Of a stretch of DNA of 63,347 nt, positions 1-63,347 are shown one piece after another. The notes beneath the pieces were generated by a model. That model was given only the letters and a program-made list of their open reading frames with translations, did no database searches and was not told where the DNA came from. This stretch comes from an uncultured Nitrosospira sp. (GTDB lineage: Bacteria > Nitrospirota > Nitrospiria > Nitrospirales > Nitrospiraceae): the NCBI GenBank assembly GCA_900696515.1, contig CAADGK010000002.1, forward strand, positions 1 through 63,347, in the 5' to 3' direction. The translations under genes were made by a program, and so were the position numbers. Positions within the stretch are counted from its first letter, which is position 1. Every line of letters begins with the position of its first letter.

Positions 1-2
1 AG

Positions 3-470
3 GTCCTTGGGAAGGCGCTGCCCGGTGAGCTACAAGCCAAACTTCAGCAGAAAAATTTGGGATTGGATTACCGAACGTTGGATCGCGCCGTCGCCAAAGG
101 TGGTGACATCAAGTATATCGATTTTCGCAAGGACTGGTCCCCGCACTTTAAGCGGCTCTGTATCATGCCGGATGGACGACTGGTTGAGACCGGGGGGATT
201 CAAGAATTTGCTCAGCTGCATGGCATTACCGTGGCTCAGGCCCAGGCTCTGATTCAGCAGGGCGGGACGCTTGAGGTGAATGACGAGGTATTGGCCTGTC
301 AGATTGTCAACGGTCAACCGGCCGTGGCGAGGTTTAGTGCGATGAATTATGCAAAGGCGAAGGACTTGGTCTCTTCGAAGGGACTACACATGATGGACGC
401 TCTCAGTGAAGTCGGGTATGCGGATCCAGCGATGATGCGAGGGCTTGCGCGAAAAACACTGCGTGCATGA
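3..470 (+). CDS. Unknown protein, 5' end cut off by the window edge
   Basis: The reading frame is open from the first bases of the window to a TGA at 468-470, so the true start lies upstream. About 155 residues are visible. The visible part is soluble, with no membrane segment or signal peptide. It contains a stretch reading like a small mixed alpha/beta domain (IKYIDFRKDWSPHFKRL around the middle) and an Ala/Gln-rich helix (VAQAQALIQQGG). I do not recognise the family. It converges on the VanZ-like gene, with only a few bases between the two stop codons. A shorter version from TTG 57 is possible, but the open frame upstream makes truncation by the window more likely. Confidence 0.6.
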   Translation, partial: VLGKALPGELQAKLQQKNLGLDYRTLDRAVAKGGDIKYIDFRKDWSPHFKRLCIMPDGRLVETGGIQEFAQLHGITVAQAQALIQQGGTLEVNDEVLACQIVNGQPAVARFSAMNYAKAKDLVSSKGLHMMDALSEVGYADPAMMRGLARKTLRA

Positions 471-475
471 CCTAA

Positions 476-1033
476 TTATCGCGGGTGATTCTGTTCTAGT
501 GGGAGCTCCTGCCTACAAACGCTAGTGGTTTTATTGAAGCACTGTTGTCCGAAAAGCGGTGTCAACCATCGAGGTAGCCAGGGCTCTATTGAAGTTATCG
601 CCGGCTGTTTCTCTGCGGCGTACCCACCAAGGCCCGCGCCGAGCACGTTGCATGCCACATCCGTCATCGAAGGAAGGCGATTATGACAGAAGACTTGGAA
701 GAGTTCAGCAGAAAGCGAGACGCCTCCTGCGACAGCGATAATCGTCCCCATGGTCCAACGAGGGGATGGATTGGAATAGAGTTGATAATGAAGCAGGTAT
801 CCGAACACCATGAACCAAAGGGTATTGCCGAAGACGTCTTTGAGCATACTCCGAGACAAGAGAAAGTCCTGAAACGGGATCCATCGGATATGGTTCCAGT
901 GCGGATGTCCAGCGAAATTGCTCAAGGGAAAGAGCGGCGCAACAGCCAAGAGAATCAGTAAGAACCAAATCGTGCCGGTCTTCAATCTTGATCGGGTGAG
1001 GAACGTGGTCGGGGAGGATACCTCGATATCCAT
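476..1033 (-). CDS. VanZ-like family membrane protein
   Basis: The protein has 185 residues and starts at an ATG. The first hydrophobic segment (about 20-42) is followed by a loop rich in W, H and R. Two or three further membrane segments lie at about 65-150. The motif around SAELFQVFCHNRLPSMTDVACNVLGA matches the VanZ-like consensus (E-x-x-Q...R..s..D...N..G). VanZ gives low-level teicoplanin resistance in enterococci, but most family members are uncharacterised inner-membrane proteins. The last roughly 45 residues form a hydrophilic tail. No resistance operon surrounds it, so a resistance role is not implied. Confidence 0.75.
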   Translation of the reverse strand: MDIEVSSPTTFLTRSRLKTGTIWFLLILLAVAPLFPLSNFAGHPHWNHIRWIPFQDFLLSRSMLKDVFGNTLWFMVFGYLLHYQLYSNPSPRWTMGTIIAVAGGVSLSAELFQVFCHNRLPSMTDVACNVLGAGLGGYAAEKQPAITSIEPWLPRWLTPLFGQQCFNKTTSVCRQELPLEQNHPR

Positions 1034-1207
1034 AGGGTACCATCGCAGATTCTGACGGATCAGGCTAGCTATCCGAAGTCACAAGTATACATGATAGGTG
1101 GGGGGCCTGGTCAGTGCAGCAACCAGTTCAGTCTCCAAGGGCTGGGAGGGTATCGAATCAGGAAGAAGGGTGGTAAGCCGGGGTTGACGGGAAGGGGCGC
1201 CTGGTTG

Positions 1208-1570
1208 TCAGGCCGCCAGTTCTTCTTTTACAGCATCAAGCAGTTTATTGATATCGAACGGTTTTTCAAATGCCCGGCGAGCACCGAAGAGTTTTGCGAC
1301 ATTGAGGAAGTTGTGGTCGCCCTGGGCTCCTGTAATTGCAATCACTTTGGCATCAAGGTATTCGCGGGTGAGTTGTAGTGTGGCCTCAAGGCCGTCCGTT
1401 TCCGGCATCAGGAGATCCATAATCACAAGGTCGACAGGTTCCTTCTGATAGAGGGCGAGCCCCTTGCGGCCGTCTTCTGCTTCAAGTACGCGGTGCCCTG
1501 CCTTCTGCAGAACGCCTTTGAGCAACCCTCTAATGGATTGCTCATCATCGATGACAAGGATAGTGGCCAT
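1208..1570 (-). CDS. Single-domain response regulator (CheY-like receiver)
   Basis: The 120 residues form one receiver domain. The acidic pocket is D8-D9, the phosphoacceptor is D52 in the run VIMDLLMPETDG, the switch Thr is T80 and the conserved Lys is K103 in EKPF. There is no output domain, so it probably signals by protein contact or acts as a phosphorelay intermediate. No histidine kinase lies next to it, making it an orphan. The ATG start at 1570 sits directly before the first beta-strand (ATILVIDDE). It faces away from the DUF882 gene across a 325-base divergent region. Confidence 0.9.
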   Translation of the reverse strand: MATILVIDDEQSIRGLLKGVLQKAGHRVLEAEDGRKGLALYQKEPVDLVIMDLLMPETDGLEATLQLTREYLDAKVIAITGAQGDHNFLNVAKLFGARRAFEKPFDINKLLDAVKEELAA

Positions 1571-1806
1571 AAGTACTCGCGTCGTTATGGTTCGATCTTA
1601 CCTGGGAGGCCATGGACTGTCTAGAAATAAAACGATACCGGGCGATAGGTGCAATTGGTGGATGCTAGTAGGGCCCAACCGGTTCGGTCCCGATCTCTTT
1701 ATCTTCGAGGAGCGGCACGTCATTCGCACATCGACATCCGGTATCATCTTCCTTTTGCAACGATTTGCCGGAGATTCAAGCCCATCGACCCGTTGAAATA
1801 ATTGGT

Positions 1807-1835
1807 TGACCCAGTTTTTGTTTTTTGTTACAAGC
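1807..1835 (+). promoter_or_regulatory. Candidate sigma-70 promoter for the DUF882 gene
   Basis: TTGACC (1807-1812) and TACAAG (1830-1835) are separated by 17 bases of T-rich sequence, about 60 bases before the GTG start at 1896. The -35 box is near consensus and the -10 box is weak. It lies in the 325-base divergent region 1571-1895, where I see no other feature. Confidence 0.4.
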
Positions 1836-1895
1836 GTGCAGCTTTAAACCCAACGCTGTTCAATCTTTGGACGTCACAGGTAGGAAGGTGCTTCC

Positions 1896-2474
1896 GTGAA
1901 TAGAGCCGATCAGTCTACATGGGCTTGGACCCGTCGAGCGTTTCTTCAAGTTTCTCTGGTCGGGACTCTCCTGCTAAGCGGGCGGTTGATTGGTCCGCAG
2001 CCCGTTCAAGCTCGCGAGCTTCCTGAAGGCAGATTGACATTGGTCAACATCTGGACCGATGAGCGGTTGGATGTGACCTATCGAGACGAATCCGGGACGT
2101 ATGATCTTGCGGCGCTTGATGATGTGAATTATCTCCTCCGTTGCCACAACACCGGGGAGATCGGTGCGATTGATGTACGGGTGTTGGAGCATGTCAATTT
2201 GGTGCAGAAAAAGCTTGGGACTCAGCAAGAGATCCATGTCATCTCAGGTTTTCGATCCCCGGAGTACAACGATCTTTTAGTGAGGACCGGGCAGCAAGCC
2301 GCTCGAAACAGCTTGCACGTGCAGGGGCAGGCTATCGACCTCAGCATTCCCGGTATTCCCTTGAAGAAGCTTCGGGAGGCTGCGCTTGAATTGCGGTATG
2401 GCGGGGTCGGCTCGTATAGAAATTCGACCTATGTACACTTAGACTCGGGTCCCTTCCGATCCTGGTATCACTAA
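1896..2474 (+). CDS. Tat-exported YcbK/DUF882-family peptidase-like protein (M15 fold)
   Basis: The protein has 192 residues. It starts at GTG 1896 behind a good ribosome site (AGGAAGG, 1882-1888). The N-terminus carries a twin-arginine motif (T-RR-AFLQ) followed by a hydrophobic stretch and an A-rich end, so export of a folded, probably metal-bound protein is expected. The C-terminal half shows the DUF882/peptidase M15_3 pattern: SGFRSPEYN, then SLHVQGQAIDL (zinc His and Asp), then YVHLDSG (second zinc His). Relatives act on, or are proposed to act on, peptidoglycan peptides in the periplasm. It is monocistronic here. Confidence 0.85.
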   Translation: MNRADQSTWAWTRRAFLQVSLVGTLLLSGRLIGPQPVQARELPEGRLTLVNIWTDERLDVTYRDESGTYDLAALDDVNYLLRCHNTGEIGAIDVRVLEHVNLVQKKLGTQQEIHVISGFRSPEYNDLLVRTGQQAARNSLHVQGQAIDLSIPGIPLKKLREAALELRYGGVGSYRNSTYVHLDSGPFRSWYH

Positions 2475-2703
2475 CACGCATTCTATCCGCTGAGAGCCGC
2501 GCACTCTGCACGGCGCCGCATCAAGTGTTTCTCCTTTAGTCAGATCCCTGTGGTATGCGGGGTTGTCCCTGCAGGCCTCCTCAAAGGATTGTCGAAAGAA
2601 AGAGCCCGGCTCGGCGGCCCGGCGTTTAAAATCAGAGCAAAACCATGATGGTGAAGTCCTCGGCGTTCAGAGGTATCAAGAGAGGCATCTATTAAAGGTT
2701 CTT

Positions 2704-4914
2704 TTATTTCTCTCGCTTCAGCAATAGAACGGAGAGCGGAGGGAGCGTCATCGTCAGGGAATAGGAGAATCCATGGCTCGGAGTCTTGTCAGCATGTAGC
2801 CCACCGCCGTTTCCAATATTACTGCCGCTGTAGGCGATACCATCGGTATTGATCAGTTCTCGATACCATCCGGCTTCCGGAACTCCGAGGCGATAGCCAT
2901 ACCGGGGAACGGGGGTGAAGTTGCAGACGCAGAGGATTGCCTCGCCCTGATTCCTAGCCTTGCGAAGATATGCGATGACGGAATTGTTGGAGTCACTGAA
3001 ATCAATCCATTGAAATCCGTCCCAGTCAAAGTCGATCTCGTGTAATGCAGGTTCCTGGCGATAGAGTCGATTCAGATCGCGGGTGAGCCGTTGTAATCCA
3101 CGATGCGGCTCGTATTCGCAGAGATGCCAGTCAAGGCTGGTGTCATGGTTCCATTCTTGCCACTGCCCGAACTCACCACCCATGAACAGCATCTTTTTCC
3201 CGGGGTGGCTGTACATGTATCCATACAGCAGCCGGAGATTGGCGAAGCGTTGCCATACATCGCCGGGCATCTTGTCGAGCAAGGTTCGTTTGCCGTAGAC
3301 CACTTCGTCATGAGAGAGGGCAAGAACGAAGTTCTCACTGAAGGCATAGAGGAGACCAAACGTGATTTGGTTCTGATGAAACCGACGATAGATTGGTTTG
3401 TACTGAAAAAACGCCAACATATCGTGCATCCACCCCATATTCCACTTGAACGTAAAGCCGAGCCCTCCCGTGTAGGTGGGACGGGAAACACCCGGCCACG
3501 ACGTCGACTCTTCCGCAATGGTGATGGTTCCCGGAAATTCCCGGTGGACGAGAATATTGAGTTCCTTGAGCAGCGAGACTGCGCCGAGATTTTCCTTGCC
3601 GCCGAACTCATTCGGAATCCATTCACCATCCTTCCGCCCATAGTCGAGGTAGAGCATGGAGGCCACGGCATCGACGCGTAATCCGTCGATGTGATACTTG
3701 TCCAGCCAGAACAGGGCGCTGTTCAGGAGAAACGTCCGTACCTCCACACGGTCGTAGTTGAAGATTCGGCTATGCCAATCGGGGTGGTATCCTCGGCGCG
3801 GGTCGGCGTGGTCATAGAGATGTGTCCCATCGAACAACGCTAACCCATGTGGATCGTCGGGAAAGTGCGCAGGCGCCCAATCAATGATGATGCCGAGTCC
3901 GGCTTGGTGAGCGCTATCCACAAACGCCATAAATCCCTGTGGTTCCCCATACCGACTGGTGGCGGCAAAGTATCCGGTGGCCTGATAGCCCCATGAGCCG
4001 TCGAAAGGGTGTTCCGTGATCGGGAGAAGCTCAAGGTGGGTATAGCCGAGATCCTTGGCATAAGGGATGAGTTTCTCCGCGAGTTCATGGTATGTCAGCC
4101 ACCGATTGTTTTCTTCCGGCACGCGCATCCAGGATCCCAAGTGTACTTCATAGATCGAGAGGGGCGCCGTGAGAGGATCTCTTGTCGATCGCGCTGCCAT
4201 CCAGGTTTCATCCTGCCACTCGTAGGTAGACAGATCACGCACTACCGACGCCGTTCGTGGGCGAAGCTCGCCGGAGAAGGCATAGGGGTCGGCTTTGAGT
4301 AGAAGGGTGCCGTGTTCCCTGGTTCGAATCTCGTACTTGTACAGGGTCCCTTCCGGGAGGTCCGGAATAAACAGCTCCCAGACGCCGGTCGCTCCGCGGC
4401 TTGCCATAGGATGGAGGAGTCCGTTCCAGCTGTTGAAGTCGCCAACGACGCTGACACGGGTGGCATTCGGAGCCCAGACCACAAAGTGCACACCGCGGGC
4501 GCTTGGGAGGGTGCGGATATGGGCACCGAAGTGTTCATAGGCTTTGAGTAATGTTCCCTCGGCAAACAGGTGCAGGTCAAAATCCGTCAACAACGGGGAA
4601 ACGGCATAGGGATCAAATGTCTCCGTGACGAATCCGTTGAGGTGTGTGATGCGAAGTTGGTATGAGGGGATGGCGGTCGTATCCGGAAGCAATGTCTCAT
4701 AGAGACCCTCTTCGTACACGCGTGTCATGCGACACAAGACGGAGTTGGAGAGGAGTGCAACTTCCTTGACACCTGGTTGCCAGGCTCGGATGGCGAGATG
4801 GGGGCGGCCGTTGATGGAGATCACGTGGGGGCCAAGAACCGAGTGCGGATCCCAATGTGTGCCAGCCCTGAGACGATCGACATCATCCTGTAGAACGGTT
4901 GGCTCGTTTAGCAT
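2704..4914 (-). CDS. glgB: 1,4-alpha-glucan branching enzyme
   Basis: At 736 residues this is the usual GlgB length. It cuts alpha-1,4 chains and re-joins them by alpha-1,6 linkage in glycogen. The N-terminal CBM48-type domains run to about residue 250 (VVWAPNATRVSVVGDFNSW), followed by a GH13 barrel. The barrel shows DWAPAHFP, the nucleophile D415 in GLRVDAVASM, the acid/base pair region IAEES (E468) and the third Asp D536 in LALSHDEV. The C-terminal beta domain ends with LPPLSVLLLKR. It is separated from glgA (32.5 kb), so the glycogen genes are not one operon here. Confidence 0.97.
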   Translation of the reverse strand: MLNEPTVLQDDVDRLRAGTHWDPHSVLGPHVISINGRPHLAIRAWQPGVKEVALLSNSVLCRMTRVYEEGLYETLLPDTTAIPSYQLRITHLNGFVTETFDPYAVSPLLTDFDLHLFAEGTLLKAYEHFGAHIRTLPSARGVHFVVWAPNATRVSVVGDFNSWNGLLHPMASRGATGVWELFIPDLPEGTLYKYEIRTREHGTLLLKADPYAFSGELRPRTASVVRDLSTYEWQDETWMAARSTRDPLTAPLSIYEVHLGSWMRVPEENNRWLTYHELAEKLIPYAKDLGYTHLELLPITEHPFDGSWGYQATGYFAATSRYGEPQGFMAFVDSAHQAGLGIIIDWAPAHFPDDPHGLALFDGTHLYDHADPRRGYHPDWHSRIFNYDRVEVRTFLLNSALFWLDKYHIDGLRVDAVASMLYLDYGRKDGEWIPNEFGGKENLGAVSLLKELNILVHREFPGTITIAEESTSWPGVSRPTYTGGLGFTFKWNMGWMHDMLAFFQYKPIYRRFHQNQITFGLLYAFSENFVLALSHDEVVYGKRTLLDKMPGDVWQRFANLRLLYGYMYSHPGKKMLFMGGEFGQWQEWNHDTSLDWHLCEYEPHRGLQRLTRDLNRLYRQEPALHEIDFDWDGFQWIDFSDSNNSVIAYLRKARNQGEAILCVCNFTPVPRYGYRLGVPEAGWYRELINTDGIAYSGSNIGNGGGLHADKTPSHGFSYSLTMTLPPLSVLLLKREK

Positions 4915-5317
4915 GGACCTATCCTACTGGCGACGACTCTGATTAGGAAGGAGAAAATACGATTTTCTGGGACACCTGAGACTCGGCCGTCCCGCCTGCC
5001 GTTGTCGGCCTCATTCCCTATGTGACTTTGATGGATCCGTTGCGTCCCAATCTCATCTGATCACCGCATCTGGAGATTGCCGATTCTGCCACATTGGTTG
5101 ATCGCGCAGATATCATCACGATGGTGGATCTTGTTCGGAGAGCCGGGTGGCGGAGTATCTTTGGATAGATGTTCACGTATGGCGTCCGGCCCTGGTGGGA
5201 TTGATCGCGCTTGGTCCAGGCCAGCTGTTGGCTGGCGTCTCTGTGCTCGGTCGACTACAGGCCATAGCCAGCCGTTCAAACCAACGGATGTCCGGAGCCA
5301 GACCGAATTGAGCTGAA
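4915..5317. other. 403-base gap between glgB and the DUF4403 gene
   Basis: The gap contains the glgB upstream region. One small perfect inverted repeat is visible (GCCAGC at 5220-5225 and GCTGGC at 5231-5236), with no T-tract on either side. Short open frames exist on both strands, but their compositions do not look like proteins. I see no convincing gene. Confidence 0.5.
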
Positions 5318-6859
5318 TTATGGTTTGTCGGTGACAGTCAGACTAAGTGTTCCATCACTCATTGTACGGATATGCAACGCATTGACATCAGCAAACACGC
5401 CGATGCCTTGGACCGACTCCACGGTTCCATGTATCGAGACGGATGGGCTGAGTGTTCGATTCAGTGTGGTGGCCAGTAGGCCTCGCACACGGTCCGTGGC
5501 TGCAGTCACTCCGAGAATGGATTCGCTGGCGATCAGGTCTCGAAATGTCGAGAAGTCGAGCCAAGTGGCCGTCTTTTGTAAGATCGTCTCTGTCTCGATG
5601 TCATAGCGGAGGCCGCCGATAGAAACCGTCTGTGTGAGGGAGCTCATTTCTGGTTTCCCGACAAAATACACGTGACCGACTGCGTCTCCCGAGAAATCAA
5701 TTCGCACCACCACTTCGTTGCCGCCATTACCCAAGATCGAGGCATTGGTAATGACAAGGAAATACCCTTTCTTTGCGACGCGTTTTCCCGTGAGCCGGTT
5801 TGACAGGTTCTTGGAGAGTGAGGCGTAGTCCAAGGGAATGTCCGTGACGACATGGAACCCCGTGGGAGTGAGCCGGTTTGCCAGTGTTGTAGGGAGTGAG
5901 CCATAGAGTTGGGTATCGGCGGCGCCGTGGAATCCGGTAGAAGTCGGCGGAGTATCAAGCGGAGGAAGGGTGGTACCTCCAGCAGGTGGTTCCGGGCCGA
6001 AGAGGATGACCGGTCTTGCCGTCACGTGGATCGTGTCATCGACCATGGAGCCGGCTCCCGAGAATCCACTATGGCGGACTTTATCGATATTGAATTGGAG
6101 CCAGGCATCCGGTTCTAACTGGATGGGGTTGCGCAGTGTATTCCAGGCAGTTTCCATGTGAGATTTCACTGTCAGCGCATTGATACGGGAAACTGCGCGG
6201 CTGAGTCCTCCTCGAACGAGGTCTGCCAGCTTCTGTCTCACTTCCTGAGCCAGGTCAAGCTCCGCGACTCGTAGTTGGCATGGATCACTGAGGCTCACGG
6301 CCACACTGGCGACCGAGGCAGCCAGCCCGTATGTCGGAGTCAGTTCGGTCGCAATGCTCCCGTGCACGGTGCCCTTTCGTGGCCACTCACTGCCATCGCC
6401 ACATTGTAGCGAAGGGGCTCCAATTTTATATCGAAGGGCGGAGCTCACAAATATATGAGAGCTGGACAGTTCAACACCCTTCCACCATTCACGGAGAGCC
6501 GTGCCTAACGGTGGGTCGTTGGCTTGGTGCGCACCGGAAGCAGCCATCGTGAAATTATCTCGCTCTGCGTAGTATTTGTATTCAGCGCCTTTCGAATGTT
6601 TAATGAAGCTTCCCCAATGGTCGAACTTCTTTGGAATCACGCTGTCATCGTTGGCGGCAGCAAGAAACGGCGATAGATCGACATGGACAGGAACGCTGAT
6701 ACTGGATTCTTGGGCCGGAGGAGAAGGCGGGTGCGGGGTCGCCGGTAGGAGCTTCGGTGCTGGTGGACGAACAATAGGGGTATTGAGTACGGTACAGCTC
6801 ACCAAGGACAGCAACAAGGATATGGCTATGAGCGGATTGCTTATCAATTTGGGAAACAT
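5318..6859 (-). CDS. DUF4403-like lipoprotein
   Basis: The protein has 513 residues. A lipoprotein signal ends in LSLVSC with the lipidated Cys at 22, followed by a Pro-rich linker (about 28-55). The rest reads as a large beta-rich domain beginning SISVPVHVDLSPFLAAAN, with the pattern RYKIGAPS and the later PIQLEPDAWLQFNIDKV. These resemble DUF4403, a family of outer-membrane or periplasmic lipoproteins related to lipid- or ligand-binding beta folds. Their function is not established. The gene stands alone between glgB and the CDF transporter. Confidence 0.65.
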   Translation of the reverse strand: MFPKLISNPLIAISLLLSLVSCTVLNTPIVRPPAPKLLPATPHPPSPPAQESSISVPVHVDLSPFLAAANDDSVIPKKFDHWGSFIKHSKGAEYKYYAERDNFTMAASGAHQANDPPLGTALREWWKGVELSSSHIFVSSALRYKIGAPSLQCGDGSEWPRKGTVHGSIATELTPTYGLAASVASVAVSLSDPCQLRVAELDLAQEVRQKLADLVRGGLSRAVSRINALTVKSHMETAWNTLRNPIQLEPDAWLQFNIDKVRHSGFSGAGSMVDDTIHVTARPVILFGPEPPAGGTTLPPLDTPPTSTGFHGAADTQLYGSLPTTLANRLTPTGFHVVTDIPLDYASLSKNLSNRLTGKRVAKKGYFLVITNASILGNGGNEVVVRIDFSGDAVGHVYFVGKPEMSSLTQTVSIGGLRYDIETETILQKTATWLDFSTFRDLIASESILGVTAATDRVRGLLATTLNRTLSPSVSIHGTVESVQGIGVFADVNALHIRTMSDGTLSLTVTDKP

Positions 6860-7106
6860 TTACTTTCCCCCTTCTAGAGAGTCACAGGTCGTGAGGTTCG
6901 CCGTTTCAAACTGTCTTCAGCCTCTGGATAGCGAGTTCCGGTGATCAAGAAACGCGAGCAGGATACCAGAAACACGCGAGTGTTTGTCAGTGCTCAGTTG
7001 ATCGGGCAGAAAGAGGTCCCGTAGTGGGTAGAATTAGGTTCATAAATTGATTTGTAAACCTTACCATTATGAATACTTACTGAAGTGGGGCAGGGAAGCG
7101 AAATAC

Positions 7107-8045
7107 TTAGTGATGGTGTGCGAAGGTATGGGCTTCGTGGTGGTGCTCGGTCAATTTCCGGAGATCACAGTGGATGTCGTCGGGGTCGCAGCACGTGGTT
7201 TCGAGTTGGATGGTCATGTGTTTGATGCCGAACTCCGTTGTAATGCGGTTTTGAATCAGCTGGAGCAACTCCGGTGCCGTGTGATGCTGTTCGATCATTA
7301 CGTGGCTGGTGAGCATGATCAGCCGAGGCTCGACCGCCCAGATGTGTAGGTCGTGCACGTTCTTGACGCCGGGGACCGCTTCCATGGCGGCAGCCACATG
7401 AGATGTGCTGATGCCTGGTGGTGTCGATTCCAGCAAGACCTCCATCGATTCTTTAAAAATGGGCCAGGCTCCTCGGAGGATGACTCCGACGATCAGCAGG
7501 CTTACGAGAGGGTCGAGGACCGTCAATCCTGTCAGGAGTATCGCGCCGCCACTCACGATCACCCCGAGTGAGACCCAGGCATCTCCTAGCATGTGCCAGA
7601 ACGCACTGCGGATATTGAGGTCGTCTTTCGCTCCATGTTGGAGCAAGAGGGCAATCCCGAGATTGGCGACAAAACTGACCGCAGCAATCGCCATGACCCA
7701 TCCACCGTCGATAGGAACCGGTTGGAGGAGTCGCTTGAGTCCAACAAACGCGATCCCAAACGCGGTCAGTAAGAGGATAAAGCTGTTCAGAAAAGCGGCA
7801 ATAATTCCGGCTCGGTGATAGCCGAATGTTCGGTTCTCGGATGCGGGCCGTGCCGTGAGGAGATGCGCATAGAGGGCAAGAAAGAGGGATCCCTGGTCGA
7901 CGAGGTTGTGGCCGGCATCGCTCATGAGACCAATGCTGTTCAGCATCCAGCCGCCGATGAATTCCGCGGCAATGATCACGGCATTGATGGCTAAGGCCAA
8001 TTGGAGTCGTGATCGGAGATGGGCGTAGGAAGCGAGCCCCGTCAT
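7107..8045 (-). CDS. Cation diffusion facilitator (CzcD/ZitB-like) metal exporter
   Basis: The protein has 312 residues and six membrane segments in the first roughly 200. The metal site pairs are visible: SDAGHNLVD in TM2 and HMLGDAW in TM5 give the HxxxD/DxxxH pattern typical of zinc-exporting CDF proteins. The loop NRTFGYHR after TM2 is characteristic. A cytoplasmic ferredoxin-like domain follows (VHDLHIWAVEPRLIMLTSHV). The protein ends in a Cys- and His-rich tail (CCDPDDIHCD, then HHHEAHTFAHHH). The likely substrate is Zn2+, perhaps also Cd2+ or Co2+, exchanged against protons across the inner membrane. Confidence 0.92.
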   Translation of the reverse strand: MTGLASYAHLRSRLQLALAINAVIIAAEFIGGWMLNSIGLMSDAGHNLVDQGSLFLALYAHLLTARPASENRTFGYHRAGIIAAFLNSFILLLTAFGIAFVGLKRLLQPVPIDGGWVMAIAAVSFVANLGIALLLQHGAKDDLNIRSAFWHMLGDAWVSLGVIVSGGAILLTGLTVLDPLVSLLIVGVILRGAWPIFKESMEVLLESTPPGISTSHVAAAMEAVPGVKNVHDLHIWAVEPRLIMLTSHVMIEQHHTAPELLQLIQNRITTEFGIKHMTIQLETTCCDPDDIHCDLRKLTEHHHEAHTFAHHH

Positions 8046-8509
8046 GTGGGACAGTGTCGCATGAGCGAGTCAACGCGGCAAGTCTCGCCCGCATTATTCA
8101 TGAACGCCTTTACGGCAACCGTCGGCACGCCGCAGTGACTAGCCTGGCCATGGACTTTTTGCGACCAGGCGGGCTGGTTCGCCTCTTGTGATCTCAATAT
8201 GCCGTTTGGAGTATGCTTCGCGAACCGTCATGAACAAAGCGGGCTTGCCGGAGGATTGGGCGGAATCTGTTCAGGAGCCGACGAGCGAGCTGATGGAGAC
8301 GGGGGATGTTCGACCCATACTGGATACTCGGCTCGATCCGGCCCGGTGCTGCTGGTCGCGAGATAAGGTGGCAATCACTTGCGGCAGGCCCATCAGGGCT
8401 GAAACACCGTGTTGGTTTCCGGATGATTTTACTGCGGTCGAGAGGGCATTACGCTGCTGAGCACGTGGGTATGCAGTACTCTCGGCGAGAGCCGGCAGAT
8501 GCGCCTGGG
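8046..8509. other. 464-base gap upstream of the CDF gene
   Basis: No recognisable gene, strong promoter or repeat is visible. A 90-residue open frame on the plus strand (8188-8460) has no ribosome site I trust and no recognisable protein pattern. Confidence 0.45.
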
Positions 8510-10477
8510 TCACGGTGTGGAAGGAACTTCAAGAACATACACGCTGTTTTTGGAAAATAAGGTCACCATGGTTTGGGGTAACTGCTTGAGAAGTTGGTCA
8601 TGGAGGGAGCTCTGAGGGCCGTTGAAAGTCAGGATGCCGTATCGCTCGCGGAGGCGCTTGAACTCTCTCGTGTTGAGAATGACGTGAGTGAAACCTTCAC
8701 GACGGATTCTATCACGCAGCTGCTCGGGAGATTGAGCTTCCTGGATCCAGCCGGCAAGCGGGTGTTGATGGAAGGGATAGGGCGCAAGGGCTGTGCGGTC
8801 GAAGTAAAAGGGGCGTGATTCGCCGATAAACAGGAGATTTGCATCGAGCGGAAGGTATGTTTTGACATACCGGGCGGCCTCGTAGTGGTCGAGCGTGCGT
8901 TGGGCAAAGGTTGATCCAGATTCTTGCCCGATGGCGACCTTCTCGGAGGCAAACACATGCGTGTGTGCAGAGAGAAAGTGGGTGATCCCCTGCGCTCCAC
9001 TCGCTGAGAGTGCGACAAGGACAGTGGCAAGACCCGCCGCCGGAAGCCTGAGCAGCATGGCGACGAATATGCATACGCTGCCCATCAGTGCGGGAGCGAA
9101 AAACCTCGTTGTGGTCGACGTCATCACCCAACTGGTTCCGGCGATCACAGTGAATACTCCGGCGGCGAAACATCGCCGGCGAGTGTCCCTGCTCACATCT
9201 GCCGACAGCGCCCACAACGGGAGGCTCAGCACGAGGCCAATGGCGACTACGGCGAGCCAGCCGCAGTCTGAGGCGGAGCCGAAGTGTTCCGGCGCCACGA
9301 CCATATCCACGGGGAGGCGCAGGATGGCCCGCATGTCGAGCGAATCCAAGTAGGCAGGCAGGTCACCTTGCAGTCGTGACTGACTTGCCTCATCCCAGTA
9401 GCGACTTCCGATCCAGCGGTAACCCATTGGATAGATCGGGTTACCTGTCAGCCACCATGCTCGACCCCACCACGGTGCCGCTATTGCCAGTGCAACGAGT
9501 CCGGCTCGTAGGACCGAAGCCATAGGCCAGCCGACCACGAGAGACGCAAGGGCGATTGCGATCACCCATGATATTCCCGAGAGTTTCACGGAAAGAGTGA
9601 ACCCCCAAAGAAGTCCGGCCGGTACCCATGCGGCTTGACCTGCCGAACCGATCAATAATGCGGCGGATGCAAGGACGGCAAAGGTCAAGGACGTTTCTGC
9701 GAACGGAAGTGTTCCAAGAAACAGAAACATCGCCGAAGAGGCATACGCGCCGGCGAGTGCATAGCCGATCCATGGAGATGTTGCCGGTGCGGTTAACCCT
9801 TCGATCAATGCCCAGCCGGCAATCCAGATTGCAATCCAGAATGTGACATGCATGGCTCGGGCGCCGAGGTCTCCTGCCAGCGCCAAGCCCCACCCGAGGA
9901 AAAGATCGGAGAGGTGAGGCATATAGGTGAAAAAGAGCCAGGGAGTCGCAGGGATGGTTCCCGTCCGGAGCGTGTGTTGCGCGATAGGGAGGTGATAGGC
10001 CAGTTCATCGTAAAATGTCGGCGGGATTGTTGCCCAGAGCCAGGCAATGGACCACACTATTCCGATTCCCATTCCTCCTACGAGTGACGCGATTGAGGGG
10101 CGAAATAGCCGGAGTGATGGGGGGCTTTTAGCAAGGCTGAAAAGACTCCAAGCGAGAGCTAGAAGCATGAACAGCCCGGAGGTTTGATAATAGCCCCATT
10201 GTCCGAGGATCGTCGTTATCAACCCGGCGATCGATATTCCGGCGCCCAATCGCGTGGTCAGTCTCAGCCAGGGAAGGTGTGCCGGAAGCGGCGGAACCCA
10301 TCTGCGCATGGCCTGTTCAAAAAGTACCCCCACGCCGTAAGAAGCAAGGAGAAAAGATGCGGGGACCAAGAGCAGGTGCAATCGGCTCGAATCGATGGAG
10401 GCGGTGATGATTACCACGACAAGAAGTGCGGTGGAAAAGGTGGATGGCGCCGTTCGGTCGCAATGCGTTCTCTGCAT
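8510..10477 (-). CDS. GT-C-type integral membrane glycosyltransferase-like protein
   Basis: The protein has 655 residues with about a dozen hydrophobic segments covering residues 15-500, then a soluble C-terminal domain of about 150 residues (from about 505: DHYEAARYVKTYLPLDANLLFIGESRPFY). After the early segments, the external loop PPTFYDELAYHLPIAQH has the acidic dyad at the place where PMT/ArnT-type GT-C enzymes carry their catalytic Asp. Such enzymes use polyprenyl-phosphate sugars as donors. The neighbouring polyprenyl-phosphate GT2 (12154-12897) could make that donor. The acceptor cannot be read from the sequence. Confidence 0.7.
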   Translation of the reverse strand: MQRTHCDRTAPSTFSTALLVVVIITASIDSSRLHLLLVPASFLLASYGVGVLFEQAMRRWVPPLPAHLPWLRLTTRLGAGISIAGLITTILGQWGYYQTSGLFMLLALAWSLFSLAKSPPSLRLFRPSIASLVGGMGIGIVWSIAWLWATIPPTFYDELAYHLPIAQHTLRTGTIPATPWLFFTYMPHLSDLFLGWGLALAGDLGARAMHVTFWIAIWIAGWALIEGLTAPATSPWIGYALAGAYASSAMFLFLGTLPFAETSLTFAVLASAALLIGSAGQAAWVPAGLLWGFTLSVKLSGISWVIAIALASLVVGWPMASVLRAGLVALAIAAPWWGRAWWLTGNPIYPMGYRWIGSRYWDEASQSRLQGDLPAYLDSLDMRAILRLPVDMVVAPEHFGSASDCGWLAVVAIGLVLSLPLWALSADVSRDTRRRCFAAGVFTVIAGTSWVMTSTTTRFFAPALMGSVCIFVAMLLRLPAAGLATVLVALSASGAQGITHFLSAHTHVFASEKVAIGQESGSTFAQRTLDHYEAARYVKTYLPLDANLLFIGESRPFYFDRTALAPYPFHQHPLAGWIQEAQSPEQLRDRIRREGFTHVILNTREFKRLRERYGILTFNGPQSSLHDQLLKQLPQTMVTLFSKNSVYVLEVPSTP

Positions 10478-10512
10478 GAGGGAGTCCGTGATCTGGTGAC
10501 AGGCCGAATAGG

Positions 10513-12141
10513 TCAGGGGCGTTCACTCCACCATCCCGATGAAAGGAGTCGAAGGGGCTCGCGAACTATACGAGCCATTGCGGTTTCTGATGCTCTCAGG
10601 ATAAATGATGGGAGCCCGGTCTGGCCCATCGAATGTTCGTAGCGAATTCCTGGATTCGAGCCGTTGAATGGAATGGAAAGCGTGTCTCGAACATCGGTCT
10701 CCAGCCAATCCCGAAGGTGTACGAGTTGTTCGCTGGACAAGTTGTCCGTATAGACGAAGGCGGTATAACTCCCGGGGGTTCCCTTGTAGTATTCGGCGAC
10801 GTGGCGGTAATCGACTTCTACGCCGTGCAAACGGTCCTGGGACGTAGGACAGGTATAGGTCCAAATTCCTGGCGAAGTCTCCAGCGCTTCGTCGAAATAC
10901 GGGGTGCCTGGGTATGTGGTGATCACTGTCGCATCAAAGTCGTCAGGACGGACGTCAACAAGCCAGTCACGGGTGGCGCGAATAGTTTCCTCCGACTCCC
11001 CTGGATGACCCAAGGACATGAGCGCTTTGACTTTGAGGCCATGTCGGCGGGCGATTTCTATGCAGCGTGTATTATCGTCCCGGGTGGCTTTCTTTTGAAT
11101 GTTATCCAGCATGCGAGGGTGGCCGGATTCGAACCCGACGAGTATCCATCGAAATCCGGCCTGATACATGGCCGTGGCTTGCTCATCCGTGAACAATTCG
11201 GCCTTGATAAATCCGCGAAGGCGAAATTCCACACCCAGCCGAGTCTGAGCATCGGTGATCAGGTTCATCAGCGACACCATCTTGGGATTGACGTTGAGCT
11301 CGTCGTCGTACAGCATGAACCCCGTGACGCCGTATGTGTGGTAGAGATGGACCATTTCCTGGACGATATTATGCGCCGACCTTGTACGGACTCTCCGAAG
11401 AAAAGGACTCATGCGCCCTCCGCAAAATCCGCAGCCGAACGGACATCCAAGTTGGGCGATCATCGAGAGCGCACGAGTCCCATCGATACTGTACTGGTAT
11501 GTCGCGACGTCGATCAGATGACGTGCAGGAAAGGGCAGATTTTCAATGGCAGACCCTTTGAGGAATAGAGGGGATTGTGGGTTGTCGCCATCCACAAGAG
11601 CTGACGGGGTGTCCCTCAAGGCTTCGAAGATGGCCATTTCGCCGTCACCGGTTACGAGCACGTCAAACATCGAGGACAATTGCTTCATGGATCTGGCAGC
11701 ACGGCCGACCATGCCTCGTTTATGTTCGTGTTTGACCGCAGCGTGGACCAACGTCACATGCGGTCCCCCGAGGATGATTCTGGCCGATGGGCGTGCCAGG
11801 CGAATCGTTCGCTGAATCTTGGTCACTGCCGGCATTTGTGGGGTGGTGGCCGTGAGCCCGAAGCACTGCGTGACGGTTGATCGTAGGTGAACGGATAACA
11901 CCTCTTCGTAATTAGAGATGCCGGACAGGTCCAAGATTTCGACGGCTATCCCTTCCTGTTCGAGGACCGCTGCCACCTTCAAGATACCGAGCGACATGAA
12001 CACTCGCTCGTCGAGAAGGAATACCGAGGGAGGGATAATAAGGCAGATTCGGCTGATCATCGGACGATTTGGTGGAGTTTGGTCATAGATGACGTGCCGG
12101 TTACCGGGTATAGTCCAGGGAGAAATTGTCCACGGTTTCAT
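10513..12141 (-). CDS. B12-binding-domain radical SAM protein
   Basis: The protein has up to 542 residues. The N-terminal 30-190 resembles a cobalamin-binding Rossmann domain (SLGILKVAAVLEQEGIAVEILDL, then RIILGGPHVT and VTGDGE). The radical SAM core follows, with the 4Fe-4S motif C233-x3-C237-x2-C240 (GCPFGCGFC), then FMLYDDELNVNP and ILVGFESGHPRML. The start is uncertain. ATG 12141 is used, but a second ATG at 12060 begins MISRICLIIPP, which fits the usual N-terminus of the family. It lies between two glycosyltransferase-type genes on the same strand, 12 bases downstream of the GT2 gene. The substrate is unknown; methylation or another modification of a lipid or glycan is possible. Confidence 0.85.
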   Translation of the reverse strand: MKPWTISPWTIPGNRHVIYDQTPPNRPMISRICLIIPPSVFLLDERVFMSLGILKVAAVLEQEGIAVEILDLSGISNYEEVLSVHLRSTVTQCFGLTATTPQMPAVTKIQRTIRLARPSARIILGGPHVTLVHAAVKHEHKRGMVGRAARSMKQLSSMFDVLVTGDGEMAIFEALRDTPSALVDGDNPQSPLFLKGSAIENLPFPARHLIDVATYQYSIDGTRALSMIAQLGCPFGCGFCGGRMSPFLRRVRTRSAHNIVQEMVHLYHTYGVTGFMLYDDELNVNPKMVSLMNLITDAQTRLGVEFRLRGFIKAELFTDEQATAMYQAGFRWILVGFESGHPRMLDNIQKKATRDDNTRCIEIARRHGLKVKALMSLGHPGESEETIRATRDWLVDVRPDDFDATVITTYPGTPYFDEALETSPGIWTYTCPTSQDRLHGVEVDYRHVAEYYKGTPGSYTAFVYTDNLSSEQLVHLRDWLETDVRDTLSIPFNGSNPGIRYEHSMGQTGLPSFILRASETAMARIVREPLRLLSSGWWSERP

Positions 12142-12153
12142 GTTCTCGCATGG

Positions 12154-12897
12154 CTACGCCGCTGTTTTGTATTCGGTGACCGCGCGATCGGATCCAAGGC
12201 GAGCGAACCGCCATTTCAGAATGGTCCAGAGCATCGTCATCCCATGTCGCCAGGTAATTTTCTTCCCTTGGGCGTAGGTGCGGGGACGATATCGAATGGG
12301 AACTTCTTCAATTCGAATCCCCTTGCGCAGCAGTTTGCAAATCAACTCATTGTCAAATTCAAAACCGGCCGATTGCACCGGCGTGTCAAGCAGCACCGAC
12401 CGAACAAATGCCTTATAGCAACCTTCGTAGTCCGTGAAGTGCTGGTGATAGAGAAGATTGGTCATCCAGATGATGAGGGTATTGCCGATATAATGGCTAA
12501 GATAGGGGGATTTCTTCGCGCCCCAGAAGACCGGACGTTCGTGAAGAAATCGAGATCCTAATACAGCCTCACATCGTCGAGTGACGAGCGGTTCAATCAC
12601 GGTCGGGTAGTCTTCCGGCGTATATTCCAGGTCCGCATCTTGAAAGATGACGATGTCACCGGTTGCCATGTTGATGCCCGTGCTGAGTGCGGCGCCCTTC
12701 CCTCTGTTCGTCGGATGACTGGCCGTCAAGACATGTGGGAGTGTCTTGAGGATGTCGTGCGTGCGATCCTTTGAGGCATCATCAACAATGATGATTTCTT
12801 TCTGGACTCTTCCCAGATCCACGGCGTTCACATGCCGGACGACATCGGCGATGGTCGCTTCCTCGTTGTAGGCCGGGATAATAATCGACAGCTTCAT
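12154..12897 (-). CDS. Family 2 glycosyltransferase, polyprenyl-phosphate hexose synthase type
   Basis: The 247 residues form a single GT-A domain of the dolichol-phosphate mannose synthase type: IIIPAYNEEATIADVV, IIIVDDASKDRTHDIL and the metal-binding DADLEY at about residue 87. It continues with GSRF and YEGCYKAF and lacks long membrane segments. It would transfer a hexose from a nucleotide sugar to a polyprenyl phosphate at the inner membrane. It sits in a minus-strand run with the radical SAM and GT-C genes, so the three may act on one product. The start is the first ATG, directly before the first beta-strand. Confidence 0.9.
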   Translation of the reverse strand: MKLSIIIPAYNEEATIADVVRHVNAVDLGRVQKEIIIVDDASKDRTHDILKTLPHVLTASHPTNRGKGAALSTGINMATGDIVIFQDADLEYTPEDYPTVIEPLVTRRCEAVLGSRFLHERPVFWGAKKSPYLSHYIGNTLIIWMTNLLYHQHFTDYEGCYKAFVRSVLLDTPVQSAGFEFDNELICKLLRKGIRIEEVPIRYRPRTYAQGKKITWRHGMTMLWTILKWRFARLGSDRAVTEYKTAA

Positions 12898-13014
12898 GTC
12901 GTGGAGAACGATGGCGGTGGTATAGATTGGGCTGTGCCGACAGCATTGCGTGAAGCAAGAGGTTTGTCAAAGAAATCTGTGTTTGCTTGTGCGGTACAAG
13001 AATTTGAGCTGTGG

Positions 13015-13866
13015 TTACCGAGGAAGAGGCCGTAGATGCTCAGCGAGTACGGGGTAGGTGCTGTGGCTGACTCCTGAATTTCCGCTCGAGGGATCTGTAG
13101 CAACGACTCGCAGGGTAATGTTACGTAGTTCGTCGTTGGATGGCGGGACGAAGAACGGCGCTTCGAAGGTGCGACTCCCTTCATCATAGAACATCTGCAG
13201 TCGTTCGATGGCCCGGTCACCGATCAAGACCTCGCCATAAATGTGGATCTTCCGCGAGTCCCAGTCTCCATGGGGACGAACCAACGAACCGGACAAGGTT
13301 CTGACTGAGGCGCGGAGCTTCACATCAGCTCGGGCGATCAATGCCTCCTGAGGCTTGGGGTGCTCGATCTGAACCAAGTATCCATAAAGATGCAGTACGA
13401 TGCCGTCCTGCGTCAGATCCTGGCCCGGGATTAGGAAGAGCGTCTTACTCGTCTTTTGTCTCGCATGGGGGTAGGCCAAGGGACCTTCTGCAGAAATTTC
13501 TACCAGCGTCGGCTTTTGAAGTTGTAATGTGGTGGTGAATGCAGCAGAAGGCCGAGAGCTGTAAATCGGCTCTTCCATCATGTGGGGCGTGCGCATGATC
13601 TGATTCTGATCACCGGCGTCGCCCTGTTGTGTGCCGGTGACCAGAATCCGGCCGGTTGCCACATCGGTGATCGTGACACGGGCCCCACCGACTTCACGAC
13701 CTAATACCATGGCTCCATGTGCAACGACCCGGACGAGCACCGTTGTCGGGTGAGGGCCATCAAGCGGAATGTTGAGAGGATTTTGGCTATGGGCTGGAAT
13801 GATGAGGCAAAAAAACAAGAAGAGGCAGGCGATCAGCCGAACTGAGCCAGAGGGAAATTGAGTCAT
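13015..13866 (-). CDS. Secreted protein of unknown function
   Basis: The protein has 283 residues. An N-terminal signal peptide (RLIACLFLFFCLIIPAHSQ) ends near residue 28. The mature part looks beta-rich, with repeated short Ig-like strands (TVLVRVVAHGAMV, GARVTITDVATGRILVTG) and a C-terminal domain containing NITLRVVATDPSSGNSG. I do not recognise the family. Its start codon overlaps the metG stop by four bases, so it is translated with the tmk-holB-metG operon as the last gene, although it has no obvious link to replication or translation. Confidence 0.7.
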   Translation of the reverse strand: MTQFPSGSVRLIACLFLFFCLIIPAHSQNPLNIPLDGPHPTTVLVRVVAHGAMVLGREVGGARVTITDVATGRILVTGTQQGDAGDQNQIMRTPHMMEEPIYSSRPSAAFTTTLQLQKPTLVEISAEGPLAYPHARQKTSKTLFLIPGQDLTQDGIVLHLYGYLVQIEHPKPQEALIARADVKLRASVRTLSGSLVRPHGDWDSRKIHIYGEVLIGDRAIERLQMFYDEGSRTFEAPFFVPPSNDELRNITLRVVATDPSSGNSGVSHSTYPVLAEHLRPLPR

Positions 13867-15833
13867 TTCACCTTCGTGCCAGGATCCACTTCTTCTTGGA
13901 TGGTGAGCAGCCCGCGCACGTCCGCGTCTCCCGCGGCAAGAACCATTCCTTGAGATTCAATGCCCATCAGTTTAGCCGGTTTCAAGTTGGCCACGATGAC
14001 GATTGTTTTTCCGACAAGTGTGTCCGGCTCGTACTTCTTGCCGATGCCGGCCACAATCTGGCGCTGTTCTGCGCCGAGCGAGACTTGCAGCTTGATTAAC
14101 TTCTCAGATTTCGGCACCCGCTCAGCGGAGAGGATTTTGGCCATCTTGAGCTGAACCTTCATGAATTCGTCGATGGTGATCTGCGGTGCAGCAGGCGGGG
14201 CGGGTGGGGCGGTAGGGAGGGAGGACACGGTTGGTTGCGAAGGCACAGATGATTCGGTCACGAGTTTGGCTCCTTGTATTTTCGAGTCGATGCGTGGAAA
14301 GAGAGATGAGCCTTTCCGAATGGCGGTTCCCGGCGTGAGACCTCCCCATCGCATTCTGCCGATGGGGAGCGTCTGCGCGAACTCATCTGCAACGCCCAAT
14401 TGTGCGCAGATTGTCTGGGCACTCTTCGGCATCACGGCGTAGATGGCGATACTGAGGCAGCGAAGTATTTCCCCCATGGTGTAGAGCACCGTCTTGAGCC
14501 GCCCCGCATCACGCTCATCCTTGGCCAGTGTCCAAGGTGCGGTCTTGTCGACGTATTGATTGGCCAGTTGAACGACATGCCAGATCGCTTCAAGGGCTCG
14601 GTTGAACTCCAGCTGTTCAAGATGGTGTGGAAGGCCTTCTCGAAGCAGCGATATCGCGGCCTGCTCAAGTTCTTGTTCAGCCGGGCCACAAATCCCGGGG
14701 GGAGGGATTACCCCTCCTTGAGTCCGTTCGATGAGGGTGAGCGTCCGACTCAGGAGGTTCCCCAGACCATTGGCCAGATCACTATTGATGCGCGTGATCA
14801 TACCGGTGAGAGAAAAGTCTCCATCTTGGCCGAACGGGACTTCGCGCAAGAGGAAGTAGCGAAACGCATCGACGCCGAACTCATCGGCCATCTTGTTCGG
14901 ATCGACGACATTGCCACGACTCTTGGACATCTTTTCGCCGTCGACGGTCCACCAGCCATGGGCGAAGATGGTCTCGGGCAATGGCAGATTCAGCGCCATT
15001 AGCATCGTCGACCAATAGACGGCATGGGTGGTGAGAATGTCCTTTCCGACGAGATGGACATTAGCCGGCCACCAGCCATGGCCAACCGATTTCTCACGAG
15101 GCAGATACTCCAACGCAGAAACGTAATTGACCAGCGCGTCGAACCAGACATAGGTGACGTAGGCCGTATCGAAGGGGAGTTCGATGCCCCAGGACAGTCT
15201 GGACTTTGGTCTGGAGATCGACAGGTCGCTCAGTTTCTGACTTTGCAAGAATCCCAGGACTTCATTTCGCCGCGACTCCGGGCGAATGAACTGATCGTGT
15301 CTCTTGATATGGTCGATGAGTCGGTCCTGGTATTGCCCCATTTGGAAAAAATAATTGTGCTCGCTGAGTTTTTCAACGGGGCGTTTGCAGTCCGGACAGA
15401 GGCCGTCAGCGACATCCTTTTCCGTCCAGAACCGCTCATCGAATGTGCAATACCAGCCCGAGTAGTCGGCTTTATAAATCAGCTGCTTGTCGAACAGCTC
15501 TTGAAGGTATCGTTGGACGACTTGCTTATGTTGCGCGTCCGTCGTTCTGATAAACGCGTCGTTGCAGATGTTCAGCTTTCTCCAGAGATTCTCGAATTGC
15601 GGTGCCAATTTGTCGCAGTGCGTTTGCGGGTCAATGCCGGCTTTGGCGGCAGCCTGTTGAACTTTTTGGCCCTGTTCATCGAGACCGGTGAGAAAGAATA
15701 CCTCGCGTCCACGCAGCCGCCAGTAGCGCGCCAGGACATCAGCTGCAACGGTGGTATAGGCATGCCCGATATGCGGGACATCATTGACGTAGTAAATTGG
15801 GGTGGTGACGTAGAATCTGTCGCTTGTCGACAT
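13863..15833 (-). CDS. metG: Methionyl-tRNA synthetase
   Basis: The protein has 656 residues from ATG 15833; a TTG two codons earlier is less likely. It charges tRNA-Met with methionine. The class I HIGH motif is at 21-24 (PHIGHAYTT) and KMSKS appears in GEKMSKSRGN. The connective domain carries a reduced metal site (WYCTFDERFW and CPDC), in line with the shorter zinc-knuckle type. After a Pro/Ala-rich linker (about 525-550), the last roughly 105 residues are a Trbp111-like tRNA-binding OB fold (VGKTIVIVANLKPAKLMGIESQGMVLAAG) used for dimerisation and tRNA binding. Confidence 0.97.
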   Translation of the reverse strand: MSTSDRFYVTTPIYYVNDVPHIGHAYTTVAADVLARYWRLRGREVFFLTGLDEQGQKVQQAAAKAGIDPQTHCDKLAPQFENLWRKLNICNDAFIRTTDAQHKQVVQRYLQELFDKQLIYKADYSGWYCTFDERFWTEKDVADGLCPDCKRPVEKLSEHNYFFQMGQYQDRLIDHIKRHDQFIRPESRRNEVLGFLQSQKLSDLSISRPKSRLSWGIELPFDTAYVTYVWFDALVNYVSALEYLPREKSVGHGWWPANVHLVGKDILTTHAVYWSTMLMALNLPLPETIFAHGWWTVDGEKMSKSRGNVVDPNKMADEFGVDAFRYFLLREVPFGQDGDFSLTGMITRINSDLANGLGNLLSRTLTLIERTQGGVIPPPGICGPAEQELEQAAISLLREGLPHHLEQLEFNRALEAIWHVVQLANQYVDKTAPWTLAKDERDAGRLKTVLYTMGEILRCLSIAIYAVMPKSAQTICAQLGVADEFAQTLPIGRMRWGGLTPGTAIRKGSSLFPRIDSKIQGAKLVTESSVPSQPTVSSLPTAPPAPPAAPQITIDEFMKVQLKMAKILSAERVPKSEKLIKLQVSLGAEQRQIVAGIGKKYEPDTLVGKTIVIVANLKPAKLMGIESQGMVLAAGDADVRGLLTIQEEVDPGTKVK

Positions 15834-15869
15834 ACGCAAGGCAAGATATCAGGTTGGCGGCGTGTTTGG

Positions 15870-16898
15870 CTAGGTCGGGGTTCCAACAGGGACAAGCCCG
15901 AGTGCTTCACGGAGGCGAAGAAACGTTGTCTCTAACGCCATTTGTACGTTCAAGTGCCGCGTGGCTTGTTGTGAGTGTTTTTCAATGTCGCTCAAGAGGG
16001 TCAGAAGAAGGTCAATGTCTGCCCGGCCGGCGAATCGTTGCAAGTGGGGAACTTGATCGAGATGAAGGATCTGGTCGCGATCTCCATCCACGAGGACAAT
16101 CACAAGGTCACGGATCCATCGCGTCAGCCAGCTCAAGGTTTCCGCACCCCGGTCTGATTTGGCCAAAGTTTCCGCTGCAGATAGGATGGTGGTGCTGGAG
16201 GTCAATGATTCGGGTTTCACCAATGTCAGGCACTCTTGTTGGCGTGCGCGAACCTCTGCCACGTTCGTGGTGAGTGCTTCTCCGATGCGGCTCTCGGTAA
16301 GCAGCGCCAGGAATCGAGCGTCATCGGGTGGAAGCTCCCGCTTAAGAATCAGTGCGGCCTCTACTTGCGTTCGAGCCGGTGAAGTAAAGCGAAGCGCTTG
16401 GCAGCGTGACCGAATCGTGATGGGGAGCGCGTGGAGCCGACTGGTGACCAAGATAAAGAGACTGTGACCCGGAGGCTCCTCTAATGCTTTGAGCAGGGCA
16501 TTGGCTGCGCCGATGGTCATTCGATCCGCATCGTCGATCAGGCAGATCTTTTGCTCGCCGATGAGAGGCCGATAGACAAACTGCTGTTCGAGTTCTCGGA
16601 TCTGCTCGATCTTGATTTGGGGTGTCGCCGCCTCCGCATCGGGTTCGATGACAAAATAATCGGGATGGGTCTGAGCCGCAACCTGCAAGCAGGAGCGGCA
16701 TTGGCCGCAACTGTCCGGGGACTCAGTGAGCACTGGGCGGTCACAATTCAAGACCTGCGCCAGCCTCACGGCGGTCATACGCTTGCCGATGTGGCCATCG
16801 CCGTGGAAGAGATAGGCGTGAGCGAGTCTCTTATTGGACAGGCTGGCCTGGAGGAGGGAAATGGACTGCTCGTGGCCTGTGATATCGGTAAACGGCAT
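15870..16898 (-). CDS. holB: DNA polymerase III delta' subunit
   Basis: The protein has 342 residues and belongs to the AAA+ clamp-loader family. The N-terminal ITGHEQSISLLQASLSNKRLAHAYLFHGD is characteristic. The P-loop is degenerate (GDGHIGKR, lacking the usual Ser/Thr after Lys), as expected for the non-hydrolysing delta' subunit. A Cys4 zinc module (C..CGQCRSC) and LIDDADRMT (Walker B region) followed by ALLKALEEPPGHSLFILVTS (sensor 1 region) are present. It lies three bases after tmk and just before metG, a common bacterial arrangement. Confidence 0.93.
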   Translation of the reverse strand: MPFTDITGHEQSISLLQASLSNKRLAHAYLFHGDGHIGKRMTAVRLAQVLNCDRPVLTESPDSCGQCRSCLQVAAQTHPDYFVIEPDAEAATPQIKIEQIRELEQQFVYRPLIGEQKICLIDDADRMTIGAANALLKALEEPPGHSLFILVTSRLHALPITIRSRCQALRFTSPARTQVEAALILKRELPPDDARFLALLTESRIGEALTTNVAEVRARQQECLTLVKPESLTSSTTILSAAETLAKSDRGAETLSWLTRWIRDLVIVLVDGDRDQILHLDQVPHLQRFAGRADIDLLLTLLSDIEKHSQQATRHLNVQMALETTFLRLREALGLVPVGTPT

Positions 16899-16901
16899 AG
16901 A

Positions 16902-17576
16902 CTATCGCTGTCGCAACGGTTGTAATCGTCGAGTTTTGAGCCAATGTGTGATGACGTCCATCACGTTCTGTTGGACGGACTCTAGGGGAAGGGAGGCATC
17001 AAAGACAACCATACGCCGGGGTTCTTGCCGGGCAAGGGTCCGAAATCCAGCTCGTACCTTCTCGTGAAATCGGGTTGCTTCTCGATCAAGACGATTCTGG
17101 GAGGCGCGTTGGCTTCGGCGTCGAGTCAGTCCGATACGGACCGGCACGTCGAAGAGCAGAGTCAGATGCGGAACAAGTGTTCCGGTCGCCCACTTGTTCA
17201 TGGTTCGCAAGATCCGGAGGTCCAATCCCCGACCATGGCCTTGATAGGCCATGGTCGAGTCTGAGAAACGGTCGCACACGACGATCATCCCCTGTTGGAG
17301 TGCCGGCTTGATGACATGATCGACATGTTGGCGCCGTGCTGCAAGGATAAGCCACATCTCGGTTTCGGGGGCAATGGTTTCCGAGGAATGGTCGAGGAGG
17401 AGACTGCGTAGCCGTTCAGCGAGAAGTGTCCCTCCCGGTTCTCTGGTGTGGAGCACGCGACGGCCTTGACCTGTGAGCCAGTCACAAAGCCTGCGGGCCT
17501 GCGTCGTTTTTCCGCTTCCTTCGCCGCCTTCCAGCGTGATGAAGATACCGGATGGTTTTTGTGTGGCAGGACTCAT
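16902..17576 (-). CDS. tmk: Thymidylate kinase
   Basis: The protein has 224 residues from ATG 17576. An in-frame TTG at 17606 would add ten residues but is a weaker start. It phosphorylates dTMP to dTDP. The P-loop GGEGSGKTT is near the N-terminus, followed by HTREPGGT and the DRFSDSTMAYQGHGRG motif, which binds dTMP and carries the DR signature. It is the first gene of the tmk-holB-metG operon. Confidence 0.96.
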   Translation of the reverse strand: MSPATQKPSGIFITLEGGEGSGKTTQARRLCDWLTGQGRRVLHTREPGGTLLAERLRSLLLDHSSETIAPETEMWLILAARRQHVDHVIKPALQQGMIVVCDRFSDSTMAYQGHGRGLDLRILRTMNKWATGTLVPHLTLLFDVPVRIGLTRRRSQRASQNRLDREATRFHEKVRAGFRTLARQEPRRMVVFDASLPLESVQQNVMDVITHWLKTRRLQPLRQR

Positions 17577-17705
17577 CGACCCTGTTCTTTGAATGCGTTT
17601 TGTCAAGCGGATCCTATGTCAGGTTGCGGGGAATAGCAAGGTGGGACCTATTGAGGGATCTTTCTCGTTTGTGTGCATAACTCATTGAAATTAACAAGAA
17701 AACGC

Positions 17706-17735
17706 TTGCGACGATTGTTCGGTACTCTGTAAGAT
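17706..17735 (+). promoter_or_regulatory. Candidate sigma-70 promoter of the DUF502-glmU-glmS run
   Basis: TTGCGA (17706-17711) and TAAGAT (17730-17735) are spaced by 18 bases, about 45 bases upstream of the DUF502 start at 17779. It is the only reasonable hexamer pair I see in the divergent region between tmk and DUF502. Confidence 0.35.
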
Positions 17736-17778
17736 GAATCACGGATTGTTCTCCCATTGAGGATGGGATGATTTTCTT

Positions 17779-18444
17779 ATGCTTAAGACGGCTCTGAGAC
17801 GATATTTTCTGACAGGACTCTTGCTGGTCACCCCTATTTGGGGCACGATTCTCGTTCTGAAAACTCTGTTCGTGGCATTGGACGGTATCTTGGGTGATGC
17901 CATGGCCGAACTGGTGCCAGATCACTATATTCCCGGACTTGGCATCGTGACGTTGGTGTTGCTGATTTTCTTGGTTGGGTTATTCGCCGCCAACTTCATC
18001 GGACGCCAGATCGTCAGTCACTGGGAGGATTGGCTGAATCGGTTGCCTCTGGTCCGGGGAATCTATTCGACCTTGAAATCCATGATGGATATTCTCTCCT
18101 TTTCCGAGCGAGGGTCATATCGGCGTGTGGTCTTGATCCAGTTTCCCAAGAATGGTCATTATTGTTTTGCCTTCGTGACCGGCATGACCAAAGGCGAGAC
18201 CACGGCCTTGGGGGAAGATACGCTGATCCATGTGTATGTGCCGACTTCCCCCAATCCCACGTCGGGCTATTTTCTGCTCGTTCCTGAGCGGGAGGTCAGC
18301 TCGGTTGATATCAGTATTGAAGAGGCGATGAAGCTGATTGTATCGGGAGGGTTGTATACGCCATCCGGCACGGTGGCCTCAGCGTTGGCTGAGACGAAGT
18401 GGAGTCATATTAAACAACCCGATGCCAGTGTGCCGATCGGATAA
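17779..18444 (+). CDS. DUF502 family inner-membrane protein
   Basis: The protein has 221 residues with two membrane segments. The first lies in FLTGLLLVTPIWGTILVLKTL, with the conserved TPIWGT core. The second is LGIVTLVLLIFLVGLFAANFIG. A soluble domain follows with the family pattern RLPLVRGIYSTLKSMMDIL and FVPTSPNP-like VYVPTSPNPTSGYFLLVP. The function is unknown. Plant homologues (LCV-like) and bacterial ones are annotated only as membrane proteins. It is the first gene of the long plus-strand housekeeping run. Confidence 0.9.
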   Translation: MLKTALRRYFLTGLLLVTPIWGTILVLKTLFVALDGILGDAMAELVPDHYIPGLGIVTLVLLIFLVGLFAANFIGRQIVSHWEDWLNRLPLVRGIYSTLKSMMDILSFSERGSYRRVVLIQFPKNGHYCFAFVTGMTKGETTALGEDTLIHVYVPTSPNPTSGYFLLVPEREVSSVDISIEEAMKLIVSGGLYTPSGTVASALAETKWSHIKQPDASVPIG

Positions 18445-18501
18445 GCCGAGCCTCCCCATGGCTCCTTTAGGACATGTGCATTATCAGGAGTATGCAGCGC
18501 A

Positions 18502-20097
18502 ATGACATCAATGGCTGATCAACAGGGGATGGATTCATCTATTTCCGGCCTTGGAGTGATTGTAATGGCAGCCGGGTTGGGCAAGCGAATGAAGTCCAAC
18601 CATGTCAAAGTGCTGCATCAGGTCGCGGGGAAGCCGATGGTGTTGTACGCGGTCGACGCGGCGCTTCGCGTGGCAGGTCACCGTATTGCGGTCGTTGTTG
18701 GGCATCAAGCGGAGAAGGTTCGGCATGTCATCGAAGCGGGGATTGCCGGCAAGCCAGGGGCGCAGGCGGTGAGGATTGTTGAACAGACGCAACAGCTTGG
18801 TACCGGCCATGCCGTCATGCAAAGCCGTTCCGTGTTTGCTTCCGATGGCGAGGCGAGTCCGGCACATTATCTTATTCTGAACGGTGATACGCCCTTGCTG
18901 AAGGAATCCACCCTGCGTGAGCTCCTGACGGTTCATTGCCGAGCGGGGGCGACCGTCACCATTCTGACGGCGATCCTGGATGATCCCGGCGGCTATGGGC
19001 GGGTGATTCGTCGTGACGCGAGCCATGAAGGGCATGCGCATTCGTCATCGGACGTGCTGAAGATTGTCGAAGATCGAGATGCCACGTCGGCCGAGCGAAC
19101 GAGTAAGGAAATCAATGTGGGCACCTACGTGGTGTCCGGAGCGTTTCTTTTTGAAGCGCTGGATAAGCTGGAGCCTGACAATGCGCAGGGTGAATACTAC
19201 CTGACCGATATCGTGCGGATGGCGGTTGCGCAAGGCCGGCGCGTGGCTGCCGTGACGCTTCAGAACCCTGATGAAGGGTTAGGAGTCAACACCAGGCAGC
19301 AGCTGGCAGCCGCAGAACTGGTCGTCCGGCAACAGATTCGGGAACGCTGGCTTGATGCGGGCGTGACGATGCGAGACCCAGGCTCAGTGTGGATCGATGC
19401 AGGCGTGACGATCGGCAAAGATACGGTCCTGTATCCTCATGTCATCCTAGAGGGGAACACGGTGATCGGTGAGGAGACCTGGATCCGTTCGGGGGTTCGG
19501 ATCACCGATTGCATGATCGGTAATCGTGTTGAGGTATTGGACTCCTGTGTGCTCGGCCAATCATGTATTGAGGACGACGCGCATGTGGGGCCGTTTGTCC
19601 ATCTTCGTCCCGGTGTCGTCGTGAGGCGGCGAGCGAAGGTCGGAAATTTTGTCGAAATGAAGAAGACCGAGTTGGGCGAAGGGTCCAAGGCCAATCATCT
19701 CAGTTATCTGGGAGATGCCACGATTGCCGGGGGAGTGAATATCGGCGCAGGCACGATCACCTGTAACTATGATGGGGTGAAGAAGCATCACACGGTGATC
19801 GGCAAGAATGTGTTTCTGGGGAGTGATACTCAGCTTGTGGCGCCGGTCACGATCGGAGATGGAGCCGTGATTGCGGCAGGGACGACCGTGACCCAGAATG
19901 TGCCGGCTGATTCTTTGGCGATTGCCAGGGTCCCTCAGGCCAATCGGATTGGATGGGTGGCCAAACGACGGGCCTTGGTAGAAAGAGCTTCGCCCAGCGT
20001 CGCGTCAGTTAAGACCGCCGCGAAGCGCCTAACCGTTAGAAGACAGAAGGCTTCGGCGAAGTCGAAGAAAAAGCCTGGGCGGTCATCAAGGGGCTGA
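18502..20097 (+). CDS. glmU: Bifunctional UDP-GlcNAc pyrophosphorylase / GlcN-1-P acetyltransferase
   Basis: The protein has 531 residues. It acetylates glucosamine-1-phosphate and then couples it to UTP, giving UDP-GlcNAc for peptidoglycan, LPS and probably the polysaccharide locus downstream. The N-terminal uridylyltransferase shows VIVMAAGLGKRMKS (a variant of GxGTRMxS with Lys for Thr), LNGDTPLL and VGTYV. The C-terminal left-handed beta-helix shows GPFVHLRPG, GNFVEMKK, ITCNYDG and GSDTQLVAPVTIG. The protein is longer than the usual roughly 455 residues because of a Lys/Arg/Ser/Ala-rich tail of about 45 residues after the acetyltransferase domain. Confidence 0.96.
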   Translation: MTSMADQQGMDSSISGLGVIVMAAGLGKRMKSNHVKVLHQVAGKPMVLYAVDAALRVAGHRIAVVVGHQAEKVRHVIEAGIAGKPGAQAVRIVEQTQQLGTGHAVMQSRSVFASDGEASPAHYLILNGDTPLLKESTLRELLTVHCRAGATVTILTAILDDPGGYGRVIRRDASHEGHAHSSSDVLKIVEDRDATSAERTSKEINVGTYVVSGAFLFEALDKLEPDNAQGEYYLTDIVRMAVAQGRRVAAVTLQNPDEGLGVNTRQQLAAAELVVRQQIRERWLDAGVTMRDPGSVWIDAGVTIGKDTVLYPHVILEGNTVIGEETWIRSGVRITDCMIGNRVEVLDSCVLGQSCIEDDAHVGPFVHLRPGVVVRRRAKVGNFVEMKKTELGEGSKANHLSYLGDATIAGGVNIGAGTITCNYDGVKKHHTVIGKNVFLGSDTQLVAPVTIGDGAVIAAGTTVTQNVPADSLAIARVPQANRIGWVAKRRALVERASPSVASVKTAAKRLTVRRQKASAKSKKKPGRSSRG

Positions 20098-20154
20098 TCA
20101 CGGAACGAGAACGTTGCGTTAATTGTCTGCCAACCAATAAGGCGGGGTATTGCC

Positions 20155-21984
<1,830 letters not shown>

Positions 21985-22131
21985 CCGGATGTCGAAAATG
22001 GCTTCCAGCAGCGTTCTCGGTCGTCCCTCTCCCTGCGAGGTACCTCTGACGGTACCCATCAGTCGCGAGACTTCCTGCGGCCTTGCTGAAAGACCATTTT
22101 GAACATCCGGTGAAGAGAAAGCAGGGAATAG

Positions 22132-22425
22132 ATGGAGATCACACAACAGGATGTTGAGAAAGTAGCGCAATTGGCGCGGTTGGCGCTGACGGCTGCGGAG
22201 AAGGAAACCTTTGCGAAGCAGTTGGGCCAGATTCTTTCGCACGTTGAGCAGCTCAATCAGTACGACACAACCGGTATTGAACCGACCGCCACCGTGATGG
22301 GGCAAGTGAATGTCTTTCGAGAGGATGTCGTGCGCCCCTCTCTTCCGGTGGAGAAAGCGTTGGCCAACGCCCCGGAACGTGAATCGGATGGCTTTGTGGT
22401 CCCTAAAATCATAGAGGAGCGTTAA
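22132..22425 (+). CDS. gatC: Asp/Glu-tRNA amidotransferase subunit C
   Basis: At 97 residues this is the small GatC subunit that wraps around GatA in the GatCAB complex. The N-terminal pattern VEKVAQLARLALTAAEKE and the ending AP-ERESDGFVVPKII match the family. It is followed by panD and then gatA, so the complex genes are interrupted by an unrelated enzyme. An AG-rich ribosome site (AGAGAAAGCAGGG) precedes ATG 22132. Confidence 0.95.
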   Translation: MEITQQDVEKVAQLARLALTAAEKETFAKQLGQILSHVEQLNQYDTTGIEPTATVMGQVNVFREDVVRPSLPVEKALANAPERESDGFVVPKIIEER

Positions 22426-22495
22426 CCGTCAATGATCGTCTCATCTGCAGCCATGCTGGATGAGATACGACAATCGACGGTAGGCGAAGCAATAC

Positions 22496-22852
22496 ATGTT
22501 TCGACAAATGTTACGTTCAAAGATTCATCGCGCGACGGTGACCGGAGCGCACCTTGAGTACGAAGGAAGTCTGACGATCGATCAAGACTTGATGGAGGCC
22601 GCCGGCATTCTCCCGTACGAGGCCATTGTCTGCTCGAATCTGAATAACGGCGAGCGATTCATGACCTACGCGATCAACGGGGCGCGAGGAAAAGGAGAGA
22701 TTATTTTGAACGGCCCGACAGCCAGAAAAGCGGCAGTCGGGGACCAAATCATCATCTTTTGTTACGAGTATTATGGTGAAGAAGAAATCAAGAAGCACGT
22801 GCCCAAGATCGTGCGCGTGAATGAGAAGAATCGAATTGTGACGGTGAGCTAG
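22496..22852 (+). CDS. panD: Aspartate 1-decarboxylase
   Basis: The 118 residues form the pyruvoyl-dependent enzyme making beta-alanine for pantothenate and CoA. The self-cleavage site Gly24-Ser25 is present in EYEGSLTIDQDL. The N-terminus MFRQMLRSKIHRATVT and YAINGARGKGEIILNGPTA are characteristic. It lies inside the gatC-gatA interval on the same strand, so it is probably co-transcribed with the amidotransferase. Confidence 0.97.
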   Translation: MFRQMLRSKIHRATVTGAHLEYEGSLTIDQDLMEAAGILPYEAIVCSNLNNGERFMTYAINGARGKGEIILNGPTARKAAVGDQIIIFCYEYYGEEEIKKHVPKIVRVNEKNRIVTVS

Positions 22853-22923
22853 CCCGCATCCATTCCGACTGATGGATGCCGGTCTCGGTTAATTGAACGA
22901 ACACCCGTGGTTATGAGTATGTC

Positions 22924-24390
22924 ATGTCTCTCCACAAACTAGGTCTCGTCGAGCTTCATAAGAAATTTACGGCAGGGGAAGTGACTGCGACGGAGATCGT
23001 GTGCGCCTATTTTCTCAGGATCAGCCAGGTAGAACCGAAGGTGAAGGCTTTTGTTACCCAGACAAAAGACGCGGCCTATCGGCAGGCGGAGGAGTTGGAT
23101 CACAAGCTCAAAGTGTGGAGAAAAACTCATAGACTGACCGGAATGCCGCTGGCGGTCAAAGATAATATCTGTACGGATGGTGTGCCTACGACCTGTAGCT
23201 CTCGCATGTTGCAACATTTTGTCCCACCATACGATGCGACGGTCGTCTCAAGGCTGCGCTCGCAGGAGTACATCTTGGTGGGCAAGACCAATCTGGATGA
23301 ATTTGCGATGGGGTCATCGACAGAGAACTCTGCATTTGGCCCCAGCAGAAACCCTTGGAATCTTCACTGTGTGCCGGGTGGATCGAGTGGGGGATCGGCA
23401 GCGGCGGTGGCCGCGGAGGAGTGTGCGGCGGCACTTGGGTCCGACACCGGAGGGTCGATCAGGCAGCCGGCGGCCTTCTGCGGTGTGGTGGGAGTGAAGC
23501 CTACCTATGGACGTGTGTCGCGGTACGGGCTCATAGCATTCGCCTCATCACTTGATCAGATCGGGCCGATCACACGTAATGTATCCGATGCGGCATTTCT
23601 TCTACAAGCCATTGCCGGCCACGATCCGATGGATTCCACCTCGGTTGATCGCCCCGTGCCGGACTATATGAAAGCGTTGCAGAAGCGTGATCTCAAAAAC
23701 CTGAAGGTTGGCGTACCGGTGGAGTTTTTCGCCGAGGGGCTTGATTCCGAGGTTGAGCAGGCGGTCCGAGCTGCCATCGATGAGTTGAAGCAGCTTGGTG
23801 CGGAGATCAAGGAGATTCGGCTCCCAAGAACCGATGCGGCAGTGGCGGTCTATTACGTGATTGCGACAGCCGAGGCCAGTTCAAATCTCGCGCGGTTCGA
23901 TGGGGTCAAATTCGGGTTTCGCGCCAAGGAAGCGAAGGATCTGCTCGATCTGTATATGAAATCGAGGCAGGAAGGGTTCGGGCCGGAAGTCAAACGTCGA
24001 ATTATGCTCGGCACCTATGTTCTCAGCGCGGGGTATTATGACGCCTACTATGGGAAAGCGCAGGCCGTGCGTACCTTGGTTTGTCAGGATTTCGATGCTG
24101 CTTTCAAGGATGTGGATTTGATTGTCACTCCGGCGACGCCGACACCTGCCTTCAATTTGGGTGAAAAAAGCGAAGATCCCTTGCAGATGTACCTGTCGGA
24201 TGTTTTCACCATCTCGGTGAATTTGGCAGGGCTGCCGGCGATCGCGTTACCCTGTGGGTTCAGCAAGGCGGGGCTTCCGATCGGGCTTCAACTGATCGGA
24301 CGAGCCTTTGAAGAAGACACAATGCTTCGTGCCGCGCATGCTTATGAGCAAGCGACACAATGGCATCTGAAGAAGCCGGTGATTCGGTGA
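22924..24390 (+). CDS. gatA: Asp/Glu-tRNA amidotransferase subunit A
   Basis: The protein has 488 residues and belongs to the amidase signature family. It frees ammonia from glutamine for transamidation of Glu-tRNA(Gln) and Asp-tRNA(Asn). The Ser-cis-Ser-Lys triad is at K79 (LAVKDN), S154 (GGSSGGSAA) and S178 ([10 protein letters not shown]), the same numbering as in well-studied GatA. The ending [16 protein letters not shown] is typical. A complete GatCAB set suggests that Gln-tRNA and/or Asn-tRNA are made indirectly here. Confidence 0.97.
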
Positions 24391-24458
24391 GGGGTGAAAG
24401 ATAAGGCGAATCAGAATAAGCTTCAGGTCCCTTACGCCTTACACCTAACGGAGGAATC

Positions 24459-24866
24459 ATGACGATTGTCGAAATCGCGGCACTCCTCGTCGCCGTCGTA
24501 TTTGCCGTGCTGGTTGGATATCTCGTGCCTGTCTTGCTGCAAGTCCGAAAAACTGTGGCGGAGTCCGAACAGCTGTTGGCCAAGATGAATGCGGAGCTGC
24601 CGGCCTTGGTGGCTGAATTGCACGCGGTGAGCCAGAACCTCAATGAGGTGACCAGTCAGGCACGGGAAGGTGTCGAGCATGCGTCCGTCTTGCTGCATGC
24701 GGTGGGCGAGGTTGGTGAGTCGGTGCGACAAGTACACAATGTCGTGTGTGGGTCAAGTGGAACGCTCTTGAGCAATGTGGCGAGTATGGTTGCCGGCGTC
24801 AAGGCCGCGACCCATGTGGTTCGGGAACGCATGAAGCATGAGGGAGGGACACGCAATGGCGGATGA
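24459..24866 (+). CDS. DUF948 domain-containing membrane protein
   Basis: The protein has 135 residues. One N-terminal membrane helix (IVEIAALLVAVVFAVLVGYLVPVLL) is followed by a long amphipathic region likely to form a coiled coil (QVRKTVAESEQLLAKMNAELPALVAELHAV). This is the DUF948 pattern, often found next to YtxH-domain genes as here. The function is unknown; general-stress association in Firmicutes is only an analogy. Its end overlaps the following YtxH gene by 11 bases. Confidence 0.85.
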   Translation: MTIVEIAALLVAVVFAVLVGYLVPVLLQVRKTVAESEQLLAKMNAELPALVAELHAVSQNLNEVTSQAREGVEHASVLLHAVGEVGESVRQVHNVVCGSSGTLLSNVASMVAGVKAATHVVRERMKHEGGTRNGG

Positions 24867-25175
24867 ACGAGGGGCTTCGACAGCGGTGTTGCTAGCGTTT
24901 CTCAGCGGTGCGGCCATGGGCGCGGTGATGGGGTTGTTACTGGCGCCGCAAACAGGCAGTGAGTCACGTGATCGACTTCGAGGCTATGCCCGTCGTGCCG
25001 AAACCGATTTGCGCGATCTCGCAGGGCGAGCCGGTGAGGTCTTTGAAGAAGCCGTCGATCAGGGCAGGGAGTTCGTCGAATCGAAACGGTCTGTTCTGCG
25101 GGAGGCCTTTGATGCCGGACGTGAGGCGATGAAGCGCGAACGGGGGCCTATTCAAGGTGAGGGGACGGAGCGAGG

Positions 25176-25179
<4 letters not shown>
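24856..25179 (+). CDS. YtxH domain-containing protein
   Basis: The protein has 107 residues from ATG 24856, with GGGAGGG (24842-24848) as ribosome site. An earlier in-frame ATG (24838) would swallow that site. An N-terminal glycine-rich membrane segment ([29 protein letters not shown]) is the YtxH signature. The rest is charged and helical. It pairs with the DUF948 gene, and its stop overlaps the gatB start by four bases, so it is translationally linked to gatB. The function is unknown. Confidence 0.85.
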
Positions 25180-27912
<2,733 letters not shown>

Positions 27913-27932
27913 CCCGTTTTGTAACCATACAG

Positions 27933-28304
27933 ATGGATTCGCGAATGGTGATCAAGAAAAATCGTGGCCGTGAATGGCTGGAATGGCAGAGACGTCTGTT
28001 CACCATCGCTCAGGTGGGCGGAGTGATCGGGGTGCTTTGGCTTGGGGTCGCCCTCTTCTATGGAGAGATGGGGCTCTCTCGGTATCTCTCGATGCGGGAT
28101 TATGCCAAGGGTTTAGAGCAAGAGCTGTCGGCGTTGCGCCACGAAAACGTCACCTTGCAGCACGATATCCTGCGACTCCAGCATGATCCGACCAAGATCG
28201 AGCAATTGGCCCGTGAGCAGTTGGGCTATGTGCGCAAAGGTGAGACGGTGTATCAGTTCATTCCAGGTTCGGAGAAACAACAGGAGTCTTCCTCGAAGCC
28301 ATGA
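27933..28304 (+). CDS. FtsB/DivIC-like septum formation initiator
   Basis: The protein has 123 residues. A short basic N-terminus and one membrane helix (VGGVIGVLWLGVALFYG) are followed by a coiled coil (YAKGLEQELSALRHENVTLQHDILRLQHD) and the family motif KIEQLAREQLGYVRKGETVYQF. In the divisome, FtsB pairs with FtsL and FtsQ in the periplasm. The eno-ftsB order is common in proteobacteria and supports the call. Its stop overlaps the era start by four bases. Confidence 0.88.
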   Translation: MDSRMVIKKNRGREWLEWQRRLFTIAQVGGVIGVLWLGVALFYGEMGLSRYLSMRDYAKGLEQELSALRHENVTLQHDILRLQHDPTKIEQLAREQLGYVRKGETVYQFIPGSEKQQESSSKP

Positions 28305-29185
28305 AATTTGGAACGGTTGCCATTATCGGACGGTCCAACGTGGGCAAGTCGACCCTGTTGAACCGTTTGCTGGGTGAGAAAATCTCGATTGTCTCGAGTA
28401 AACCGCAAACGACGCGGACTCGGGTGATGGGCATCGTCCATACGAAAGGGGCGCAAATCGCCTTTCTCGATACGCCGGGGCTTCATAAGCCGGAGCATTT
28501 GTTGAATCGGCGGATGGTGCGTGCGGCAGTGGAAACGCTGGAAGACGCGGACGTGCTGTATATGCTCATGGAGGCAACGAGTCTTCCGGGTCCCGGAGAT
28601 TTATCGGCCATCAAATATATGAAAGAAGCGTTGGCAAAGCAGCCGAGGCCGGTGATCTTAGTCGTCACGAAAATCGATCTTGTGAACAAGCATAAGATGC
28701 TCCCGGTCCTTGACCAGTATGCCAAGCTGTTTGCCTGGACGGACGTGGTGCCTGTGTCTGCGCAGGCGGACGACAATGTGGAGCGTTTGCTTGCCGTGAC
28801 GGTTCCGTACCTTCCATCAGGGGAGGGGCCGTATGGCGAGGATGTGGTGACCGATCAGACGATGCGGACGTTGGCCGCCGAAATAATTCGTGAGAAGGTG
28901 ATACAGGCGACAGAAGATGAAGTGCCGTATGCGACGGCGGTTGAGATCGATGACTTCATTGAACAGGGGAAGTTGGCGAAAATTCGGGCGTCGATTATGG
29001 TTGAACGGGAGACGCAGAAGGGTATCCTGATCGGGAAGCAGGGGGAACGGCTGAAAATGATCGGGACCCAGGCGCGATTGGACATGGAGAAGGTGTTCGG
29101 GATGAAAGTGTTTCTTGAGCTATGGGTGAAGGTCCGAAAAGACTGGCGGGAAGATGAGCAGGCTCTTGTGCAATTGGGCTACTAG
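28301..29185 (+). CDS. era: GTPase Era
   Basis: The protein has 294 residues. Era binds the 3' end of 16S rRNA and helps 30S assembly. The GTPase motifs are G1 GRSNVGKST, the switch region SSKPQTTRTRVMGI, G3 DTPGLH and G4 TKIDL. The C-terminal KH domain shows IMVERETQKGILIGKQGERLKMIG. It overlaps the ftsB-like gene (ATGA). Confidence 0.97.
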   Translation: MKFGTVAIIGRSNVGKSTLLNRLLGEKISIVSSKPQTTRTRVMGIVHTKGAQIAFLDTPGLHKPEHLLNRRMVRAAVETLEDADVLYMLMEATSLPGPGDLSAIKYMKEALAKQPRPVILVVTKIDLVNKHKMLPVLDQYAKLFAWTDVVPVSAQADDNVERLLAVTVPYLPSGEGPYGEDVVTDQTMRTLAAEIIREKVIQATEDEVPYATAVEIDDFIEQGKLAKIRASIMVERETQKGILIGKQGERLKMIGTQARLDMEKVFGMKVFLELWVKVRKDWREDEQALVQLGY

Positions 29186-29384
29186 TCCACGAGATGGGGA
29201 CTCTTCCCTATCGGCACGCGTAAGCGAACATGAATGGTACCCGATATGCTGTAACGGTTCGACGTAGTTTCCCTGTAAGGCATAGGCAGTGAAGATGACG
29301 CGTCTGCTCCGTGCCGTTCTGTAAACCTTTCACCCGGTCAAGGCGACGCCGCCAAGGCAAGTCTTAAGATCCCGCTCGACAATC

Positions 29385-30842
29385 ATGCAGCCCACCGACC
29401 GACCAACGGAACCACGTCTTCCGGAACAACGTTCACGTCCCGCCGATCGCGACATCCTGCGCGAGGTTCTTCGCGATCAGACCGAGCGGGGGCAGACCAA
29501 GTCGGACATTGTCATTCAATCGGTTCAGAAGTTGCTGCGTCGGGGAGCGATCGCGAACTTGTCGAAAATGTTGGGGCGTATGCACCCGGCGGATATTGCC
29601 AAGGCCGTGACGCATCTCTCCTCACCGAAGGAGAAACGAGAAATTTTCGAACTGGTTCGCGGGGGGAAGCGTGGGCAGGTACTCAGCGAACTTGATGGAG
29701 AGAGCATCCAACAGGTACTCGCGGATCTGCTTCACTCCGATATTGCCTGGCTCTTGAAGGAGCTTGGCCCAGACGACGTTGCCCATATTCTTGGGTTTCT
29801 CCCTGAAGAGCGGAGCAAGGAAGTGTTGGCCCTGATGAAGACGGAGGATTCGACCGAAGTGGCCGATATTCTCCGGTATCCTAAAGATACGGCCGGGGCC
29901 ATCATGACCACGGAATTCTTCTCACTGCCCGAGGATGCCACGGCACAGGAGGCCATCCGTCGATTGCAACAGGCGACTGATGCGGAGATGGTGTTCTACA
30001 TTTATGTGACCGACAAGGATGATCGCCTGGTTGGCGTCCTGTCGCTTCGGCAACTTCTCACGGTGCCTCCCACGACTCCGCTGAAGCACATCATGACGCG
30101 GGAGGCTATGAGCGTCAGCATTGATATGGATCAGGAAGAGGTGGCGAGGCAGGTGGCCAATTATAATCTGTTGGCGATTCCTGTCGTGGAGCGAGACGGG
30201 ACGCTTGTGGGGATTATCACGGTTGATGATGTGGTCGATGTCATCCGTGAAGAAGCGACCGAAGATATGCTGAAGATGGCCGGAGCCATTGAGGAGGATA
30301 CGGGTTCGAAGTCATCAAGCATTGCGTCGGCAAAGCTGCGACTACCGTGGTTGTTTACCAATCTGGTGGGCAGCCTGTTGTCCGGTGCAATTCTTTGGTA
30401 CTTTCGCTATACGGTTCAAGAGGTGGTGGCGATCGTGAGTTTTATTCCCGTCATCGCGGCGATGGGTGGTAATGTCGGTTTGCAGTCCTCAACGTTGATT
30501 ATCCGCGGGCTGGCCACCGGCTCCGTCGAGCTCACCCATGTCTGGCCGGTATTTTTTCGCGAGGCGAAGATCGGGATGGTGATGGGGCTGGCGTGCGGAG
30601 TGACCTTGACGCTGGTTGCATGGGTATTGCACCAAGGGTTTCTGGGGATGGTTGTCGGCGTTTCCCTGATCATCACCTTTTTTGTCTCGACCAGTATGGC
30701 GACAATTATGCCGATCTTTCTGAAGCGCATGGGGGTAGATCCTGCCGTCGCGGCCGGCCCCTTCGTGACGACAGCCAATGATATTACGGGTATTTCAATT
30801 TATCTGACGCTGGCCACGCTGTTCTTGGAGTATCTCCGATGA
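29385..30842 (+). CDS. mgtE: Magnesium transporter MgtE
   Basis: The protein has 485 residues. An MgtE N domain with helical repeats (about 50-165: MHPADIAKAVTHL, LSELDGESIQQVLADL) precedes paired CBS domains (about 170-290) that sense cytosolic Mg2+. A plug helix and five membrane segments follow, with GGNVGLQSSTL and the pore region AAGPFVTTANDITG. It is a Mg2+ channel of the inner membrane. The N-terminus before residue 50 is charged and Pro/Arg-rich, a little longer than usual. A 199-base gap precedes it, in which I could not recognise an M-box. Confidence 0.95.
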   Translation: MQPTDRPTEPRLPEQRSRPADRDILREVLRDQTERGQTKSDIVIQSVQKLLRRGAIANLSKMLGRMHPADIAKAVTHLSSPKEKREIFELVRGGKRGQVLSELDGESIQQVLADLLHSDIAWLLKELGPDDVAHILGFLPEERSKEVLALMKTEDSTEVADILRYPKDTAGAIMTTEFFSLPEDATAQEAIRRLQQATDAEMVFYIYVTDKDDRLVGVLSLRQLLTVPPTTPLKHIMTREAMSVSIDMDQEEVARQVANYNLLAIPVVERDGTLVGIITVDDVVDVIREEATEDMLKMAGAIEEDTGSKSSSIASAKLRLPWLFTNLVGSLLSGAILWYFRYTVQEVVAIVSFIPVIAAMGGNVGLQSSTLIIRGLATGSVELTHVWPVFFREAKIGMVMGLACGVTLTLVAWVLHQGFLGMVVGVSLIITFFVSTSMATIMPIFLKRMGVDPAVAAGPFVTTANDITGISIYLTLATLFLEYLR

Positions 30843-30894
30843 TGCAAGACGACAGATTGTTGCGGCGCTGGTGCGTCAGGAGTGAGAGGGGTCT

Positions 30895-31653
30895 GTGCCT
30901 CTTGTAAAAGCTACGGCGATCGTGCTGCGGAGTCGCAAGTGGGGCGATGCCGATCGAATCGTCACATTCTACTCAAAGGAAAAGGGAAAGATTCGAGGGG
31001 TGGCTCGTGGCGCGCGTCGGCCAAAGAGCCGATTTGGAGCGGCACTTGAACCGCTCAGCCTGTGCCGGTTGAATCTTTTTGAGAAAACCGGCGACTCGCT
31101 CTTCCGGATTTCACAGGTTGATCTTGTGAGGTCTTCACAAAAGTTGCTGGAATCTCTCACGCTAATAGACTCGGCGGCACGGATGGTGAATGTAGTGGCC
31201 GCGATCACTCCGGATGGAGATCCGGATCCGCTTTTGTTTAACACGCTCGATCACGGCCTTACGTCGCTCCATGAGAGCGAAGACCCAACCTTTACGGCGC
31301 TCCTGTTCCAAATCAGATTGTTGGGCGTCACGGGATTTCGTCCACAGACCGACCATTGTGCCACATGTGGGAAGACGCATTTGGCCGGTGAGCCGCAGTT
31401 CTCTCCGGTTGCAGGGGGGCTCGTGTGTTTGCCATGCGCGGCGCATCAACGGGTTCGTTGTGTGACGCTCTCGCGCGGTAGTCTCTCATTTCTCCAACAG
31501 GCTATTCGGCTTGATCCCATCCTCGTGACACGGTTGCGGGCCAGCGGACAAGTGCGGGGCGAAGTGGAAGCGGCGATCGAAGGATATGTGACGGTTGTGG
31601 CCGGTAAACGGCTTCCATCAGCGAATTTTTTATCGGTTGCCGTATCGTCGTAA
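30895..31653 (+). CDS. recO: DNA repair protein RecO
   Basis: The protein has 252 residues from GTG 30895. RecO loads RecA with RecR and anneals single strands. The N-terminal OB fold begins VKATAIVLRSRKWGDADRIVTFYSKEKGKI and continues GVARGARRPKSRFGAALEPL. The C-terminal zinc site is CATCGKTH with VCLPC. It is followed closely by the DUF971 gene. Confidence 0.95.
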   Translation: MPLVKATAIVLRSRKWGDADRIVTFYSKEKGKIRGVARGARRPKSRFGAALEPLSLCRLNLFEKTGDSLFRISQVDLVRSSQKLLESLTLIDSAARMVNVVAAITPDGDPDPLLFNTLDHGLTSLHESEDPTFTALLFQIRLLGVTGFRPQTDHCATCGKTHLAGEPQFSPVAGGLVCLPCAAHQRVRCVTLSRGSLSFLQQAIRLDPILVTRLRASGQVRGEVEAAIEGYVTVVAGKRLPSANFLSVAVSS

Positions 31654-31684
31654 ACGCGATCAGATGCAGAGGAGAAGGGTTGGT

Positions 31685-32041
31685 ATGACAGTCTCTGTGT
31701 TAGAGCCTCGGGATATGGAGTGGCGCGGGAAGGGTGTATTGGGAATTCACTGGAGTGACGGTCACCAGGCTGTGTATCCTGTCCGTTCTCTTCGGCAGCA
31801 TTGTCCCTGCGCGGCCTGCGTTGATGAATGGACGGGAGAGCGTCGTCTTCAGGCTGATGATGTCCCGCTCGTGATCATGCTGCAGGATATTCAACCGGTT
31901 GGGCGCTATGCGTTCCAATTCAAATGGAGCGATGGCCATGATACGGGGATTTATTCCTACACGCTTCTGAGGGCATTGTGTCAGTGTGATGTGTGTCAAC
32001 CGGTTAAGCCGATAGAAGTCAAGTCCCGGCGGCTTCTGTGA
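31685..32041 (+). CDS. DUF971 domain-containing protein
   Basis: The protein has 118 residues from ATG 31685 with a strong AG-rich ribosome site (GAGGAGAAGGG). The fold is that of the N-terminal domain of gamma-butyrobetaine hydroxylase: LGIHWSDGHQAVYPVRSLRQHCPCAACVDE, then KWSDGHDTGIYSYTLLRALC and CDVC. The Cys pairs may bind a metal. Stand-alone forms are widespread, and some are linked to Fe-S protein biogenesis, but the role here is unknown. Confidence 0.88.
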   Translation: MTVSVLEPRDMEWRGKGVLGIHWSDGHQAVYPVRSLRQHCPCAACVDEWTGERRLQADDVPLVIMLQDIQPVGRYAFQFKWSDGHDTGIYSYTLLRALCQCDVCQPVKPIEVKSRRLL

Positions 32042-32055
32042 GGGGAGACTACGAC

Positions 32056-32529
32056 ATGGCCAACATCGCTCCTGCTCCGATGAAAACCCTGCTGAGTATG
32101 CTCGGAATTATAGGATGCGTGCTGTCGGTCGGATGTAAAAGTATGCCCACTCTCGAGCAGCAAGAACAACTGGTCCAGAGCGAGAATCTTCCGTTGGATC
32201 AAATCACCAGCAGGGCGGTAGTCAATGCCTGGGGCAAGCCTCCTTTTTATCAGAGCGAGTTCGCCTATTTTTTCGTGATGCCGGATTTGAGTCTCATCCC
32301 TCGATCACGAGTGGCCGCAGGTGAGGTGCCGAAAGGATGGAGAGGCGGGGTTCACGCGGGCGAAGGCGTCTATTTTGCCTACCCCAGCCGAGGCTGGTTG
32401 CTGGTCTTTCTAGATGAGCAGCTTGTCTACAGAGAAAAGCTCCAACCTGAAGAGCTAAGGATCTTGACGAACGCCTGGTCGTATGCGGCTCGATTCAAAA
32501 CTGGGATTGACGACAGTTCACGTCCATAA
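32056..32529 (+). CDS. Small lipoprotein of unknown function
   Basis: The protein has 157 residues from ATG 32056, with AGGGGAG (32041-32047) as ribosome site. A GTG at 32038 would overlap the previous gene. The lipoprotein signal ends in LSVGC with Cys27. The mature part is about 130 residues with a YFFVMPDLSLIPRSRVAAGEVPKGW stretch and no recognised domain. It lies directly before glgA on the same strand. Confidence 0.75.
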   Translation: MANIAPAPMKTLLSMLGIIGCVLSVGCKSMPTLEQQEQLVQSENLPLDQITSRAVVNAWGKPPFYQSEFAYFFVMPDLSLIPRSRVAAGEVPKGWRGGVHAGEGVYFAYPSRGWLLVFLDEQLVYREKLQPEELRILTNAWSYAARFKTGIDDSSRP

Positions 32530-32549
32530 GCCGTCCTCGGACACCCTGC

Positions 32550-34064
32550 ATGGCGTCGAAAATACCAGATAGCTTGCACATCGTGATGGCCGCCTCTGAG
32601 GCGGTTCCTTACGCGAAAACAGGCGGACTCGCCGATGTTGTAGGGGCTTTGTCCCTGGCCCTTGCAAAATTGGGGCATCAGATCACGTTGTTGTTGCCGG
32701 GTTATGGGACTCGGTTGCCTCATCGGCACCGTCGAGTCGCTATGCAATTCTCGGTACCCGTGGGGGGGGATCCGACGGATGTTTCCATCGAAGAAGAATA
32801 TGTGACGGTGACCGGTGCATCCCATCCCGTGAGAGTGTTGTTCGTGTGCCATGCCCCGTATTTTGATCGTTTGGGTCTTTATCAACAAGATCATCGCGAC
32901 TATCCAGACAATCTTGATCGGTTTAGTTTTTTCTGCCGTGCTGTTATTCAAGTCTTGCATGTCTTAGTGGACAGACAGAGAGAGAAGCTCGATATTCTGC
33001 ACCTCCACGATTGGCAGACCGCGTTGTGCGCGGTCTATCTCAAGGCGTTATCACATGAGCACACCAGTCTTGGATCGATCAAGACGTTATTGACTGTGCA
33101 CAATCTTGGGTATCAGGGGATCTTTCCAGGTCCGGAATTCATGAAAACGGGCCTTCCGTCGCCCTTGTTTTCACCGAGCAGCCTCGAGTTCTACGGAGCC
33201 GTGAATTGTCTGAAGGGAGGCATCATTTTTTCAGACGCCGTTTCCACAGTGAGTCCCACCTATGCCAGGGAGATTCTCACCGCGGAATATGGGTGCGGGC
33301 TTGAAGGTGTATTGGCACACCGCACGGGTGGTGTCAGCGGTGTCACAAACGGGATTGATGCGGATGTGTGGGATCCTGCGCGTGATGCCTATCTGCCTGC
33401 GCAGTACTGCGCTGACGATCGATCGGGAAAACGTGTGTGCAAGCGAGCGTTGCAAGATGAGCTTGGGTTGCCGGGTCTGGATGTGCCACTGCTAGCGGTC
33501 ATTGGCCGATTGACCTTCCAAAAAGGATTTGATCTTTTGCTCGAAATTCTTCCGGAGCTCATGGGGCTGGATCTACAACTGATTGTGCTGGGTGCTGGCG
33601 ACTCTCACCTGGAGCAACAATTCACAGCAGCGAAGGAGAAATATGCTCAGAGAATTGGTCTCCACCTCGGATTTGATGAGGGGCTGGCCCATCGAATAGA
33701 GGCGGGCTCGGATATGCTGATCATGCCGTCTCGTTACGAGCCTTGCGGGTTAAGTCAGTTGTATAGCTTGCGATATGGAACGGTTCCTATCGTACGGCGC
33801 ACAGGGGGACTCGCGGATACGGTCGTCCCCTTTCGTCCGTCAACAGTCACATCCGGGCGTGCAACAGGGTTTCATTTTATTGATCCATCTCCTGATACCC
33901 TACTCTCCACGATCTTGCTCGCGCTCCATGTTTATGGGGAGCAAGAGACATGGAAGGCACTAGTCACTTCAGGAATGAACCAGGATCTATCCTGGGATCA
34001 ATCGGCAAGAAACTATGTCAAGCTATACCACCGGTTAGGGGTACGCGGTGAAGAGAGGGGATGA
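32550..34064 (+). CDS. glgA: Glycogen synthase (ADP-glucose type)
   Basis: The protein has 504 residues and belongs to family GT5. It extends alpha-1,4-glucan from ADP-glucose. The N-terminal IVMAASEAVPYAKTGGLADVVGAL holds the Lys of the KTGGL motif. HDWQTAL, TVHNLGYQGIF and VSPTYAREI lie in the first Rossmann fold. IGRLTFQKGFDLLL and MPSRYEPCGLSQLYSLRYGTVPIVRRTGGLADTV lie in the second. ATG 32550 gives an N-terminus about ten residues longer than usual. Together with glgB it indicates glycogen storage. It ends one base before the converging lipoprotein gene. Confidence 0.96.
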   Translation: MASKIPDSLHIVMAASEAVPYAKTGGLADVVGALSLALAKLGHQITLLLPGYGTRLPHRHRRVAMQFSVPVGGDPTDVSIEEEYVTVTGASHPVRVLFVCHAPYFDRLGLYQQDHRDYPDNLDRFSFFCRAVIQVLHVLVDRQREKLDILHLHDWQTALCAVYLKALSHEHTSLGSIKTLLTVHNLGYQGIFPGPEFMKTGLPSPLFSPSSLEFYGAVNCLKGGIIFSDAVSTVSPTYAREILTAEYGCGLEGVLAHRTGGVSGVTNGIDADVWDPARDAYLPAQYCADDRSGKRVCKRALQDELGLPGLDVPLLAVIGRLTFQKGFDLLLEILPELMGLDLQLIVLGAGDSHLEQQFTAAKEKYAQRIGLHLGFDEGLAHRIEAGSDMLIMPSRYEPCGLSQLYSLRYGTVPIVRRTGGLADTVVPFRPSTVTSGRATGFHFIDPSPDTLLSTILLALHVYGEQETWKALVTSGMNQDLSWDQSARNYVKLYHRLGVRGEERG

Positions 34065-34065
34065 G

Positions 34066-34566
34066 CTAACGTGCATTGAAGGAGATTGTGAGCCCTTGCT
34101 CGAGTTTTGCCAGCAAGGTTTTTGCCCTGACAGCGTAGTAAGAATTTTGCCCTTCATGCAGTTTGATGATTGAAACAAAAAGATCCCGTGCAACTTCAAG
34201 GTAGCCCTGGGTAAGGGCAAGTTCCCCGGTATGAAGCGCACAGGCTGAAGTCATGGCCCTCACATCCACTGCAACTCGATTGGTCGGGGCTGAAACCAGA
34301 TGAGCAAGTTTATTTGGCAGCGGTAATATGAACTCATCTTTGCCCTGCCCAAGGCCACCGGCTGACCGGAGTTGGTCCAAGTTTGCCGTAGCTTTCGCTA
34401 AATCCGATGTCGCTTTACAATCGCCATACGCGTTCCATAGGGAGACAAAACCACCATCTCTCGCATCGGTTGTTTGGGTAGGAGGAGGAGTTGTGCACCC
34501 AGAGATGAGGAAAGCTGAACTAAGCAATCCGACCACTAGACCTACCCTCATGCCATTCGATCTCAT
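34066..34566 (-). CDS. Lipoprotein with helical (TPR-like) domain
   Basis: The protein has 166 residues from ATG 34566, with GGGAGG upstream. A GTG four codons earlier would sit on that ribosome site. The signal ends in LISGC (Cys24), followed by a Thr/Pro-rich linker. The remainder is helical and Ala/Leu-rich (DLAKATANLDQL, LALTQGYLEVARDLFVSIIKLHEG, YYAVRAKTLLAKLEQG), like a short TPR array. I do not know its function. It lies between glgA and the LuxR-type regulator, at the left edge of the polysaccharide locus. Confidence 0.7.
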   Translation of the reverse strand: MRSNGMRVGLVVGLLSSAFLISGCTTPPPTQTTDARDGGFVSLWNAYGDCKATSDLAKATANLDQLRSAGGLGQGKDEFILPLPNKLAHLVSAPTNRVAVDVRAMTSACALHTGELALTQGYLEVARDLFVSIIKLHEGQNSYYAVRAKTLLAKLEQGLTISFNAR

Positions 34567-34768
34567 GGTATCTGCCACCTCCCGTATTACTAACCTGAAG
34601 GTGTTTGCAAATCATAGGCCTATGGGCAGTCTTTTATAAGGCAATGTAAAACAATATAAATTCTGTAATAATAGCTGGCAGAGTCGTGTTAATTTCGACG
34701 CACTGTGATTTTTATGTAACAACAGGAGAGAGGCGGGAGGTCGGATTATTTCGAGGAGTGGGGAAAGG

Positions 34769-35377
34769 TTATGCGTTAAATATTTGGACGAGGATGCCGG
34801 TCCGTGTAGTGGAATTTGTCTTGCGCATGATGTGCTTAATGTGTTCCTTGACGGTTTGTTCGGTAATCTGGAGTGCGTTAGCAATCTCTTTGTTCGTCCA
34901 GCCTTTTGCCAGGTGTTCAACCACAGATTGTTCTCGGTTCGTGAGCTGGAAACGTTCTCGAGCATGCTCCGCATTCAGGTTCTGTTTTCGCCCCAATTCT
35001 TCCATGGTTACCACAAGTCGGGCGTGTTGAATCCCTCCGCGATCCGGCAAACCAAATCCTCTCAACAGGATTGGTTGATTGGGATCGCCTGTGACACGTT
35101 TGAGCTCAAACTGTTCCCAATCTTTTGCTTCTGTCCGTATGTGAAGGGCTTTGATTATTTCGGCGCACAGCTCGGTGAGGGCTGTTGGGAGTATTCCGCG
35201 TGCTGAAACAGTTATGGCACTTCCATGTTCGACCGCAGTGATCTTCTTGGCCAGCTCAGTCGCCTGTCGATTCATGTGGAGCAGTTGCATTGATGTCGAA
35301 AGTACCACGATGCCGGAACCTGCTCTCTGATCGGCCAGCACGTCGGTTTGGTCGATTCCTTTTGGCGATTCGGTCAT
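34769..35377 (-). CDS. LuxR-family transcriptional regulator with PAS-like sensor
   Basis: The protein has 202 residues. The N-terminal 20-125 resembles a PAS fold (GIVVLSTSMQLLHMNRQATELAKK). The C-terminal 143-200 is a LuxR/NarL-type helix-turn-helix (LTNREQSVVEHLAKGWTNKEIANALQITEQTVKEHIKHIMRKT). There is no receiver domain or acyl-homoserine-lactone domain pattern. It is divergent from the polysaccharide genes across a large non-coding region, so it is a good candidate for their regulator. The TACCT/AGGTA half-sites about 95-130 bases upstream could be its own binding sites (inference). Confidence 0.88.
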   Translation of the reverse strand: MTESPKGIDQTDVLADQRAGSGIVVLSTSMQLLHMNRQATELAKKITAVEHGSAITVSARGILPTALTELCAEIIKALHIRTEAKDWEQFELKRVTGDPNQPILLRGFGLPDRGGIQHARLVVTMEELGRKQNLNAEHARERFQLTNREQSVVEHLAKGWTNKEIANALQITEQTVKEHIKHIMRKTNSTTRTGILVQIFNA

Positions 35378-35471
35378 AATAAAGCCAAGGTATTGCTTTA
35401 AGTGTGAGGTGAAAATGGAGAGATTAGGTTGTCCTTACTCCTGACCCCCCGCTGTGATAATACCGAAATAG

Positions 35472-35505
35472 TACCTAACACTTTCGAGGTAGTCAACATA
35501 TACCT
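35472..35505. promoter_or_regulatory. Candidate operator: three TACCT/AGGTA half-sites
   Basis: TACCT (35472-35476), AGGTA (35487-35491) and TACCT (35501-35505) alternate with spacers of 10 and 9 bases. NarL/LuxR-type domains recognise heptamers beginning TAC, so these may be sites for the adjacent regulator. Five-base words are common, so the evidence is the clustering only. Confidence 0.25.
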
Positions 35506-35937
35506 GTCTGAAAGCTGTCTGCGGGATTGGTGTTGTTGGGTTGGATGTCAGTGCACAGTGTCCTCCAGCTCAGTTTGAAATGAATGACCGAACGATTTTG
35601 ACAATCGAGTTGAGTATAGGACCTGGCCAGATAGGATCATTGTTGCGCGTCCAGCGAGGGCACAGGCCAAGGAACCAATGGGGAATCATACGTCGTAAGC
35701 CAGTCCGGAAACCTTGTGCGGTGCAGGGGGGTACGTCCGACATTTGATTTGACTCTAAGTGCTGATTAATTCTTGTGTTTGCATGGGATGTTGAATCGAT
35801 TAATAACTCGCTTCGCTGTGCGGTCTTACTCGTGGATCTAGCTTGTGCGTGTATGAAATGGGTGTTCTTTTTGTGATTACGTGGTAAGTATTGAGTGGTA
35901 GGCTGCCTAGGGATCAGCAACAAAAGACATTAAGTCT

Positions 35938-35949
35938 GGTACTATATAT
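35938..35949 (+). promoter_or_regulatory. GGTACTATATAT element, copy 1
   Basis: This twelve-base element is repeated exactly at 41565-41576, upstream of the export genes. The TATATAT part could serve as a -10 region. It lies about 390 bases before the cytidylyltransferase start. Confidence 0.25.
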
Positions 35950-36337
35950 TCCGACAGGTGATTGTTCGCTTTGAAAAGGTCTCGATGTATGCGTTGTCAA
36001 GGGGCTGAGGCTAGGCTCAGCAGGGAAGGCTTGATTTGCCTTGAAAAGTGGTCTGTTGTATCAGGGCTGGAATCTTGATGATGTTGACAACTCAGTCGCG
36101 TTCCATCGTTGCAGGCAATACCTCTTTGAAATCTTGCAAGTGATTGATTTGGTTGGGGACGCATTCGGCACTCGATCGAAGCCTGCACCAGGTTATGAAT
36201 TTGTAAGCATCAAGCCCAGTAGAGTGTTTCGTTCATTGATGACACATACGTTGAGACACTACTGGATCAAGTCACAATGGAATGACCGTGAGATGTAGAC
36301 ACCTCATGGGTTGCGTAGAGGACAGGAGGAACTTGCC

Positions 36338-37111
36338 GTGAAAGCAGTCATTCTTGCTGGGGGAATGGGGACTCGACTTTCAGAAGAGACCGTTTTGCGA
36401 CCGAAACCCATGGTTGAAATCGGGGGGAAGCCCATATTGTGGCATATCATGAAGATATATGCCGCCCATGGCATAAAGGAATTTGTTGTAGGGCTCGGCT
36501 ACAAGGGAGAGATGATCAAGGACTACTTCCTCAACTTCTACGCGTTTAATAAGGATATTTCCGTCGACCTGTTGAGTGGAAAGACGACGATTCATGACGG
36601 GAAACAGCACGAAGACTGGAAAGTGCACCTCGTCGATACTGGGCTGCATACTCAGACGGGAGGTCGGCTTAAACAGTTGAAAAAATGGATAGGCGAAAAC
36701 GAAACGTTTCTGTTTACGTATGGCGACGGGGTTTCAGATGTCGATATTCAAGCCACTATTAAGTTCCATAAGTCTCATGGAAAGTTAGCCACGGTGACGT
36801 CGGTCCTGCCACCTGCCAGATTCGGACGGCTCGTGTTCGATCATGATCACATCGTTGACTTCAAGGAAAAACCTCATGGCGAGGAAGGCTGGATCAACGG
36901 TGGTTTCTATGTCCTCGAACCTAAAGCGATCGACTACATTAACGGCGATGAGACTGTGTGGGAGAGGGATCCGATTCGGCAGCTCACGAGAGATCATCAA
37001 TTGATGGGCTATCGGCACGATCGTTTCTGGTCGTGCATGGATACGCTGAAAGAGAAGAATTATTTGGAGGAGTTATGGCAATCATCGAAGGCTCCCTGGA
37101 AGGTATGGTAA
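36338..37111 (+). CDS. rfbF: Glucose-1-phosphate cytidylyltransferase
   Basis: The protein has 257 residues from GTG 36338, behind AGGAGGA. The upstream TTG 36311 would include the ribosome site. It makes CDP-glucose from CTP and glucose-1-phosphate. VKAVILAGGMGTRLSEETVLRPKPMVEIGGKPILWHIMKIY is the family N-terminus with the GGxGTR nucleotide loop. LFTYGDGVSDVDI holds the metal Asp, and EEGWINGGFYVLEPKAIDYI and WERDPIRQL follow. It is the first gene of a nucleotide-sugar cassette leading towards a CDP-linked deoxysugar. Confidence 0.95.
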   Translation: MKAVILAGGMGTRLSEETVLRPKPMVEIGGKPILWHIMKIYAAHGIKEFVVGLGYKGEMIKDYFLNFYAFNKDISVDLLSGKTTIHDGKQHEDWKVHLVDTGLHTQTGGRLKQLKKWIGENETFLFTYGDGVSDVDIQATIKFHKSHGKLATVTSVLPPARFGRLVFDHDHIVDFKEKPHGEEGWINGGFYVLEPKAIDYINGDETVWERDPIRQLTRDHQLMGYRHDRFWSCMDTLKEKNYLEELWQSSKAPWKVW

Positions 37112-37225
37112 GGTGAGCTGCTAGGTAGATGAGACTCCTGACTCCCCAACCGTGTTTTCCTACTGTACGCTGCAACCTCAATCACCGTCGAACCGCCACA
37201 TTTGGGTAATGTTTAGACTAAGGAA

Positions 37226-38290
37226 ATGAATATGCGAATTTTGATCACAGGGAATATGGGATATGTTGGCCCCTTGGTGTTACGCCGACTGCGTGAATCG
37301 CATCCCGGGGCGACGTTGATCGGATACGATATCGGGTACTTTGCCCATTGTTTGACCGGTTCAGCGCGATTCCCTGAAAGTCGGGCGGATATTCAGTATT
37401 TCGGGGACATCCGGCAAGTGCCCGAAAGGATCCTCCAGGGGATCGACGCGATTGTGCATCTCTGCGCGATCTCCAATGATCCGATGGGGGCCATTTTTGA
37501 GGACGTGACGCTTGATATCAATCACCGCGCAAGCATCGATCTTGCCGTCAAAGCAAAGCGAGCGGGTGTGAAGACTTTCGTGTTCGCCTCAAGTTGCAGT
37601 GTCTATGGTTTTGCGGAGGGAGGCCCTCGCCGGGAGGAAGATGAACTGAACCCGCTCACAGCGTACGCAAAGTCGAAGGTCAGTACTGAACGAGATTTGG
37701 CGTCGCTTACATCGGAATCGTTTATGGCAACGTGTCTTCGGTTTGCAACGGCATGCGGGATGAGTGACCGGTTACGACTGGATCTTGTGCTGAATGATTT
37801 TGTGGCTGGCGCATTGGTGGCTAAACGCATCACGATACTCAGTGATGGGACGCCATGGCGTCCATTAATTCACGTGAGGGATATGGCGAGAGCCATCGAT
37901 TGGGCGGTGCAGAGAGATCGCCGTGACGGCGGCGCGTTTCTGACGGTCAATGTGGGAAGCGATGCATGGAATTATCAGGTGAAGGATTTAGCCACGGCGG
38001 TCACTCAACTTGTTCCAGATGTGGAAGTTTCGATTAACCGTGATGCACAGCCCGATAAGCGATCCTACCGGGTTAACTTCGACAAATTCTCCAAGCTGGC
38101 GCAGGGATTTCTTCCCGCGGTCGATCTTCAGGGCGCCGTGAGGGATCTCCGTGATGGGCTGATGGCCATGGGCTTTCGCGATCCTGATTTTCGGAAGGGC
38201 GAGTTGATACGCTTGGTGACGTTAAGGCGACTGAGAGAGGAAGGTCATTTGACGGACCAGCTCGCATGGAAGGATCCGGCGGCCCGATGA
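37226..38290 (+). CDS. NAD-dependent epimerase/dehydratase (extended SDR)
   Basis: The protein has 354 residues. The Rossmann motif is GNMGYVGP, a variant of GxxGxxG. The catalytic residues are visible as SSCSVYG (Ser) and YAKSK (Tyr-x3-Lys). LCAISNDPMG and PWRPLIHVRDMA are typical of sugar SDRs encoded next to rfbF-like genes. It does not carry the N-terminal pattern of CDP-glucose 4,6-dehydratase (RfbG). It may therefore be a reductase or epimerase acting on a 4-keto sugar, or may replace RfbG. The last roughly 60 residues are hydrophilic (RKGELIRLVTLRRLREEGHL). Confidence 0.85.
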   Translation: MNMRILITGNMGYVGPLVLRRLRESHPGATLIGYDIGYFAHCLTGSARFPESRADIQYFGDIRQVPERILQGIDAIVHLCAISNDPMGAIFEDVTLDINHRASIDLAVKAKRAGVKTFVFASSCSVYGFAEGGPRREEDELNPLTAYAKSKVSTERDLASLTSESFMATCLRFATACGMSDRLRLDLVLNDFVAGALVAKRITILSDGTPWRPLIHVRDMARAIDWAVQRDRRDGGAFLTVNVGSDAWNYQVKDLATAVTQLVPDVEVSINRDAQPDKRSYRVNFDKFSKLAQGFLPAVDLQGAVRDLRDGLMAMGFRDPDFRKGELIRLVTLRRLREEGHLTDQLAWKDPAAR

Positions 38291-38336
38291 GCAGTCAACA
38301 AGGCGGTATGACTAAATTAAGGAAGGAGATCTCGGC

Positions 38337-39572
38337 ATGAAGCCATCGGTCTGTCGCTCATGCGGAGCAGGTCTTGAGCATACGTTTATCGATCTGGGAA
38401 TGTCTCCATTGGCTAATTCGTACATTAAGCCGGAGCACGTGAATCGGATGGAGCCTTTCTATCCTTTACATGTGTATGTCTGCAAGAAGTGCTTGCTGGT
38501 TCAGTTGGAACAGTTTTCAAGCCCGCACGATATTTTTTCAGACTACGCCTACTTCTCCTCGTTTTCCGATTCATGGCTCGCGCATGCTCGGACCTATGTC
38601 GACATGATGGTCGATCGATTCAGATTTGACCGCAACTCGAGAGTCGTAGAGATCGCCAGCAATGACGGGTATCTTCTGAAAAACTTTGTTGAGCGGGGTA
38701 TCCCTGTGCTCGGGGTCGAACCTGCGGCGAATGTGGCCGAAGTCGCAAGGGGAAAAGGGATCAATACCAAGGTGGCGTTCTTTGGTGAAAAAACGGCGCG
38801 TAGCTTGACCGACGATGGATGGGCTGCAGATTTGATAATTGGGAACAACGTATTGGCTCACGTCCCGGATTTGAACGATTTTGTAAGGGGACTCAAGCTG
38901 CTCTTAAGGCCGGCGGGTTTGATCACCATGGAATTCCCTCACCTCCTTCAACTCATGGAGCAGAATCAGTTTGACACGATCTATCATGAACATTTTTCAT
39001 ACTTCTCTTTCATGGCGGTTGAGCAGGTTTTTGCCCGCCATGGGATGAAACTATTTGATGTGGAGGAGTTGCCGACACACGGGGGGTCGCTGCGAATCTA
39101 TGCCTGCCATGATAGCGATGCCTCCAAGCCTGTTGAGACGCGGGCACAGGAACTGAAGTCTCGGGAGGAAGCCCTTGGATTCGGTCACCTCGGGCACTAT
39201 CTCTCGTTTGGTCCGCACGTTGAAGCCACAAAAAGAAAATTGCTGTCTTTCCTGATTGCGGCCAAACAGGAGGGCAAACGTGTTGTCTGTTACGGAGCTC
39301 CGGCAAAGGGCAATACCCTTCTGAACTATTGCGGCGTTCGTACCGATTTCATCGATTACACGGTTGATCGGAGTCCGCATAAGCAAGGCCACTTTCTTCC
39401 CGGTGTCCATATTCCGATTTATGAGCCGGAACGGGTGCGTGTGACTCAGCCGGACTATCTCCTGATCTTGCCCTGGAATATTCGGGAGGAGGTTATGAAC
39501 CAGATGAGCTATATTCGTGAGTGGGGTGGGAAGTTCGTCGTTCCGATCCCCGCGGTGCAAGTGTACCCATGA
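38337..39572 (+). CDS. TylC3-like sugar C-methyltransferase
   Basis: The protein has 411 residues and three domains. The N-terminal zinc module is CRSCGAGL...VCKKCLL (about 5-55). A SAM-binding Rossmann fold follows (VVEIASNDGYLLKNF, about 100-200, then NNVLAHVPDLNDFV). The C-terminal Methyltransf_14-type domain shows VVCYGAPAKGNTLLNY. The motif YHEHFSYFS matches the Tyr/His catalytic region of the 3-C-methyltransferases TylC3/TcaB9. Such enzymes methylate C3 of 4-keto deoxysugar nucleotides. A good AAGGAGAT-type site precedes ATG 38337. Confidence 0.93.
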   Translation: MKPSVCRSCGAGLEHTFIDLGMSPLANSYIKPEHVNRMEPFYPLHVYVCKKCLLVQLEQFSSPHDIFSDYAYFSSFSDSWLAHARTYVDMMVDRFRFDRNSRVVEIASNDGYLLKNFVERGIPVLGVEPAANVAEVARGKGINTKVAFFGEKTARSLTDDGWAADLIIGNNVLAHVPDLNDFVRGLKLLLRPAGLITMEFPHLLQLMEQNQFDTIYHEHFSYFSFMAVEQVFARHGMKLFDVEELPTHGGSLRIYACHDSDASKPVETRAQELKSREEALGFGHLGHYLSFGPHVEATKRKLLSFLIAAKQEGKRVVCYGAPAKGNTLLNYCGVRTDFIDYTVDRSPHKQGHFLPGVHIPIYEPERVRVTQPDYLLILPWNIREEVMNQMSYIREWGGKFVVPIPAVQVYP

Positions 39573-40105
39573 TTTTCACGCAAACCGTCCTGATGGGTGC
39601 CTTTGTCATTGATCCTGAGCCTGCCTCCGATGAACGGGGGGTGTTCGCCAGAGTCTGGTGCGAAAAAGAGTTCGAAGCACATGGGCTTTCCACGAGATGG
39701 GTCCAATCGAGTATTTCCTTCAACCGTCGCAAGGGGACATTGCGGGGGATGCACTATCAGGCTCATCCCAATGAGGAAGTGAAATTGGTCCGCTGCACTG
39801 CTGGTGCGATCTATGATGTCATTGTGGACTTGCGAGCAACATCACCGACTTATGGGCGGCATGTGGGTGTGATGTTGACGGCGGATAACCATCGGTCTCT
39901 GTACATTCCGAAACAATTTGCGCATGGGTTTCTCACGCTGCAAGACAATTCCGAAGTTTCCTATCACATGTCGGAGTTCTATGAGCCTTCGAGTGCGCGA
40001 GGTATTCGCTGGGATGACCCGCAGTTGCACATCAAGTGGCCGGAGCCCATTGCGATCATGTCGGAGAGGGATCAACTGTGGCCGAAGTTCAGTGTGAACG
40101 GGTGA
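39569..40105 (+). CDS. dTDP-4-dehydrorhamnose 3,5-epimerase-like protein
   Basis: The protein has 178 residues from ATG 39569, which overlaps the previous stop by four bases. It is an RmlC-type cupin: SDERGVFARVWCEKEFEAHG, SSISFNRRKGTLRGMHYQAHP with the catalytic His, and VRCTAGAIYDVIVDLRATSPTYG. The ending IPKQFAHGFLTLQDNSEVSYHMSEFYEP is typical. In this cassette the substrate is more likely a CDP-4-keto sugar than dTDP-sugar, since no rmlA/rmlB is seen. The symbol rfbC is therefore not assigned. Confidence 0.92.
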   Translation: MIFTQTVLMGAFVIDPEPASDERGVFARVWCEKEFEAHGLSTRWVQSSISFNRRKGTLRGMHYQAHPNEEVKLVRCTAGAIYDVIVDLRATSPTYGRHVGVMLTADNHRSLYIPKQFAHGFLTLQDNSEVSYHMSEFYEPSSARGIRWDDPQLHIKWPEPIAIMSERDQLWPKFSVNG

Positions 40106-40111
40106 CGTGAC

Positions 40112-41404
40112 ATGGAACTCGATGGTTCTCTGGTCAGTCTGATGAAAGAGCTGTATCCAATTTGCCGGAGTATTACCGGTGAGGGAGTTCGAGAGACTCT
40201 GAGGATAATCCAAAAACGCATTCCCCTTGAAATGCGGGAAGTTCCTAGCGGAACAAAGGTATTTGATTGGACGGTTCCATTGGAGTGGAACGTGTCCGAT
40301 GCCTATGTCATGGATCGGGCGGGGAAGCGCGTGATCGACTTTCAGTCGCACAATTTGCATCTGATGAGTTACAGCGTGCCGGTTCGAAAGAAAATGAGCC
40401 TCGAAGAGTTGCGCCCCCATCTGTTCAGTCTTCCGGCTCATCCGGGGTGGATTCCCTATCGAACCTCCTATTATAAGGAGAACTGGGGCTTTTGCCTTCG
40501 CCATGCCGACGTCGAACGACTTTCTGATGAGGAATACGACGTCGTCATTGACTCGACGCTTCAGGCCGGTTTTCTGACCTATGGCGAGGCCTATCTGCCG
40601 GGTGAAGTATCTGAGGAAGTGCTCGTGTCTTGCCATGTCTGTCATCCGTCGCTGTGCAATGACAACCTCTCCGGCATTGCGGTGGCGGTGAAGCTGGCCG
40701 AGACGATGGCTGCTCGCGCAAGGCGCTATTCATACCGGTTTCTTTTTATTCCTGGGACCATTGGATCGATTACATGGCTGGCTCAGAACGAACAGACCGT
40801 GTCGCGCATTCGGCATGGGCTTGTCGTAACCGGGGTGGGTGATGCGGGAAATGTCACCTATAAGAAGAGTCGTCAGGGCAATGCGGAGATGGACCGGGCG
40901 ATGACGCACGTATTGAGACATGCGGGAGAGGCTCATTCCATTATCGATTTCTTCCCGTACGGTTATGATGAGCGGCAGTTCTGCTCTCCCGGCTTTAACT
41001 TGCCTGTCGGCTGTTTCATGCGAACACCGCATGGCCAGTACCCGGAGTATCACTCATCCGCTGATAATCTGGACCTTATCCGGCCGGAGTCTCTTTCAGG
41101 ATCCTATGAGCATTGCTTGAAAGTATTCGAGTTGCTGGAAGGAAATAGAGTATACGTGAATCAGAGTCCGAAATGTGAACCGCAATTGGGCCGACGGGGA
41201 CTGTATCGTTCGGTTGCGGGGCAGCAAGAAAATCAGTCCAGGGAACTCGCGCTTCTCTGGGTATTGAATATGTCCGATGGGCGGCATGCGTTGCTCGATA
41301 TCGCGGACCGCGCGGATCTTCCATTCGGCCAAATTCAATCCGCAGCCGACGCCTTGGTAGGGGCTGGACTGTTGAAAGAGTTGCAGAGGCCCGGGAGCGC
41401 CTAA
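40112..41404 (+). CDS. DUF4910 / M28-like aminopeptidase-domain protein with winged helix
   Basis: The protein has 430 residues. The N-terminus LMKELYPICRSITGEGVRETL is a hallmark of this family. The aminopeptidase-like core shows SCHVCHPSLCNDNLSG (likely metal His and Asp) and GYDERQFCSPGFNLPVG. The C-terminal roughly 70 residues (ALLWVLNMSDGRHALLDIADRADLPFGQI) look like a winged-helix domain. Family members recur in polysaccharide clusters, but their reaction is not established. The metal-site residues are intact, so hydrolysis of an amide on a sugar is possible. Confidence 0.85.
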   Translation: MELDGSLVSLMKELYPICRSITGEGVRETLRIIQKRIPLEMREVPSGTKVFDWTVPLEWNVSDAYVMDRAGKRVIDFQSHNLHLMSYSVPVRKKMSLEELRPHLFSLPAHPGWIPYRTSYYKENWGFCLRHADVERLSDEEYDVVIDSTLQAGFLTYGEAYLPGEVSEEVLVSCHVCHPSLCNDNLSGIAVAVKLAETMAARARRYSYRFLFIPGTIGSITWLAQNEQTVSRIRHGLVVTGVGDAGNVTYKKSRQGNAEMDRAMTHVLRHAGEAHSIIDFFPYGYDERQFCSPGFNLPVGCFMRTPHGQYPEYHSSADNLDLIRPESLSGSYEHCLKVFELLEGNRVYVNQSPKCEPQLGRRGLYRSVAGQQENQSRELALLWVLNMSDGRHALLDIADRADLPFGQIQSAADALVGAGLLKELQRPGSA

Positions 41405-41771
41405 GGGAGAAACAGCATGAACACCGTGTGAAATGGCGGCGCTCTATGAGGATAAAACGGTCGGGGATGGAAAACTTGTTGATGCAATTGATGAAGAGGC
41501 CTGATCGCTGACACAGACGGCAGGAGCATTTTCATGGGAGTGTGTGTGGTGGTGTTCTCTCGTAGGTACTATATATCGTCTACGCATTCTGTGGAGGAAT
41601 ATCTGGCAGGATGATATTATTGAACAGTGTAGACGGATATTAATGCAGTGGTCCGTGGAAGAAGTGTCAGCGGAGAGAGAGGCCAACCCTGATTGATTCA
41701 AAGGGGTGAGCCTGAGTAGTGTTAAGTGTCATGAATCGGATAGAGGCTTTATTTGCAAAGGAACCAAGGTT
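41405..41771. other. 367-base leader region before the export genes
   Basis: No gene is visible. It contains the second GGTACTATATAT element (41565-41576), immediately followed by an inverted repeat, CGTCTAC (41577-41583) with GTAGACG (41629-41635). It may hold an internal promoter for the export and assembly genes. Confidence 0.45.
41565..41576 (+). promoter_or_regulatory. GGTACTATATAT element, copy 2
   Basis: This is an exact 12-base match to 35938-35949. It lies about 195 bases before the first polysaccharide export gene and abuts a 7-base inverted repeat. A related GGTGATATATA occurs at 61658-61668 before the capA-like gene. Confidence 0.25.
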
Positions 41772-42494
41772 ATGAAACATGACTTTTGGTACATCGCTAT
41801 ACTGACAGCCATACTATTGGCGGTAGCTCCGGGCAGTGCATTCTCTGAATCGGGGTCGGTCAAGTCTGATGTCGGGAAAATGCCGACAGATGTTCCTCTG
41901 TTGCCTGCAGGGACAGGGCAGGGCGACAAAATGAGCGGTCAGGTATTGACGGATAAGCTGTCGAATGCGGTCGGGACAGAATATGTCATCGGTGCCGAAG
42001 ATGTACTGGATATCACTGTTTGGCGCAACGTTGATTTGTCAAGGCAGGTGCAGGTGCGTCCGGATGGGCGGATTTCAATGCCCATCATTCGGGATGTCGT
42101 GGCTGTGGGGAAAACCCCCACCAAATTGGCAGAGGAAATGACGAACAAGCTCAAGGAATATGTTCAGAATCCTGTCGTTGCCGTGACCTTAAAGGAAGTC
42201 AATAGTTCCAATATTTTTCTTCTGGGTGAAGTCGCCCATCCGGGCAAGTATCCGCTCAAGAGCCGGACGACGCTCTTGCAGGGCATTACGATGGCGGGAG
42301 GGTTTAAGGAAACTGCGGCAAGAAATCAAATCGTCATTTTTCGATTTACTGAAACCGCTCCTGGTATGAAGCGATTTACCGCGAGCTATGATGACATTGT
42401 GCTTCGCAGCGGGATCAGCGACAACTTTGAGCTGAAACCCGGCGATACTCTTGTAGTTCCCAGTGAGTCGATGGTGGTGTTCCCTGGTCGCTAG
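41772..42494 (+). CDS. Polysaccharide export protein (Wza/KpsD-like), non-lipidated
   Basis: The protein has 240 residues from ATG 41772. An earlier GTG at 41706 would precede the signal peptide with unlikely sequence. The signal peptide is WYIAILTAILLAVAPGSAFS, and there is no Cys in the N-terminus, so it should be a soluble periplasmic protein. The Poly_export domain (EYVIGAEDVLDITVWRNVDLSRQVQVRPDGRISMP) is followed by one SLBB domain (NIFLLGEVAHPGKYPLKSRTTLLQGITMAGGF). It has no C-terminal Wza-type helix. It is a clear paralogue of the next gene, 24 bases away. Confidence 0.93.
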   Translation: MKHDFWYIAILTAILLAVAPGSAFSESGSVKSDVGKMPTDVPLLPAGTGQGDKMSGQVLTDKLSNAVGTEYVIGAEDVLDITVWRNVDLSRQVQVRPDGRISMPIIRDVVAVGKTPTKLAEEMTNKLKEYVQNPVVAVTLKEVNSSNIFLLGEVAHPGKYPLKSRTTLLQGITMAGGFKETAARNQIVIFRFTETAPGMKRFTASYDDIVLRSGISDNFELKPGDTLVVPSESMVVFPGR

Positions 42495-42517
42495 CAAAGC
42501 CGGAAAGGACTGCTGCA

Positions 42518-43159
42518 ATGACGGACGCGCGATGGAGGAATAGGTGGTATCCCAAATTATTAAACGCGTTGGTAATGGCGGTGTTGCCGTGCCTTGTCGT
42601 CGCTCAAACAGGGTGCTTCGGACCGGTAACATCAAGAGAGTATAAGGCCTCCGATCTTCCGACGGAGTTTCTTCTGGGATCCGAGGATCAGATTGAAGTC
42701 AATGTATGGAAGAATCCGGACTTGTCACGAATCACGTTAATTCGGCCGGATGGGTATGTATCGATGCCGATCATCGGAGATGTGCAGGCTGCGGGCCTTA
42801 CGGCAGAAGCCCTTGCGGCTCAGATAACTGAGCGACTAAAAGGCTATATCCAAAATCCCTCGGTGTCAGTGAATGTGAAAGAACTGAACAGTTATTCCGT
42901 ATTTGTGTTGGGTGAAGTCGCAAAGCCAGGGAAGTATCAGTTGAAGTCTTACGTTACGGTACTACAGGCAATTTCTATGGCAGGCGGCTTTACAAACTAT
43001 GCGAGTAAGAATAGATTGCAGGTTGTGCGAGTAATTGAAAGCCCAGGCCACAAGCGGCAGGAGATCCATATCCCCCTGCGGTATGACGATCTCGTGAGTG
43101 GTCGGGGAGAACCCGGTAACATCGTACTGGCCTCCGGTGATACGCTGGTCGTACCGTGA
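42518..43159 (+). CDS. Polysaccharide export protein (Wza/KpsD-like), probable lipoprotein
   Basis: The protein has 213 residues. The N-terminal signal ends in VVAQTGC with Cys33, an acceptable but imperfect lipobox. The Poly_export domain (EFLLGSEDQIEVNVWKNPDLSRITLIRPDGYVSMP) and one SLBB domain (VFVLGEVAKPGKYQLKSYVTVLQAISMAGGF) follow. It stops immediately after GDTLVVP, so it lacks the helix by which Wza crosses the outer membrane. It is closely related to the preceding gene, probably by tandem duplication. Confidence 0.92.
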   Translation: MTDARWRNRWYPKLLNALVMAVLPCLVVAQTGCFGPVTSREYKASDLPTEFLLGSEDQIEVNVWKNPDLSRITLIRPDGYVSMPIIGDVQAAGLTAEALAAQITERLKGYIQNPSVSVNVKELNSYSVFVLGEVAKPGKYQLKSYVTVLQAISMAGGFTNYASKNRLQVVRVIESPGHKRQEIHIPLRYDDLVSGRGEPGNIVLASGDTLVVP

Positions 43160-43248
43160 TCATCTTGATACGGATTATGAGGTGTGCGGCTGAGTAAGTT
43201 TTCTCTCCGGTCTCTCTAGGCAGGTAGCGCACTCAGGCCAGTTTTCTC

Positions 43249-44598
43249 GTGATGCTGGCTTGTGTCGGGCCGTTTCTGAAAGGAATTCTGGTGGTTCTTC
43301 AGCAATTGTGGCATCGCAGATGTACCAAATTCAGAAGATTGCTTTGGTCCGCAGTCGTGGCTGTGCTTGTCTTGGGGACGTTGCCCGCAGTGCCGGTCCA
43401 TGCGGAGACTACCATTGTTCCCTGGGGTTCTGTGAGGGAACGCTACGATAGCAATGTGTGGCGTAGGCCAAAAGAACTACTGAGAAACGCACAGGGGAAC
43501 ACCCCGCAGCTCGATGATTTTGTGACGGATGTGAGAGGCGGGGTAAATCTGCGGCATGACAGTCGAGAGGTTGAAGCGGATCTGAAGGTGGGGGGAAGTT
43601 ACAGTGCGTTTGTGACAAATAGCAACTTGAACTTTTTTGCAGCCTTGGCGAATGGTACTGTTGGCTTGGATCGATGGGTTGATCAGTATGTAAGAGGAGC
43701 GCGTTTGAGGGTGACCGAGAACCTGCTATATGCTCCTGAGCAGGCTTTTGGGAGACCGACTCAGTCCGATGACTTGGATGGCGGTCTTATAACATTTCGG
43801 CGGAGTAGATTTCTGAACACAGCAAGTCTCCAAGGAAGCTACCCTCTGTCCCGAGACATTTCGTTGGAAGGTGGATACGCATTCGGTGTTCGGAGGATTA
43901 CCCGCGCAACCGAAGGCGGGGAAGTAAACAACGCCTCTTTCTTCAACACGATGACCCACACATGGTCCGGAGGACCTCGATATAGCCTGACGCGAAACGA
44001 CAGCATCGCCGCCTTCTATCGACAGACCTTCTTTACCCAAGAGCGGTCCGATGGTGGCAGCAGGACCATTGCCCATAGTATCGTGACGTTCGAAGGTGAC
44101 TATACGAAGGTGTTCCCTGATTGGCAGTTCTCTGTTCGAGGGGGAGTCACGCTTCTTGAGCCAACCGGGCGAACGTTCCCATCTGGCTCCATTCACATCA
44201 CAACTAAACCGGAGCTGAATACTGTCCTCGATCTCACACTTTCACGGGAAGGCCGGCCGTCGTTCTTTTTACAGGGTGGATCGCGGGTCAACCATATTGC
44301 GCGAGCGGGTATCAGGCATAGAATTTATGAGCGACTCAGCCTCAGCGGGTTTGGTGAGTATAATCTTAGTCAATTCCTCCCCAATACGGATTCTGAATTT
44401 CAGACTATCACTGGTGCAGGGAGGCTTGAGTATAAGTTGACGAGGAACATTATTGGAGAGCTCTTTTATACCTTCACACACCTTGACGTCGATACAACCG
44501 AGACAAATGGACTCGCGTATCAGGTTTCACGCCATCAAGTAGGAATTATGCTATCGGTATCCATGGAATCACTAGGGGAAGTGATCGGATTCGAATAG
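43249..44598 (+). CDS. Outer-membrane beta-barrel protein
   Basis: The protein has up to 449 residues. The signal peptide core is LLWSAVVAVLVLGTLPAVPVHA. The start is uncertain: GTG 43249 opens the frame, but GTG 43291 has a better ribosome site (AAAGGA). The mature part consists of alternating aromatic and polar strands with Arg/Asp/Asn turns (RERYDSNVWRR, VRGGVNLRHDSREVEADLKVGG, GRLEYKLTRNIIGELFYTFTHLD), as in OMP beta-barrels. It ends in a strand closing with EVIGFE, not the classical terminal Phe. It probably forms the outer-membrane channel or an anchor for the two export proteins just upstream. Confidence 0.8.
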   Translation: MMLACVGPFLKGILVVLQQLWHRRCTKFRRLLWSAVVAVLVLGTLPAVPVHAETTIVPWGSVRERYDSNVWRRPKELLRNAQGNTPQLDDFVTDVRGGVNLRHDSREVEADLKVGGSYSAFVTNSNLNFFAALANGTVGLDRWVDQYVRGARLRVTENLLYAPEQAFGRPTQSDDLDGGLITFRRSRFLNTASLQGSYPLSRDISLEGGYAFGVRRITRATEGGEVNNASFFNTMTHTWSGGPRYSLTRNDSIAAFYRQTFFTQERSDGGSRTIAHSIVTFEGDYTKVFPDWQFSVRGGVTLLEPTGRTFPSGSIHITTKPELNTVLDLTLSREGRPSFFLQGGSRVNHIARAGIRHRIYERLSLSGFGEYNLSQFLPNTDSEFQTITGAGRLEYKLTRNIIGELFYTFTHLDVDTTETNGLAYQVSRHQVGIMLSVSMESLGEVIGFE

Positions 44599-44911
44599 CG
44601 GACATGGCATAAGCCGCGAATTCGCAAACCTCACGCGGAATCGATCATAGAGCTACACAAGCCAAAGTCGATTATATGGAAGTCAGGTGAGCTTGTTGTG
44701 GTGTTGTTGCTTGGCGCACTCATCTAGGCTAGGACTCCAACATCCGGAGGGGGTAAGCTCTCTACCTGCCGTTCTTCCGCAATGCGCTGTGTTTCAAATT
44801 CGTCAAAGCGTTGACATGCAGTCTTGTATCCTCCATCCGGATCAGGCTGCAGATTTGTAGCGGGCAAGCAGGTGTGATGTTTGCTCGGCAGGTTGCACAG
44901 AGGGCTTCAGA
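44599..44911. other. 313-base gap after the beta-barrel gene
   Basis: I see no gene. TTGACA occurs at 44811-44816, but no -10 box lies at the right distance. The bases just before the next start (CACAGAGGG) offer a weak ribosome site. Confidence 0.4.
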
Positions 44912-45847
44912 ATGGAATTGTCTCAACTGGCCGGCCGGAAAATAGTCGTGACTGGTGCGGGTGGATTCATCGGTGTTCCCCTATGTCGTGCGCTTCATGG
45001 CTATGGTGCTGAAGTCCACGGTATTTCTCGGAGAGATCAAGTTGAACGGAGAGACCATATCCGTTGGTGGCGAGCCGATCTCGCAGACACGTCGGGCATT
45101 CGGAATCTTGTGACTAGAATTAAGCCTGATATTATTTTCCACTTGGCGAGTTATGTCACAGGTTCAAGAGACTTGCGAATGGTGTGGCCCACGTTTGAGG
45201 GTAACTTGCTGAGCACGGTGAACCTACTGACTATTGCATCGGAAATCGGCTGTCAACGGGTAATCTTGGCCGGTTCATTAGAGGAACCGGAATCCGCCGG
45301 CGGCGAGACAATTCCTTGTTCCCCGTATGCGGCTGCAAAGGGGGCGAGTAGCAGCTATGCGCGTATGTTTCACGCGCTATATCAGACTCCCGTTGTGATA
45401 GCGCGCCTCTTTATGGTTTATGGGCCGGGACAGCAGGATCGGACCAAGTTGATTCCGTATGTGACGCTCTCTCTCTTAGCGAAGCAGCCTCCGAAGCTTG
45501 GGAGCGGGCAACGCCAGGTTGATTGGGTTCATGTCGACGATGTGGTGGATGGGCTGATTGCCGCGGTGAAAACTCCAAACATAGAAGGGCGCACGCTTGA
45601 TTTTGGATCCGGCACCTTAGTGTCAATTCGGACGATTGTCCAGCAGTTGTCAGAATGCATTGATCCAAACATTGACCTGTTGTGGGGGGCTATACCCGAT
45701 CGGCCCATGGAACAGATGCGAATCGCGAATATTTCAAAAACATATGATATAACCGGATGGAAGCCAAAGATTTCACTGGAGATTGGATTGGAGCAAACTG
45801 TGGATTGGTATAAGAAGCAGCGTGGGGTGCTGTTCTCATGCGATTGA
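44912..45847 (+). CDS. NAD-dependent sugar epimerase/dehydratase (SDR)
   Basis: The protein has 311 residues. The Rossmann motif is GAGGFIG near residue 17, and SPYAAAKGASS gives the Tyr-x3-Lys pair. The usual Ser of SSxxxYG reads AGSLEEPES. FMVYGPGQQD and VDWVHVDDVVDGLIAAV are typical of nucleotide-sugar epimerases and 4-reductases. The exact substrate cannot be read. It is isolated from its neighbours by 313- and 474-base gaps, unlike the compact genes around it. Confidence 0.87.
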   Translation: MELSQLAGRKIVVTGAGGFIGVPLCRALHGYGAEVHGISRRDQVERRDHIRWWRADLADTSGIRNLVTRIKPDIIFHLASYVTGSRDLRMVWPTFEGNLLSTVNLLTIASEIGCQRVILAGSLEEPESAGGETIPCSPYAAAKGASSSYARMFHALYQTPVVIARLFMVYGPGQQDRTKLIPYVTLSLLAKQPPKLGSGQRQVDWVHVDDVVDGLIAAVKTPNIEGRTLDFGSGTLVSIRTIVQQLSECIDPNIDLLWGAIPDRPMEQMRIANISKTYDITGWKPKISLEIGLEQTVDWYKKQRGVLFSCD

Positions 45848-46321
45848 TGAGCCTTTCTGCCGGCATGGAACTGGACGTTTGCTCGATGTTGAAACCGGTG
45901 TGGGGTTGAGTCGGCCCATCCGAGAGCAAGCCTTGGATGCAGGCAGATGTTGGGGGAAACCCTCCTCAATCTTCTAGATAATGTTACTTGTTTCAAGCAG
46001 TCTGGTGGTACACTGGATGCTGATGAAATCGTGTTCGCTGTCCTGCGCTGTAACCCATCATATGATCGTGTGGATAGGCGTCATGCAGGCATGGACTGTT
46101 GCCATGAATTGTCAAGGTGCAGAGTGCTGGGTGGAATTCCAGTCCCTCATGGCAACAACATGACACGCGCATCTATAGGACTAGCAGTATTCCTTTCAGC
46201 GTGACCTGTTCAAACCGTCGGTAAACGTTAAAGGTTTCAAAATAAACGACGCGCCAAGATGGTAGGCTATCCCTGCCGGGCTGTTTGATGTCTCAATGGA
46301 ATGATGTCTAGTGAGGTAGAT
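45848..46321. other. 474-base gap upstream of the ABC exporter genes
   Basis: There is no convincing gene. The region contains an 11-base perfect inverted repeat (TGTTGCCATGA at 46097-46107 and TCATGGCAACA at 46147-46157). Between the arms lies a smaller potential stem (CTGG...CCAG around GGAATTCC). It may form a structured leader RNA for the Wzm/Wzt genes. Confidence 0.4.
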
Positions 46322-47152
46322 ATGGAAGAGGGTATCCCAGTCATTCGAATTGAACCGACAAGAGGATGGGTCGCACTTCAACTGAGGGAGCTGTGGGCCT
46401 ATCGGGAGATGCTAGGATTTTTAATCTGGCGCGATATAAAAGTACGTTACAAACAGACGGCGCTTGGTGCCGCATGGGCGATTATCCAGCCTATTTCAAC
46501 GATGGTTATTTTTAGCCTCTTCTTCGGACGATTGGGGAAAATTCCTTCTGATGGGATTCCGTATCCGATCTTTGCGTATACCGCCCTGGTTCCCTGGAGC
46601 TTCTTTGCGCAGGGATTGACGCAGGCGTCCAACAGCCTGGTAGGAAGCGCAAATCTGATTAAAAAGGTCTATTTCCCCAGGCTCGCAGTCCCCATTGCCG
46701 CAGTAACCTCTGGGCTTGTAGATCTGGCGCTGGCGTTCACTGTTTTGCTCGGTATGATGCTCTACTTCGGTATTGTGCCCGGTGTCAAAGTACTGTGGCT
46801 TGCCCCACTGCTCTTGCTGACGTTGACGACTTCTCTGGGGGTATCGCTCTGGCTTTCCGCCCTCAATGTCCACTTTCGTGATGTCCGGCACGTTATCCCA
46901 TTTCTGACGCAATTCTGGCTCTTTGCAACTCCCATCGCCTATCCAAGCAGTTTATTGTCGGAACCGTGGAGGACGCTCTATAGCCTCAATCCGATGGTTG
47001 GAGTCGTTGAAGGATTTCGTTGGGCGTTGCTTGGAACAGAAACAGCCCCTGGACCAATGATCATCGTGTCCTCGGTGGCGGCGCTGGCCATTTTAGTGAG
47101 TGGCACATTCTACTTCCGCCGACTGGAAAAGACTTTTGCCGACGTGATTTGA
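46322..47152 (+). CDS. wzm: ABC-2 type polysaccharide/polyol exporter permease (Wzm-like)
   Basis: The protein has 276 residues from ATG 46322, preceded by GTGAGGT. An ATG at 46301 is an alternative. It has six membrane segments. LIWRDIKVRYKQTALGAAWAIIQPISTMVIFSLFFG is the signature of O-antigen/capsule ABC exporter permeases, and YALNPMVG-like YSLNPMVGVVEGFRWALLG closes the domain. Together with the next gene it would move undecaprenyl-linked polysaccharide across the inner membrane. Confidence 0.93.
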   Translation: MEEGIPVIRIEPTRGWVALQLRELWAYREMLGFLIWRDIKVRYKQTALGAAWAIIQPISTMVIFSLFFGRLGKIPSDGIPYPIFAYTALVPWSFFAQGLTQASNSLVGSANLIKKVYFPRLAVPIAAVTSGLVDLALAFTVLLGMMLYFGIVPGVKVLWLAPLLLLTLTTSLGVSLWLSALNVHFRDVRHVIPFLTQFWLFATPIAYPSSLLSEPWRTLYSLNPMVGVVEGFRWALLGTETAPGPMIIVSSVAALAILVSGTFYFRRLEKTFADVI

Positions 47153-47334
47153 GGTCACGCTAACCCCATGCCATATCGGGCTCTAATCCAGTCGTCCTTC
47201 CTATCGAGCCGGACTTCTCGTCGGCGAACTACGGGAAAACAATGTGTCCTCGGAGGAACGGCTCTGTATCGGTGTAGGAGAGGAGTAGGTGATGACGGTT
47301 CTCATACTGAGCGTGGAGGAACCAGCGAGGAATC

Positions 47335-48627
47335 ATGAGTGAAATCGCGATACGAGTGGTGGAAATCGGCAAGGAGTTCCGCCTTGGGAAGAGGGAAAAA
47401 TATCAGACGTTCCGCGACACGATTGCGGCCTTTGTCGGCGGTCCATTTCAGAAGGTCGGGAAAATGTTGCGTGGAGAAGCCTCAGATCCGGCTGATCCGA
47501 TTGAAACGTTCTGGGCACTGAAGGATGTGTCGTTTGAAGTGAAACGGGGGGACGTTATTGGGGTTATTGGAGGGAATGGGGCCGGTAAGAGCACCCTTTT
47601 GAAAATACTGTCAAGAATTACCGAGCCGACGCTGGGTTTCGCGGAAATCCACGGGCGGGTCGCGTCGCTCCTGGAGGTAGGAACTGGATTTCATCCGGAA
47701 CTCACGGGGAGGGAAAATATCTATCTGAACGGGGCGATCCTCGGGATGAAGCAAAAGGAGATCGACAGAAAGTTTGATGAGATTGTCGACTTTTCAGAGG
47801 TGGAAAAGTTTATCGACACTCCGGTCAAGCACTATTCCAGCGGCATGTATCTTCGACTGGCCTTCGCCGTCGCGGCACATCTTGAACCGGAGATTCTGCT
47901 GGTCGACGAGGTGTTAGCAGTCGGGGATGCGGGGTTTCAGAAGAAGTGTCTGGGCAAGATGGGAGCCGTGGCCAAACAGGGACGGACGGTGCTGTTTGTG
48001 AGTCACAACATGAGTGCGGTTACCCAGTTATGTGGAACAGTCGTTCAGCTAGAGAAGGGGAAAGTCAGGCGGATCGGCCCCTCTGCCGATGTGGTCAATG
48101 CCTATTTGGCTTCGTCGTTGGGGACAGAAATCAAGTCCAGCTGGTCGAGCGAATCTTCAGCCAAGTCTAACTCAGAAGTTCGATTTACATCAGCGAGAGC
48201 ACTGTCCGTCGATGAACAACCGCTGTCAGGTATCAATTTTAATGAAACACTGCTCATTGAGATTGTCTATGAGGTGATGATTCCGATGCGAGATCTTGCT
48301 GTTACCTTTCACCTCCATGATTCAATGGGGAACCTTGTTTTCGAGTCGATGGATACGGATCTGCCAGAATGGAGAGGGTATGTGAAAGAGCCTGGTCTCT
48401 ATCATGCTGTCGCGAAGGTTCCTCCCGCTCTCTTAAGGCCTGGGCGATACCATATCTCCTTGGTCTCTTTCATTGAAGGAGTAAGGCTTTTTGAGAGCAT
48501 TAAAGGGGCGTTAGCATTTGATGTGTTGGATGTGGGGTATACCTTACAGCCAAAGCGGCATGGCATCGTTTCGCCGCTTCTTGATTGGAAGGTGCGCCGA
48601 GTGAAAGACAGAGTGACGATTGGCTAG
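47335..48627 (+). CDS. wzt: ABC transporter ATPase for polysaccharide export (Wzt-like)
   Basis: The protein has 430 residues. The ATPase domain has Walker A at 79-87 (GGNGAGKST), the signature YSSGM at about 168, Walker B EILLVDEV and the H-loop FVSHN. A C-terminal beta-sandwich domain of about 160 residues (from about 270) resembles the Wzt carbohydrate-binding domain that recognises a capped glycan end. Such a domain usually means export depends on a terminal modification, for example by a methyltransferase. An AGCGAGGAATC site precedes ATG 47335. Confidence 0.94.
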   Translation: MSEIAIRVVEIGKEFRLGKREKYQTFRDTIAAFVGGPFQKVGKMLRGEASDPADPIETFWALKDVSFEVKRGDVIGVIGGNGAGKSTLLKILSRITEPTLGFAEIHGRVASLLEVGTGFHPELTGRENIYLNGAILGMKQKEIDRKFDEIVDFSEVEKFIDTPVKHYSSGMYLRLAFAVAAHLEPEILLVDEVLAVGDAGFQKKCLGKMGAVAKQGRTVLFVSHNMSAVTQLCGTVVQLEKGKVRRIGPSADVVNAYLASSLGTEIKSSWSSESSAKSNSEVRFTSARALSVDEQPLSGINFNETLLIEIVYEVMIPMRDLAVTFHLHDSMGNLVFESMDTDLPEWRGYVKEPGLYHAVAKVPPALLRPGRYHISLVSFIEGVRLFESIKGALAFDVLDVGYTLQPKRHGIVSPLLDWKVRRVKDRVTIG

Positions 48628-48666
48628 AACGGTCGCCTGAACCCACAAGAGAAAGAGCAAGCCTTG

Positions 48667-49905
48667 GTGAACGAAATATTAAGGGAATTCGGTATTGAGG
48701 TAAAGCGATACGTTCCGAGTATCTACGAAGAGATGGTTACGCTTGGCGCAGGAAGCAGTTCAAAAGGTCATGTGCTACTGTCCTATTTGATCAAGCCATT
48801 TTTAGTAAAGTCCGAAGCGCAGATCCCGACGTCACATACGAACCACTGGAGATGTCTGCAGATCGCCAAAATTCTCTTGGATTTGGGATACACCGTTGAT
48901 GTGATCGACTCACATAACAAAACGTTTGAGCCGACGAAGTCGTACACCATGTTCATTGGTCACCGGATCAATTTCGATCGGATCGCGATGCTGCTCAACG
49001 CCGATTGCATCAAGATTGCCCACTTGGATACGGCACATTGGATTTATAATAACTATGCGACCTATCGAAGAAAGCTGGAGTTACAGCAGAGAAGAGGGAT
49101 TACGATCAAGGGGAGCGATAGGATCGTGGAGCACACGCTGGCAAACGAACACGCGGATTACGTGACCGTATGCGGGAATAATTTCAATATCAATACGCTT
49201 CGGTACTTGAACAAGCCGATCTATACGCTTCCGCAAACTCCAGCCGTCTTGTACCCATGGCCGGAGCAGAAAGATCATGGCGCGTGCCGGAAGAACTTTC
49301 TCTGGTTCGGTAGCCACGGCTTTGTACACAAGGGCTTGGATTTGGCATTGGAAGCGTTTGCTGAAATGCCGGATTATCATTTGTATGTGTGTGGGCCGCT
49401 GGGGAAAGAGCCTGATTTTGTGAAGGCATACGAACAGGAATTGTATCGAACATCCAATATTCATCCCGTCGGATGGGTTGATGTGGAGAGTCCGAAGTTT
49501 GTGACGACCGCGAACCAATGCCTCGGAGTCGTCAACCCCTCTTGTTCCGAGGCAGGAGGGGGGAATGTGATTGTCTGCATGCATGCGGGCTTAATTCCAC
49601 TTGTGAGTTATGAGACGAGTGTGGATGTCCATGATTACGGCGTGATGTTCAGGGACAGCGCCATCAATACGATCAAGGACACGGTGCAGCTGGTGTCCAA
49701 TCTCCCGGTCGAACAATTGACTCGGATGTCCAGAAGGGCATGGGAGTTTGCCAGAGACAACCACACAAGGGATAAATTCGCCGTAGAGTATGAGAAACTC
49801 ATCGTGAATATTCTGGCTAAGGCAGCGGTCAAGGATGAAGTAGGGCATGTCGGTTGCGGCCGTGATTCACGCGCCACTGATCCAATGACTCTCATGCAAA
49901 AGTAA
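48667..49905 (+). CDS. Glycosyltransferase (GT-B type), stand-alone paralogue of the next gene
   Basis: The protein has 412 residues from GTG 48667; TTG 48664 is adjacent. It reads as a GT-B enzyme with a GT4-type second half: FLWFGSHGFVHKGLDLALEAFAEMPDYHLYVCGP, then NIHPVGWVDVESPKF and NPSCSEAGGGNVIVCMHAGLIPLVS. The N-terminal half includes SYTMFIGHRINFDRIA and IKIAHLDTAHWIYNNYATYRRKLELQQRRG. These segments recur almost in register in the C-terminal two thirds of the following gene, so the pair arose by duplication. Donor and acceptor are unknown. Confidence 0.85.
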   Translation: MNEILREFGIEVKRYVPSIYEEMVTLGAGSSSKGHVLLSYLIKPFLVKSEAQIPTSHTNHWRCLQIAKILLDLGYTVDVIDSHNKTFEPTKSYTMFIGHRINFDRIAMLLNADCIKIAHLDTAHWIYNNYATYRRKLELQQRRGITIKGSDRIVEHTLANEHADYVTVCGNNFNINTLRYLNKPIYTLPQTPAVLYPWPEQKDHGACRKNFLWFGSHGFVHKGLDLALEAFAEMPDYHLYVCGPLGKEPDFVKAYEQELYRTSNIHPVGWVDVESPKFVTTANQCLGVVNPSCSEAGGGNVIVCMHAGLIPLVSYETSVDVHDYGVMFRDSAINTIKDTVQLVSNLPVEQLTRMSRRAWEFARDNHTRDKFAVEYEKLIVNILAKAAVKDEVGHVGCGRDSRATDPMTLMQK

Positions 49906-49972
49906 TCCGCAAAGCACACAGGGTATCGTATCCGGTAAGCTCGAACAAGTCCTCTCCCGGGGTTGGCGCCTC

Positions 49973-51976
49973 ATGTCGCGTCCGGTCATACTTGAAAAGT
50001 CGATCATCGTCTCTGCGCATCCGGACGATGAAGTGCTGTGGTTTAGTTCCATTCTGGAGAAGGTGGAGACAGTTCTGATCTGCTTTCTCAACAATGAGAC
50101 GCATCCAAGGTACAACGCAGGAAGACGCAAGAGCTTGGAAGAGTATCCGATCAAGAACGTCTTGTGTTTTCACATGGACGAAGCGGGGGTGCTGAACGGC
50201 GCGAATTGGAAAAGGCCGGTCGCGACCGAGTACGGGCTCGAGATTGTCCAGGATCATATTCCGCTGCAGAGGATTCAGAAGTACAAGGATAACTACCGGG
50301 AGTTGGTGCAGCGATTGGAGCAACAGCTGCGTGGATATAGAAATGTGTTTACCCATAATCCCTGGGGAGAGTACGGACACGAAGAACATGTACAGGTGCA
50401 CCGTGCGGTCACATCGTTGCAGAAGAAACTAGGGTTTCACTTCTGGTATTCGAATTATGTCGCCGAGAAATCATTCCGGATGATGACGGCGCATCGTGAA
50501 CGACTGCGGTGTGAGTCGGTAACCCTTGGCACGAACCGGACACTGGCGCACGAGATCAAAGAGATCTACAGAAGGAATGACTGTTGGACCTGGCATGATA
50601 ACTGGGAGTGGTTGCCGAAAGAATCATTCGTCAGAGAGTTGACCGTTGCTGAGGCGAAGACGCGCAGTCGTCCGTTTCCCACGAACCGTATCAGGGTCAC
50701 TCCTCCTCCATCGTTCTATTCGCTCGTCAAACAAGCGCTGAATAGGGTTTCGACGGAGATCACCCGCTCGCTGGGGTTTGAAATCAGTCGACGACGCCGG
50801 GAGCCGTGGGACCGGGTCGTGTGGCTTCAGCCGGACCGGCCGCCCAACGGTACGGTGCTGCTTTCCTGGGATGTGACACCGTTCGGCGAGGCGTCCCGTC
50901 TTCCCGGCGCTCCGGTACCGCCCATCGACAAAGACTGCGTCCGAGTTGCCCGCGCATTCCTGGATCTGGGCTTCTCCGTGGAGGTGGTTGATGTGCGGAA
51001 TCGTGCCTTCCACCCGAGGAAGCCGTACGTGATGTTCGCCGGGCATCGAATGAATTTTGACCGGCTTGCCGGCGAGCTTCCCAAGACATGCATCAAGATC
51101 GCCTGTCTGGACACTGCGCACTGGGTCTTTCACAATCAGGCGACGTACCGTCGTCAATTCGAATTGCAGCAGCGAAAGGGTGTAACCGTTGCGGGCAGCC
51201 AGTGTCTTATTGAGCCAGACCTGGCGATTGAACACGCGGACTATGCGGTCATATACGGCAACAACTGGACGATGGATACCTATCGGTATGCGAATGTCCC
51301 TCTCTTCCGTGTGCCACGGTTCACGGGCGCTGCGTTAAATCGGCCTGAGGAGAAAGATCCGAATGCCTGTCGCAGGCGGTATCTTTGGCTTGCCGATCAA
51401 GGTATCGTCCATAGGGGCCTGGATCTCGCGTTAGATGCATTTGCAGCGATGCCGGAGTACGAGCTGTATGTGTGTGGTCCCATTGAGAGAGAGAAGGAGT
51501 TCGTCAAAGCCTACTATAGAGAGTTGTACCGTACGGCCAACATTCACCCGATCGGAAGTGTGGATGTGATGGGGGCGGGCTTTCAGGAGATTGCGAATAG
51601 ATGTATTGGCATAGTATTCCCATCTTGTTCGGAGGCGCAGGCAGTCCCCGTGATCACGGCCATGCATGCCGGGCTTCTTCCTTTGGTAAGCGAAGAAGCC
51701 GGGATCGATGTGGACGAGTATGGGGTGGTGTTTGCCAATCATGATGTGACCACGATCCAGGAGGCGGTCCGTCGGGTTTCCGGCCTGTCGACCGACTGTT
51801 TACGCGAGATGGCGAGAAAGGCCTGGGGACATGCTCGAGAGAACCATACAAGCGAACATTTTTCCAGGGTGTTTAAACAAATAGTTTTGGGTATCATGGA
51901 GAAACACAGGGAAGGCAACAGCTCGCATCCGGGAAGGGGGGACTGTGGGAGTTCGGGTTTCCAGGTGAAAGCATGA
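49973..51976 (+). CDS. Fusion of PIG-L-type deacetylase and glycosyltransferase
   Basis: The protein has 667 residues. Residues 8-175 form a PIG-L/LmbE-type metal-dependent deacetylase. AHPDDE is at 15-20, with the zinc His and Asp. The second motif is GHEEHVQVHRAV at 135-146, with His residues at the expected places. A linker (about 190-280) leads to a glycosyltransferase (about 281-650) homologous along its whole length to the preceding gene (HRMNFDRLAG, DTAHWVFHNQATYRRQFELQQRKG, RGLDLALDAFAAMPEYELYVCGP, PSCSEAQAVPVITAMHAGLLPLVS). It could transfer an N-acetylated sugar and deacetylate it, or act at two steps on one glycan. Its stop overlaps the next start (ATGA). Confidence 0.88.
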   Translation: MSRPVILEKSIIVSAHPDDEVLWFSSILEKVETVLICFLNNETHPRYNAGRRKSLEEYPIKNVLCFHMDEAGVLNGANWKRPVATEYGLEIVQDHIPLQRIQKYKDNYRELVQRLEQQLRGYRNVFTHNPWGEYGHEEHVQVHRAVTSLQKKLGFHFWYSNYVAEKSFRMMTAHRERLRCESVTLGTNRTLAHEIKEIYRRNDCWTWHDNWEWLPKESFVRELTVAEAKTRSRPFPTNRIRVTPPPSFYSLVKQALNRVSTEITRSLGFEISRRRREPWDRVVWLQPDRPPNGTVLLSWDVTPFGEASRLPGAPVPPIDKDCVRVARAFLDLGFSVEVVDVRNRAFHPRKPYVMFAGHRMNFDRLAGELPKTCIKIACLDTAHWVFHNQATYRRQFELQQRKGVTVAGSQCLIEPDLAIEHADYAVIYGNNWTMDTYRYANVPLFRVPRFTGAALNRPEEKDPNACRRRYLWLADQGIVHRGLDLALDAFAAMPEYELYVCGPIEREKEFVKAYYRELYRTANIHPIGSVDVMGAGFQEIANRCIGIVFPSCSEAQAVPVITAMHAGLLPLVSEEAGIDVDEYGVVFANHDVTTIQEAVRRVSGLSTDCLREMARKAWGHARENHTSEHFSRVFKQIVLGIMEKHREGNSSHPGRGDCGSSGFQVKA

Positions 51977-52959
51977 AGGTGGAGTCTCAACCACTCGTAA
52001 CGGTACTCACGCCGGTATACAACGGCGTGGAATTTTTACAGGAATGTATTGAGAGCGTGCTGGGGCAATCGTATCACAATTGGGAATATTGCATTGTGAA
52101 CAATTGCAGCACCGATCGTACCCTTGAGGTGGCTCAAGCATATGCGACAAAAGACAAACGGATCCGAATCTGTAACAACTCAGAATTCGTCAGCAGCGGA
52201 CGAAATGGGAATATTGCGTTCCAACAGGTTTCACCGAACAGTAAGTACTGTAAGGTTGTCCATGCCGATGACTGGCTGTTCCCTGAATGTCTCATGAAAA
52301 TGGTTGAGCTCGCGGAAGTCCATCCGACCGTCGCGATAGTTGGAGCCTATGGGCTGGTTGGAGACTTCGTATCCTGGGATGGTTTGCCGTATACCAAGTC
52401 GGTCATGTCCGGCAGAGACATCTCCAGATGGATTCTTTTGGGGAAACCGTATGTGTTCGGCAATCCTACGTCTCTACTCCTGCGAGCAGACGTGGTGCGA
52501 GCTTCAGGTCAATTTTACAATGAGTCCAATAATCACCGCGACTCCGAAGCCTGTCTTCGCATTCTGAGGAATTGGGACTTTGGTTTTGTTCATCAAGTGT
52601 TGACCTATAACAGGCTGCGAGAGGGGTCCGAGAGAAGTTTTAGTAAGCGGTACAATACGTACTTGCCCAATTATGTTGATAGACTGCTGCAGTTTGGACC
52701 GGCTGTATTGAGTCAAGATGAATTACAGTCGCGCCTAAAACACCATCTCGATGTGTATTATGAGTATCTGGCCAGCTCGCTGCTCGGGCTGAGAGACAAG
52801 GAGTTTTGGGACTTCCATAAGGATAAAATGAAGCAGATCGGCCACCCACTGAGCCTGACAAGGTTACTGGCCGCCGTTTGCTCACAAGTCATGGAATATC
52901 TGTGTAATCCAAAACGGACGGCCGAGAGTCTCATGAAGAGGTCCTCGAGGCCCCGATAA
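51973..52959 (+). CDS. Family 2 glycosyltransferase
   Basis: The protein has 328 residues. The GT-A domain opens VTVLTPVYNGVEFLQECIESVLGQSYHNWEYCIVNNCSTDRT. The metal site reads HADDWLFPE (D-D in place of D-x-D). The C-terminal 100 residues are helical and include VMEYLCNPKRTAESLMKRSSRPR. There are no membrane segments. It is translationally coupled to the fusion gene upstream. Confidence 0.9.
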   Translation: MKVESQPLVTVLTPVYNGVEFLQECIESVLGQSYHNWEYCIVNNCSTDRTLEVAQAYATKDKRIRICNNSEFVSSGRNGNIAFQQVSPNSKYCKVVHADDWLFPECLMKMVELAEVHPTVAIVGAYGLVGDFVSWDGLPYTKSVMSGRDISRWILLGKPYVFGNPTSLLLRADVVRASGQFYNESNNHRDSEACLRILRNWDFGFVHQVLTYNRLREGSERSFSKRYNTYLPNYVDRLLQFGPAVLSQDELQSRLKHHLDVYYEYLASSLLGLRDKEFWDFHKDKMKQIGHPLSLTRLLAAVCSQVMEYLCNPKRTAESLMKRSSRPR

Positions 52960-53014
52960 CGATTCAATCAGCGCAGAAAACTTTTGGTGCGCAGCGCGGT
53001 AGGAGGTATTCACA

Positions 53015-53743
53015 ATGCAGTATCATGGGCTGAGGAGGACAATTGCCCTCGTGATGTTCCAACTTAGGAATATTCGCAAAGAGAAGTTTGAATGCCCGAT
53101 CTGTGGTTACCGTGGTCCCTTCCTGGATAAGGCCACGTCCGTCGGCTGTCGGAAGCATGCGAAGTGTCCGAACTGTATGGCTCTGGAACGGCACCGGCTT
53201 CAGTTTCTGGTCTTACGCGAAGTGCTGCGGGGGAAACCGACTGGCCAATGGAGGATGCTTCACATAGCGCCGGAGCCTTTTCTTAAGGACTTCTTTAAGC
53301 GGCAGGTTGGTCAATACGAAACAGCAGATTTGAAGAAGAAAAGCGTGGATTACCACGTGGATCTACAATATCTCCCATTCAGAGACGGCACGTATGATTT
53401 CGTGTTTGCCTCGCATGTGCTGGAACATATTCCTGATGATCATCGGGCGATTTCAGAAATCCGGAGGGTATTGAAGCCGAATGGCCTTGCCGTTCTTCCT
53501 GTGCCGATCTATTCGGAGAAAACTGTCGAGTATGCGGAGCCGGATCCGAAGGAGTTTTACCATGTGCGCGCGCCAGGGTTAGACTATTTCGATCGATACC
53601 AGCCGTATTTCTCGAAGGTCGACAAGTTTGACTCCGGCTCCCAGCCCGAGCAATACCAGCTGTTTGTGTACCGGGAGGATCGTGCTCCGTCTGTTGGGCA
53701 GGAAGCCAAACTCAGGGATGTGATCCCGGTATGCTATGTTTGA
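53015..53743 (+). CDS. Class I SAM-dependent methyltransferase
   Basis: The protein has 242 residues. An N-terminal zinc-ribbon (CPICGYRGPF and CPNC) precedes a Methyltransf_11-type domain. In that domain, VDLQYLPFRDGTYDFVFASHVLEHIPDDHRAISEIRRVLKPNGLAVLPVPI shows motifs II to IV. The zinc-ribbon with a VLEH methyltransferase is common in glycan clusters. It may methylate a sugar or the glycan end, perhaps supplying the cap recognised by the Wzt-like C-terminal domain (inference). A clean AGGAGGT site precedes ATG 53015. Confidence 0.88.
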   Translation: MQYHGLRRTIALVMFQLRNIRKEKFECPICGYRGPFLDKATSVGCRKHAKCPNCMALERHRLQFLVLREVLRGKPTGQWRMLHIAPEPFLKDFFKRQVGQYETADLKKKSVDYHVDLQYLPFRDGTYDFVFASHVLEHIPDDHRAISEIRRVLKPNGLAVLPVPIYSEKTVEYAEPDPKEFYHVRAPGLDYFDRYQPYFSKVDKFDSGSQPEQYQLFVYREDRAPSVGQEAKLRDVIPVCYV

Positions 53744-53908
53744 CGTGGGGTGTATTGCATTGTTGCAACGGGTTGTGAGTTTGCCGCGAATGCTTACTTG
53801 TAGTAGTGTGTAAATCTCAATTTCGTAGGCGAAAGCGCATTGCTTCAGTAAGCTCTGCATGGATAGCTCGAAATCGCGCGAAACGGTTATTGGGTACTGA
53901 GTAACGCT

Positions 53909-55168
53909 ATGGCGGGGAATGGGAGAAGCATTTCTGTGGGCATGGGGGTACCCCACCCGTTTTTCCCTGACATCGGAGTCGTCGCTTTTGTGCCGGAGGA
54001 GTGGGGCGGGCCCTGGTTGTCACGGCATCAGGTGTTGACTCGGTTGTCGAAGTATTTTCATGTTGTCTGGGCGGAGCCGGCTCGAAGATGGAGGCCCTTT
54101 GTGGCCGGGGGAAGAAAGCCGGTGATACAGTCTTCTTCAACGGCGCAGTTTCCAGAAAGTCTGGTGTTGTATCAGCCGGAAAGGTGGCTGCCGTGGTTTG
54201 GTCGACCAGCCTGGCTAGCCTCCTGGACCGCTGTCGAACGGGCTCGTCGTGCGACGGCATTGCTTCGTCGACGTGGGTGCAAGACCATCATTTTCTATCT
54301 TTGGCGGCCGTATTTCGACCGCGCCTTAGAGAGCGGCTTGTACGATCTCAGTTGTTATCACATCGTTGATGAATATTCCTTTTCACCAACCGAGCGGCCG
54401 CTGGAAGAGCGAGAGGTGCAGGTCATCAAGCGAGTCGATCAGGTATTCATCCATTCGCCGGCTTTGATGGAACGCAAAGGGCATTTCAATCCTCATACGC
54501 TCTTTGTTCCCAATGGTGTGAACTATAAAGCATTCGCGACTCATCATGATGAGCCGGATGACTTAAGAGGGATCCCCCGTCCGAGAATCGGTTACATCGG
54601 AGTCATCAAGGCGCAGTTGGATTTGAGGCTTTTGCTTGGCTTGGCCACATGCCATAAGGAATGGTCTTTTGTCTTTGTCGGCCCCCCAAACAGCCTGGGG
54701 ATGGAAGCGCCCGTAGTGGATGAATTATCTCGATTGTCGAATGTGCATTTCCTTGGGCATAAGCCGATAGACATCGCCTGTGCCTATCCACAGCATATGG
54801 ATGTGTGCATGCTGCCGTACAAAGACAACGACTATACCAAGTACATTTATCCGCTCAAACTTCACGAATATCTAGCCGGTGGGAAACCGATTGTGGGCAC
54901 CTCGATTCGTTCGCTACGTGATTTTTCTCATGTCATTACACTGGCACGTACACGTGAAGAGTGGTCGCGCGCCTTGGCGGAATCACTCGCGCCGGATGCG
55001 GTGTCGATCGAGCAGATCGAGAAGCGGCGGAGCATCGCCAGGCAGGTGGATTGGGATACATTGGTTCGTAAAATCGCAGGTGCACTGTGCAATCGAATCA
55101 GCCCGCTGTATGGGGAGCGATTCGCCGCGTTTGACTCGGAAACTTGTCCGGATTATGCCGCCAATTGA
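53909..55168 (+). CDS. Glycosyltransferase, GT4-like
   Basis: The protein has 419 residues from ATG 53909; ATG 53942 is possible. The N-terminal GVVAFVPEEWGGPWLSRHQVLTRLSKYFHVVWAEPARRW is typical of a GT-B family found in exopolysaccharide clusters. The second Rossmann fold includes IGYIGVIKAQLDLRLLLGLATCHKEWSFVFVGP and MLPYKDNDYTKYIYPLKLHEYLAGGKPIVGTSI. A 165-base gap precedes it. Substrates are unknown. Confidence 0.88.
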   Translation: MAGNGRSISVGMGVPHPFFPDIGVVAFVPEEWGGPWLSRHQVLTRLSKYFHVVWAEPARRWRPFVAGGRKPVIQSSSTAQFPESLVLYQPERWLPWFGRPAWLASWTAVERARRATALLRRRGCKTIIFYLWRPYFDRALESGLYDLSCYHIVDEYSFSPTERPLEEREVQVIKRVDQVFIHSPALMERKGHFNPHTLFVPNGVNYKAFATHHDEPDDLRGIPRPRIGYIGVIKAQLDLRLLLGLATCHKEWSFVFVGPPNSLGMEAPVVDELSRLSNVHFLGHKPIDIACAYPQHMDVCMLPYKDNDYTKYIYPLKLHEYLAGGKPIVGTSIRSLRDFSHVITLARTREEWSRALAESLAPDAVSIEQIEKRRSIARQVDWDTLVRKIAGALCNRISPLYGERFAAFDSETCPDYAAN

Positions 55169-55204
55169 CAAGGCCGAAACGTCCGTGACGGCGAGGTAGG
55201 ACTC

Positions 55205-56548
55205 ATGGGATTGTATTCACTGACGCGGTCTATTCGCTGGTGGTTGAACGGGTTTCCGGGCGACGCGTATGCGCGGCTTCTTGCACAGTCAGAGCATTGG
55301 TCAAAAGAAGAGATGCGGGCCTACCGTGACGGAAAGCTCCAAAGGTTAATCGCCCACTGCTACGAGAATGTTCCCTACTATAAGGATGTCATGGATCGTG
55401 AGAAGCTCAGGCCCGGTGATATCCGATCCGCGGCTGATCTCGCAAAGTTGCCCCTGTTGACAAAAGAGACAGTGAGGAAGCATCGAGACGAGTTGATGGC
55501 TTCGAACATACAGCAGATGGCAGTTACCTGGTCTAAAACGGGAGGTACCACCGGAGAGCCAATGAGGATTTGTCGGAATGTCGAATCCGGTGCGTGGTCG
55601 AGTATGTGTTATGAGCGCGGATTGGGATGGGGAGGATTGGGCCTTGAGGATCCGAGGATCAAACTGTTCGGTGGGTCGTTGGGAATCGACAAGAAGTCCT
55701 TCATTGAAAACCTTGGAACAAGGATTCGACGGGATGTGTTCTTGCCGGCCTTCGAGCTTCGTGTAGATACGGCGCCGACTTTCTTCAGTAACATTCGCAA
55801 TTCCCGCAGCCGCTTCTTGATAGGATATGCCTCTGCTGTGTTTCGGCTGGCCAAGCTGGCGGAAGAGATGAATGACTCGATTCGATTCGATGCGGTGTTC
55901 CCAACGGCGGAGTTGTTGTTGCCGGAATGGGAAGAAACGATTCGAAAGGTGTTTCAATGCCATGTCTTGCCGTATTACGGGAGCGGCGAAGTGGGATCTT
56001 TAGGGTATTCTCGCCCGGATTCCAGCGGGTATTTTATCCCAGAGGAGCACGTCGTCATAGAGGTGCTGCAAAAGGACGGCTCCACGCAATTGTCGGGTGA
56101 CGGAGGGTTCGTGATCACGGAGCTTGATAACTATGCCATGCCCCTGATTCGGTACGTGAATGGTGATGCGGGAAAAGTTTCCGACTCTCCAGGCAGTGGT
56201 CTCCCTTTTAGCCGGATCGAACGGCTGGATGGAAGATATAATAGTTTGCTTCTGACGGATACCGGGGATTTGATTTCCGGAGCGATCGGTGCTCACATCT
56301 TCCGTCACGTTCCGTCGGTTCGAACGTACAGAATCATTCAAGAGACCCAACTGGATGTCAGTATTAATATTGTCCCAGAAGCCAGCTATAGCGAGAAAGA
56401 TGAGAATCTTATCCTGGGCCTATTTGGTAGGCATCTTGGCAGAAAGACAAAAATAGCTATCCATCGAGTAACTCATATCGAGACTCCGCCATCTGGAAAG
56501 TCCGTCTTTGTCATTAATAAGTGTCTCTCCTCACCAGTTCGTCACTAA
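55205..56548 (+). CDS. CapK/PaaK-like adenylate-forming enzyme
   Basis: The protein has 447 residues and belongs to the ANL superfamily, phenylacetate-CoA ligase branch. The nucleotide loop TGGTTGEP is at 112-119, with YYGSGEVGSLGYSRP and ITELDNYAMPLIRYVNGDAGKV further on. Members encoded in capsule and exopolysaccharide clusters (CapK-like) are thought to activate an acid for attachment to the glycan, but their substrates are not established. No carrier protein or acyltransferase is adjacent. A GAGGTAGGA site precedes ATG 55205. Confidence 0.88.
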   Translation: MGLYSLTRSIRWWLNGFPGDAYARLLAQSEHWSKEEMRAYRDGKLQRLIAHCYENVPYYKDVMDREKLRPGDIRSAADLAKLPLLTKETVRKHRDELMASNIQQMAVTWSKTGGTTGEPMRICRNVESGAWSSMCYERGLGWGGLGLEDPRIKLFGGSLGIDKKSFIENLGTRIRRDVFLPAFELRVDTAPTFFSNIRNSRSRFLIGYASAVFRLAKLAEEMNDSIRFDAVFPTAELLLPEWEETIRKVFQCHVLPYYGSGEVGSLGYSRPDSSGYFIPEEHVVIEVLQKDGSTQLSGDGGFVITELDNYAMPLIRYVNGDAGKVSDSPGSGLPFSRIERLDGRYNSLLLTDTGDLISGAIGAHIFRHVPSVRTYRIIQETQLDVSINIVPEASYSEKDENLILGLFGRHLGRKTKIAIHRVTHIETPPSGKSVFVINKCLSSPVRH

Positions 56549-56557
56549 AAGCTCATG

Positions 56558-56572
56558 ATGCTAGAATAGCAT
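56558..56572. repeat. Inverted repeat over the start codon of the next glycosyltransferase gene
   Basis: ATGCTA (56558-56563) and TAGCAT (56567-56572) are perfect inverted arms around a 3-base loop. The second arm contains the first two bases of the ATG at 56571. No Shine-Dalgarno sequence is visible between the arms, so the hairpin could limit independent initiation and favour coupling to upstream translation. Confidence 0.4.
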
Positions 56573-57845
56573 GAACGAACGCCGGCCCAGACTACTGTTT
56601 TTGGCGCATGCCTTTCCACCTTGGAACGCGGCTGGTTCGGTGCGCCTGTGGAATATTGCCAAACATTTGGCTCGACTGGGCTGGCAAGTGACAGTAGTAT
56701 CTCCTGACCCTGCGATTATTCGTAAGGCAGAGGATCCAGAAAGAGTTTCTACTCTCCTAGCTGAAGAGGGCATCAATCGGTTGGTGACTGGTTATCGATG
56801 GCGATGTCTTTCCCCCAAGGACCTAAAATGTTGGGACCGGAACCTTGGGTGGCTTGCCGGAGGAGTCTGCCGAACCATTGCACGGAATCTAGGCATTGAA
56901 AAGTCCGTCGGATGGGTCAGTGCAGCGGAACGAGCGTGTTCGAGCTTAACACCAGATGATGTGGACGTAATCCTCGCTTCAGGCTCACCGTTCATCGCGT
57001 TTAGAGTGGCAAAGAAGTTGTCAGAACGGCTCGGTCGGCCGTATGTTCTGGACTACCGTGATCCCTGGACCGGAAATCCTCACAGCTCTCGCTCCTCGAG
57101 GGTAAGGACAGTCCAGGAGGAGACGCGGTTGCTTGAAAGTTGTGCTGCCGTGACGATTGTGTCGCCCTCGTGGGGTCTGGCGTTGGATCAACGTTACGGA
57201 GTCGGGCGAAAGCTCCATGTGATCACGAACGGGTATGATCCCGACGAAATGGCAAGGGTGAACGCAAATACATTTGACCATTGTGCCTTTGTGTACACCG
57301 GAGTCTTCTACCCTCCTAAGCGGGTTATCTCACCATTTCTGGCTGCTCTCAAGTGTCTCGATCAGAGTCGTGATGCAGGCGATAAGGCGTGGTCTTTTCA
57401 TTATTACGGAGCGGATGTACGTCATGTTCGTGAACAAGCAGAGCAGTTGGGGGTGAGCCATCGGATTGTGTTCCACGGAAGGGTTTCGCAGCGCGAGGCA
57501 GTATCGGCGGTTAAGGGCGCGAGTCTGGCTGTTGTTATCACATCAGTTGAAGATGAGGGTAACCTAGCGGATAAAGGAATTGTTACAGGGAAAATATTTG
57601 AGGCAATCGGTGTCAGAACGCCGGTGCTTCTGATTGCCCCTAAGGGAAGTGATGCCGCAACGACTACTGAGACTACCGGATTGGTGAGAAGTTTTACAGG
57701 AACTGACGTCCAGGGTATGGCGATGTTTCTTAAGGATATCGCTTATGGACAGGCTCCTGAACCGAAAAATGTTGACGCGTTTTCCTGGGGAAATATTGCA
57801 AAGCAATTAAATGTCGTGTTGCGTCAAGTGATGTCGACGAACTGA
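56571..57845 (+). CDS. Glycosyltransferase, GT4-like
   Basis: The protein has 424 residues. The N-terminal LLFLAHAFPPWNAAGSVRLWNIAKHLARLGWQVTVVSPD is a typical GT4 start. YVLDYRDPW and TIVSPSWG follow, then FVYTGVFYPPKRV and the second domain ending GKIFEAIGVRTPVLLIAPKGSDAATT. It starts 22 bases after the CapK-like gene at a hairpin-covered ATG. Substrates are unknown. Confidence 0.9.
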   Translation: MNERRPRLLFLAHAFPPWNAAGSVRLWNIAKHLARLGWQVTVVSPDPAIIRKAEDPERVSTLLAEEGINRLVTGYRWRCLSPKDLKCWDRNLGWLAGGVCRTIARNLGIEKSVGWVSAAERACSSLTPDDVDVILASGSPFIAFRVAKKLSERLGRPYVLDYRDPWTGNPHSSRSSRVRTVQEETRLLESCAAVTIVSPSWGLALDQRYGVGRKLHVITNGYDPDEMARVNANTFDHCAFVYTGVFYPPKRVISPFLAALKCLDQSRDAGDKAWSFHYYGADVRHVREQAEQLGVSHRIVFHGRVSQREAVSAVKGASLAVVITSVEDEGNLADKGIVTGKIFEAIGVRTPVLLIAPKGSDAATTTETTGLVRSFTGTDVQGMAMFLKDIAYGQAPEPKNVDAFSWGNIAKQLNVVLRQVMSTN

Positions 57846-57910
57846 CCGAGGCCTGCTGCTTTGTTTGGGGAAAACCGGGGCCGGTCAGACTAGATTGGAA
57901 TAGGATAACC

Positions 57911-59122
57911 ATGCCGGTGAATGTGTTTCCCAGCATACGATATGTCTTTTATCTGTTCGTATTGGCTATCCCGTTTGAAACGGCAAGTACGGAAAGCGTT
58001 TCCCTGATCGGTAGCATTCCAATGATACTTGGAATGGCCCTCATTGGAGCTGCGTTGTTGCAACCGAGGGTCTGTTTTGAGCCGCCTCCCGCGGCATTTT
58101 GGTGCTTTGTCGGCTACTTTGTGCTCTGTCTTGCACTTGGCCTGACTCAAAACCTTGAGTATATACGTCCAGTGCTCACGAAGCTCTTTACCTTTGCTCA
58201 GCTGCTCGTGTTGATGTGCGTTAGTTATAATCTTTTTCGATATCCGGAGATTCGTCGGAACGTTCTTCTGCTCTTTGTCGCTTCCTGTACGATTCTCTCC
58301 GTGCTCCAACTGCTGGGTATAGGGACTGTGAGCGTAGGACGTGACGGACGAGCCTCTCTGTTTGGGGACAATGCCAATACACTGGGGGCTACGTTATCAC
58401 TTGGTCTAATTGCCCTGGTCGGTATCACCTATGGTCGGATCAAGGCCGAGAAGAGGCACATTCTCATTGCGTGGCTGCTATTCCCCATTATTGGGACGGC
58501 TATTATCAAGACCGGATCACGGGGTTCTCTTGCAGGGCTTGTGGCTGGGATTTCTCTCATGGTCATTCGCGGTGGAGCATGGAAGGCTAAGCTTAAGGTG
58601 GCGTCGATCGTTCTAATTGCCATCGGGTTTTTAGCTGTGACCGCGCTTTCAGACGATGTCATGAGGGCCCGATTGGAGCGTTCATTGTATCAGGGGGACA
58701 CGGCCGGTAGAGACAAAATTCACGCTCATGCTTGGGCGATGGTTTATGAAAAACCCTTGCTCGGTTGGGGGACGGTATACAATCAGATAGAGCTAGGCTC
58801 TCGCCTTGGGAGGTCATTGAGAGACCCGCACAGTCTGTATCTCACAGTGCTGACGGAAACTGGTTTAGTCGGCGCCATTCTCTTTTGGGGCGGCCTTGGG
58901 CTTCTGGCGAAGGCCGCCTGGCAGGCTCGTACTAGGATAGAAGGGGCATTACCGATGGCGATCATGGGCTATTTACTTCTCTCTTTCTACTCAGGATCGT
59001 GGCTATATCGAAAAATGTTCTGGCTGCTGATAGCCTACGTGCTGGCAAGTGCCTGGTCGTTCGAGAAGACAACTCGAGGAATTTCTGAGAAGGAGTCGGC
59101 TCCGGTCAATGTCGCTCAATGA
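57911..59122 (+). CDS. O-antigen ligase / polymerase family membrane protein (Wzy/WaaL-like)
   Basis: The protein has 403 residues and about ten or eleven membrane segments. The large periplasmic loop region contains YEKPLLGWGTVYNQ and the signature DPHSLYLTVLTETGLVGAILFWGGLGLL, matching the Wzy_C pattern (PHNxYLxxLxExGLxG). It could polymerise repeat units or ligate the glycan to an acceptor. With an ABC exporter present, a ligase role fits better, but this is not certain. Confidence 0.88.
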   Translation: MPVNVFPSIRYVFYLFVLAIPFETASTESVSLIGSIPMILGMALIGAALLQPRVCFEPPPAAFWCFVGYFVLCLALGLTQNLEYIRPVLTKLFTFAQLLVLMCVSYNLFRYPEIRRNVLLLFVASCTILSVLQLLGIGTVSVGRDGRASLFGDNANTLGATLSLGLIALVGITYGRIKAEKRHILIAWLLFPIIGTAIIKTGSRGSLAGLVAGISLMVIRGGAWKAKLKVASIVLIAIGFLAVTALSDDVMRARLERSLYQGDTAGRDKIHAHAWAMVYEKPLLGWGTVYNQIELGSRLGRSLRDPHSLYLTVLTETGLVGAILFWGGLGLLAKAAWQARTRIEGALPMAIMGYLLLSFYSGSWLYRKMFWLLIAYVLASAWSFEKTTRGISEKESAPVNVAQ

Positions 59123-59201
59123 AGATCCTGTCCGAGGTCACGTCGTTTCAGATGACACCGAAGCAGAACCTGGAGGCGGTATATGCAGAAAGTAAGGTCT
59201 G

Positions 59202-59207
59202 TATAAT
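59202..59207 (+). promoter_or_regulatory. Isolated TATAAT before a glycosyltransferase gene
   Basis: A perfect -10 hexamer lies 52 bases upstream of ATG 59259, in the 136-base gap after the ligase gene. No convincing -35 box lies 16-18 bases further upstream, so it is at best a weak internal promoter. Confidence 0.2.
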
Positions 59208-59258
59208 CATCTTGTGCTAAGCTTCACACCTGAGTGAACTTCCCACTTGTCTCTTGCG

Positions 59259-60482
59259 ATGCATATTCTGATTGTTGCAGAAAGTTTCCCTTCCCCAGGG
59301 CATCCATATCGGGGCGCATTTATCGGCGAGCAGGTAAAACGGTTGCTGGATCACGTAGAGCGAATCACGGTGCTGTCTCCCACGACATATGTTCCTCGAT
59401 TCGTAAAAGTAAGCCGGGCTGCAAGACAGGCTTCCTTGCCCGCACGCTATGAATTTGTAAAGGATCGCTGTGAGGTTCTCTTCCCCCGGTATTTAAAAGC
59501 ACCTGGAGATATGTGTCTCTGGTTGACCATTGCTCAATGGCGTCGGATTGTTTCCAAGACGGTTGGTGATCTTGTTACGGATGGATCGCTTTCCCTGATC
59601 CATGCGAGCAAGGGGGGCTTGGGCTCTTGGGCCGCGATTCATGCGGCTCGACAATATGGACTTCCTTGTGTGGTCACTTACCAGGGTACCGAGGTACATA
59701 CGGATTTTGTCCGTCAGCAAAAGGAGTGGAAGCTAAGTCGGGACTCCTTTCGATTGGCGGATCTGAATGTCTTTGTCAGTCGTCCATTAGAGCACATTCT
59801 CAAATCGAGTCTTCAGCCTCGAGGGCGATGTCTCGTGATGTTGCGAGGAGTGGACTTGCAAACATTTTGTCCGCCCGAGAGGGAAACAGTTCGACGTCCG
59901 ATTGTCCTTTTCGTCGGTCGAGTCACGGAAGCGAAGGGGATATTTGATCTTCTTGACGCGTGGAGGGAGGTCATTGCAAGGGGTGTAGGCGCTGAGTTGT
60001 GGATCGTGGGGCCGAATCACACGGATGCTCGTTTTCTTCAAGCCCTTGAGTCCGGTGGGTTGACGAAATCGGTCAAGGTTCTCGGCCCGCTCCCTCTTGG
60101 TGAGGTGTCCGATCTGATGCGAGGAGCGCAGGTTCTTTGTCTGCCGAGTCACGGAGAGGGAACGCCGAATTGCGTGATGGAGGCGATGGCATGCGGGCTT
60201 CCTGTTGTTGCCACCGAAGTCGGAGGGATTCCGGATATTGTGGAGCCTGATCGGACAGGCCTGTTAGTCCCAAAAGGCGACAGCCCGAAGTTGGCGGATG
60301 CACTGGCGGCATTGCTTGCGGATTCGGATCGACGAGCTCGCATGGGTGAAGCGGCCTACGCCTATGCCCAAGAACACTTTGATGCGAGAAGGACGGCAAG
60401 ACGTCTTGTAGAATTGTACCGTGAACTTATATCGGCCTCGCGGGATGCAAACAACGCGCAAGTTGGAGTAGGGGCAAAGTGA
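59259..60482 (+). CDS. Glycosyltransferase family 4
   Basis: The protein has 407 residues from ATG 59259; TTG 59247 is in frame but less likely. The N-terminus is MHILIVAESFPSPGHPYRGAFIGEQVKRL. The donor-binding half shows VLFVGRVTEAKGIFDLLDAW and the E-x7-E motif in GEGTPNCVMEAMACGLPVVATEVGGIPDIV. It is a retaining GT-B enzyme. The next gene starts within its stop codon region (four-base overlap). Confidence 0.94.
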   Translation: MHILIVAESFPSPGHPYRGAFIGEQVKRLLDHVERITVLSPTTYVPRFVKVSRAARQASLPARYEFVKDRCEVLFPRYLKAPGDMCLWLTIAQWRRIVSKTVGDLVTDGSLSLIHASKGGLGSWAAIHAARQYGLPCVVTYQGTEVHTDFVRQQKEWKLSRDSFRLADLNVFVSRPLEHILKSSLQPRGRCLVMLRGVDLQTFCPPERETVRRPIVLFVGRVTEAKGIFDLLDAWREVIARGVGAELWIVGPNHTDARFLQALESGGLTKSVKVLGPLPLGEVSDLMRGAQVLCLPSHGEGTPNCVMEAMACGLPVVATEVGGIPDIVEPDRTGLLVPKGDSPKLADALAALLADSDRRARMGEAAYAYAQEHFDARRTARRLVELYRELISASRDANNAQVGVGAK

Positions 60483-61642
60483 TGACGCTATCTTCTAATC
60501 GGAATACGATCAAAGTGTGCCACGTTTGCTCAGGCCATACGTCCGATGACTCCAGAGTTTTTCACAAGGAGTGCCGCGCTCTGGCGCAGGCGGGATATGA
60601 GGTGCACCTCATTGCGAGCGACAAGGCTCCCGCCAGTTATGTGGCGGGGGGGGTGATCATCCATCCGCTCCCGCTTTCCAAAAGCCGTTTTGAACGGATC
60701 TCTCGACGGTGGAAAGTTGCGAACATTGCGGCAAGCCTGTCCGCCGATCTATATCATGTTCATGAACCGGAGCTTTTGGGGCCGGTTCTGACCCGTGTCG
60801 GCGATAAACCGGTGATCTATGACGTTCATGAGTCGTATCTGGATCTGCTCGGGCATCGGAGTTGGATCCCCGCACCGGCTCGCCCTTTGGTGCAGGCGCT
60901 ATGGCAGAGGTCTGAAGCAAAGTGGGTCGGGAAGTGTCGGGCCATTGTGACGGTGGCGGAGCCTATTGCCGAACGGTACGTGAAGCTTCATGGGCGTGTG
61001 GAGATCATCAGAAACTTTCCCGACCTCTCTTTGGGGGAGTTCAACGGCGGTCTTCCGCAGAGTCGTGAACCGGTTTGTGTGCTCGCAGGAACGCTGAACG
61101 GAGATCGGAACCTGGCCAATATGGTGCTGGCCATTGGGTTGCTGCGACGGCGGAGCGTGGATCTCTCCTTGTGGTTGGCTGGGAAATGGGATAGTCCCGA
61201 GTATGAACGTGTGATTCAGAAACTAGCGGCTGATGAAGGAGTCTCCGACCGAGTGCGCTATTTTGGCGTGCTCTCTCACAAAGATGCGGTAGCGCTTGAG
61301 TCTCGTGCAAGCATCGGAATGGCCACGGTATTGCCGACCGGAAATTTTCTTAAAACACTGCTGATCAAGTTGTTTGAGTGTATGGCATTAGGATTGCCGA
61401 TTGTATATTCGAACTTTCCCTTGTTTCAGCAGTATGTGCGTGAATATGGCGTGGGGATAGCGGTTGATCCGGAAAGACCTGAACAAATTGCGGATGCCCT
61501 CGAATACCTGGTGAAAAACTATCAAGAAGCCCTACAAATGGGGAGAAATGGCAATCGTGTCGTTCAGGAAAAATATAACTGGTCTCATGAAGGCAGGCGA
61601 CTTATTGCGTTGTACCATGAAATCTTAGGTTTTCGGTCGTGA
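60479..61642 (+). CDS. Glycosyltransferase family 4
   Basis: The protein has 387 residues. The N-terminal KVCHVCSGHTSDDSRVFHKECRALAQAGYEVHLIA is typical of GT4 enzymes with an HxxDD/RxxxK start. YHVHEPELL, VIYDVHESY and the second domain VLPTGNFLKTLLIKLFECMALGLPIVYSNF (E-containing donor site) follow. It overlaps the previous glycosyltransferase by four bases and is the last assembly gene before the capA-like gene. Confidence 0.93.
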   Translation: MMTLSSNRNTIKVCHVCSGHTSDDSRVFHKECRALAQAGYEVHLIASDKAPASYVAGGVIIHPLPLSKSRFERISRRWKVANIAASLSADLYHVHEPELLGPVLTRVGDKPVIYDVHESYLDLLGHRSWIPAPARPLVQALWQRSEAKWVGKCRAIVTVAEPIAERYVKLHGRVEIIRNFPDLSLGEFNGGLPQSREPVCVLAGTLNGDRNLANMVLAIGLLRRRSVDLSLWLAGKWDSPEYERVIQKLAADEGVSDRVRYFGVLSHKDAVALESRASIGMATVLPTGNFLKTLLIKLFECMALGLPIVYSNFPLFQQYVREYGVGIAVDPERPEQIADALEYLVKNYQEALQMGRNGNRVVQEKYNWSHEGRRLIALYHEILGFRS

Positions 61643-61657
61643 AAGATATGAAAGGTA

Positions 61658-61668
61658 GGTGATATATA
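61658..61668 (+). promoter_or_regulatory. GGTGATATATA element, variant copy
   Basis: It resembles the GGTACTATATAT elements at 35938 and 41565 (two central bases differ). It lies about 210 bases before the capA-like gene, in a 225-base gap that also contains the hairpin ATTGAG-TGG-CTCAAT (61718-61732). Confidence 0.18.
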
Positions 61669-61867
61669 GGTTCACGTACTGTCAACTTAATTTCATCTAC
61701 CCTGAGAAAACACGAAGATTGAGTGGCTCAATGCCAGGTTGACGGAGGGCTTTTCTGCGATCGAATCTCCTGTGAGCATGTGAGTCAGGTGTAAGATTAC
61801 GTTTCCCAGTAAGGTCTCTGTCTTGTGATAAGCTCACTTCAGAGTTGAATCAGCGCGTTAAGTAGGG

Positions 61868-63031
61868 ATGGATTCGGTGGAACTAAAACTCGCATTCTGT
61901 GGCGATATCATGCTAGGCGCTGAGGTAGCTCAGTGTATGGGGAACGTAACCGTAGAAGAATGGCTTAAAGGGGTATCGCCTGCATGGGAAGGGGCTGATT
62001 TACTAATTGGCAACCTTGAGACTCCCTGTGTAATTCATGCAACGCCTATTGAATCTAAGCCTCCTGAGCTTGTTTTCAAGGCTCCAGCAAGTCGGTTGCA
62101 GGAACTTGTAAAGGCAGGGTTTTCGGCGGTCACTATTGCTAATAATCACGTTCTAGACTGTGGCCGAATTGGATTATCCGAGACGTTACATGAGCTCAAG
62201 AACTCCGGGCTGTATTACGCCGGTGCCGGTATGAATCTGTCCGAGGCCTTAAAACCGGCCTATATCCCAGTACGCGGTCTGACCGTCGGATTAGTCGCGT
62301 TCTGTTACGGCCCACGTGCCGGCTATTCGTCTCCTGGAGCAGCTCCGTGCGATCTTCCAGTTATGCACGAAACCTTAAAGACTGCTCGTGCTAATTCTGA
62401 CATTGTAATTGCGGCCCTCCATGATGGACTGGAGTATTCCGATGTTCCTCCGGCTGAAACTCGGGCTCGATTTCGTTTTCTTGCCGAGAACGGGGCCGAC
62501 ATCGTGATCGGTCATCATCCGCATGTCCTGCAAGGTCTTGAGTGGCAGGGTTCGATTCCGATCGCATACAGCCTCGGCGATTTTCTCTTCCACAACTCAC
62601 TTCCCCATGTTACAAAACGCAACTTTTCTAGGATGGCACTGGGACGGCTGGCACCCGAAGAGGTGCAACGCGATCCTCACAAATTTATGCGAGGTGCCGT
62701 GTTGACTGCTCAATTTCGTAATGGGGAAAAGTCCATTCAATGGCACCCGTTCCGTCAGGGGAAAGATCTTCGGCCTCAACTATCTTTGGATTCAACCTGC
62801 TCTGAAGACCTTCGTAGATTGGAGAACCTGAGTGCCGCTCTTCTCAACGAGACCGATCCGCGACACTCGCTAGCCAACGAAGTAAGGGCCAAGGCTCTTC
62901 AAGAGTCGAGGGATAGCCTAGAGCTAAAGGAAATACTTCGACTCATGTCAAAACCAAAGTGGCGATACATCGCAAATGGGATACGCTGGGCAAGCCGTAG
63001 GATAGCAGGGATCAAGGGGGGCCGGCGATGA
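61868..63031 (+). CDS. CapA-like metallophosphatase-fold protein
   Basis: The protein has 387 residues from ATG 61868; GTG 61877 has the better spacing to AGTAGGG. The family motifs are LAFCGDIMLG, IGNLETP, VTIANNHVLDCG, HDGLEYSDVPP and IGHHPHVLQGLEWQGSIPIAYSLGDFLFHN, which carry the metal ligands. CapA of Bacillus belongs to the poly-gamma-glutamate capsule system. Relatives in other clusters have unclear roles. There is no signal peptide, so a cytoplasmic location is likely. The C-terminal 100 residues are basic and helical. Confidence 0.9.
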   Translation: MDSVELKLAFCGDIMLGAEVAQCMGNVTVEEWLKGVSPAWEGADLLIGNLETPCVIHATPIESKPPELVFKAPASRLQELVKAGFSAVTIANNHVLDCGRIGLSETLHELKNSGLYYAGAGMNLSEALKPAYIPVRGLTVGLVAFCYGPRAGYSSPGAAPCDLPVMHETLKTARANSDIVIAALHDGLEYSDVPPAETRARFRFLAENGADIVIGHHPHVLQGLEWQGSIPIAYSLGDFLFHNSLPHVTKRNFSRMALGRLAPEEVQRDPHKFMRGAVLTAQFRNGEKSIQWHPFRQGKDLRPQLSLDSTCSEDLRRLENLSAALLNETDPRHSLANEVRAKALQESRDSLELKEILRLMSKPKWRYIANGIRWASRRIAGIKGGRR

Positions 63032-63113
63032 GTCGGTGGCAATAACTGATTTTCTACTGATTAGGTGGATGCCAAGTTAGGCCACTACAGATGTTTATCA
63101 GCCTAGTTGTCAA

Positions 63114-63131
63114 GTCTCCCCCCCCCGAGAC
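63114..63131. repeat. C9 tract framed by GTCTC/GAGAC inverted arms
   Basis: GTCTC (63114-63118) and GAGAC (63127-63131) flank a run of nine C (63118-63126, counting the last C of the first arm). It lies between the capA-like gene and the transposase end. It may mark an insertion boundary or a slippage-prone site; no function is assigned. Confidence 0.4.
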
Positions 63132-63233
63132 AGAATAGCTTTCGCGTCCATCTGGGCGAGGTACTGGCGATCATTGAGGCGTGGCGAGCGGACTGCAGTC
63201 GCCACCGTCAACATAGCTCGCTAGGCTCAGGAC

Positions 63234-63347
63234 TCATTCTTTCAGATAGAAGATGACGGTGGCTGCGAGACAGATGGCTGAGAAAAAGGTGTGGGCACAG
63301 CGATCATACCGCATGGCAATCCGACGCCAATCCTTGATCCGCCCGAA
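63234..63347 (-). mobile_element. 3' end of an IS5-type transposase, cut by the window edge
   Basis: The minus strand reads 37 codons to a TGA at 63234-63236: FGRIKDWRRIAMRYDRCAHT, then FFSAICLAATVIFYLKE. This is the characteristic C-terminus of IS5/IS1182-like DDE transposases (RIKxWRRIATRYDR), including the Arg-rich motif after the catalytic Glu. The rest of the element lies beyond the window. The terminal inverted repeat should lie just left of 63234, but I could not define it. Confidence 0.88.

Follow-up and report, generated by a model that had tools for sequence, protein, structure and literature searches.

Genes at the locus

The window, that is, the whole stretch of 63,347 nucleotides that was analyzed, contains a gene in which a PIG-L domain is joined to a glycosyltransferase (GT) domain. 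This joining had been claimed in a preliminary description of the region, and it was borne out: the open reading frames lie where they had been placed, Pfam finds the PIG-L domain, and BLASTP aligns the C-terminal half with the glycosyltransferase encoded upstream. The fusion gene and its neighbors show the following features.

46301..47152, + strand: Wzm-like ABC polysaccharide exporter permease (name inferred from sequence; in several lineages homologues lie just before the PIG-L/GT module)
47335..48627, + strand: Wzt-like exporter ATPase with a C-terminal carbohydrate-binding domain (Pfam ABC_tran, E 1.7e-19; Wzt_C, E 3e-10)
48664..49905, + strand: stand-alone glycosyltransferase, 413 aa; start at TTG 48664 or GTG 48667
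49973..51976, + strand: fusion gene, predicted PIG-L deacetylase plus GT4-like glycosyltransferase, 667 aa (AlphaFold2 mean pLDDT 90)
49973..50707, + strand: PIG-L domain, fusion residues 1-245 (Pfam E 1.6e-7; profile matches to MshB 1Q74/4EWL, E 1.7e-3)
50015..50032, + strand: AHPDDE motif, residues 15-20; predicted metal ligands H16 and D19; general base D18 by analogy with MshB
50375..50389, + strand: GHEEH, residues 135-139, with predicted metal ligand H139, and H136; aligned to YGHPDHV of MshB
50708..50815, + strand: linker, residues 246-281, holding the GT's own basic N-terminal helix (helix 248-266 in the model)
50816..51916, + strand: predicted GT-B glycosyltransferase domain, residues 282-648 (Foldseek and VIA-align matches), diverged at family-invariant positions
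51632..51634, + strand: E554, first Glu of an EX7E-type motif (second position T562)
51973..52959, + strand: GT2 glycosyltransferase, the gene after the fusion (Pfam E 1e-25), whose start overlaps the fusion stop

The presence of wzm-wzt beside the module and of a carbohydrate-binding domain in the Wzt-like protein places the fusion in an operon for a Wzm/Wzt ABC-exported polysaccharide, and the fusion shares its last 4 bp (ATGA) with the start of the gene that follows. There is no second PIG-L match in this genome. Among the polysaccharide genes examined in the window, none is obviously for amino-sugar synthesis, and the donor would therefore need to be household UDP-HexNAc.

Upstream, a cassette at positions 36311-41404 of the window encodes a sugar nucleotidyltransferase, an NAD-dependent dehydratase/epimerase, a C-methyltransferase, a dTDP-sugar 3,5-epimerase-like protein, and a DUF4910/DUF2172/HTH_47 protein of the CA_C2195 type (PMC4000134). 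In most related loci this cassette adjoins the GT family of the fusion, whether PIG-L is present or not, and its recurrence suggests a methyl-branched deoxysugar in the same polymer. Positions 41706-43159 hold two tandem related genes (about 42-50% between homologues), of which 41706 encodes a Poly_export/SLBB outer-membrane export protein according to Pfam and 42518 a shorter, similar one; a beta-barrel protein (43249) follows. Amid the run of glycosyltransferase genes, an AMP-forming CoA-ligase/PaaK-like protein is encoded at 55205-56548 (78-85% in some sister loci), and an acyl activation step in the same pathway is a possible role for it. The polysaccharide region ends with a CapA-like PGA_cap protein at 61868-63031 (Pfam E 7.7e-62).

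The PIG-L half retains the residues of the metal site

The N-terminal half of the fusion matches PF02585 at residues 12-148 with 32.4 bits, above the curated cut-off of 28.2, and a profile built from PIG-L homologues finds MshB, with the AHPDDE and GHxxH motifs aligned. AHPDDE and both GHxxH histidines (H136 and H139) do not vary among 17 PIG-L homologues, which come from several phyla. As judged from these alignments, this half is a PIG-L domain in which the residues of the deacetylase metal site are all intact. The preliminary description had named beforehand the loss of metal-binding residues in an alignment to PIG-L enzymes as its refuting test, and none is lost. The AlphaFold2 model of the fusion was built from an alignment of 56 rows, a model from an alignment of 10 fusions (pLDDT 45) being discarded. 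It is confident over the PIG-L half, although the fold search with the whole model listed GT matches only; with a pTM of 0.66, it is no reliable guide to how the two domains are arranged in space.

The likeness to MshB could mean that the fusion serves the synthesis of a low-molecular-weight thiol of the mycothiol or bacillithiol type rather than of a polysaccharide, because the logic of the enzyme pair and the folds are the same. However, the fusion scores 16.6 bits with the NCBIfam MshB equivalog TIGR03445, which has a cut-off of 224.35, no BshB model was reported for it in the NCBIfam search, and it sits inside a polysaccharide export operon that is conserved across lineages. A role in thiol synthesis is, on these grounds, most improbable.

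The glycosyltransferase half and the stand-alone glycosyltransferase

GT4-type Pfam domains were detected at about residues 480-602 of the fusion with scores just under the cut-off; with the Pfam GT1/GT4 profile both GTs of the window fell just below the cut-off and the homologues from L052 and L053 above it. In fold comparisons, the modeled GT half matched SPS, HepE, SenB, MshA, and BshA with Z scores of 22-27 over about 300 residues, the values being about 24-25 for SenB (SenB-UDP-GlcNAc), HepE, MshA, and BshA, and about 22 for WaaG. The model places the GT half in the GT-B fold, closest to UDP-sugar GT4 enzymes that include MshA and BshA. The EX7E motif is incomplete in both proteins: its first Glu is invariant (E554 in the fusion, E296 in the stand-alone GT), and the second position is T562 in the fusion and V304 in the stand-alone GT. 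For this reason the GTs of the window are called here GT4-like. Both Glu residues are kept in some relatives, e.g. those at L046:10702-11916 and in L049.

By BLASTP, the stand-alone GT and the C-terminal half of the fusion share 48% identity over 386 aa (E 4e-133), which excludes chance as the source of their likeness. The alignment starts inside the linker (EILREFGIEVKR vs EITRSLGFEISR). The basic N terminus that had been described as shared by the two proteins has indeed a counterpart in the linker, but it is an ordinary N-terminal segment of the GT family that is also present in unfused relatives.

Fused, split, and separate forms of the gene pair

The fusion was found as one open reading frame in 11 of the 79 genomes of the genus, that is, in the genome of the window and in ten others, and a chimeric assembly was rejected on this account. 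In genome G116 the same two parts are separate genes that overlap by ATGA, and their junction (L042 9672-9740) contains a 32-base tandem near-repeat with 22/32 matching positions, a value reached by 0 of 2000 shuffles. This repeat points to a split that arose by duplication and is likely a gene-fission scar. In genome G198 (L124 3210-3270), one base differs from the fused relatives at the linker and gives rise to a PIG-L stop/GT start overlap (ATGA); this genome is poor and has a second frameshift in the GT, the linker change may be real or an assembly error, and it was left out of the counts.

Outside the genus, PIG-L and GT are separate genes, adjacent or clustered, and repeatedly lie just 3' of wzm-wzt. 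In a Woeseiaceae genome (L053) the two genes overlap and lie with wzm-wzt and the same cassette of sugar genes, and they overlap directly after wzt in G445 (L121), which belongs to another family of the window's phylum. In Ca. Brocadia (L052) PIG-L and GT come after wzm-wzt homologues, with two more genes and a short ORF between, and in G322 (L120), also from another family of the window's phylum, wzt is followed by two more genes and then by PIG-L, a DegT aminotransferase gene, and GT. These neighborhoods were called by a simple ORF script that can hide genes in G+C-rich contigs, and the positions of PIG-L and GT were therefore rechecked by tblastn. The separate neighboring genes outside the genus indicate that the fusion is a merged conserved gene pair and, together with the MshA/BshA-like fold, they support the sequential action of GT and then PIG-L that had been put forward in the preliminary description. 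A search of plasmids returned PIG-L-only matches in three records and no fusion, and a search of phages returned no match. A protein of about 1220 aa from an uncultured proteobacterium (L066 23-3679), which contains TPR, a weak GT2-like match, and PIG-L, is an independent PIG-L fusion.

Many relatives of the GT have no PIG-L nearby, so the sugar that the GT transfers may lack an N-acetyl group. The PIG-L half might target something other than the product of the GT. It would then act on a different unit of the polymer, on an acyl group such as O-acetyl, or on a chain end read by the C-terminal domain of Wzt, and the fusion would only tether PIG-L to the assembly complex. The common occurrence of GT homologues without PIG-L beside the same CDP-sugar cassette, the presence of Wzt_C, and the DegT gene that separates PIG-L from GT in L120 are consistent with such a target, whereas the finding that PIG-L is repeatedly fused to this GT family or encoded directly next to it favors a shared intermediate, and we consider a different target to be rather improbable.

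Phylogeny of the glycosyltransferase halves

The GT tree contains two fused lineages. Lineage I comprises the fusions of the window, G152, G123, G142, and G185, and lineage II comprises six other fusions, the split G116 gene, and the stand-alone GT of the window, with support of 100/100 for this group of eight; the stand-alone GT of G152 is the sister of the lineage II group (96/91). The approximately unbiased (AU) test rejected a single clade of all fused GTs without unfused ones (p 1e-8; 0.003 with G116 added) as well as a sister relation of the two GTs of the window (p 0.009), and alternative placements of the window stand-alone GT within or beside lineage II gave p 0.34-0.46, none being rejected. 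The same protein is about 70% identical to the GT halves of the sister-species fusions.

According to this tree, the stand-alone GT is an orthologue of the GT halves of sister-species fusions and not the source of the fusion, and the fusion of the window represents a second lineage, distinct from that of the stand-alone GT. The statement that the fusion carries a full copy of the upstream GT is therefore too strong: the two GTs share 48% identity but fall into different sub-clades, and an origin of the GT half by recent duplication from the upstream gene was rejected (p-AU 0.009). Its grouping with the GT halves of fusions implies that the stand-alone GT of the window was probably once joined to a deacetylase that it no longer has. 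The pattern is accounted for most economically if the genes fused early and the stand-alone copies later shed PIG-L, and two separate fusions may also lie behind it. Among the 11 fusion genomes, a lineage II-type stand-alone GT is found in exactly the two that keep a lineage I fusion as second copy; two given genomes out of 11 would coincide with a chance of 1 in 55, as counted once the data were known.

Unequal divergence of the two halves

At sites conserved in ≥95% of 32 GTs (in an alignment in which one phylum supplies most of the GT rows), the GT half of the window fusion departs at 12 of 64 positions, with changes that include K481R, S475D, H319D, and W529S, compared with 0-1 in each of the other fusions and 1 in the stand-alone GT. 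The PIG-L half of the same protein departs at 1 of 29 sites. The branch lengths agree with this difference, being 0.82 for the window fusion and 0.39 for its sister over the GT half, and 0.33 and 0.32 over the PIG-L half. A search for recombination inside the GT half by sliding identity and G+C revealed no clear breakpoint, the divergence extending over several stretches. Both halves show saturation at synonymous sites and a moderate amount of nonsynonymous change, a pattern that indicates that both are still under purifying selection and that the GT half would not be decaying freely, its constraint being altered rather than absent. As to the state of the two active sites, the PIG-L site is intact by alignment and the GT half has the modeled GT-B fold, but the latter has lost family-invariant residues.

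These data bear on the reading that one chain carries out both steps in this genome, with the GT half of the fusion fully active on the sugar that its PIG-L half deacetylates and the stand-alone GT adding a different residue. PIG-L and GT are fused or neighboring across lineages, the open reading frame is intact, dN is low over the GT half where dS is saturated, and the first Glu of the motif (E554) is kept, all of which would fit such a reading; nevertheless, a number of changed near-invariant residues far above that of any other fusion, and a long branch that is confined to the GT half, make it unlikely. The earlier proposal that the two steps are carried on one chain thus fits the sister species and fits less well here, where residues invariant in the family are kept by the stand-alone GT but not by the GT half of the fusion.

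Proposed mechanism

Taken together, these results lead us to propose, with moderate confidence, that GT and de-N-acetylase form a cytoplasmic module which produces a free-amine sugar for a polysaccharide exported by an ABC transporter, and that the work of this module is divided in this genome. The architecture, the intact deacetylase site, the conserved neighborhood, the phylogeny, and the selective divergence of the GT half are observed, as is, in the form of a model, the GT fold; from these we infer the donor, the acceptor, the deacetylation of that same sugar, and the division of labor. The GT and de-N-acetylase gene pair would have merged in an ancestor within the genus. On the cytoplasmic side of the membrane, the GT-B half, a putative retaining GT4-like enzyme, would extend the lipid-linked glycan by a sugar, for which N-acetylhexosamine supplied as the UDP-sugar is the simplest choice; the metal-dependent PIG-L half would then take off the acetyl group to leave a free amine before ABC export. 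The free-amine sugar as the product is likewise deduced, and such amines would give the cell surface positive charge. For the sister species, both steps are probably carried out by a single chain. In this genome the stand-alone GT appears to be the better candidate for the conserved transfer and the fusion for the deacetylation, and the GT half of the fusion may have been re-specialized or may dock the glycan.

A more specific version is offered only tentatively. The enzyme would fuse, split, and lose domains at one linker; the GT half of the fusion would now be a non-catalytic or re-targeted glycan-docking module, its partner would be a stand-alone transferase without a deacetylase of its own, and the result would be free-amine sugars on the ABC-exported polymer.

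Comparison with known systems

The products of MshA and BshA are deacetylated by PIG-L enzymes. In the MshA/MshB and BshA/BshB pairs, as in the fusion, a GT4 GlcNAc transferase is combined with a PIG-L/LmbE de-N-acetylase that acts after it, and the MshB motifs align to the PIG-L half; these pairs are, however, separate proteins that produce small thiols, whereas the fusion is one chain in a polysaccharide operon and scores far below the family cut-offs. In GPI-anchor synthesis, PIG-A/PIG-L place GlcNAc on a membrane-bound acceptor and then de-N-acetylate it at the cytoplasmic face, in the same two-step order as that proposed for the fusion, but the system is eukaryotic, its proteins are separate, and its acceptor is phosphatidylinositol. 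The proposed order of sugar transfer and deacetylation is drawn by analogy with these pairs. The L066 protein also carries PIG-L and a glycosyltransferase-like domain on one chain, and it differs from the fusion in its domain order, its weak GT2-type match, and its TPR repeats.

In agreement with the earlier remark that this fusion was not recognized from described systems, no description of a PIG-L-GT fusion was found in open-access papers, and a text search of a review on the LmbE superfamily showed no mention of glycosyltransferases (PMC4101496). GT4 and PIG-L pairs are known as separate enzymes, and as far as found their link to surface polysaccharides has only been speculated, in the lipopolysaccharide (LPS) core of Pseudomonas aeruginosa, where WaaG (GT4) has been proposed to transfer GalNAc and DnpA, a PIG-L protein of the same cluster, has been speculated to be the deacetylase (PMC10579960). 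WaaG/DnpA resembles the fusion in the pairing of GT4 with PIG-L and in the fold of WaaG, which matches the GT half as given above. It differs in that the genes are unlinked within the cluster, the product is the LPS core, there is no wzm-wzt operon, and the substrate of DnpA is a presumed one. Compared with these systems, a fused pair kept in about ten genomes, with separate neighbors elsewhere, is genomic evidence that GT and PIG-L act on one intermediate, and the fusion provides a single-protein test case for that shared intermediate.
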